Of a DNA stretch of 34,635 nucleotides, positions 1 to 34,635 are shown piece after piece. The position numbers and the translations under genes were made by a program. Source of the DNA: Bacteroidota bacterium. GTDB taxonomy: Bacteria; Bacteroidota; Rhodothermia; Rhodothermales; Salinibacteraceae. The stretch's first letter is position 1; each line of letters starts with the position of its first letter. The notes below the pieces were generated by a model. That model saw only the letters and a list, made by a program, of their open reading frames with translations. It made no database searches and had not been told where the DNA came from. The stretch is taken from positions 1 to 34,635 of the forward strand of contig JAAAOI010000140.1 in assembly GCA_009908945.1 (NCBI GenBank). Direction: 5' to 3'.

Positions 1-222
1 CGGTTTGCGCTCCCGGAAGCCACGGACGTTCGGCTGGTAGTGTTCGACCTGTTGGGCCGGGAAGTCGCCGTGCTGGTAGAGGAGATGCTGCCTGCGGGCA
101 CGTACGAGGTGCCGTGGGATGGGACCCTGCACGGTGGGCATGCGGCCGCCTCTGGCGTGTACATCGTGCGGCTTGAGGCTGGGGCGGTCCACACGACCCA
201 GCGCATCCTCCGCACCCGATGA
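1..222 (+). CDS. C-terminus of a T9SS-type secreted protein (5' partial)
   Basis: The frame is open from the first base and ends at the TGA at 220-222, giving the last 73 residues of a longer protein. The visible part is a typical type IX secretion C-terminal sorting / FlgD Ig-like fold: a strand ending in FDLLGREV, then an AG-T segment, a WDG turn, ASGVYIVRL and the final basic RILRTR. Such tails direct outer-membrane export in Bacteroidota/Rhodothermota and are usually fused to large secreted enzymes or adhesins. The cargo domain lies outside the window, so function cannot be given. The ATG at 40 offered in the ORF track is internal to this domain and is not a start. Confidence 0.85.
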   Translation, partial: RFALPEATDVRLVVFDLLGREVAVLVEEMLPAGTYEVPWDGTLHGGHAAASGVYIVRLEAGAVHTTQRILRTR

Positions 223-270
223 TCGGCTACCCCACACTTCGTGTCCTCTGCCCCCAACGTCTCCGATGCT

Positions 271-444
271 ATGTCTACGCCTGTATCTACATCTGACCCC
301 AACCGCCGCGATGGTGCATTCAGGCCCCCACAGCGGGTGCCCCCCAAACGGCCCTACGTGCCGCCCCGGCTTATCCGCGAGGAGCCACTCGATGCGCTGA
401 CGGCCAGCAAGTGGACAACAACGGCCCATGGTGGAAGTCCGTGA
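271..444 (+). CDS. Small peptide with lasso-RiPP-leader-like motif (hypothetical)
   Basis: A 57-residue ORF starts at ATG 271 (a GTG at 241 would add ten residues). Its second half reads KRPYVPPRLIREEPLDALT, which matches the layout of lasso-peptide leaders: a YxxPxL element followed about eight residues later by LxxLT just before the core. The remaining tail, ASKWTTTAHGGSP, would be the core. It lacks the Asp/Glu at ring position 7-9 that a lasso macrolactam needs, so it may be another RiPP class, a degenerate precursor or a chance match. No asparagine-synthetase-like cyclase, B1/B2 protein or ABC transporter is in the window. The next gene is a secreted beta-propeller protein, a type of neighbour seen beside small precursor-like peptides in Bacteroidota. 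There is no Shine-Dalgarno, as for most genes here. Coding is plausible from codon use but unproven. Confidence 0.45.
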   Translation: MSTPVSTSDPNRRDGAFRPPQRVPPKRPYVPPRLIREEPLDALTASKWTTTAHGGSP

Positions 445-712
445 GGTTGCGTCTAAAACGAACGTGAACATGCCTCCAGGGTTGACCGCAGGTACCTTAC
501 GTGTTTATGACCAAGGAGGCCCCTATCGCCACTACACGAAACGAGTGATGTGGTCTACCGTGGTCCCTGCCCCTCTCCCCGAAAACAGGCGGATGCCGAT
601 TGCAAGCGTCCGTGGCGGGGAGAGGGAACGGTCGTTGGCACGCAGGGGGCATGGCGGCACAACCCTGTGAATCACCTATCCTAACCTGTTGGCCTCACAC
701 TTCACCGCGCCC
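445..712. other. Intergenic region with an 11-bp inverted repeat
   Basis: This 268-base stretch contains no convincing gene. The 80-codon ORF at 428-670 has no recognisable domain and an implausible composition. The only structure I see is the perfect inverted repeat CCCTCTCCCCG at 571-581 with its complement at 616-626, leaving a 34-base loop. No T-run follows, so it is not an obvious intrinsic terminator. It may be a leader structure for the downstream propeller gene. Confidence 0.3.
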
Positions 713-1786
713 ATGCGGAGATTCCATCTGAAGTACGCGCCCTTGCTGCTTGCCATCGTCCTGCTTTCCTTCACTGCCGACCACCGTCCCGATGCCGCTC
801 CACCGGATGTCGAGGAAGCGCAGGTGATGCCATTTACGCTGCAGTTCGCCGAAGACGAACGCTTTCCTTTCGTGAATGACCCCCGCGGCGTGGCGGCTGC
901 CCCTTCCGGCTGGTACGTGCTGGACGCCGGAAACTATCGCGTGCTCCAGGTGACGCCCTCGGGCGATGTGCGCCGGACGTTTGGGACGGAGGGGTCCGGG
1001 CCGGGCGAACTGCTCGATCCGCGGTCCCTCCGCGTGGTTGACACGGTCGGTGACGGGTATGAGGTCTGGGTCATGGATCACGGCAATGGCAGACTGGTGC
1101 GCTTTGGACCTGACGGTCTACCGGTGGCTCATCACGGGCTTCGTAGCTCGGGCTCTTTTTGCGTCCACGCGGAGCGGTTTCTTGTCGCCGCGCCGCGTGG
1201 GCCGTCCCTAATGGATGCCTACGACCTGCAGGGCACGTACATCGAGAGTCTGGGGCCGATGGATGAAGAAAGCGACGGTGCTCGAGGGACAGGGAATCCG
1301 TATCTTGACAACGAGGTGTCGCTTACCTGTCTGGCCGACGGGCAGGTGGTCGTGACCTATCGCAACCGTCCGCTCGTGCGTCTGCTGAGCGCAGATGGCG
1401 CTATCGCGCAGGAATGGACGCTGGAGAGCCCGATCATCGACCTGATCCTGACGCCGCCCCGACAGCCGAGCGAAGCCGGTATTGAGTCGCTCAGACCGTC
1501 TGGCGGCCCCCTGTTCGTTCCGCTGATGTTTGGCGATCCCACGCTCCTCCCCGACGGTCGCCTCCTGATTGCGCTGCAATCGGCGGCGTTCCATACGCTG
1601 GACCTGGCAACTGGCGCGCAGCAGACGTATGCGTACATGGACCTTCTTTCGGCCGTCGAAGAACAGCGCGAGATTGCGGCGGAGGACTGGCGCGCCCTGT
1701 GGCATGTGGGTGTTTCAGCAGAGGGCACGCTCGTGGCGGTCGACCCACAGCTGGATGAGCTCGTGGTGGTGGAGCTGGTAGACTGA
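713..1786 (+). CDS. Secreted 6-bladed beta-propeller (NHL-repeat-like) protein
   Basis: I chose ATG 713 over the TTG at 689 because it gives a clean export signal: MRRFHLKY followed by the hydrophobic stretch APLLLAIVLLSFTA. The mature protein of about 335 residues begins with NHL-type blades: FPFVNDPRGVAAAPSGWYVLDAGNYRVLQVTPSGDV, then a second blade with VMDHGNGRLVRFGPDG. Later blades are more degenerate. The general 6-bladed propeller family of Bacteroidota is exported and its ligands are mostly unknown. No lipobox cysteine is visible, so a periplasmic or secreted location is likely. It follows the small RiPP-like ORF on the same strand and may belong with it. Confident on fold and export, not on function. 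Confidence 0.75.
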   Translation: MRRFHLKYAPLLLAIVLLSFTADHRPDAAPPDVEEAQVMPFTLQFAEDERFPFVNDPRGVAAAPSGWYVLDAGNYRVLQVTPSGDVRRTFGTEGSGPGELLDPRSLRVVDTVGDGYEVWVMDHGNGRLVRFGPDGLPVAHHGLRSSGSFCVHAERFLVAAPRGPSLMDAYDLQGTYIESLGPMDEESDGARGTGNPYLDNEVSLTCLADGQVVVTYRNRPLVRLLSADGAIAQEWTLESPIIDLILTPPRQPSEAGIESLRPSGGPLFVPLMFGDPTLLPDGRLLIALQSAAFHTLDLATGAQQTYAYMDLLSAVEEQREIAAEDWRALWHVGVSAEGTLVAVDPQLDELVVVELVD

Positions 1787-1800
1787 GACGCTCAGATGGT

Positions 1801-1849
1801 GGTGCGGGGTGAGGTAGCCATGCCGCACCCTCCGCTTTGGGTATGGAGG
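1801..1849 (+). terminator. Possible terminator hairpins after the propeller gene
   Basis: Two short stems lie 14 bases after the stop codon: GGTGCGG at 1801-1807 with CCGCACC at 1823-1829, and CCTCC at 1829-1833 with GGAGG at 1845-1849, followed by TTTCTTT. They share a base, so they cannot both form fully. The second has a T-rich tail but a weak 5-bp stem. Only a tentative transcription end. Confidence 0.25.
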
Positions 1850-1933
1850 TTTCTTTAGGCTTCCAGGCAGGCGGAACCCTGGGCGGCCCGGTTGTGTGCG
1901 CACCCCTCGTTTTGTGCACCAACGTTCCGGCCT

Positions 1934-2716
1934 ATGCTCCCTGTCCTCCTTACCGACACCGTAACGAACGATCTTGCACGGGCCGTAGACCTGGCGTTGC
2001 TTTGGGGGCTGGAGGGCGTAGAGCTGCGCACCGTTGGCGGGCCGGATAACCGCGTGCCGCACGTCAACGAAGCCGCCATTGCGGACCGGCTCTGGGAGCA
2101 GGAGCTGCCCGTGGCCGCGCTGGCGCCGAGCATCTTCGAAGGGCCGGTGGCGGCGCGGCCCGTATGGCTCAACGAGCTGGCCATGATGGAGGAGACCCTG
2201 CGGTTTGCCGACCGCGTGTCGTGCGATCTGGTGCTGGTCTCGGGCTTTGGCGCCGATGAGGCGCACGACCCGGAGGCTGCGGCCGAGGCACTACAGCGGG
2301 CCGGGGCCACCGCCGCATCGCACGACGTCCGTCTCGCGGTTGTTAACGAAGCCCCCATGGCCCATGCCACGGGCACCGACGTGGCGCGCCTGCTTGATGC
2401 GGTGGATCACCCGCATGTGGGCGCGGCCTGGAGTCCGGTGGATGCCTGGCAGGCCGGCGAGCCACCAACGGATGGGCTGGCAGCGCTCGGCGATCGCCTC
2501 TGGCACGTCCGCTGCGCCGACGGCGTGATGGGGCCCACCGGTTGGCGAGACACCCCCCTCGGCGAGGGCGAGATCGGCTGGCCCACGCTGCTGCGGCAGT
2601 TGCACGCCACCGGCTACACGGGCGCCGTCAGCCTCGAAGTGTACGTGGAGCCGCGCCGCACCGCCGGGCTCCGCATGGCCACCCGCCTCATCGAACTGAT
2701 CGACACGACCGGCTAA
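1934..2716 (+). CDS. Sugar-phosphate isomerase/epimerase-like TIM-barrel protein
   Basis: The start is placed at ATG 1934 (260 aa), where MLPVLLTDTVTNDL begins the first strand; the longer ORF from 1892 adds a cysteine-rich stretch unlike the family. The sequence has the AP-endonuclease-2 / xylose-isomerase-like pattern: LLWGLEGVELRT near residue 35, VVNEAP around residue 140, GAAWSPVDAW around 175, WHVRCADG around 195 and a late VSLEVYVEPR carrying the expected metal-binding Glu. Members bind a divalent metal and isomerise or epimerise sugars or inositols, but substrate cannot be read from sequence. The usual metal-binding Asp-x-x-His region appears as SPVDAW, so one ligand may differ. It lies upstream of gatC with a 113-base gap, so co-transcription is possible but not required. 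Confidence 0.75.
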   Translation: MLPVLLTDTVTNDLARAVDLALLWGLEGVELRTVGGPDNRVPHVNEAAIADRLWEQELPVAALAPSIFEGPVAARPVWLNELAMMEETLRFADRVSCDLVLVSGFGADEAHDPEAAAEALQRAGATAASHDVRLAVVNEAPMAHATGTDVARLLDAVDHPHVGAAWSPVDAWQAGEPPTDGLAALGDRLWHVRCADGVMGPTGWRDTPLGEGEIGWPTLLRQLHATGYTGAVSLEVYVEPRRTAGLRMATRLIELIDTTG

Positions 2717-2829
2717 GCACCCCCGCTGACCGGCACGGCGCCCGATGCCGTGTACCGGCGCTGGAACAGCCTGATTTAAGCCGCCGTAGGTTCGGCTGTC
2801 GTTGTTTTCCGACTCGCCCTACTCCATCC

Positions 2830-3117
2830 ATGGCCATATCAAAGGAAGAAGTGCAGCACATCGCCCGCCTCGCGCGCCTTCGGTTCTCCGATGAAGAGCA
2901 GGATCAGATGGCTGAGGAGATGAGCCAGGTGCTGGACTACATGGACACCCTGCGGGAGGTGGACACCGCCGGCGTCCCGCCGATGGCGCACGTGCTCACG
3001 CAAGAAAACGTGTTTCGCGACGACGAGGTCGAGCAGCGTATTAAGCGGAAGGACGCCCTGTCGAACGCTCCCGAAACCGACGGCACGTACGTGCTCGTGC
3101 CTCGGGTTATCGACTGA
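2830..3117 (+). CDS. gatC: Aspartyl/glutamyl-tRNA(Asn/Gln) amidotransferase subunit C
   Basis: A 95-residue protein of normal GatC length. It opens with the family hallmark MAISKEEVQHIARLARLRFSDEE, continues with a QVLDYMDTLREVDT helix and PPMAHV, and ends with the DALSNAPETDGTYVLVPRVI segment that threads between GatA and GatB. GatC stabilises the GatCAB complex, which amidates misacylated Glu-tRNA(Gln) and Asp-tRNA(Asn) in the cytoplasm. The start is ATG 2830; the longer ORF from 2542 is open only because it overlaps the previous gene. gatA and gatB are not adjacent. A TAGGTTCG at 2787-2794 is one mismatch from the Bacteroidota -7 box TAnnTTTG. Identification is firm. Confidence 0.95.
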   Translation: MAISKEEVQHIARLARLRFSDEEQDQMAEEMSQVLDYMDTLREVDTAGVPPMAHVLTQENVFRDDEVEQRIKRKDALSNAPETDGTYVLVPRVID

Positions 3118-3187
3118 TCCTTGTGGCGGCGCTGCCCTTTAGCCTGCCCATCTCTCCCGGCCTTATCGCTCCCGGCCCCGTCTGCGC

Positions 3188-5749
3188 ATGGCACGAAAAA
3201 AAGGAAAGGGCCGCGCCCGCGGCTCCACCGCATCGCACCGCACCCGCCCGGCGCCCGCATGGTGGGAGCGGCTGCCGGATCCCACCCAGCACAGCCTGTG
3301 CATCGCGTTTCTTGTAGGCGTGGCGGCGGCCTTCTTCGGACCGATCCTCTTCACCGGGCAGTCGCTCATCGGGGGCGATACCGTACAGTGGCGCGCCATG
3401 GCCGAGGCTATGTTCGACTACCGCGCGGCCACCGGGGAAGAGCCGCTCTGGGCGCCCAACGGCTTCGGCGGCATGCCGGGCTACATGATCTCGTACCCGG
3501 ATATCATCCCGCAGGCCGATACGGTAGCCACCGCCCTGCGGTCGCTCATCTGGCCGGCCTCGCACTTCCTGTTCCTGCTGTTTGGGATGTACCTGCTGGT
3601 CTTCTTTATCAGCCGGGATAAGCTGGCGTCCGTCTTGGCCGCTTCCGCGTACGGCCTGACGACGTACATTCCTATCATCCTGGCGGCTGGGCACAACACC
3701 AAGTTTATCGCGCTCTGCTTCGCCCCGTGGCTGCTGCTGGCCTTCGTCTACGCGCTCCGCAAGCCGGGATTGCTGGCCGGGGTGCTCTTTGCCATCGCGC
3801 TGGCGGTAAACATCCGCGCCGACCACGTGCAGATCACCTACTACACGTCCTTCCTGATCGGCATCTGGTGGATCGGTGAAGGCATCAGCGCCTACCGGCA
3901 GGATCGCTTGAAGGCCTTCGGGCAGACGACCGCCTGGCTTGCGGGGGGATCGGTGCTGGCGCTGCTGATGGTGGCGCAGCCGCTGCTTACCTACTTCGAG
4001 TACAAGGACTTCACCATCCGGGGCGCGGCACCGGCCGGGGAGGATGCCGCCGGGCTCGCGTGGGACTATGCGATGAACTGGAGCCAGGGCTGGGGCGAGT
4101 TGGTGACGCTCTTTGTTGCCGACGCGTACGGCGGGGGCGGGCAGACGTACTGGGGGCCCAAGCCCTTCACCGAGGGGCCGCACTATGTGGGCGGCGTGGT
4201 GCTGCTACTGGCCGGGCTGGCGCTCTACCTGGTGCGCTCTACCGCCGCCCGGGCGCTTGGCATTGGCGTGCTGCTCATGACGCTCTTTTCGCTGGGCGAG
4301 CACTTCGAGCCACTCAACCGGCTCATGTTTACCTACTTCCCGCTGTTCGACGCCTTCCGCGTGCCAGAGACGTGGCTCAGCATCGTGGCCCTGGCGCTGG
4401 CGGTGCTGGCCGGGCTCGGCCTGGCGCAGGTGCGCGGGGCCAAGCCAGCGGCGCCGGATGCTGCCTCCACGAACAGGGCCGTGTATGGCGGCGTGGCGAT
4501 CGCTCTCGGGCTCGCCGCGCTGCTGTTTCTGGGCGGCAACACCCTGTTTAATTTTGAGCGGCCCGGCGAGCGCGACCAGCTCATGCAGCAAATTGCACAG
4601 AGCAACAACGTGCCCGTAAATGACCCCCGCGTGGCGCAGGCGGCTGACAACTTTCTGGAGGAAACCCGGGAAGAGCGGCAGCGCGCCCTCCGCGGCGATG
4701 CCGGCCGGACGCTCCTCTTTCTGCTGATTGCCGGCGCTGCCCTCGTGCTGTATCGGCGCGAGCGGATGCCGGGCTATGCGATGGCCGTCGTGCTGGTGCT
4801 GCTGGTGGTGACCGACCTCTGGGGCGTGGACCGCCGCCACCTGAACAGCGAGCGGCTGGTGCCTGCCGATGCCCCCGCGGATCTGATTGCCACCCACGAC
4901 TTTGACCGCTTTCTGACCGAGCAGCAGCGAGAAGCCGGAGGCCCCGGGCAGTTTCGCGTGCTGTCGCTGGAGCGCGCCCCGATGAACAACGCCCGCCCGG
5001 CCTATCACTACGAGACGATCGGCGGGTACCACGGGGCCAAGCTGCGGCGCTATCAGGATTATATTGATTTCCTCTACCGCGACCCCGGCACCGCCATCCA
5101 GACCCCAGCAGTGCTGGACCTGATGAACGTGCGGTACGTCGTCTCCCCACAGCCGCTGCCCGGCATGCAGGCGGTGTTCGAGAGCGAAGACACCGGCCTC
5201 ACCGTACTGGAGCGGCCCGATGCCGCGCCTCGGGCCTACTTCGTCGGGGAGACCGCGCCGGTAGAGACGCCAGAAGACGCGTTCACTATCCTGCGCGCCT
5301 CGGGGCACGACGTGGAAGAAACGGCTGTGGTGCAGGCGGCGGATGACCTCATCACCACCCCCATCACCGCCGAAAGCACCGCCGAGGCGACGGTCACGCA
5401 GCACACGCCGCGGGAGATCACCGTCGACGTAGCCACCGACGCGCCGCGCCTGCTGGTGCTCAGCGAGGTGTACTACCCGGCGGGGTGGAGGGCCTCGATC
5501 GATGGGGCGGCGGTGCCGATCCACCGCGTGAACCATTTTCAGCGGGGCCTCCCGATACCGGAAGGAGAGCACACCCTCACCCTCCGCTTCGACCCGGCCA
5601 GCCACACCACCGGCGTGTGGATCGCCGGCATTTCGACCACCCTGGCCTACGGTGCGGTCGTCTTCCTGCTGGTGCAGGCCGCGCGGCGACGCGAGCCGGC
5701 GCCCTCCCCGGAGGAGCCGCCGGAGGAAGTGCCGACAGACGAAGGATAG
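3188..5749 (+). CDS. YfhO-family integral membrane protein (GT-C-like)
   Basis: 853 residues, typical for YfhO-like proteins. A basic N-terminus (ARKKGKGRARG) is followed by a first membrane segment at about residues 38-56, then the family region LIGGDTVQWRAMAEAMFDY and LWAPNGFGGMPGYMISYPD. About a dozen transmembrane segments follow to residue 420, then two more near 435-455 and 510-545. The C-terminal soluble part includes VLDLMNVRYVVS and a beta-sandwich with SEVYYPAGWRASIDG, ending in a last membrane helix and an acidic, proline-rich tail. YfhO of Firmicutes is linked to lipoteichoic acid glycosylation; homologues in Bacteroidota often sit in polysaccharide loci, as here with two glycosyltransferases and a flippase downstream. 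The acceptor is unknown. Confidence 0.88.
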   Translation: MARKKGKGRARGSTASHRTRPAPAWWERLPDPTQHSLCIAFLVGVAAAFFGPILFTGQSLIGGDTVQWRAMAEAMFDYRAATGEEPLWAPNGFGGMPGYMISYPDIIPQADTVATALRSLIWPASHFLFLLFGMYLLVFFISRDKLASVLAASAYGLTTYIPIILAAGHNTKFIALCFAPWLLLAFVYALRKPGLLAGVLFAIALAVNIRADHVQITYYTSFLIGIWWIGEGISAYRQDRLKAFGQTTAWLAGGSVLALLMVAQPLLTYFEYKDFTIRGAAPAGEDAAGLAWDYAMNWSQGWGELVTLFVADAYGGGGQTYWGPKPFTEGPHYVGGVVLLLAGLALYLVRSTAARALGIGVLLMTLFSLGEHFEPLNRLMFTYFPLFDAFRVPETWLSIVALALAVLAGLGLAQVRGAKPAAPDAASTNRAVYGGVAIALGLAALLFLGGNTLFNFERPGERDQLMQQIAQSNNVPVNDPRVAQAADNFLEETREERQRALRGDAGRTLLFLLIAGAALVLYRRERMPGYAMAVVLVLLVVTDLWGVDRRHLNSERLVPADAPADLIATHDFDRFLTEQQREAGGPGQFRVLSLERAPMNNARPAYHYETIGGYHGAKLRRYQDYIDFLYRDPGTAIQTPAVLDLMNVRYVVSPQPLPGMQAVFESEDTGLTVLERPDAAPRAYFVGETAPVETPEDAFTILRASGHDVEETAVVQAADDLITTPITAESTAEATVTQHTPREITVDVATDAPRLLVLSEVYYPAGWRASIDGAAVPIHRVNHFQRGLPIPEGEHTLTLRFDPASHTTGVWIAGISTTLAYGAVVFLLVQAARRREPAPSPEEPPEEVPTDEG

Positions 5750-5792
5750 CCCGCCCCGCGCCGGTCACCGACCGCTTGTTGCCCCCTGCCTT

Positions 5793-7097
5793 ATGAAGCG
5801 CGTCCTGCTGCTTACGTATTACTTTCCACCGGCTGGAGGACCGGGCGTGCAGCGGCCGCTCAAGTTTGTGCGCTACCTGCGGCAGGCCGGATGGGAGCCG
5901 GTGGTGCTGACCGTAGACGGCGGCGCCTTTCCGGCCGCCGATGCCTCGCTGGCCGCCGACGTACCGCCCGGAGTGACGGTGGAGCGCACCCCGGCGCTGG
6001 ATCCGTTCCAGCTGTACGCGCGCCTGATGGGGAAGGGGAAGGAGGCGTCGGTAAAGGTGGGCTCGGTGGGCGACGCGCAGGGCTGGAAGGAGCGGCTCGC
6101 GCAGTGGATCCGGGCCAACCTCTTTCTGCCTGATGCGCGCGTCGGCTGGCTGCCCTACGCCATCCCGGCGGGCCGCCGCCTGATCGCGGCCCACGGCATC
6201 GACGCGGTGATGACGACGGGCCCGCCGCACTCCTGCCACCTGGCCGGGTGGGTGCTGCAGCGCCTCACCGGCTGCCCCTGGCTGGCCGACTTTCGGGATC
6301 CGTGGACGGACATCAACTACTACCACGAGCTGCCCCATACTGCCCTGGCGCGCCGGGTGGATGCAGGGCTCGAACGCGCCGTGCTCCGCGCGGCAGCGCA
6401 GGTCGTCACGGTAAGCCCGCACTGGGCGCAGCTCCTGCAGCAGAAGAAACCACCGGCAGCCCCCGTGGCCGTCATCCAAAACGGGTTCGACCCGGCCGAT
6501 ATGCCGGTGGATGTCACGCCCCGCACAGACGTTTGCTACGTGACCCACGTCGGGTCGCTCTACGCCTCCCGCAACCCGCAGGCACTGTGGCAGGCGCTGC
6601 AGCGCCTGGACGCCGCCGGTGCCGCGCCGGAGCTGCGCATCCGCCTGGTAGGGACGGTGGCGCCAGACGTGCAGGCCGCCATCGCCGCGCATGGGGTAGC
6701 CCACCGGGTGGCGCCGGTGCCCTACCAACCGCATGCCGACGCCCTGGCCCTGCTGTGCGAAAGCGCGGCGGCCCTGCTCGTGATTGAAGCGTTTCCGCAC
6801 GACGCGGGCATGATCACCGGTAAGCTGTACGAATATGTAGGCACCGGCCGGCATGTCATTGGGGTCGGCCCGCCCGACGGGGATGCGGCGGCGCTGCTGC
6901 GCGCCACGGGTGCCGGGCGCCTCTGGGCTCGCGACGATGTAGCGGGGCTGGAGGCCGCCCTGCGCCGGGTGCATGCGGCGTGGGCAGCCGGGCGTCCCCT
7001 TGCCGGCGCCGCGCCGGAGGCCGCCGCCCATTACACGCGGGCCGCGCAGACACACCGGCTGGGTGGCCTGCTGGACCGCCTCGTCGCCTCCCGATGA
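5793..7097 (+). CDS. Glycosyltransferase family 4 protein
   Basis: 434 residues from ATG 5793; the ORF track start at 5652 lies inside the YfhO gene. The N-terminus MKRVLLLTYYFPPAGGPGVQRPLKF is the typical GT-B/GT4 opening with a glycine-rich acceptor loop, followed by FRDPWTD near residue 170 and VVTVSPHWAQ near residue 206. The C-terminal nucleotide-sugar domain has VTHVGSLYASRNPQ and the segment GMITGKLYEYVGTGRHVIG, where the family normally has its E-x7-E element. It should transfer a sugar from a nucleotide donor to a lipid-linked intermediate on the cytoplasmic face. It starts 43 bases after the YfhO gene and is likely in the same operon. Sugar specificity is not visible. Confidence 0.88.
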   Translation: MKRVLLLTYYFPPAGGPGVQRPLKFVRYLRQAGWEPVVLTVDGGAFPAADASLAADVPPGVTVERTPALDPFQLYARLMGKGKEASVKVGSVGDAQGWKERLAQWIRANLFLPDARVGWLPYAIPAGRRLIAAHGIDAVMTTGPPHSCHLAGWVLQRLTGCPWLADFRDPWTDINYYHELPHTALARRVDAGLERAVLRAAAQVVTVSPHWAQLLQQKKPPAAPVAVIQNGFDPADMPVDVTPRTDVCYVTHVGSLYASRNPQALWQALQRLDAAGAAPELRIRLVGTVAPDVQAAIAAHGVAHRVAPVPYQPHADALALLCESAAALLVIEAFPHDAGMITGKLYEYVGTGRHVIGVGPPDGDAAALLRATGAGRLWARDDVAGLEAALRRVHAAWAAGRPLAGAAPEAAAHYTRAAQTHRLGGLLDRLVASR

Positions 7098-7214
7098 CTT
7101 CGGCTGGCCCTGTGCTCGGGGCCACCGGCTGGCCCGCACGCGCTTCCCGCAACACCACTCCGCAGCAGCGGTAGCATCCGACATCAACGCCTCCTGCCCC
7201 TCTGCCGTCTCGTT

Positions 7215-8339
7215 ATGCACAGCGTTCACCTGGCGTCTACCCACCGCGCGTTCGACACGCGCATCTTCCACAAAGAATGCCAGACGCTGCGAAACACGGG
7301 CCATCGCGTGACCCTCATCGTGCCCCACGCGGTATCGGAGACCGTCGATGGCGTCGCCATCCATGCGGTGCCGCTGCCCCGTGACGGGAAAGAGCGCCTC
7401 ACGCGCACGCTCTTTACCCTCTACCGTACGGCTCGCTTATACCCGCGCACCGCGCTCCTCCATGTGCACGATGCCGAACTGCTGCCCTATGCGCTCCTCT
7501 TGAAGGCCGAGGGCTACCGGGTGGTGTACGACATGCATGAGGACACCCCGCGGCAGGTACGCTATCAGCACTGGATTCCCGAGGCGCTCCGGCCCCTGGT
7601 GGCCGAGGGGATGCGAGGGCTGGAGGCGCTGGCGGCCCGCTGGTGTGATGCGCTCGTGGTGGCCGAGCCGGTGATTGGTGAGCGCTTTCCGCAGGCGGCC
7701 CCGGTGCTGGTGCGCAACTTCCCGCTGCGGGATGAGCTGCTCCTCTCCGATGGCGTACCCTACACCGAGCGCCCGCCCCACGTGGCCTATGTGGGCACCA
7801 TCACGCAGGTGCGCGGCGTGCTGGAGGTGATTGCGGCGATGGGCATGGTGCCGGCGGCGCAGGACGCGCGGCTGCAGCTGGCGGGGTCGTTTCACCCGGC
7901 CGCGCTGGAAGCGGAAGCCCGGCAGGTTGAAAGCTGGGACCGCGTCGACTTCCACGGGTGGCTCCCCCGCCCGGAGGTAGCCGGCTTGCTGGCCTCCGCC
8001 CGGGTGGGGGTCGTCACCTTCCACCCCACCGCGCGCTATCGCAGCAACTACCCCACCAAGCTGTTCGAGTACATGGCCGCCGGGTTGCCCGTGGTGGTCT
8101 CGGCATTCGACCACCTGCGCCCCTTTGTAGAAGGGCACCGCTGTGGGTTGATGGTAGACCCGCAGGACCCGATCGCCATTGCCGATGCGGTGGAATGGCT
8201 GCTCGCGCACCCGGAAGCCGCCGAGGCGATGGGGCAGCGGGGGCGCGCAGCGGTGGAGGAGACCTACCACTGGGAACGGGAGGCGGGGAAGCTAACGGCG
8301 CTCTATCGGCACCTGGAGCGGGAGGGGCGACGCCCGTGA
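7215..8339 (+). CDS. Glycosyltransferase family 4 protein
   Basis: 374 residues, a second GT-B enzyme. The N-terminal half starts MHSVHLASTHRAFDTRIFHKECQTLRNTGH and includes LLHVHDAELLPYALLLK and YDMHEDTPRQV, seen in GT4 enzymes of exopolysaccharide clusters. The C-terminal half has HVAYVGTITQVRG, VDFHGWLPRPEVAGLLASARVG and YPTKLFEYMAAGLPVVVSAFDHLRPFVE, the classical donor-binding region with Glu and a following acidic residue. The TGA stop overlaps the GTG start of the flippase gene in a four-base GTGA, implying translational coupling. The 117 bases before it hold no gene. Confidence 0.9.
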   Translation: MHSVHLASTHRAFDTRIFHKECQTLRNTGHRVTLIVPHAVSETVDGVAIHAVPLPRDGKERLTRTLFTLYRTARLYPRTALLHVHDAELLPYALLLKAEGYRVVYDMHEDTPRQVRYQHWIPEALRPLVAEGMRGLEALAARWCDALVVAEPVIGERFPQAAPVLVRNFPLRDELLLSDGVPYTERPPHVAYVGTITQVRGVLEVIAAMGMVPAAQDARLQLAGSFHPAALEAEARQVESWDRVDFHGWLPRPEVAGLLASARVGVVTFHPTARYRSNYPTKLFEYMAAGLPVVVSAFDHLRPFVEGHRCGLMVDPQDPIAIADAVEWLLAHPEAAEAMGQRGRAAVEETYHWEREAGKLTALYRHLEREGRRP

Positions 8340-9880
8340 CGGACCCATCCGCAGCCGATGCTCCCGAGGAAGGGTCCCCGGGTGCGCCCGAGCCCCGGGC
8401 GCGCGGCGTGGCGCTCTGGGATGTCGCCCGGCAGAGCGGCGTCTACGCCCTCGGCAACATCGCCCTGAAAGCCAGCGGCCTGCTCATCGCGCCGCTGTAC
8501 CTGAACCCGGAACTGCTCACGGTAGAGGGCTTCGGGCAGTTTGCCCTGCTGAACGTGACGGCGCAGCTGGCCATCTTCATCGTGGGCCTGGGGCTGGGGC
8601 AGGGCCTGCTGAAGTTTACCACCGACCCGGACCTGGCGCACAAGCGACAGGCGCTGCCCTTCACTACACTCATGGCCACGCTGGGAGCTGTGCTCGTTGG
8701 GTGTAGCCTGCTGGCCGCGCTGGCCGACCCGCTCACCAAGGTGCTGCTGGGAGCTGGCGCGCCGTCGACGCTACTGGTGCTGGTAGCCGGGTACGTGGGC
8801 GCAAAGGTGATGGGCAGCATCCCGCTGATGCTGCTGCGCGCCCGCGAGCGCGCCGGGTGGTACGCGACGGCCGTAGGGCTGGAGGCGCTCGTCCTGGTGG
8901 GGGCGGTGTACTACTTTCTGGCCGTGCTGCCGTGGGGCCTCTGGGGCCTGATGGCCGCCTATGCCGCATCTGCCACCGTGGGCACCACCGTGCTGCTGGT
9001 GGCCATGCTGCGGCTGGTGCCGTGGACGGTCGACCGCACCCTTGTGCTGCCCCTCATCCGCTTTGGGTGGCCGCTGGCCATCGGGGCGCTCGCGGCCTGG
9101 TTCCTGAACCTGGGCGACCGCTACCTGCTCTCGTGGCTGGTGGACGACGCCACGACGGGCCTCTACGAGTGGGCCGCACGGCTGGCAGGGGCGGTTAACA
9201 TGCTGTTTGTGCAGAGCTTTCAACTGGCGTTCTCGGTCATCGGCTTGAAGGCCCTGGGCCGGGGCGATACGGCGGCCGCCCTGCACCGCACCATCTTTCG
9301 GCACTATGTGGCCCTCACGGGCTGGGCCTCGCTGGGGATCGCGCTGCTGTCGTACGACCTCACGCGGCTCCTTACGGCGGAGGCGACGTATCTCAAAGCC
9401 GAGCCGCTGGTGCTGCTCCTGGCGCTCGGGTTTATGGCGTACGGTGTCCACTTTATCATCACGAACGTGCTCTATGCCGCGGGCAAGACCGGCACGATGG
9501 GCAGCCTCGTGTTTGCCGCAGCCGTGCTCAACCTGCTGCTGAACCTCGCCCTGATCCCATTCATCGGGGCGGTGGGGGCGGCCCTCACCACGTATGTCTC
9601 GTACCTGGCCCTGGCCCTGGGCAATGCCTACGTGGCCGGCAAGACGCAGGCGGTGGCCTTCCCCTGGGGGCGGTATGCAGGCGTCGTGGCTCTGGTGGTG
9701 GCCCTGTACGCCGTAGGATGGACGGTACAGGGCGCCCCCCCTGCACTGCGCCTGAGCGTCCGCCTTGGCCTGATCGCGGCATTCCCGCCGCTGCTGGTAG
9801 TCACGCGGTTCTACACCTGGCAGGAGGTCCGGGCGACGGCACGGCTGGTGCAGGGCTACCTGCGCAGGCCCCAGCCATAG
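8336..9880 (+). CDS. Wzx-type polysaccharide flippase (MATE/PST superfamily)
   Basis: 514 residues if the start is the GTG at 8336 that overlaps the preceding stop; the track start at 7958 is inside the glycosyltransferase gene. About 35 polar, proline- and alanine-rich residues precede VYALGNIALKASGLLIAPLYL, the typical first helix of Wzx/RfbX proteins. About 14 membrane segments follow, with basic loops such as LLRARERAGW and a mid-protein FLNLGDRYLLSW motif common in O-antigen flippases. It should move undecaprenyl-linked oligosaccharide across the inner membrane, completing the YfhO-GT-GT-flippase set. No polymerase (Wzy) or ligase is seen. Confidence 0.87.
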   Translation: MTDPSAADAPEEGSPGAPEPRARGVALWDVARQSGVYALGNIALKASGLLIAPLYLNPELLTVEGFGQFALLNVTAQLAIFIVGLGLGQGLLKFTTDPDLAHKRQALPFTTLMATLGAVLVGCSLLAALADPLTKVLLGAGAPSTLLVLVAGYVGAKVMGSIPLMLLRARERAGWYATAVGLEALVLVGAVYYFLAVLPWGLWGLMAAYAASATVGTTVLLVAMLRLVPWTVDRTLVLPLIRFGWPLAIGALAAWFLNLGDRYLLSWLVDDATTGLYEWAARLAGAVNMLFVQSFQLAFSVIGLKALGRGDTAAALHRTIFRHYVALTGWASLGIALLSYDLTRLLTAEATYLKAEPLVLLLALGFMAYGVHFIITNVLYAAGKTGTMGSLVFAAAVLNLLLNLALIPFIGAVGAALTTYVSYLALALGNAYVAGKTQAVAFPWGRYAGVVALVVALYAVGWTVQGAPPALRLSVRLGLIAAFPPLLVVTRFYTWQEVRATARLVQGYLRRPQP

Positions 9881-9953
9881 GCGTTTCGGATCCCCACGGG
9901 CGAGCAGCCGTCCTACACTATCGTCACCTTTACCTCCGTTGCCCCCGTCCCCT

Positions 9954-10949
9954 GTGGCTACACCCAACGATACGTCCTCTACTCCCATTTTCTGGGAACG
10001 CCTGCGGGACTGGATGACGGATACTGGCCGCGGCGATGGTGGCGACAGCGATACCGGCCACTCAGGGATCGCCATCACCGTTTGTATTCTGGTGTCGCTC
10101 TTCCTGTGGTTTACCCTCACCCTGCGGGATGTGCACACCGATACGGTGGAGGTCCCGCTGCGGGTGGATGACGTGCCTGCCGATGAGGCGCTGGTCGAGT
10201 ATCCTCCCGCTACGGTGCGGCTGCAGGTGCGGGGCGAAGGCTTCAACCTGCTGCGTATGCGCTTCAACCCCCCGGTGGTAGCGGTGGACGGCCGGCAGGA
10301 GCAGGTGGACCTCTCGGATATTATTTCCGATCTGGGCCGTGACGTACAGGTCGAGAGTATCTTGCCGCGCTCTATCAGCCTCCGGAAGGAGCCGCTGCGC
10401 ACGGCCCGCATCCCGATCCAGGTGCGTGCCGACCTCGGGACGGCTGCTACGTACGAGCTTGCGGCCCCGCCGTCTGTACAGCCCGATTCGGTAAGCGTGG
10501 CCGGGGCGGAATCTATCATCGAAGACCTGGACGCCTGGCCTACGGAGCGCGTGGAGCGGAGCAATCTCCGTGACTCCCTCGCCGTGCGCGTCGCGCTGAA
10601 AGACACGCTGCGGGGGCTCGTCCGCAAAGACCGGGAAACGACCACCCTGCGGGCTGTGGCCGTGGCCTTTACCGAGAGCGTACGGGAAGTGCCCGTGCGC
10701 GTTACCGGCGTTCCCGCCGATGTCGTCTCGCTCGATCCGTCGACCGTAGAGGTGCGCTACCGGGTAGCCCTGGATGACTACGACGAGGCGTTGCAGGCCG
10801 AAGAGCTCTTCGCCACGGTGCCCTACGATGAGATCCGCACCGATACCACCGGCTTTGTGCGGCCCCGGGTGAATCTGCCGTCGGGGCTGCGGGTGCGCGA
10901 CGTAGAGGTGCGGCCGGATCGGTTGCGCTACTTCATTGCGCTGCAGTAA
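9954..10949 (+). CDS. YbbR-domain (CdaR-like) membrane-anchored protein
   Basis: The best start is the GTG at 9954 (331 aa, (M)ATPNDTSSTPIFW); a TTG at 9939 would add five residues and there is no ATG until 10014. One transmembrane segment at about residues 38-57 (GIAITVCILVSLFLWFTLTL) is followed by extracytoplasmic beta-rich repeats. The repeats show the YbbR pattern: TVEVPLRVDDVPADEALVEYPPATVRLQVRGEG, then two further units including VREVPVRVTGVPADVVSLDPSTVEVRYR. In Firmicutes, YbbR/CdaR regulates the diadenylate cyclase CdaA; no cdaA gene is visible here, so that role is only inferred. It follows the flippase by 73 bases. Confidence 0.85.
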   Translation: MATPNDTSSTPIFWERLRDWMTDTGRGDGGDSDTGHSGIAITVCILVSLFLWFTLTLRDVHTDTVEVPLRVDDVPADEALVEYPPATVRLQVRGEGFNLLRMRFNPPVVAVDGRQEQVDLSDIISDLGRDVQVESILPRSISLRKEPLRTARIPIQVRADLGTAATYELAAPPSVQPDSVSVAGAESIIEDLDAWPTERVERSNLRDSLAVRVALKDTLRGLVRKDRETTTLRAVAVAFTESVREVPVRVTGVPADVVSLDPSTVEVRYRVALDDYDEALQAEELFATVPYDEIRTDTTGFVRPRVNLPSGLRVRDVEVRPDRLRYFIALQ

Positions 10950-10960
10950 TGCATGGCGCT

Positions 10961-10994
10961 GCAGTGACGTGTGCGGCAGTGACGTGTGCGGCAG
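10961..10994 (+). repeat. 2.3-copy 15-bp tandem repeat
   Basis: The unit GCAGTGACGTGTGCG occurs perfectly at 10961-10975 and 10976-10990 and restarts as GCAG at 10991. It lies 12 bases after the YbbR stop. The unit length equals that of the longer array before dnaG, but the sequence differs. Confidence 0.9.
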
Positions 10995-11021
10995 CCGGGG
11001 CCCCGGAGCTGACCCCTGCGG

Positions 11022-11987
11022 ATGACCGCAGAGCCTTATAGAGCCAAACAGCAGCCACCACCACTGGGCATGATTGATCTCGTACTGGCCGTGTGTTGCA
11101 GTTTAGGTATCGGCATGATTTTCAAGCATGCCGCAGGGGAAGGCCTGGACCGGCTTGCCCTGCTGACGGTAAATTATGCCGCTGCGGCAGCGGTAGCGGT
11201 GGTGTCGCTACAGCTGGGGCTGCAGCCGGTGGAGGGAGGCGGGTTGACGGCGTCGCCCGGCCTGTTGGCGCTGGGGGGCGTGACGGGCGTGCTGTTCATT
11301 GCCGGCTTCTTCGTGTTTGCGCTTGCCACACAGGTGGCGGGCATGGGCCTGGCTGTGGCTGTGCAGCGGCTGGCGGTGGTGATTCCGTTTCTGGCGTCTT
11401 GGGCGATATGGGGTGAGACCCCGTCCACGGCGCAGCGCCTTGGGCTTTTGCTGGGCGGAGTGGCCTTCTTCCTGATTGCGTTTCGACCCGACCCCTCGCG
11501 GGAGCCGGTAGCTGGAGGTCCGGCCGCCGCTGGCGTGCGCCTGCCGGCAACCGCAGAGCTGCGCACGTTCGGGGTGCTGGCCTTGCTCTTCATCGTCGCC
11601 GGCACCGTCGATGTGTCAATGAAAGCGTTCGATGAGCTGTTTGCAGCTACCAACAGCCGGGCGTTCTTCTTGCTGTTGGTGTTTGGCGTGGCGCTGGTGG
11701 TAGGCGCCGGGTTCGTGGCACACAACGGGCTGCGGCACGGGCGCTGGCCTACGCGCGCGGAGATGGGGTGGGGGGTAGGGCTGGGCATCATCAACTACGG
11801 CTCGGTGCTCTTCTTCCTGCGCGCCATCGAGGCCCTTTCGGGGCCGCTTGTGTTTCCGGCCAACCACATTGCCCTGGTGATCGGCGCGGCGCTGCTCGGC
11901 GTCTATTTTTGGGATGAACGGCTGCGCCCGCTCAACTGGGCGGGGCTGGGGGTGGCCGCCGTTGCGTTGGTGCTGCTCAACCTGTAG
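11022..11987 (+). CDS. EamA/DMT-superfamily transporter
   Basis: 321 residues with ten predicted membrane helices in two five-helix halves, as in drug/metabolite (EamA) carriers. The first half starts MIDLVLAVCCSLGIGMIFKHAAGEG and contains GMGLAVAVQRLAVVIPFLASWAIWGE, the usual helix-4 repeat signature. The second half ends with PLVFPANHIALVIGAALLGVYFWDERLRPLNWAGLGVAAVALVLL, the matching signature. The two halves are joined by a polar loop near residues 160-178. ATG 11022 is used; ATG 11070 is also possible. Substrate unknown. It stands alone between a small tandem repeat and the DUF4230 gene. Confidence 0.87.
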   Translation: MTAEPYRAKQQPPPLGMIDLVLAVCCSLGIGMIFKHAAGEGLDRLALLTVNYAAAAAVAVVSLQLGLQPVEGGGLTASPGLLALGGVTGVLFIAGFFVFALATQVAGMGLAVAVQRLAVVIPFLASWAIWGETPSTAQRLGLLLGGVAFFLIAFRPDPSREPVAGGPAAAGVRLPATAELRTFGVLALLFIVAGTVDVSMKAFDELFAATNSRAFFLLLVFGVALVVGAGFVAHNGLRHGRWPTRAEMGWGVGLGIINYGSVLFFLRAIEALSGPLVFPANHIALVIGAALLGVYFWDERLRPLNWAGLGVAAVALVLLNL

Positions 11988-12119
11988 ATCACGCCCAGCG
12001 CTACCGCGGGGGCCTACGGAACCGGGGGCCTGACCGTGGGTGCGCTCAGGCACATCGTTTGCTACGGTTGCCATGTGTGCGGCGCATCCGTCTGCCTTTA
12101 CTCGTTCGCTGGCTGCCCT

Positions 12120-12863
12120 ATGGAACCTGATCGTATCTCGTATCGCCACTTGTTTGGATGGACGCTGGCTGTGTTGGCCGTGGCCGCACTCGTCGCTGCT
12201 ACGGCGCTGCTCTACCACCTGCGCCACCCCATGCCCGCTGAGAGTCAGGTGCAAGCGGTGGTCCTGACGACCCTTCAGCAGGAGGCCGCTGCCTCGTTTT
12301 TGGTGACCGGCACGCTGGAGCTCGCCGCCACCAGCCGCATCCAGCACACCACCTACCAGCCCCTGCTTCCGTACCTGCCGCCGGCCAACCTGGGCACGAC
12401 GCATGCGGAGGCCCGCCTTCCGGGTACGGTGGCGTATGGATTCGACGTGCGGGACCTGACCGCCGACCATATTCGCCTGGACGCCGATGGGGTGATTCAT
12501 CTTGCCCTGCCGCCCCTGCAGGTGTTTTCGACAGCGCCTGATCTGGGCCATCTCCAGGTGGCTTCCACGCGCGAGTGGCGGGCGTGGCTCACCCGGCGGG
12601 ATGGCCGGGCGGCCGAGCGTGATGCCCTGCAGGCGGCCCAGCGCGCGCTCCGAACACAGGCGGCGCGGCATCTGACGCAGGCCCACGAGCCTCAGCTGCA
12701 CAGCGCAGAGGCGCTCCGCCACCTGCTGCTGCCCGCCGTGCACGCCCTGGGCGTGGCCACGCCTACCTTCCGCATGCAGATGGAATCCGGGTTGGTGTAC
12801 GAGGTCCGTGGGGCGGACGCCGGGCCCCTGCCAGCCCTCCGGCACAGCCGCCATGACGGGTAG
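12120..12863 (+). CDS. DUF4230-like membrane-anchored protein
   Basis: 247 residues from ATG 12120 (MEPDRISYRHLFGW); the longer ORF from 12036 adds a cysteine-rich stretch with no support. One transmembrane helix spans about residues 14-36 (TLAVLAVAALVAATALLYHL). The outer part fits the DUF4230 pattern: VQAVVLTTLQQEAA, a middle GTVAYGFDVRDLTADHIRLDADGVIHLALPPLQVFS resembling the aGfDl...lP core, and an amphipathic C-terminus rich in Ala, Arg and His. The family is uncharacterised, anchored and extracytoplasmic. The next gene on the same strand is ppk1, 129 bases away. Confidence 0.65.
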   Translation: MEPDRISYRHLFGWTLAVLAVAALVAATALLYHLRHPMPAESQVQAVVLTTLQQEAAASFLVTGTLELAATSRIQHTTYQPLLPYLPPANLGTTHAEARLPGTVAYGFDVRDLTADHIRLDADGVIHLALPPLQVFSTAPDLGHLQVASTREWRAWLTRRDGRAAERDALQAAQRALRTQAARHLTQAHEPQLHSAEALRHLLLPAVHALGVATPTFRMQMESGLVYEVRGADAGPLPALRHSRHDG

Positions 12864-12992
12864 GCTCGGCGGAAGCGGCCCATCCGCAGCGGTTTGCTCC
12901 CCGTCGGGTGGCCCTGCAGCCGCTGCAGAACCGCATGGTGCCTCCGCCGGTAAGACGCTATTCGATTTTTCTACACACGTGCCCTGCGCCGT

Positions 12993-15242
<2,250 letters not shown>

Positions 15243-15384
15243 CGGACTGCCCACTGCTGTTTGTTGTTTGTGAAGCGGGCACCTGAGCGCTGAGGGCGCC
15301 GTACCAGTGCTTGATCGTTGCCATTCCTGGGAGCTCTTCTCGCTGAGGCCCCTGCCTTTCCATCGCTTGATCGTTGTGCCTGCC

Positions 15385-15951
15385 ATGCTTTCCTCTCGTT
15401 CGCTGATTGCTGCGCCGCTCTGGGGGGCTGTTGCTCTGGTGGCTGCACTGTTCTTTCTGATCGCCTGTGAGGAAGAGCCCTCCGATCCTCAGGAGCGCTT
15501 TGAGCGCCTTGGGCAACGCGTCTACAACAGCTACTGCGCCACATGCCATGGGGCCAACGGGCAAGGGGTGCAGGGGGCTTTTCCGCCGTTACGGCAGACC
15601 GAGTGGGTCGTTGGAGATGAGGGGCGCCTCATTCGGCTTGTGCTACACGGCGTTGGTGGGGAGATGGAGGTGTTGGGCGAGACGTACAACAACGTCATGA
15701 CAGCGCATGGCTTCCTCTCGGATCAGCAAATCGCTGCCGTCCTGACGCACATCCGCAGCAGCTGGGGAAATGACGCCGAGACCATCCGTCCGGCACAGGT
15801 CCAGCGCGTGCGGCAAGCGTCCACGCAGCAGGGCACGTGGCAGGCGTCGGAGCTCTGGGAGGCCACCGGGATGCCTGGCGCAGCGGACGCCCCGGCGGAG
15901 GCCGGCGCAGCCGACGAGGCAGCCGACGAGGCAGCCGGCAACGCCCCCTGA
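15385..15951 (+). CDS. Lipoprotein class I cytochrome c
   Basis: 188 residues from ATG 15385. The leader LIAAPLWGAVALVAALFFLIAC ends in a lipobox, with lipid-anchored Cys at residue 28, so the protein is membrane-tethered. The heme site C51-A-T-C-H55 sits in YNSYCATCHGANGQGVQGAFPPL, and the distal ligand is most likely Met107 in NNVMTAHGFLSDQQIAAVLTHIRSSWG, typical of c-type monoheme domains. The C-terminal 40 residues are Ala/Glu/Asp-rich and include a 12-base tandem duplication (GCAGCCGACGAG at 15907-15930). It is probably an electron carrier, but no oxidase or reductase lies next to it. It is convergent with the lytic transglycosylase gene. Confidence 0.9.
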   Translation: MLSSRSLIAAPLWGAVALVAALFFLIACEEEPSDPQERFERLGQRVYNSYCATCHGANGQGVQGAFPPLRQTEWVVGDEGRLIRLVLHGVGGEMEVLGETYNNVMTAHGFLSDQQIAAVLTHIRSSWGNDAETIRPAQVQRVRQASTQQGTWQASELWEATGMPGAADAPAEAGAADEAADEAAGNAP

Positions 15952-16117
15952 AGCGCACGAGCCGTAAAAGCGGAGAGCAGGAGACGCCCAACGGCCTGCG
16001 GTAGGGCGTAGGATCGGGCGGGTGTAGCACGGCCTCTGAAAAACCAGGCAGACGGCTACGGGCGGAGAGGATGCGGAATCGTGCGGCGCGTCCTGCCTCT
16101 TCACCCTGGCCGGGCGG

Positions 16118-17953
16118 TCAGTCGGCTTGCAGCGCACTGGGCAGCGAGGGCGAGGCAATATCGAGGTGCTGCGGGGGGTGCGGGGGAAGGCGCAGGCGCT
16201 GCCGGGCCTCGCGGGTGGCAGCAGCGAGCCGGTCCCAGGCCCCAAACTTCCACAGCTTGATGTGCGTCTGGGCGGCGTAGTGCTGCATCTGCCGGAAGTG
16301 GCTCGGGTTGTCCTCCAGCAGCGCTTCGAACGCTTCCCCGATCTCGTGGAGCCGCGCCTTGTTGGCCTCGGTAAAGCCAAACTGCCCCACGCTCTCGACG
16401 AGGGCGGCATACCGGCGGTCCCACGCGGTGTACTCCGCGGGGCGGAGCGTGTAGGTGTTGTCATCGAAGATGCGGGTGGCGGAGCGGTCGATGATGTGCA
16501 GGCCGTGGGCCTCGAGGTGGGCGGTAGCGCCGATGGGTAGGAAGAAACGCACGGGGTGGCTGCCGGCTGTGGCCGTTAGGCGGGCGTTGCCCCGGGCGGG
16601 CACCGTAAGACCCGGCGCTGGAGCCGGGAGGTCGAAGTGCATATTCATCGCCCGGAACCCGGCATAGGCCGACGCCCCGTCCGGGGCCGGATGCCAGTCC
16701 AGGTGCTCTGCGTCCGCCAGCACCGCCAGCACCTCCCGCAGCGTGATGGACTGGCCTGCGGCCAGCTGCACCTGCTCGGCTCGCATGGTGCGTGAGGTGT
16801 CTACCGGCAAGTGCTCCGTCGCGCGGAGGGCGCCGTAGAGGGAGGGCACGTAGCCCTGCGAGTACGTCTTGAACGTAGATTCGCTGGCGACGAGGTCGAA
16901 GCCCTCTGTGAGGGCCCAGATGTAGCCGTCCAGCACGCTGCGGGGATAGACCATCGCGTCCGGCTCGTTCTCCACAAACCGCTGCAACACATGGAAGATG
17001 TTGTTTGGCCCTGTGTGATAGGCCGAAAGGCCGGCGATCTCGCTACCGAAGGCATTGACGTGGCTGCGCACCATCTGGAAGGCTTGCTCCATCGTGAGGA
17101 GCGGGTGTAGCGCCTCCCGCACGTCCACGCTGCGTCCGGCCTCCGCCGAGAGGCGGTACCGGTGAATGTTGTGGCGTCGGAGCTGCGCCGGCATCATCTG
17201 GTAGCGTCCCCGAGCCCCGGCAGAGGAGACGAGGTGGTCCTGGTTGAAGGTCTCTACCGTGCTCAGCTCCGTCACCAGCAGGCTGAGGTCCAACATGCGG
17301 GCCAGGCGGATCTCATACTCATGCACCAGCGCTTTGCGCTCGCGTGCTTCCAGCATCTGGTTGGCGCGTCCCCATCGCACACTGATATGCTCGCGGGGAA
17401 AGCCGCTCTCTTCCATCGCGTCGAGGATACGTCGGGTCTCCTCGCGGCGCTCCCGGTCGATGGCAGGCCAGTTGGCTTCCCCCCGAGCCCGGTAGGTGGC
17501 GCGGGCATCCTCCAGGGTATGAACCTTCAGCACCTCCCCGGTGCGGCTATCCCGAAAGCGCATCGTGAAGTTATCGTCGACCCCCTGGCGGGTCACGAAC
17601 AGGTCCAGTAGGTCGTGAAAGGCCGAGAGGCGCTGGTCCCGCGCATACGACGTCCCAAAGGGTACGTCAGCCGCCGGTTCATACTGAACAAAGTACGACT
17701 GGAAGCGCTGGTGTGGATGTAACTCGTGGTCCTGCAGCGTAACGTTCGTGAGAGCGGTGGTAGCGCCCACCTCCACTTCCGAGTAGTTGCCCACGTCCAG
17801 AGCAGGTAGCACATACCGGCTCATGGCCTCGCTGGCGGTCAGGTCGCCGCTGCCCGAGATCGTGAGGGCCAGTCCCATTACGAGCAGCACAGCCACAGTG
17901 GCCGTCCAGAGCACGCGGGCGCGAGATGAGGAAGAGGCAGTAGCGGGTGACAT
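16118..17953 (-). CDS. Membrane-anchored lytic transglycosylase (SLT domain)
   Basis: 611 residues on the minus strand. The N-terminus has a basic, Ser-rich start and one hydrophobic helix (VLWTATVAVLLVMGLALTI, about 14-32). After a ~190-residue region that I do not recognise, an SLT lysozyme-like fold appears: STVETFNQDHLVSSAGARGRYQMMP places the catalytic Glu at about residue 234, and GLSAYHTGPNNIFHVL (309-322) is the usual AY-x-GP motif. The C-terminal ~250 residues are Ala-rich, with AEQVQLAAGQSITLREVLAVLADAEH resembling a LysM-like fold. The enzyme should cleave peptidoglycan glycan strands in the periplasm. The motifs are degenerate (YQMMP for the usual LMQLMP), so activity is likely but not assured. 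Confidence 0.8.
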   Translation of the reverse strand: MSPATASSSSRARVLWTATVAVLLVMGLALTISGSGDLTASEAMSRYVLPALDVGNYSEVEVGATTALTNVTLQDHELHPHQRFQSYFVQYEPAADVPFGTSYARDQRLSAFHDLLDLFVTRQGVDDNFTMRFRDSRTGEVLKVHTLEDARATYRARGEANWPAIDRERREETRRILDAMEESGFPREHISVRWGRANQMLEARERKALVHEYEIRLARMLDLSLLVTELSTVETFNQDHLVSSAGARGRYQMMPAQLRRHNIHRYRLSAEAGRSVDVREALHPLLTMEQAFQMVRSHVNAFGSEIAGLSAYHTGPNNIFHVLQRFVENEPDAMVYPRSVLDGYIWALTEGFDLVASESTFKTYSQGYVPSLYGALRATEHLPVDTSRTMRAEQVQLAAGQSITLREVLAVLADAEHLDWHPAPDGASAYAGFRAMNMHFDLPAPAPGLTVPARGNARLTATAGSHPVRFFLPIGATAHLEAHGLHIIDRSATRIFDDNTYTLRPAEYTAWDRRYAALVESVGQFGFTEANKARLHEIGEAFEALLEDNPSHFRQMQHYAAQTHIKLWKFGAWDRLAAATREARQRLRLPPHPPQHLDIASPSLPSALQAD

Positions 17954-18006
17954 GGGCGTAAAGCGAGAGCCTTAAACAAATAGTAAGAGTCCCTACAGGA
18001 GAGCCC

Positions 18007-18720
18007 CTACGAAAGCGCAGGGGTGCGATGCGTCCGGGCTCGTGAAATGAGGTGGGTGAAGAGGGGCTGCAGGGCAGGGCCCATGCGTTCCGGATGAAAC
18101 TGTACCCCGAGAATGTGGCCGTCGGGATGCTCGATCCCTTCCACCACGCCATCGGGGGCGACGGCCGATACACGGTACGGCGCTGCTACCGAGGCCAGGG
18201 CCTGCAGGTGGCGCGTATTGATGGCGTCGACCCCCTCACCAAGCAAGCGTGCCAGATGGGTCCCCGGCACGCAGCGTAGCGGATGGGTCGTAGCCCCGCG
18301 CTTTTGGCTGTGGGTGGCCGCCCCGTCGTGCTGCTGCTCCACATCTGCGTAGATGGTGCCTCCCGCCAGGGCGTTGAGCAGCTGCATGCCATAGCAGATG
18401 CCCAGGATGGGTTTGCCGGCTGCCAGCACCCGCCGGAGGAGGGCCCGGTCTGCCGTCCGGCGCTCGGGGGCCGTCGCGTTGATGTCGGCGGGAAGCGTCC
18501 CAATGAGTCCCTCGGTAACGGCTGGGCCCCCCGTCACAATGAGCGCGTCCAGTCGCTCCGCCAGCGTCGTCACCGGGCCGTCACCCTCTACCATCGGCAC
18601 GATCCACGGCAGCCCTCCGGCCGCCTCCACAGCGCGCACGTAGGGCAGGGCGAGGCGCTGCTCGCCATCGGTAAACGAAGTGGTGATGCCAATCAGCGGA
18701 TACACAACGGGAAGGGCCAT
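18007..18720 (-). CDS. Class I glutamine amidotransferase-like / gamma-glutamyl hydrolase (peptidase C26)
   Basis: 237 residues from ATG 18720; an upstream in-frame GTG or ATG at 18744 adds eight residues that do not look like the family. It opens with MALPVVYPLIGITTSF and has the C26 layout: LDALIVTGGPAVTE, the nucleophile elbow PILGICYGMQLLNALAGGT, the His of GVQFHPERMG and a nearby Glu completing the triad. Such enzymes hydrolyse gamma-glutamyl bonds, as PuuD does with gamma-glutamyl-GABA, but no putrescine pathway genes are near. It follows the lytic transglycosylase on the same strand with reading direction toward it, so read-through is possible. Confidence 0.88.
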   Translation of the reverse strand: MALPVVYPLIGITTSFTDGEQRLALPYVRAVEAAGGLPWIVPMVEGDGPVTTLAERLDALIVTGGPAVTEGLIGTLPADINATAPERRTADRALLRRVLAAGKPILGICYGMQLLNALAGGTIYADVEQQHDGAATHSQKRGATTHPLRCVPGTHLARLLGEGVDAINTRHLQALASVAAPYRVSAVAPDGVVEGIEHPDGHILGVQFHPERMGPALQPLFTHLISRARTHRTPALS

Positions 18721-18803
18721 GAGACAGAACAGGCAGGGTGGCAAAGGGACTGTTACAGGGTATGAAATCGAACGCAGAAGTCCCAGGGCTATGACATAAG
18801 GCG

Positions 18804-19136
18804 TCAGGGGGCCACTTCGTACGCCCGGATGGGGCGGGGATCGTTAGGGGCGGTGATATCGAGGGAGAGCGTCAGGTGGTTGGGCTGCCGTAATACCCCA
18901 GTAACGTCGGCAAAGCCGCCGCGGTCAAGCTCGTCATGCAAGGTATTCTTTATGGTGCGTGCGGTGGGAGCGGCGGTACTGGTCGACGACCCATGAATGA
19001 CCTTCACGCTGCTCCGCCCACGAGCGGCCGCCTCGTCCAACACACGGTACACAATGTCGACGGCTTCGTGAACGGTCGTGCCATGCAGGTCTACCGTCAC
19101 AGTCATTCCATTATCGTCGATTCGGGCGAACGGCAT
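18804..19136 (-). CDS. Stand-alone Smr-domain protein
   Basis: 110 residues from ATG 19136; the track extends to 19367 but the earlier residues show no homology and run into the divergent R2lox region. The Smr core includes VTVDLHGTTVHEAVDIVYRVLDEAAARGRSSVKVIHGSSTS, containing the DLHG motif and a second HG-S element, and ends with TIKNTLHDELDRGGFADV. Smr domains are nicking or RNA endonucleases, found alone or at the C-terminus of MutS2. The usual HGKG-type site here is HGSSTS, so catalytic activity is uncertain. A box TAAAAATA at 19160-19167 (TATTTTTA on the minus strand) could serve as its -7 promoter element. The gene is divergent from R2lox. Confidence 0.8.
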   Translation of the reverse strand: MPFARIDDNGMTVTVDLHGTTVHEAVDIVYRVLDEAAARGRSSVKVIHGSSTSTAAPTARTIKNTLHDELDRGGFADVTGVLRQPNHLTLSLDITAPNDPRPIRAYEVAP

Positions 19137-19159
19137 AAGGCGGCCTGAAGCGTTTGGGG

Positions 19160-19167
19160 TAAAAATA
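19160..19167 (-). promoter_or_regulatory. Possible Bacteroidota -7 box for the Smr gene
   Basis: TATTTTTA on the minus strand matches the Bacteroidota TAnnTTTG -7 consensus except at the last base. It lies 24 bases before the Smr start. I see no clear TTG -33 element. Confidence 0.2.
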
Positions 19168-19256
19168 TGGTAGGCGACCTTTAATCTATGATGTGCGTTC
19201 ACCAGATGTTCACTCGTTGGCTCACTTTTCTTGCGCTCTACCCTACAACCGATACC

Positions 19257-19263
19257 GGAGGTG
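19257..19263 (+). promoter_or_regulatory. Strong Shine-Dalgarno before the R2lox start
   Basis: GGAGGTG lies six bases before ATG 19270, the textbook spacing. It decides that start over the in-frame GTG/ATG-like codons at 19231. No other gene in the window has an equally clear ribosome binding site. Confidence 0.7.
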
Positions 19264-19269
19264 TTACTT

Positions 19270-20151
19270 ATGCAACTGGAAACCCGCTCATACACCACCG
19301 TCACGCGTGGACTCGACCGCGCGTCGGTCCCGTTTCGCCTGTGGACGAAGGCCAAACGCCTGGGCACGTGGAACCCCGCGACGGTAGACCTGGCGACGGA
19401 CCGCGCCGACTGGCAGGCGCTCGCTCCGCAAGAGCAGGATCTGCTGCTGCGGCTTACTGCACAGTTTCAGGGGGGAGAGGAGGCCGTCGCCACCGACTTG
19501 CTGCCTTTCCTTCAGGTTGCCGCTGATGAAGGGCGGCTCGAGGATGAGCTCTTTCTGACGGCCTATCTCTGGGAAGAAGGCAAGCACGTGGAGGCGTTCG
19601 ATCGCTTCCTGCAGGAGGTGGCTGTGCAGGAGGTGGATCTCTCCGCGCTGCTGGTGCCGGCGCATCATGCGCTGTTTCAGGCGCTGGCGGAAGCGGTGGG
19701 TGCGCTCCGGGCCGATCCTACGCCCCGGCATCAGCTGGAGGCGGCCACCACGTATCAGATGGTGGTGGAGGGCGTGCTGGCGGAGACGGGGTATCAGGCG
19801 TACTATACCGTGCTGCAGGAACGAGACATCCTGCCCGGCATGCAGGAGATGGTGCAGGCCATCCAGCGCGACGAGGCGCGGCACGTCGCGTTCGGGCTCT
19901 ACCACATCGGCTGCCTGCTGGCCGAGGCCCCGGAGGAGCGCTGGCCCTGGGTGGAGGATCGCCTGCAGGCGCTGATGCCGCTGGTGCTCCAACTCATCGA
20001 GCAAACGCTGGCGCCGTTTGGCGATGACGTCCCGTTCGGCATCTCGGAGGATCAGTTCTTGTCCATCGGCATGGGGCAGTTTCAGAAACGGTACGACCGG
20101 CTGCAACGGCTGCGCGAACAGTCGCTCCATACCATCCGGTATGGCACATAG
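19270..20151 (+). CDS. R2-like ligand-binding oxidase (R2lox)
   Basis: 293 residues, close to the family norm. It has the ferritin-like dimetal site of R2lox rather than ribonucleotide reductase R2: E70 in QGGEEAVATDLLP, E103 and H106 in EEGKHVEAF, E167 in YQMVVEGVLAETGY, and E202 and H205 in QRDEARHVAFG. Val73 (three after E70) and Tyr162 (five before E167) correspond to the Val and Tyr that form the ether cross-link in R2lox, so the diagnostic pair is conserved; Y162, E167, E202 and H205 match the numbering I recall for the mycobacterial protein. Members bind a Mn/Fe cofactor and a long-chain fatty acid ligand and are thought to be oxidases of unknown substrate. It is preceded by a strong GGAGGTG at 19257. 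Confident assignment from key residues. Confidence 0.9.
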   Translation: MQLETRSYTTVTRGLDRASVPFRLWTKAKRLGTWNPATVDLATDRADWQALAPQEQDLLLRLTAQFQGGEEAVATDLLPFLQVAADEGRLEDELFLTAYLWEEGKHVEAFDRFLQEVAVQEVDLSALLVPAHHALFQALAEAVGALRADPTPRHQLEAATTYQMVVEGVLAETGYQAYYTVLQERDILPGMQEMVQAIQRDEARHVAFGLYHIGCLLAEAPEERWPWVEDRLQALMPLVLQLIEQTLAPFGDDVPFGISEDQFLSIGMGQFQKRYDRLQRLREQSLHTIRYGT

Positions 20152-20241
20152 CCACCCCGGACGCGGGACCCTTCCGCCCGTGCAGGCGTCGGACGCACCC
20201 GTCTGTTCGCCACTTGCTCTTGCCTCCCCGATCCACCCCCC

Positions 20242-21051
20242 ATGTCTGACGCCCGCTCTGCCCTCATCAGCGAACTCACGCGTGCGCATCGTGCGCCTTC
20301 GGTAGAGGCGCCGCCCGCATCCCCCGAGGCGGCCGAAGCCCGCGCCGCCGCGGCCCGAGCCGATGCCGCCGCACTGGCCGCCCGTATCGACCACACCGCC
20401 CTCAAGCCCGATACCTCGGAGGCTACCATTCGCGAGCGCTGCGCCGAAGCCAAGCGGTACGGCTTCGGCTCGGTGTGCGTGAACCCGTGCTACGTACCGC
20501 TTGCTGCGGCACAGCTCGCCGCCACGGCGGTGGAGGTCTGCACCGTCATTGGCTTCCCGCTGGGCGCCACGGCCACCGCTGTGAAAGCGAACGAGGCGGA
20601 GTGGGCGGCGCGCCACGGGGCCGGAGAGCTGGATATGGTACTTAACATCGGGCTGCTGAAGACGGGCGCCACCGCCACCGTCGAGGACGACATCCGCACC
20701 GTAGTGGATGCGGCCCGTGCGCGGCGCGACGCCCCGACGCGCGCCACCGTAAAGGTCATCCTGGAAACCGCCTTGCTCACCGAGCGCGAGAAAATCATTG
20801 CGTGCCTGCTGGCCCAAAACGCGGGGGCTGATTTTGTGAAGACCTCCACGGGGTTTTCCAGTGGCGGCGCTACGTTTGAAGACGTAGCGCTGATGCGCGA
20901 GGTGGTAGGCGAAACGATGGGGGTAAAAGCCTCCGGCGGGGTAGGCCACGCAGAGAAGGCCTACGCCATGCTCGCTCACGGAGCCACGCGCATCGGCGCC
21001 AGCGGCTCGGTGGCTATCATGCAAGGCGTCGAAAGCCGCCGCACGTCCTGA
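20242..21051 (+). CDS. deoC: Deoxyribose-phosphate aldolase
   Basis: 269 residues. The first ~45 residues are Ala/Arg-rich and not part of the barrel. The barrel begins [15 protein letters not shown] and carries the expected residues: [38 protein letters not shown] with the acidic D131, the Schiff-base lysine K200 in [16 protein letters not shown], and K229 in [13 protein letters not shown]. The enzyme reversibly cleaves 2-deoxyribose-5-phosphate to acetaldehyde and glyceraldehyde-3-phosphate in nucleoside salvage. No deoA, deoB or deoD neighbours are seen. ATG 20242 is the only sensible start. Confidence 0.96.
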
Positions 21052-21166
21052 GGCGCTTCGGGTGGCTTAGCAGCATAGCAGAGGGCTGCCCCTCCCTGCA
21101 GGCCCCGCCAACCACCGGATACCCACCGCCTCGTCTTACCCCTTTTAGCTTATCACCGATCATGCC

Positions 21167-21721
21167 ATGGCTCTGGCCGCCCGTATCGCCCCTGCTTTTT
21201 GCATCTGCCTGCTGTTGCTTGGCGGCTGTGTCTCCATTGAACGGGTGAGTGACGAAGAGGACGCGACAGAGGAGGCTGCCGAGGCGGCGCGCGTGCTGGC
21301 CGAGGTTGAAACGTTCGACGTTGATCAGTATCCGCTGGAGCGTCCGGAGCGCGTGGTGGACATCACGCACCGCGTGCCCGAACGGCTGATGGAGGTCCGC
21401 GCGGGGGCAGGCGTAGAGCGCACCGTGGAGGGGTATCGCGTGCAGATCTTCTCAACCGACGACCGACGTGCAGCCGATGAGGTCTACACCGAAGCGGAGG
21501 CGTGGTGGGCATCCCATCGGGAGAGCGATGAGCTGCGCGAGGTGTTTGAAGACGCCGTGCCCGAGGAGCCCCCCGTGCACCTCATCTACCGCCAGCCGCT
21601 CTACCGGGTGCGCGTGGGCAACTTTACCTCGCAGGAGCGGGCGCGCCAGCTCATGCAGGTGCTGCGCAATGAGTTCTCCGACGCCTTCATTGCGCGCAGC
21701 CCGGTCACGGTACAGCAGTGA
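21167..21721 (+). CDS. SPOR-domain lipoprotein
   Basis: 184 residues. The leader APAFCICLLLLGGC ends in a lipobox with Cys at residue 21, predicting a lipid-anchored envelope protein. An acidic linker follows (SDEEDATEEAAEAA). The C-terminal ~80 residues form a SPOR domain: VEGYRVQIFSTDDRRAADEVYTEAEAWW begins the first strand and helix, and PLYRVRVGNFTSQERARQLMQVLRNEFSDAFI gives the second half. SPOR domains bind denuded peptidoglycan at division septa. It is convergent with dapD, separated by only 30 bases. ATG 21167 is assigned by the signal sequence. Confidence 0.86.
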   Translation: MALAARIAPAFCICLLLLGGCVSIERVSDEEDATEEAAEAARVLAEVETFDVDQYPLERPERVVDITHRVPERLMEVRAGAGVERTVEGYRVQIFSTDDRRAADEVYTEAEAWWASHRESDELREVFEDAVPEEPPVHLIYRQPLYRVRVGNFTSQERARQLMQVLRNEFSDAFIARSPVTVQQ

Positions 21722-21751
21722 CGCCCGGGGTTCCTCCGCGCGCAGGCCAGG

Positions 21752-22588
21752 TTACCGGAGCGCCTCCTCCAGGGAGGTTGCGGCATCCGTGGAGGCATCC
21801 CGGTACTTCACGATGACCGGGGCGTAGAGCGACAAGCCGTGGGCTGCGGCAAAGTCGGAGCCCACGGACCGGGTACCCGGCACCACCACGGCGTTTTCGG
21901 GAATCTCCAGCACCCCGGCGTCGTCAGCCCGCAGGAGGCGTTCGTGCACCAGGTCGTACACCGTGGTGGAGCTCGTAAGCGTGACCCCCGGCGCCAAGAC
22001 GGCGCCGGAGCGCACGAGGCAGCCCTCGTAGATCCCGCAGCCGCCACCCACGAAGACGTCGTCTTCAATGATGACGGGTAGCGCCCCCACCGGCTCCAGC
22101 ACCCCGCCCACTTGCGCCGCGGCCGACAGGTGGACGTTCGTGCCAATCTGCGCACAGCTCCCCACCAGCGCATGCGAGTCGACCATAGAGCCGGCGTCCA
22201 CGTAGGCCCCGACGTTGATGTACATGGGCGGCATACACACGACGCCCGGCGCCACGTAGCTGCCCGAGCGGATGGACGAGCCGCCCGGCACGAGGCGTAC
22301 CTCATGCTTGGCCGTGAGCGTCTTAAGGGGATAGGTATCCTTGTCGAAAAAGGGCAGGCGATCGGCCGACATATCCGTCATTTTGCCGATTTTGAACCCG
22401 AGCAGAATGCCCTCCTTCACCCACGCGTGTACGCGCCAGCTACCGTCATCAGATCGCTCCGCGGCGCGCACGGTGCCATCGTCCAGGGCGTTTCGCAGCG
22501 CGTTGAACGTGGTGCGTACGTCATGCGGGTTGGTGTCGTCTTCTGTGAGCAATGCTTCTACACGCTCACGGAGGGCATGGGCAGTCAT
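21752..22588 (-). CDS. dapD: Tetrahydrodipicolinate N-succinyltransferase
   Basis: 278 residues, the family length. The N-terminal helix [13 protein letters not shown] is followed by the DapD-specific [13 protein letters not shown] segment, then a left-handed beta-helix of hexapeptide repeats ([42 protein letters not shown]), with [15 protein letters not shown] and [19 protein letters not shown] being DapD hallmarks. It catalyses succinyl-CoA-dependent succinylation of tetrahydrodipicolinate in the lysine/meso-DAP pathway. The succinylase branch thus seems to be used here. The start at 22588 has no Shine-Dalgarno. Confidence 0.96.
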
Positions 22589-22853
22589 AAGGTATCAGGA
22601 GGGGACAAGGAGAGGTAGAGCAAGCGATATGTAAATCAACCCCTCCTATGACACCGATCCTGTGCAGGTTGCCCGCGGGCGCTGTCATTGCACAAACCTC
22701 ACGGACGGAGACGAAGTACCTGTGAAGCCCTCGCAAAAGTTAGGCGGTCCGTGCGCTGGCAGAATCCCCCTTGCGTTCCGTAGGTTTCTGCCGTAGCCTT
22801 TTACCGATCATCCCTGCCGCTTTCGGCGCCCCCGTTCACTCATCGTTTCTGGC

Positions 22854-23054
22854 ATGTCTGTTTTCACTTCCACCCGTTCCTCACTGCGCAGCTTACTTGC
22901 CGCCACAGCACTGCTGGCACTCCTCATGGTCAACGCCTGCCAGTGCGACTCCCCGCCCCCCATCGGGCCAGTCGACGACGAGGAGGACAACGCCCATCTC
23001 CTGGAAGCACCACCCACTGCGCCTGTTGCTGATGCGCAGCCGCTGGCTGCATAG
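22854..23054 (+). CDS. Small lipoprotein (hypothetical)
   Basis: 66 residues beginning at ATG 22854. It looks like a small lipoprotein: SLRSLLAATALLALLMVNAC with a lipobox cysteine at residue 29 and another Cys at 31, then a short acidic tail (PIGPVDDEEDNAHLL) and a proline/alanine end. The leader shape and GC-rich codons argue it is real, but there are no homologues I recognise. It lies between dapD (divergent) and the tandem array, 190 bases before dnaG. Could be spurious. Confidence 0.45.
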   Translation: MSVFTSTRSSLRSLLAATALLALLMVNACQCDSPPPIGPVDDEEDNAHLLEAPPTAPVADAQPLAA

Positions 23055-23066
23055 CATGGGCTGCAT

Positions 23067-23145
23067 AGCCTGACGAAGGGAAGCCTGACGAAGGGAAGCC
23101 TGACGAAGGGAAGCCTGACGAAGGGAAGCCTGACGAAGGGAGCCT
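23067..23145 (+). repeat. Perfect 15-bp tandem array, five copies
   Basis: AGCCTGACGAAGGGA repeats five times without a mismatch from 23067 to 23141, and AGCC begins a sixth copy. The array is directly preceded by two copies of GGCTGCATAG (23045-23054 and 23059-23068), a 14-base-spaced direct repeat that spans the lipoprotein stop. Copy number could vary between strains by slippage. The unit is too short and spacer-free to be CRISPR. Confidence 0.95.
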
Positions 23146-23244
23146 TGTACAGGCAATCGGCCCGTGGGCCGGTTTGGGCAACCTCATGCCCGGGTGCGTG
23201 TTTACACATGCATCAGACATATACGGCAAATCCAATAGCACCCT

Positions 23245-25200
23245 GTGGCCTACATCCCCGACGAAAAGATCGACGAGATTCGCACAGCGTCGGATATTGC
23301 TGACGTCGTGGGGGAGTACGTACGCCTGAAGCGGCAGGGACAAAACCTGTTTGGTCTGTGCCCCTTCCACAACGAGAAGTCGCCGTCCTTCAGCGTGAAC
23401 CCAGAGATGGGCATCTTCAAGTGCTTTGGGTGCGGCGAGGGGGGCGATGTGTTCGCGTTCATCTCCAAGATGGAGATGGTCTCGTTTCCCGAGGCTGCGC
23501 GCATCCTGGCCGAGCGGGCGGGCATTGACATTCCGGAGTCGGAGGCTGCGCGGGAGCGGGCCAGCGAGACGGATGCGATCTACGAAGCGCTGCGCACGGC
23601 CGCGCGGTTTTACTACTTCTGCTTGACGCGGAAAGAACGCGGGGCCAAGGCGCTACAGTACCTCAAGGATCGCGGGTTCACCGCGGATACCATCAAGCAG
23701 TTTGGGCTGGGCTACGCCCCGGATGCGTGGGAGGCGCTGCTGTCCCACGCCGAGGAGAAGCATCTGAGCGGCGAGCACCTGGAGCGCGCCGGGCTTGTGC
23801 TGGCCCGCAAGAGCGGAGACGGGTACTACGATCGGTTTCGCGGACGCGTCATGTTTCCCATCTTCTCTCACATCGGAAAGGTCGTAGGGTTTGGCGGGCG
23901 TATCCTGGACGATGAGGTGGACCAGCCCAAGTACATCAACTCGCCCGAGACGGACGTCTACCACAAGAGCCGCGTGCTCTACGGCCTGTACCAGGCCAAG
24001 CAAGCCATCCGAGATGCTGAGGAAGTGGTGATGGTGGAAGGCTACACAGACGTGATCGCCCTGCACCAGGCCGGAGTGCAACACGTAGTGGCCTCCAGCG
24101 GGACGTCGCTCACGGAGGGCCAGGTACAGGTGCTGGATCGCTACGCCCAGCGCATCTTGCTCCTCTATGACGCCGACAGTGCCGGGGTGACTGCTATGTT
24201 GCGCGGCATCAACACCATCGTAGAGCAGGGCCTCGCGGCTTACGCCGTGGCCTTGCCGGGCGATGAGGATCCGGACTCCTACGTGCAGCACCAGGGCGCC
24301 GAGGCCTTTCGGGCGCTGCTGCGCGAGAAGCGGCAAGACTTTGTGGCCTTCATGGTAGCGGCGGCGGAGGCGGAAGGCCGCATGGACACGCCGGAGGGCG
24401 CCGCGCAGACCATGCGGGAGGTGCTGGGCACCATCGCCCGGATGCCGGATCCATTGCTACAAGACCGGTACCTGCGCCGCGCCAGCGACGTGCTGGACGT
24501 CCCGGAGGGCCGCCTGGAGCGCGTGCTCCAAGAGCAGCGCGCCGAGCGGGAGGAAGCCGAAGCGCGCAAAGCCCGCCGCGCGCCTGTGCCCAGGATGCCG
24601 CCCTACGATGCGCCTCCGCCCGACGACCGCGACCGGGGCGCGACGGCACCGGACGATGAAACGCCTACGTCGGCTTCCGTGACGCGCGCGCCTCGCCCGC
24701 AGGAGGAGGTCCTGCTCGCACTGATGCTCTACCACAAAACCCGGCTGGTCGAGTTCGTCATGGGCCACATGGCGACCGATGAGTTTACCGAAGGCCCGGC
24801 CCGCACGCTCGTGGAAAAGATGCTGGACATGTATGAAGCGGAGGACACCGTCCGCACCGAGCCGTTTACGAGCGGGGCCTATGGCGAGCCGGTACGGCGC
24901 TTGGCCAGCGAGGTGCTGGTGGACCGCTACGCCCCGTCGGCCAACTGGAAAGAGCTGAAGGACATTACGGTGCCCTCCAAAAACGAGGACCCCTACCGCG
25001 TGGCCGGGGATGCGATGTCGCGCCTTAAGCTGCTGCGTGTGCAAGACGTGATGAATGACCTCAGCCGCCGGCTCCAGCGCCACGAGGAAATGGACGAGGA
25101 TACGGAGGTGCGCGCCCTACAGGAGAAGATCGCCCGCCTCACGCAGGTCAAGCGGAAGATCAAGAACAAGGACTTTATCCGGGAGGAACTGCGGGCGTGA
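23245..25200 (+). CDS. dnaG: DNA primase
   Basis: 651 residues, GTG start at 23245 (reads VAYIPDEKIDEIRTASDIADVVG, the DnaG N-terminus). The zinc-binding CHC2 domain has C39, H42, C60 and C63 in LCPFHNEKSPSFSVNPEMGIFKCFGCG. The Toprim catalytic core has EGYTD at about residue 265 and DADSAG at about 309, with YGLYQAKQAI before. A proline/charged linker (RRAPVPRMPPYDAPPPDD) near residue 450 separates the core from the C-terminal helicase-interaction domain. It synthesises RNA primers at replication forks, interacting with DnaB. Downstream gene is convergent. Confidence 0.97.
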   Translation: MAYIPDEKIDEIRTASDIADVVGEYVRLKRQGQNLFGLCPFHNEKSPSFSVNPEMGIFKCFGCGEGGDVFAFISKMEMVSFPEAARILAERAGIDIPESEAARERASETDAIYEALRTAARFYYFCLTRKERGAKALQYLKDRGFTADTIKQFGLGYAPDAWEALLSHAEEKHLSGEHLERAGLVLARKSGDGYYDRFRGRVMFPIFSHIGKVVGFGGRILDDEVDQPKYINSPETDVYHKSRVLYGLYQAKQAIRDAEEVVMVEGYTDVIALHQAGVQHVVASSGTSLTEGQVQVLDRYAQRILLLYDADSAGVTAMLRGINTIVEQGLAAYAVALPGDEDPDSYVQHQGAEAFRALLREKRQDFVAFMVAAAEAEGRMDTPEGAAQTMREVLGTIARMPDPLLQDRYLRRASDVLDVPEGRLERVLQEQRAEREEAEARKARRAPVPRMPPYDAPPPDDRDRGATAPDDETPTSASVTRAPRPQEEVLLALMLYHKTRLVEFVMGHMATDEFTEGPARTLVEKMLDMYEAEDTVRTEPFTSGAYGEPVRRLASEVLVDRYAPSANWKELKDITVPSKNEDPYRVAGDAMSRLKLLRVQDVMNDLSRRLQRHEEMDEDTEVRALQEKIARLTQVKRKIKNKDFIREELRA

Positions 25201-25233
25201 AGCGCTGCGGCACTGGAGGAGGGGCCGAGCGCT
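25201..25233. terminator. Bidirectional hairpin between dnaG and the HEPN gene
   Basis: AGCGCTGCGGC at 25201-25211 pairs with GCCGAGCGCT at 25224-25233 (ten pairs, one bulged G, 12-base loop). It begins immediately after the dnaG stop and ends at the stop of the convergent HEPN gene. It is GC-rich with no long T-run, so a shared but weak terminator is likely. Confidence 0.5.
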
Positions 25234-25652
25234 TATGCCGACGATAGGTGGTCGGTGATCCAGTCGAACAGGCGGTCGGTAGCGGCCAGGAGGGACGCCG
25301 CATCTGCAGCCGTGGTTGGCGCGCCGCTGTAGAGGTGCACAATGCTAACGTCGGTGAGGCGGTCAAGCGTGGGCTGCAGGGCGTCCGGGATCAGCAGGTT
25401 GGTGCGCGCGGCCAGGTAGACGAGGTTGTGGCTCACCGGAGGGTGGGCATCGTGCTGCGCACGATAGAGGGCCTTCAGGGCTTTCTCTACTGCCAGATGA
25501 GCAAACACCAGCGCGGCGTGCGGGCGCTTCAGCCGTTGCAGCGCATGCGCCGTGGTGCGCTCGCGTTCCGCCTGCGCCTGCCAGTCGGCCGCCGCCTGGT
25601 CGGCGGTGTGGACGAGGATGCCGTGCTTTTTGCGGGGTGCGTCGGGGCCCAT
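25233..25652 (-). CDS. HEPN-domain protein
   Basis: 139 residues, a helical HEPN-type protein. It has ADWQAQAERERTTAHALQR, then the family core HAALVFAHLAVEKALKALYRAQ (A-EKaLKAL helix, about residues 45-66) and VSHNLVYLAARTNLLIP. HEPN domains often form toxin-antitoxin pairs with MNT nucleotidyltransferases or act as RNases. An MNT partner is not adjacent, and the usual R-x4-6-H catalytic motif is not clear (R and H are seven apart in RLTDVSIVH). ATG 25652 starts six bases after the CIAG-motif gene on the same strand, so both are one transcript. Function in nucleotide or RNA metabolism is only inferred. Confidence 0.8.
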   Translation of the reverse strand: MGPDAPRKKHGILVHTADQAAADWQAQAERERTTAHALQRLKRPHAALVFAHLAVEKALKALYRAQHDAHPPVSHNLVYLAARTNLLIPDALQPTLDRLTDVSIVHLYSGAPTTAADAASLLAATDRLFDWITDHLSSA

Positions 25653-25658
25653 GGCAAT

Positions 25659-26135
25659 CTACGGGGTCGCAAGCGTCGCGTCGGCGTGGACGGGGGCTTG
25701 GCGCTCTACCGCACCGCGGTCGGGAGCGGCATCAGCGGTGTGCTTATCGACAAAATAGGCAACGTACTGCGCACAGACGCGGGCTTCATCGGCCCGCGAT
25801 GCGGTCAGGTAGTACTGGCTGCGGAGCGGGTCCTCCCACAACGCCGGGTAGAAGAGCTCATTGCGCTGGGCATCGGTTAGGTCGGCTGCGGCTGCCGCCA
25901 TCCGAGCCAGGTGGCCGTCGTCATACTGTACACTATGCTGTAGCAGGGCGTGCGTTGTAAGGCGCTTGCTGAGCAGCAGCACGTGCCCGGCAATGCAGCA
26001 CCGAAACTGCTCGGGCGCGGCACCATCGTGCAGCACCGCTTGCACATTGCGCGCCCAGGCCCACTCAGCCGCACAAAACCGCTCCGGTTGCTCGTTGATG
26101 TGGTGCGCGACGCGACGGAGCAAGGCGGTGTTCAT
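25659..26135 (-). CDS. Uncharacterised protein with a CIAG motif
   Basis: 158 residues. The N-terminus LLRRVAHHINEQPERFCAAEWAW followed by FRCCIAGHVLLLSKRLT resembles a family of small proteins of unknown function that start with a helix ending in HPERFD-like residues and contain a CIAGW motif about 40-50 residues in. Here the motif is C46-C47-I-A-G, with His instead of Trp. The C-terminal half has DLTDAQRNELFYPALW and is Arg/Asp rich, with a degenerate tail. It forms a two-gene unit with the downstream HEPN gene. I cannot assign a function. Confidence 0.65.
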   Translation of the reverse strand: MNTALLRRVAHHINEQPERFCAAEWAWARNVQAVLHDGAAPEQFRCCIAGHVLLLSKRLTTHALLQHSVQYDDGHLARMAAAAADLTDAQRNELFYPALWEDPLRSQYYLTASRADEARVCAQYVAYFVDKHTADAAPDRGAVERQAPVHADATLATP

Positions 26136-26209
26136 ACGACCGGGAGCAGAAGAAGTGGAAGGTCCTTAGAATCAGTGACATAGGACCGGTCAGCGGGAGC
26201 AGGGTTTCA

Positions 26210-26242
26210 GCCTGTCGCCCATGGTGGGCGTGGGCTTCAGGC
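26210..26242. other. Nested hairpin between the 470-aa gene and the CIAG gene
   Basis: CGCCCATGGTGGGCG at 26216-26230 is a perfect 6-bp stem with a 3-base loop, framed by GCCTG (26210) and CAGGC (26238). A second stem, GGTCCT/AGGACC, lies at 26161-26187. Neither has a T-run. They could be terminator or processing structures for the minus-strand genes. Confidence 0.3.
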
Positions 26243-26259
26243 GACGTGCATGGCCGGTC

Positions 26260-27672
26260 TTACGCCTCTTCCTGCTCCGACACCGTAAAGGTAAAGCTGA
26301 GAGGCTCGTATTCCGCTTTCAGCTTCTCCAAGGTCTGCTCAAAAGCATCGTATTGGTCCTTGGGCAGGTAATACAGCGTATCGAGCACCAGCTGGGCGCC
26401 GCCGTCAACGCTCAGGTTGATGGGGTTCCGGAGGCAGTCCTCGGCGTGGCGGAGCAGGGCGTTGTGGCAGCGCTCGCCAACGTGCTTGGCAATGGAGAGC
26501 ACTTCCTGCTGAGCCCCGTGCTGCATGCCTTCGCGTGCTGCGCGCGCCATAATGTCGGGCAATGCCGTGAGGGCATCCGTGAGGGCCCCTTCGGCAGAAT
26601 CCAGTTCCTGCTGTAGTGCCCGCGGGGTACACCGCACGCGCACCCGGATTTCACGCGAGTTCTGAAAGTATGCCCCAAGGCTCTTCTTGCGCATATACTC
26701 CGACATCCGCATCTGCCCCGGGGCCTCCGGCGTTCCGCCCGTGCCGTCCCCACCGGCCGTTGAGGCGGCAGAAGTGGACGCCTCAGCATCCGGCACCCAC
26801 GGATCAAAGGTTTCCTCCTCGGGTGCAGCGGAGCCCTCGGCTTCTTCAGCTGGTTCGGGGGCGTCAGGGAAGGGGATGTCGACGACGGGCTCTTCCGCAG
26901 CAGCCGAGGCTTCGGTCGCCTCCTCAGCAGCAGACTCCTCAGCAGCAGCCCCATCGTCCGCTGGTTCCGCGTCGGCATCGGTATCGGCAGCGGAAGCGGA
27001 GGCAGGTTCAGCCGCCGCCTCTGCATCGGCCGCTGTATCGGTTGCTGCATCGGTTGCTGCAGGGGGCGCTACCGCCTGCTCCGGCCCGGCGGCCCCCGGG
27101 GCAGGGGCAGCGTCGGCGTCGGGGGTCGTCAGCGACTGCAGGAGCGACTGCACCCTACCTTTGCTTGAAGGCTCGGCCAGCTGCTCGTGGACGCTTGCGA
27201 GCGCCTCGTCCATCAGCTGCTGCTGTAGCAGGGCCTGCATGCGCTGTTGCACCGCCGCTTGCTGGTCCTCGTCAACCCGGTCCAGCGCGGTGTGGGCCAC
27301 GGCGTCTGTATCCGCCAGCCGGTTCTCCATCCGCTCGGTAAGGTTTTGCAGGACGAGCTCAGCCAGCGTTTCCTGTGCTTCGGCCAGGGCGTCGCGGAAG
27401 GCGGCAGCGTACTCCTCCATCACCCGCCGCGCCATCGCCTCGGGGCTGCCCAGTTCGGCCACGACGTCGTCGTAGAGCTGCTGCAAGAGCTGCTGCTGCA
27501 GCGATGCCTTTGCCTCGGCCAGGGTCTGCGCCCGCCGCTCTGCCTCTGCCGCTGGCGTGGCCGCCTCAAATGCCGCATTCAAATCCACATCCTCTTCAGA
27601 AGGCTGCTCCTCAGGAGTGTTCTCGGTAGTATCACGCATAAGTTCAATTTCGCCTTTCAACCAGTTTTCCAT
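26260..27672 (-). CDS. Large low-complexity protein, C-terminus possibly GvpL/F-like
   Basis: 470 residues from ATG 27672 (ATG 27639 is an alternative, removing 11 residues). The first ~180 residues are helical and Gln/Leu/Ala rich (AKASLQQQLLQQLYDDVVAELG, LQQQLMDEALASVHEQL), with coiled-coil character. Residues ~190-310 are an acidic Ala/Asp/Glu/Ser low-complexity linker. The last ~130 residues look globular: SEYMRKKSLGAYFQNSREIRVRVRCTPRALQ, ERCHNALLRHAEDC and VLDTLYYLPKDQYDAFEQTLEKLKAEYEPLSFTFT. The final stretch resembles the C-terminal part of gas-vesicle GvpL/GvpF (LNAAYLV...F...L), but the GPWPPY end is absent, so this is only a suggestion. A perfect TAGATTTG -7 box lies upstream. Confidence 0.6.
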   Translation of the reverse strand: MENWLKGEIELMRDTTENTPEEQPSEEDVDLNAAFEAATPAAEAERRAQTLAEAKASLQQQLLQQLYDDVVAELGSPEAMARRVMEEYAAAFRDALAEAQETLAELVLQNLTERMENRLADTDAVAHTALDRVDEDQQAAVQQRMQALLQQQLMDEALASVHEQLAEPSSKGRVQSLLQSLTTPDADAAPAPGAAGPEQAVAPPAATDAATDTAADAEAAAEPASASAADTDADAEPADDGAAAEESAAEEATEASAAAEEPVVDIPFPDAPEPAEEAEGSAAPEEETFDPWVPDAEASTSAASTAGGDGTGGTPEAPGQMRMSEYMRKKSLGAYFQNSREIRVRVRCTPRALQQELDSAEGALTDALTALPDIMARAAREGMQHGAQQEVLSIAKHVGERCHNALLRHAEDCLRNPINLSVDGGAQLVLDTLYYLPKDQYDAFEQTLEKLKAEYEPLSFTFTVSEQEEA

Positions 27673-27727
27673 GGAGGGTGGTATTGCTGCGCCAACGACC
27701 GGGCATAACCATCACCCGTGGCCAAGA

Positions 27728-27744
27728 GTATTGTCGACCAATAC
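27728..27744. promoter_or_regulatory. Inverted repeat GTATTG-N5-CAATAC
   Basis: A perfect 6-bp inverted repeat with spacer TCGAC. It sits in the leader of the minus-strand 470-aa gene, downstream of the TAGATTTG box, and in the divergent region before hrpB, so it could be an operator for either. Confidence 0.35.
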
Positions 27745-27770
27745 ATGAGATGTTTTAAACTACACTGGAT

Positions 27771-27778
27771 CAAATCTA
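27771..27778 (-). promoter_or_regulatory. Perfect TAnnTTTG -7 box for the 470-aa gene
   Basis: On the minus strand the sequence reads TAGATTTG, an exact match to the Bacteroidota -7 consensus TAnnTTTG. It lies about 100 bases before ATG 27672. No TTG at the expected -33 spacing was found. Confidence 0.45.
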
Positions 27779-27792
27779 CATACAAGTACTAT

Positions 27793-27819
27793 CGTCGTTC
27801 AGTATACGACGGCTTTTTT
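27793..27819 (+). terminator. Terminator-like hairpin with T6 in the hrpB leader
   Basis: CGTCGT (27793-27798) pairs with ACGACG (27806-27811), loop 7 bases, followed by GC and TTTTTT (27814-27819). This is a Rho-independent terminator layout on the plus strand, 35 bases before hrpB. No plus-strand gene lies upstream (the neighbour is divergent), so it may end a short leader or small RNA, or attenuate hrpB. Confidence 0.5.
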
Positions 27820-27853
27820 CTACCCTTCGCATGGATCGCCCCTTGCTGACGTG

Positions 27854-30376
27854 ATGACGGATTTACCGATCGAAGAGGTGTTGCCGGGCCTCCGGCGCGC
27901 GCTTTCCAGGACGACGCAGGCGGTGCTGCAGGCGCCCCCCGGAGCAGGCAAAACGACGCGGGTGCCGCTGGCGCTGCTTGAGGAACGCTGGCGGGAAGGC
28001 GGCAAGATCATCATGCTGGAGCCCCGGCGTCTGGCGGCCCGGGCCGCGGCCAAGCGGATGTCGGACATGCTGGGTGAGGAGGTGGGCCAGACCGTGGGCT
28101 ACCGCGTGCGGATGGATACGCGAGTGACGAGCGCGACCCGCATCGAGGTGGTGACGGAGGGCGTGCTGACGCGGTTCATCCAGGACGATCCGGCCCTGGA
28201 CGGCGTAGCCGCGGTGATCTTTGACGAGTACCATGAGCGCAGCCTGCAAGCCGACCTCGGCCTCGCCCTCACGCTGCAGTCACAACACCTGCTGCGGGAG
28301 GACCTGCGCCTCTTGGTGATGTCGGCCACGCTGGATGCCGAACCTATCGCTGCTCTGCTGGATGAGGCCGCCGTTGTCAGGAGTGAGGGGCGGATGTATC
28401 CGGTGGAGACGCACTACCTGCCCCATCACCGGGAGGATCGGGTGGAAGACCTGGCCACGCAGTATACCCTCCAAGCAATCGATGAAGAGCAGGGCAGCAT
28501 CCTCGTCTTTCTGCCCGGTGCGGGAGAGATCCGTCGAACCGCCGAGCGGCTGCGGGAGCGCCGGCTGCCGCGCAACGTCGATGTCTTTCCGCTCTACGGC
28601 AACCTTTCGCACCAGGAGCAGGACCGCGCGGTAGCGCCCAGCCCGGAGGGGCAGCGCAAGATTGTGCTGGCGACCCCCATCGCCGAAACCAGCCTGACCA
28701 TCGAGGGCATCCGTGTGGTGGTGGACAGCGGCCTCATGCGCGAGCCGCACTTCGACCCGTCGAGTGGGATGACCCGGCTGGAGACGGTGCGCATCTCGCA
28801 CGCCTCGGCCGACCAGCGGCGGGGGCGCGCCGGGCGTCTCGGGCCGGGCGTCTGCTACCGGCTGTGGACGCAGCGCACGCACCAGCACCTGCCGGCTTTC
28901 AACGCCCCCGAGATCGCGCAGGCCGACCTCACCCCGCTGGCGCTGGACTTGGCCCGCTGGGGCGTAACGGATCCTGCTGCGCTTCGCTGGCTCGACCCCC
29001 CGCCTGCCGATGCGTTTGCACAGGCGCAAGACCTGCTCTACCGCCTCGGCGCTGTAGACCCGGACGGCCGGATTACGGCGCATGGCCGTGCGATGGCCGA
29101 GGTGCCGCTGCACCCGCGCCTCGCCCACATGGTGCTGCAGGCCAAGACGCTGGAGCTGGGGGGGCTGGCCTGCGAGCTGGCGGCACTCCTCTCCGAACGG
29201 GACATCTTCAAAGGCCGTGGCGGGCTGCCAGATGCCGACCTGCGTCTGCGCCTCGAAGCGCTCCACGCCGTGCGCGACGGCGACCGCCCCGACCCCGTCA
29301 CGCGGCAGGGCTTTGTGGTAGACCACGGCGCCTGCCGGTACGTGCTGCGCGTGGCTCGGCATTGGCGCCGACGCCTCCACCTGCCCGAAGGGAAGCCCGC
29401 GGATGTGGATGCCGCCGGGTTGTTGCTCGCCTTCGCCTACCCCGACCGCCTCGCGCAGCGCCTCCCGGGGCAGGACGACCGCTTCCGCCTCCGCAACGGA
29501 CGCATCGCCGCGCTCTCCCACACCCAACTCCTCAGCGGGTCCGATTACCTTGTAGCTGCCCACGTGGACGAGCGCCGTAGTGAAGGCCGCATCTTCCTTG
29601 CCGCACCGCTCCGTCAAGACGACCTGGAGACGTACTTTGGCGACCATATCGACACCGTCGCAGCCGTGCGATGGGAGCCCGAGGCCGGGCGCGTGGTGGC
29701 GGAGGAGCGGCGCGAGCTGGGAGCCCTCACGCTGGACGAGCGCACCCTCCACCAACCCGACCCGGCACAGGTGCAGGAGGCCCTGCTGGATGGGATTCGC
29801 GAGGAGGGGCTGGACCGAGCGCTCCGCTGGAGCAAGAAGTCACGGCAACTGCAGGAGCGGCTCATCTTCCTGCATCATCACTTTCCCGAGAAATGGCCGG
29901 ATGCCTCCGAAGAGGCACTGCTGGCGTCGCTTGACGAGTGGCTCGAGCCGCAGGTCTACGGCATGCGCCGCCTCAGCGCCGTGCAGCAGCTCAGCACCAC
30001 AGAGCTGCTGCTGGGCCTCATCGACTACGGGCAGCGGCAGCAGCTGAACGCCCTGGCGCCTACGCACTACGAGGTGCCGAGTGGCTCGCGCCGCCCTATC
30101 GACTACAGCGATCCGGAAGCGCCCGTGCTGGCGGTGCGCCTGCAGGAAATGTTCGGGCAAACAACCACGCCCCGCATTGCCGGGGCGCGCGTCCCGCTCA
30201 CGCTCCATCTGCTGTCCCCGGCGCAGCGCCCCGTGCAGGTGACGCAGGACCTCGAAAACTTCTGGGCCGAAACGTACTTCGACGTCCGCAAGGACCTCCG
30301 GGGGCGCTACTCGAAGCACTACTGGCCAGAGGATCCTCTCACGGCCACGCCCACCAACCGGGCGAAGCCGCGGTAG
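27854..30376 (+). CDS. hrpB: ATP-dependent helicase HrpB
   Basis: 840 residues from ATG 27854 (GTG at 27851 is directly upstream). DEAH helicase motifs are all present: motif I PPGAGKTTRVPLALLEE, Ia EPRRLAARAAAKRM, motif II DEYHER, motif III MSATLD, motif V ATPIAETSLTIEGIRVVVDSG and motif VI QRRGRAGRLGPGVCYRLW. The C-terminal ~330 residues fit the HrpB-specific domain (HYEVPSGSRRPIDYSDPEAPVLAVRLQEMFGQTTTPRIAGARVPLTLHLLSPAQRPVQVTQDLENFW). HrpB proteins are DEAH/RHA helicases, mostly of unknown RNA substrate. A terminator-like hairpin precedes it; the COG0523 gene follows by 65 bases. Confidence 0.95.
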   Translation: MTDLPIEEVLPGLRRALSRTTQAVLQAPPGAGKTTRVPLALLEERWREGGKIIMLEPRRLAARAAAKRMSDMLGEEVGQTVGYRVRMDTRVTSATRIEVVTEGVLTRFIQDDPALDGVAAVIFDEYHERSLQADLGLALTLQSQHLLREDLRLLVMSATLDAEPIAALLDEAAVVRSEGRMYPVETHYLPHHREDRVEDLATQYTLQAIDEEQGSILVFLPGAGEIRRTAERLRERRLPRNVDVFPLYGNLSHQEQDRAVAPSPEGQRKIVLATPIAETSLTIEGIRVVVDSGLMREPHFDPSSGMTRLETVRISHASADQRRGRAGRLGPGVCYRLWTQRTHQHLPAFNAPEIAQADLTPLALDLARWGVTDPAALRWLDPPPADAFAQAQDLLYRLGAVDPDGRITAHGRAMAEVPLHPRLAHMVLQAKTLELGGLACELAALLSERDIFKGRGGLPDADLRLRLEALHAVRDGDRPDPVTRQGFVVDHGACRYVLRVARHWRRRLHLPEGKPADVDAAGLLLAFAYPDRLAQRLPGQDDRFRLRNGRIAALSHTQLLSGSDYLVAAHVDERRSEGRIFLAAPLRQDDLETYFGDHIDTVAAVRWEPEAGRVVAEERRELGALTLDERTLHQPDPAQVQEALLDGIREEGLDRALRWSKKSRQLQERLIFLHHHFPEKWPDASEEALLASLDEWLEPQVYGMRRLSAVQQLSTTELLLGLIDYGQRQQLNALAPTHYEVPSGSRRPIDYSDPEAPVLAVRLQEMFGQTTTPRIAGARVPLTLHLLSPAQRPVQVTQDLENFWAETYFDVRKDLRGRYSKHYWPEDPLTATPTNRAKPR

Positions 30377-30397
30377 GGATCCGGCCCCTGGGATGTA

Positions 30398-30422
30398 TGT
30401 ATATTAATACACACTAATATAC
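30398..30422. promoter_or_regulatory. AT-rich palindromic site before the COG0523 gene
   Basis: Two overlapping inverted repeats: TGTAT-N4-ATACA at 30398-30411 and GTATATTA-N8-TAATATAC at 30399-30422. This AT-only island lies 20 bases before ATG 30442, in a GC-rich surrounding, and could be an operator or -10 region. COG0523 genes are often controlled by the zinc repressor Zur; this site is AT-palindromic like Zur boxes, but not an exact match. Confidence 0.45.
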
Positions 30423-30441
30423 GCTATGTCTTCTGCTGCCC

Positions 30442-31608
30442 ATGCCCGCCGCCTCGCTGCCCGTTACCGTCCTCACCGGCTTCCTTGGCGCTGGCAAAAC
30501 CACGGTCGTGCAGCAGTTGCTACGGCAGCGTCCGGTAGCGCGCCTCGCGGTGGTCATCAACGACATGAGCACGATGGATGTGGATGCGGAGCTGGTAGAG
30601 GCGGCGCACCTCTTGCGCAAGGGGCCAGACCAGCTGGTGAATGTCCACGGCGGCTCGGTGAGCGGTGAGCGGCGGACGGCACTCGTGGCTGCGCTGCGCG
30701 ATCTGGCCGTGGAACATGCCTACGACCACGTGCTGGTGGAGACCTCCGGCAGCGCCGAGCCGCTCGCGGTGGCGGACGCGGTGCGGGAGGCGTCCACCGA
30801 CGCCGCTCCGCTGCATCTCCACAATCTCATCACGCTGGTGGACGCCTACACGTTTGTAAAGGAATACGGGCTGGGGGAGGCCCTTTTCAAGCGGGTCATC
30901 GCCAACGAAGAAGAGGGGCGGTGGACCGTGGAGACGCTGCTCGTGCGGCAGGTGCAGGCGGCCAACCGGCTCCTGCTCACCAAAACCGACCTCGTGCAGG
31001 ACACCGCCCTGCCCGTCGTGGAGCGGGCCCTGGCCCTGATCAACAGAGAGGCGCCGGTGCAGCCGGTGGTGTGCGGGCACATGGAGGCGGGACAGGTCAT
31101 CACAGCGCGGGGCTTCGACGAAGCGCAGCTCCAGCGTCCTATGGCCGGCGCCACGCTGGCGCGGCTGGCGGTGGATCCGGAGGCCTTTGGGCTGGGATCC
31201 GACGTGTTCACTGCGCGCCGGCCTTTCCATCCGCAGCGCCTCTACAACGCAGTGCAGCAGCACCTCACGCGTGGCGTCTACCGCTCTAAGGGGTTCGTGT
31301 GGCTGGCCTCACGCGCCGACGCGGTGCTGCTCTGGAATCAGGCCGGCAACTACGTAAATCTCCGCAAGACCGGCTACTGGAAGGCGGCCATCGACCAGAC
31401 GCACCTGACGCAGGAGGAGCAAGCCCACCTGAACGCCGCGCTGGCCCACCCAACGTTTGGCGATCGCCACCACGAGCTTACCCTGATCGGGGTGGACGAG
31501 GCGCGGGCGGCCTTCCGCGACGCTCTGTCGGAAGCCTTATGCACGGAGGCTGAGGTAAGGGCCTGGCAGTCGGGAGCCGCCTTCGCAGATCCATGGCCGA
31601 AGCCTTAA
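30442..31608 (+). CDS. COG0523/CobW-type GTPase lacking the CxCC motif
   Basis: 388 residues, a G3E-family GTPase. Walker A is GFLGAGKTT (13-21), the switch region VVINDMSTMDVDAELVE (37-53), then VLVETSGSAEP and a base-recognition TKTDLV. The C-terminal CobW_C part has WNQAGNYVNLRKTGYWKAA and GDRHHELTLIGVDEA. These GTPases act as metal (Zn, Co, Fe) chaperones or maturases. The usual NGCxCC metal motif after the switch is replaced by VNVHGGSVSG (66-75), so it cannot bind metal in the typical way. ATG 30442 is used; the ORF at 30426 is in another frame. A palindromic AT-rich site precedes it. Confidence 0.88.
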   Translation: MPAASLPVTVLTGFLGAGKTTVVQQLLRQRPVARLAVVINDMSTMDVDAELVEAAHLLRKGPDQLVNVHGGSVSGERRTALVAALRDLAVEHAYDHVLVETSGSAEPLAVADAVREASTDAAPLHLHNLITLVDAYTFVKEYGLGEALFKRVIANEEEGRWTVETLLVRQVQAANRLLLTKTDLVQDTALPVVERALALINREAPVQPVVCGHMEAGQVITARGFDEAQLQRPMAGATLARLAVDPEAFGLGSDVFTARRPFHPQRLYNAVQQHLTRGVYRSKGFVWLASRADAVLLWNQAGNYVNLRKTGYWKAAIDQTHLTQEEQAHLNAALAHPTFGDRHHELTLIGVDEARAAFRDALSEALCTEAEVRAWQSGAAFADPWPKP

Positions 31609-31668
31609 TCCGGCAGGTGGTATGCCGATACCTAACGAATAGCAATCCCCTTGTCTGTTTCAGCAACC

Positions 31669-32160
31669 ATGTGGCGCTACCTTTCCTATGATGCTGCCTT
31701 CTGGATCGCGATGGCGACGATGGCGCTCGTCTTCATCGGAGGCGGGGTGTGGCTGCTGTGGGGCGCTGCCAAACGCTCGTTCACGGGTACGTCCGTCACT
31801 AATCGGCCACAGGTCGACAGCTCACGAGGCCTCCGCGCACCCCGCTTGCGCCTGATGCACCTGGAGCAGCAGCCCGGCGACGTGGTGGTGCGGGCCGTCA
31901 ATATCGGCGGCCCAGCACAGCATCCGACGATTACCTGTGAAGAGGCGCAGGACGTACGGGTGCAGCCCGATTGCGCCTGGCACGCTGGGGGACGGGTGCA
32001 GCTGGTGTTCGGCTTTCTATCGCCGCCCGGTCCGTTCCGGTTTACGATGCGGTACCAGGATCAGCTGGGCACCTATCACACGCAGGCCTACGAGGTTGGG
32101 CCGTCGGAGCGGCGCCTGGAGCCTACGGCCACAGGGGTATCGCCCGAACGCGCGTCGTGA
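31669..32160 (+). CDS. Single-span membrane protein of unknown function
   Basis: 163 residues from ATG 31669; the TTG at 31651 adds six residues. One transmembrane helix at about 10-32 (FWIAMATMALVFIGGGVWLLWGA) is followed by a basic segment and a beta-rich domain with PGDVVVRAVNIGGPAQHPTITC, VQPDCAWHAGGRVQLVFGFLSPPGPFRFTMRY. Two cysteines (in ITCEEA and PDCAW) may form a disulfide. I do not recognise the family. It lies 60 bases after the COG0523 gene on the same strand and may be co-transcribed. Confidence 0.65.
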   Translation: MWRYLSYDAAFWIAMATMALVFIGGGVWLLWGAAKRSFTGTSVTNRPQVDSSRGLRAPRLRLMHLEQQPGDVVVRAVNIGGPAQHPTITCEEAQDVRVQPDCAWHAGGRVQLVFGFLSPPGPFRFTMRYQDQLGTYHTQAYEVGPSERRLEPTATGVSPERAS

Positions 32161-32175
32161 TGTCGGCCCTGGCGC

Positions 32176-32457
32176 TCAGGCAATGTGCAGCTCTCCGTGG
32201 TCGCCGCCCTCGCCAGGCTTCCATTCGAGCTCAAACTCGATGCTGAACTCGCGGTCGGTGCCATCAGCCGATGTTTCGCGTTCGGCCTTGACTTCGAAGG
32301 TAAGGCGCTCGGGGATGGCCATTTCCAGGGATTGGGCCCCGGCCTTCAGGTGGAGCTGGCCAGAGGAATCCAGCTTGTTGGCCACCTCACGAAGGTAGGC
32401 GGCTATCTCTTTCCGTGTGTGCTGCTGCTCGGTCTTGAATAGGGTTTCTTCAGGCAT
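32176..32457 (-). CDS. Amphi-Trp domain protein
   Basis: 93 residues from ATG 32457; the longer ORF to 32541 adds a stretch not part of the family. It starts MPEETLFKTEQQHTRKEIAAYLREVANKLDSSGQ and ends in FSIEFELEWKPG, the pattern of the amphi-Trp family, whose name refers to a C-terminal amphipathic strand ending in Trp. The core FEVKAERETSADGT also matches. The family is small, of unknown function, and is often seen in halophiles. CAAATGCA at 32488-32495 (TGCATTTG on the minus strand) is one mismatch from the -7 box TAnnTTTG. Convergent with the upstream membrane protein gene, 16 bases apart. Confidence 0.75.
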   Translation of the reverse strand: MPEETLFKTEQQHTRKEIAAYLREVANKLDSSGQLHLKAGAQSLEMAIPERLTFEVKAERETSADGTDREFSIEFELEWKPGEGGDHGELHIA

Positions 32458-32622
32458 GGGAAGCTCCACGGTGATGGATGGAATAGGCAAATGCAGTAGA
32501 GTAGATACGCTAAAGATGCCGGAAGGATACACCCCTCCCACACCGTAGAGGGCTGTACGTTATGTTATACGTTCTGATGTGTCTGATAAGGCAATCGACC
32601 CTCAGACGTAGCGCCTGCTGCC

Positions 32623-33327
32623 ATGCGCCCCATTAAGCTTACGCCGTCCATGCTGTCCTTTTTGTGGGAGGACTGCCCCCGGTGTTTCTGGCTGCGGGCC
32701 CGACGGGGCCTGCGGCGGCCGTGGCTGCCCTTCCCGTCGGTCTTCACGAAGTACCACACCGTGCTGGAAGCCTACTTTGCTGACCGGTGCCCGTCTACGC
32801 TTGACCCCGCGCTGCCCTCCGGCACGTGCGTCCACGACGAAACCTGGGTGGCCTCGCAGACGCTACACCTGGAGGCCGCGCCGGTGCCCTTTCGTTTCAA
32901 AGGCCGCGTCGACCATCTCATGCAATTCGATGACGGCACGTGGGGGATCATCGATTACAAGACTACCGATCAGTCGACGGCCAATATTCGCAAGTACGGG
33001 CGGCAACTGCACGCCTATGCCTGGGCCCTGGAGCAGGCCGCGCCTGATGCGTTGCACCGCGCGCCCATCACCCGCATGGGGCTGCTGTGCCTGAACCCGG
33101 AGGAGCTGACGGATTTCCGCTGCGCGAGCTATGCAACCGTCCAACTCGCTTCCTCGTGGGTGGAGGTCCCCCGCGATGATACGGCGTTTACAGAGTTTCT
33201 GGAAGCAGCTCTCACGCTGCTCGCGGCGTCGGATCCGCCCGCTGCAGGATCAGAATGCGAGATCTGCAACTACACGCGCCGCCGGATGCGGCTGGAGCGA
33301 AACCTGCAGCAGGCGCGTACCTCGTAA
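32623..33327 (+). CDS. PD-(D/E)XK nuclease (Cas4/RecB-like) with four Cys
   Basis: 234 residues. The catalytic core reads FKGRVDHLMQFDDGTWGIIDYKTTDQS: Asp97, Asp111 and Lys113, followed by QLHAYAW (Gln128, Tyr132), the RecB/Cas4 motif order. CPRC at 18-21 and CEIC at 212-215 could bind a Zn or Fe-S cluster closing the N- and C-termini, as in Cas4 or AddB nucleases. The usual Cas4 layout is one N-terminal and three C-terminal cysteines, so this 2+2 pattern differs. No cas genes are near. The start ATG 32623 is direct. Role in DNA repair is inferred. Confidence 0.82.
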   Translation: MRPIKLTPSMLSFLWEDCPRCFWLRARRGLRRPWLPFPSVFTKYHTVLEAYFADRCPSTLDPALPSGTCVHDETWVASQTLHLEAAPVPFRFKGRVDHLMQFDDGTWGIIDYKTTDQSTANIRKYGRQLHAYAWALEQAAPDALHRAPITRMGLLCLNPEELTDFRCASYATVQLASSWVEVPRDDTAFTEFLEAALTLLAASDPPAAGSECEICNYTRRRMRLERNLQQARTS

Positions 33328-33371
33328 GGTACCGTGGCCCAACGTGCTTCCTCACCATTTCAACCCCGCCC

Positions 33372-33965
33372 ATGCTGTGTTCTGCCGCGGATAGCGCCCT
33401 CGTCATCATCGACATACAGGAACGGCTCGCGCCGGCCATCCACGACAGCAACCGTGTGGCAGCCGCTGCCGGATGGCTCATGGACGTGGCTGCACAACTG
33501 CAGGTGCCCATCCACCTGACGGAGCAATACCCGAAGGGCCTCGGCCCCACCGTTTCGGCGTTGCGCACCCGAGCCGATGCCGCGCAGATCCATCAGAAGA
33601 TGCATTTCTCCTGGTGGCGCGAAGGCAATGTAGCCGATATGCTCACACGAGAGCAGGTGGTGCTCACGGGCACCGAAGCACACGTGTGCGTGTTGCAGAC
33701 AGCCCTGGATCTGGCGGGTGAAGGCTACGACGTGTTTGTGGTGGAAGACGCCGTTGGCTCGCGGCGCCCGGCCGACAAACAGCGCGGGCTGGAGCGGATG
33801 CGCGCCGCCGGATGCACCATCGTCACGCGCGAGATGGTGGCGTTTGAGTGGTTGGAGAAGGCCGGTACGGATGCCTTTCGGGCAGTGCAGCCGATGCTGC
33901 GGGAGGGCATTGAGTCCCCGCGACGTAGCGTTTCTGGCCAGTCTCAGCGCGACCTGCTGGGCTGA
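33372..33965 (+). CDS. Isochorismatase-family cysteine hydrolase
   Basis: 197 residues from ATG 33372; the longer ORF overlaps the nuclease gene. The catalytic triad is visible: Asp14 in ALVIIDIQERLAPAI, Lys76 in QIHQKMHFS and Cys106 in GTEAHVCVLQTALDLAGEGYDVFVVEDAVGSR. The segment EQYPKGLGPT is typical of the ISOC1/2-like branch. Substrate unknown; nicotinamidase or N-carbamoyl activities occur in the superfamily. It follows the nuclease by 44 bases on the same strand. Confidence 0.9.
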   Translation: MLCSAADSALVIIDIQERLAPAIHDSNRVAAAAGWLMDVAAQLQVPIHLTEQYPKGLGPTVSALRTRADAAQIHQKMHFSWWREGNVADMLTREQVVLTGTEAHVCVLQTALDLAGEGYDVFVVEDAVGSRRPADKQRGLERMRAAGCTIVTREMVAFEWLEKAGTDAFRAVQPMLREGIESPRRSVSGQSQRDLLG

Positions 33966-34003
33966 TAGGACCCCTGGTGCAGTATGGACGGGTACCCTAT
34001 ACG

Positions 34004-34495
34004 CTAATACGCATAGCCTGCGACGTAAGTAAGCGTCTGATCGTAGACAGAGATGCTGGAGACCCCCAGTGTGACTGTGTGCATATCGCTATCTGGATCT
34101 GGCTCTGGAGGGTCAGGCTGCAGAACAACGAGATAATAAGCAGGGTTGTAACCAGATATTTTATAGTAGCTTACAACCGCGTACTTATCAACTACGTCGC
34201 TGTATCGATCATTCAACACGTCACAGATGAATCCATCAACCGCATTAGTGAGCGGTTGGAAGTCGGAAACCCAGGCACCTTCTAACCCAACTTCTGTTCG
34301 AATATCCGCATAGGTATCGTCTTCAAGAAAGGTCTCGATGTCGGCAGGGGCACGATCGTCGTTGGTTGGGCACACCGCAGGGGGCTCGGGCGGTGGCTCG
34401 TTAGGATCATCAATGGGGGGAGGACCATGCTGCGCGGAGGCAACAGAAATCGAAAATATAAGCAGTACGGTCGTTATAGAAAACAATCTATACAT
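34004..34495 (-). CDS. Secreted orphan protein in an AT-rich island
   Basis: 163 residues from ATG 34495; the track start at 34531 adds a cysteine-containing stretch. It begins MYRLFSITTVLLIFSISVASAQHG, a classical signal peptide with AxA-type cleavage before QHG. The mature part is acidic and proline-rich (PPPIDDPNEPPPEPP) then has mixed beta content (YAVVSYYKISGYNPAYYLVVLQPDPPEPDP). Composition is markedly less GC-rich than its neighbours, suggesting recent acquisition. I do not recognise it. The isochorismatase gene is convergent, 38 bases away. Confidence 0.6.
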   Translation of the reverse strand: MYRLFSITTVLLIFSISVASAQHGPPPIDDPNEPPPEPPAVCPTNDDRAPADIETFLEDDTYADIRTEVGLEGAWVSDFQPLTNAVDGFICDVLNDRYSDVVDKYAVVSYYKISGYNPAYYLVVLQPDPPEPDPDSDMHTVTLGVSSISVYDQTLTYVAGYAY

Positions 34496-34545
34496 GGCAT
34501 CCGCGGCTGGTCGGTTGGCTGGGCATGTCAATAATCCGACGGATC

Positions 34546-34635
34546 TTAGTCGGGGCTGCGGGAGAGGGTGACGTTGTAAAAGGGCGTGCTGAGGATATGC
34601 ATGGATCCATAACCTCCATAGACCCGGAAAAATCC
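34546..34635 (-). CDS. Possible 3' end of a minus-strand gene (partial)
   Basis: The minus strand is open from the window edge to a TAA at 34546-34548, giving 29 residues ending YGSMHILSTPFYNVTLSRSPD. The composition looks protein-like, with glycine/tyrosine and hydrophobic content, but the piece is too short to name. It would lie upstream of the secreted orphan on the same strand. Confidence 0.3.
   Translation of the reverse strand, partial: GFFRVYGGYGSMHILSTPFYNVTLSRSPD

Follow-up and report, generated by a model that had tools for sequence, protein, structure and literature searches.

What is encoded by a short open reading frame whose N-terminal part resembles the leader of a lasso peptide, and whose tail could never close a lasso ring? 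We addressed this question for a 57-aa ORF (ATG to TGA, translation MSTPVSTSDPNRRDGAFRPPQRVPPKRPYVPPRLIREEPLDALTASKWTTTAHGGSP) in a window of 34,635 nucleotides, the whole stretch of DNA that was analysed, which is the entire contig G000:C212 of a Rhodothermales draft genome of 268 contigs. A preliminary description had pointed out a lasso-like YxxPxL...T motif in this ORF, and the motif is indeed present in lasso-leader spacing (Y0-P3-L5-T15), with only the usual Gly at position 9 replaced by Glu. The same description judged a lasso ring impossible, and rightly so, as the tail contains no Asp or Glu, positions 7-9 included. It further regarded the peptide as an orphan of an undescribed system, lying beside a secreted beta-propeller gene with no maturase in view. 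The features of the locus are collected in Table 1; start codons of small ORFs are guesses.

Table 1. Coordinates of the peptide gene and its neighbors in the window
Feature	Position	Strand	Remarks
3′ end of T9SS-cargo gene (type A sorting domain)	1..222	+	TIGR04183, 24.3 bits (cut-off 23)
Putative precursor peptide gene, 57 aa	271..444	+	starts 48 nt past the stop of the T9SS gene
Predicted leader, residues 1-44	271..402	+	putative RRE-binding segment Y29-V-P-P32-R-L34; conserved T44
Predicted tail/core, ASKWTTTAHGGSP	403..441	+	candidate phospho-acceptors S46 and S56
Inverted repeat, CCCCTCTCCCCG / CGGGGAGAGGG	570..626	+	minimum-energy fold a hairpin, z-score only -1.8
Secreted beta-propeller-like protein	689 or 713..1786	+	weak NHL/ScyF matches for class

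The ORF is a real gene. An ortholog is found in the congener G002 (contig C8, LKNB01000021.1, a Rhodothermaceae MAG) with an E-value of 2.6e-11 and the same flanking neighbors. Over the 22 codons of the leader motif, the two orthologs differ by 6 synonymous and 2 nonsynonymous changes (dN 0.043, dS 0.45); the corresponding values are dN 0.61 and dS 0.60 for the N-terminal 20 codons, and dN 0.51 and dS 1.34 for 11 codons of the tail. Judged from this comparison, purifying selection is confined to the leader block while the N-terminus and tail vary, which is consistent with the pattern expected for a RiPP leader followed by a fast-changing tail. The ORF is thus conserved and under selection, contrary to what would have spoken against the preliminary description. 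Small size and the lack of any NCBIfam or Pfam match would also suit a spurious ORF, but that reading is refuted by the synonymous bias and by a family that spans the order in conserved context, and we give it practically no weight. The inverted repeat lies approximately 125 nt 3′ of the gene and may mark the end of transcription or be a repetitive element.

The beta-propeller mentioned in the preliminary description is real in outline, although weak matches are all that back its class. Its gene also lies downstream of the G002 ortholog. We rejected it as a partner because other peptides of the family do not have it alongside, and it is probably a neighbor conserved within the genus and not a defining part of the system. 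A partial second copy of the beta-propeller (G000:C149:5942-6391) is 90% identical over residues 216-365 and represents a duplication or a strain variant.

The peptide is short and variable, and profile searches were therefore needed over plain sequence search; a close-relative sequence scan of genome contigs returned an ortholog in G002 only. Queried blind with the two orthologs, before the kinase was known, the class yielded a weak match at G008:C109 (E 0.006), and this site adjoins genes for a PqqD, an HprK-like kinase and an NTP_transf_5 protein. When further kinase loci were screened for the leader pattern, a peptide came to light next to kinase and PqqD in G003, and likewise in an operon in G047. 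Profiles made initially from five peptides and later from seventeen recovered members at G000:C21, G000:C53, G001:C381, G002:C41 and G047:C23, and in G016, G020, G027, G033, G042 and G061, while G000:C191, G003:C368 and one peptide each in G033 and G042 were found first through their T9SS partner. The family thus defined by profile searches holds approximately 22 peptides from a single order, with leaders of the form [F/Y]xxPx[L/V/I](x9)T and short, variable tails; a 396-genome sample of the phylum contained no convincing member outside the order. With a stricter family regex, composed after five members were known, every match in 860 kb of DNA was a family member, and 10.3 Mb of Markov-resampled DNA gave no match. 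Most weak or low-scoring matches (e.g. G039, G303, G354, G506, G177, G216) were dropped for want of small-ORF or context support. The G044 peptide was treated as lasso-like, with Gly9, Tyr0, a 32-residue tail and no HprK detected. G002:C73 (18.5 bits, after an RND-pump-like gene) is a doubtful member, and the G001 peptide is divergent and has a different T9SS partner.

Serine is the C-terminal residue in 14 of 23 candidate peptides, and six tails consist of just 7 residues ending in Ser (ANTVIWS, ATIYEFS, ASVYAFS, AGGFVFS, GGSFNFS, TGVFSFS). The 57-aa peptide and its ortholog are atypical members, since they end in GGSP/GGSPP and not in Ser, and carry Tyr and not Phe in the leader; given the GGSP end, the modification site is uncertain.

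Candidate modifying enzymes are encoded in the same genome. A search with PF05402 found one PqqD (G000:C122:13970-14170), divergent from a gene for an HprK-like kinase, and such a pair likewise occurs in G002 and G001. The absence of a maturase holds for the window ORFs scanned, none of which has a maturase domain, but not for the genome, and the peptide is no orphan: apart from the pair on C122, G000 encodes an NTP_transf_5 protein on C53 beside a related peptide, with three further such peptides. Peptide and kinase/PqqD pair are on different contigs in G000 (C212 and C122), and are thus only presumed to act together in trans. Elsewhere, peptide, kinase and PqqD cluster in five genomes, adjacent in G003, G008 and G047 and within approximately 3.5 kb in G016 and G020. 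The preliminary description would have been contradicted had no leader-binding domain occurred near the peptide in any genome; such domains do occur beside homologous peptides, and its reading as a leader-bearing, RiPP-type precursor is supported. No peptide was seen alongside the kinase in G028, G073 or G078. Every genome with a strong peptide, 12 of 12, has both a lasso-type PqqD (a putative RRE) and an HprK-like kinase; among relatives the figure is 19 of 119 (p 5e-12 by hypergeometric test, uncorrected for relatedness).

In NCBIfam, the best matches were lasso PqqD models for the PqqD and HprK_rel_A for the kinase, all below cut-off. Searching the PDB with the G002 PqqD gave TbiB1, LppB, PbaB1 and TfuB1, which are lasso or LPP RREs, as closest entries. 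In nine extracted kinases LHxAxL ... GKS/T ... DD is visible, corresponding to the His-Lys-Asp-Asp set that is essential in PadeK-type kinases, which phosphorylate the C-terminal Ser of their precursors (PMC9266682). NTP_transf_5 (PF14907) is encoded beside a related peptide on G000:C53, and also in G002:C41, G003 and G008. Lasso B2 (PF13471, Transglut_core3) was found in neither G000 nor G002, both draft genomes, and draft MAGs can miss genes. An SpI-type peptidase (TIGR02228) scored above cut-off in 0 of 12 genomes, no leader peptidase was identified, and no exporter such as the MsbA-like one of LPP clusters was noticed beside the peptides. No Asn-synthetase-like cyclase was present among the window ORFs scanned or noticed in the loci that combine peptide, HprK and PqqD. 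At the level of sequence, the peptide is a conserved member of a family that co-occurs and is co-located with PqqD, HprK and T9SS genes.

We consider it likely, with a probability of roughly 70%, that the ORF encodes the precursor of an LPP-like linear phosphopeptide that is modified in trans, and that is neither a lasso peptide nor a strict LPP member. Everything beyond the sequence is inferred: binding of the leader, phosphorylation and its position, removal of the leader, export, and a link to the secreted protein, if any. The peptide would probably be co-transcribed with the upstream T9SS-cargo gene, and its leader (Y/F-x-x-P-x-L ... T) would be bound by the discrete PqqD-type RRE from C122, which would pass the bound peptide on to the HprK-like kinase from the adjoining, divergent gene. 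The kinase would phosphorylate a Ser of the short tail, in most members the C-terminal Ser and here most likely S56 or S46; S46 is comparable to Ser3 of LPP, and S56 to the C-terminal Ser of paeninodin. The NTP_transf_5 protein from C53 may elaborate the phosphate, some protease may cut the leader off after T44, and the final product would be linear.

Could the ORF instead be a lasso precursor whose B2 and C enzymes are encoded elsewhere? In the same family, lasso leaders next to B1/B2 genes show the spacing seen here, and the best matches of PqqD, if below cut-off, are lasso models. However, most other members also lack Asp/Glu at tail positions 7-9, several tails are simply 7 residues long, and no B2 was found in the drafts of G000 and G002. 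The RREs themselves also differ. In a tree of 27 PqqDs that has some long branches, 10 of 11 lasso-linked sequences from the same genomes group in a clade with 100/99 support, to which the kinase-paired ones do not belong. In LppB, it is D70 that bonds the leader Tyr (PMC13381572). At this site Asp is found in 11/11 lasso-linked and 0/14 kinase-paired PqqDs. Correspondingly, leader position 0 is Phe in 19 of 22 kinase-type peptides and Tyr or Trp in lasso-linked leaders, as read from lists compiled by hand. The kinase-paired PqqDs, which lack the Tyr-bonding Asp, match mostly Phe leaders, an RRE/leader covariation that may reflect one evolutionary event because each PqqD type is nearly a single clade. 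A lasso peptide is mostly refuted on these grounds, and we regard it as highly improbable.

The remaining alternatives concern what the peptide does, and they draw on its genomic neighborhood. Across the family it is the T9SS-cargo gene upstream, and not the beta-propeller, that recurs as a neighbor: a gene on the same strand ending in a T9SS type A tail directly precedes 17 of 21 assessable peptides, and 13/17 when restricted to peptides from the leader search, most tails having been recognized by eye and TIGR04183 run on two. The binomial estimate for this context takes an assumed 3% of genes to carry such a tail. In the window the 5′ part of this gene lies outside the contig, truncated by its edge; the ortholog on G002:C8 is longer and has a Cys...DP pre-tail domain. 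A weak common domain of this kind (Cys ... DP[V/I]xxL) precedes the tail of the upstream T9SS proteins, and its profile, run over 20 genomes, had matches in 10, all of the kinase set, and in 0/7 kinase-less genomes. One possibility, which goes beyond the preferred reading, sees the phosphopeptide as a partner or tag for the upstream cargo: it would be exported and bound by the pre-tail domain, or would aid cargo attachment or maturation. The position of the T9SS genes and the distribution of the domain speak for it, as do four of eight newly found domain genes with a leader peptide directly downstream. On the other hand, domain genes in G000:C230, G002:C106, G008:C327 and G028 have no downstream peptide, the profile found nothing in the kinase genomes G027, G037 and G047, and co-transcription may be merely regulatory; we rate this role as doubtful. 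Somewhat less credible still is a peptide that PqqD binds but that is a regulator or adaptor and no modified product, for example by bringing the kinase to the T9SS partner or by serving as a decoy substrate. Dispersed peptides paired with secreted proteins, very short tails, and the failure to see a dedicated protease or exporter would suit it, yet a variable tail behind a conserved leader, together with C-terminal Ser enrichment, is the pattern of a substrate. Within the preferred reading of an LPP-like phosphopeptide, we tentatively suggest, as a rather speculative extension, that a single kinase/RRE pair per genome modifies a number of dispersed precursors, every one encoded together with a T9SS-secreted partner of its own, and that the phosphopeptides act on surface proteins as ligands, tags or maturation factors.

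Contrary to what had been supposed, the proposed system is not without precedent. Its nearest described counterpart is LPP (linear polyphosphorylated peptides; lppA/K/B/S/D/N), which was described in 2026 as confined to Bacillota and has unknown function (PMC13381572). The LPP kinase modifies Ser3 of the core, AQSNWK, which follows the leader Thr (PMC13381572). Both systems combine a discrete RRE, an HprK-like kinase and an NTP transferase and have no cyclase, here as judged from the window ORFs scanned and the peptide loci. Several members agree with the LPP leader YxxPxVLxHQxIxFETxxS at Y/F0, P3, L5, H8, E/Q/D9, L/I11 and T15. The leaders of G008 (FVPPKLERHEKLEALT) and G047 fit it better than that of the 57-aa peptide, which agrees only at Y0, P3, L5 (for V), L11 (for I) and T15. 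A Ser soon after the leader Thr is also shared by several members (ASKW here, ASLW in the ortholog, AQSNW in LppA). The differences are equally clear: the present peptides occur in Rhodothermia and not Bacillota, their genes are scattered behind T9SS-cargo genes, their leaders mostly have Phe in place of Tyr and their RREs lack Asp at the LppB-D70 site, their tails measure 7-24 aa compared with 45 in LppA and mostly carry Ser at the C-terminus, and no SpI-type peptidase was found.

Two further known systems can be compared. Paeninodin-type phosphorylated lasso peptides (PadeK, ThcoK, SyanK; PMC9266682) have the His-Lys-Asp-Asp kinase, a PqqD-type RRE and mostly a precursor C-terminal Ser in common with the present family; here, in contrast, there is no macrolactam acceptor residue, no B2 in G000 and no cyclase in the peptide loci. 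The HPr-rel-A system (TIGR04352 HprK-related kinase A, TIGR04353 PqqD_rel_X) is likewise a pair of a kinase and a PqqD-family protein, but the scores of 41 of 200 and 17.7 of 35 bits are far under the curated cut-offs. Compared with lasso leaders in general, the PqqD-type motif spacing is present and Gly9 is missing. Our survey of the open-access literature, which excludes subscription journals, turned up no account of such RiPPs, whether from Rhodothermota or with a connection to type IX secretion. An LPP-like counterpart in a distant phylum would offer a second lineage for comparison, and very short tails with a recurring secreted partner give a strong genomic hint at what such peptides may work with. 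The Phe/Tyr leader switch together with the loss of the RRE Asp would extend the idea of pathway discrimination put forward in PMC13381572. Additionally, precursor genes can sit far from their enzymes, where cluster-based mining overlooks them.

Several minor observations accompany these results. Peptides with near-identical leaders at the start of G000:C21 and the end of G000:C53 are both cut by contig ends, which suggests that the assembly broke at repeated precursor genes. Two peptides with Gly9 leaders (G033:C1:4087251-4087319 and G044:C61:3889-3951) each directly follow a T9SS-tail gene, and the T9SS context may extend to lasso-like leaders. At L080:6418-7590 (-) and L083:2-745 (+), a PqqD domain ends a longer protein that resembles a phosphoribosyltransferase, by eye, in its N-terminal part and is encoded beside an HprK-like kinase and an NTP_transf_5 gene. 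Finally, an ORF for an AsnB-type lasso cyclase at L080:7618-9252 (-) on G002:C11 apparently runs on, without a change of frame, into the sequence of a leader-bearing peptide (MNTQPKRPFRRSMLIAEGTVADLTSTG...), and an IS3-type transposase seems to split the cyclase gene in its upstream part.
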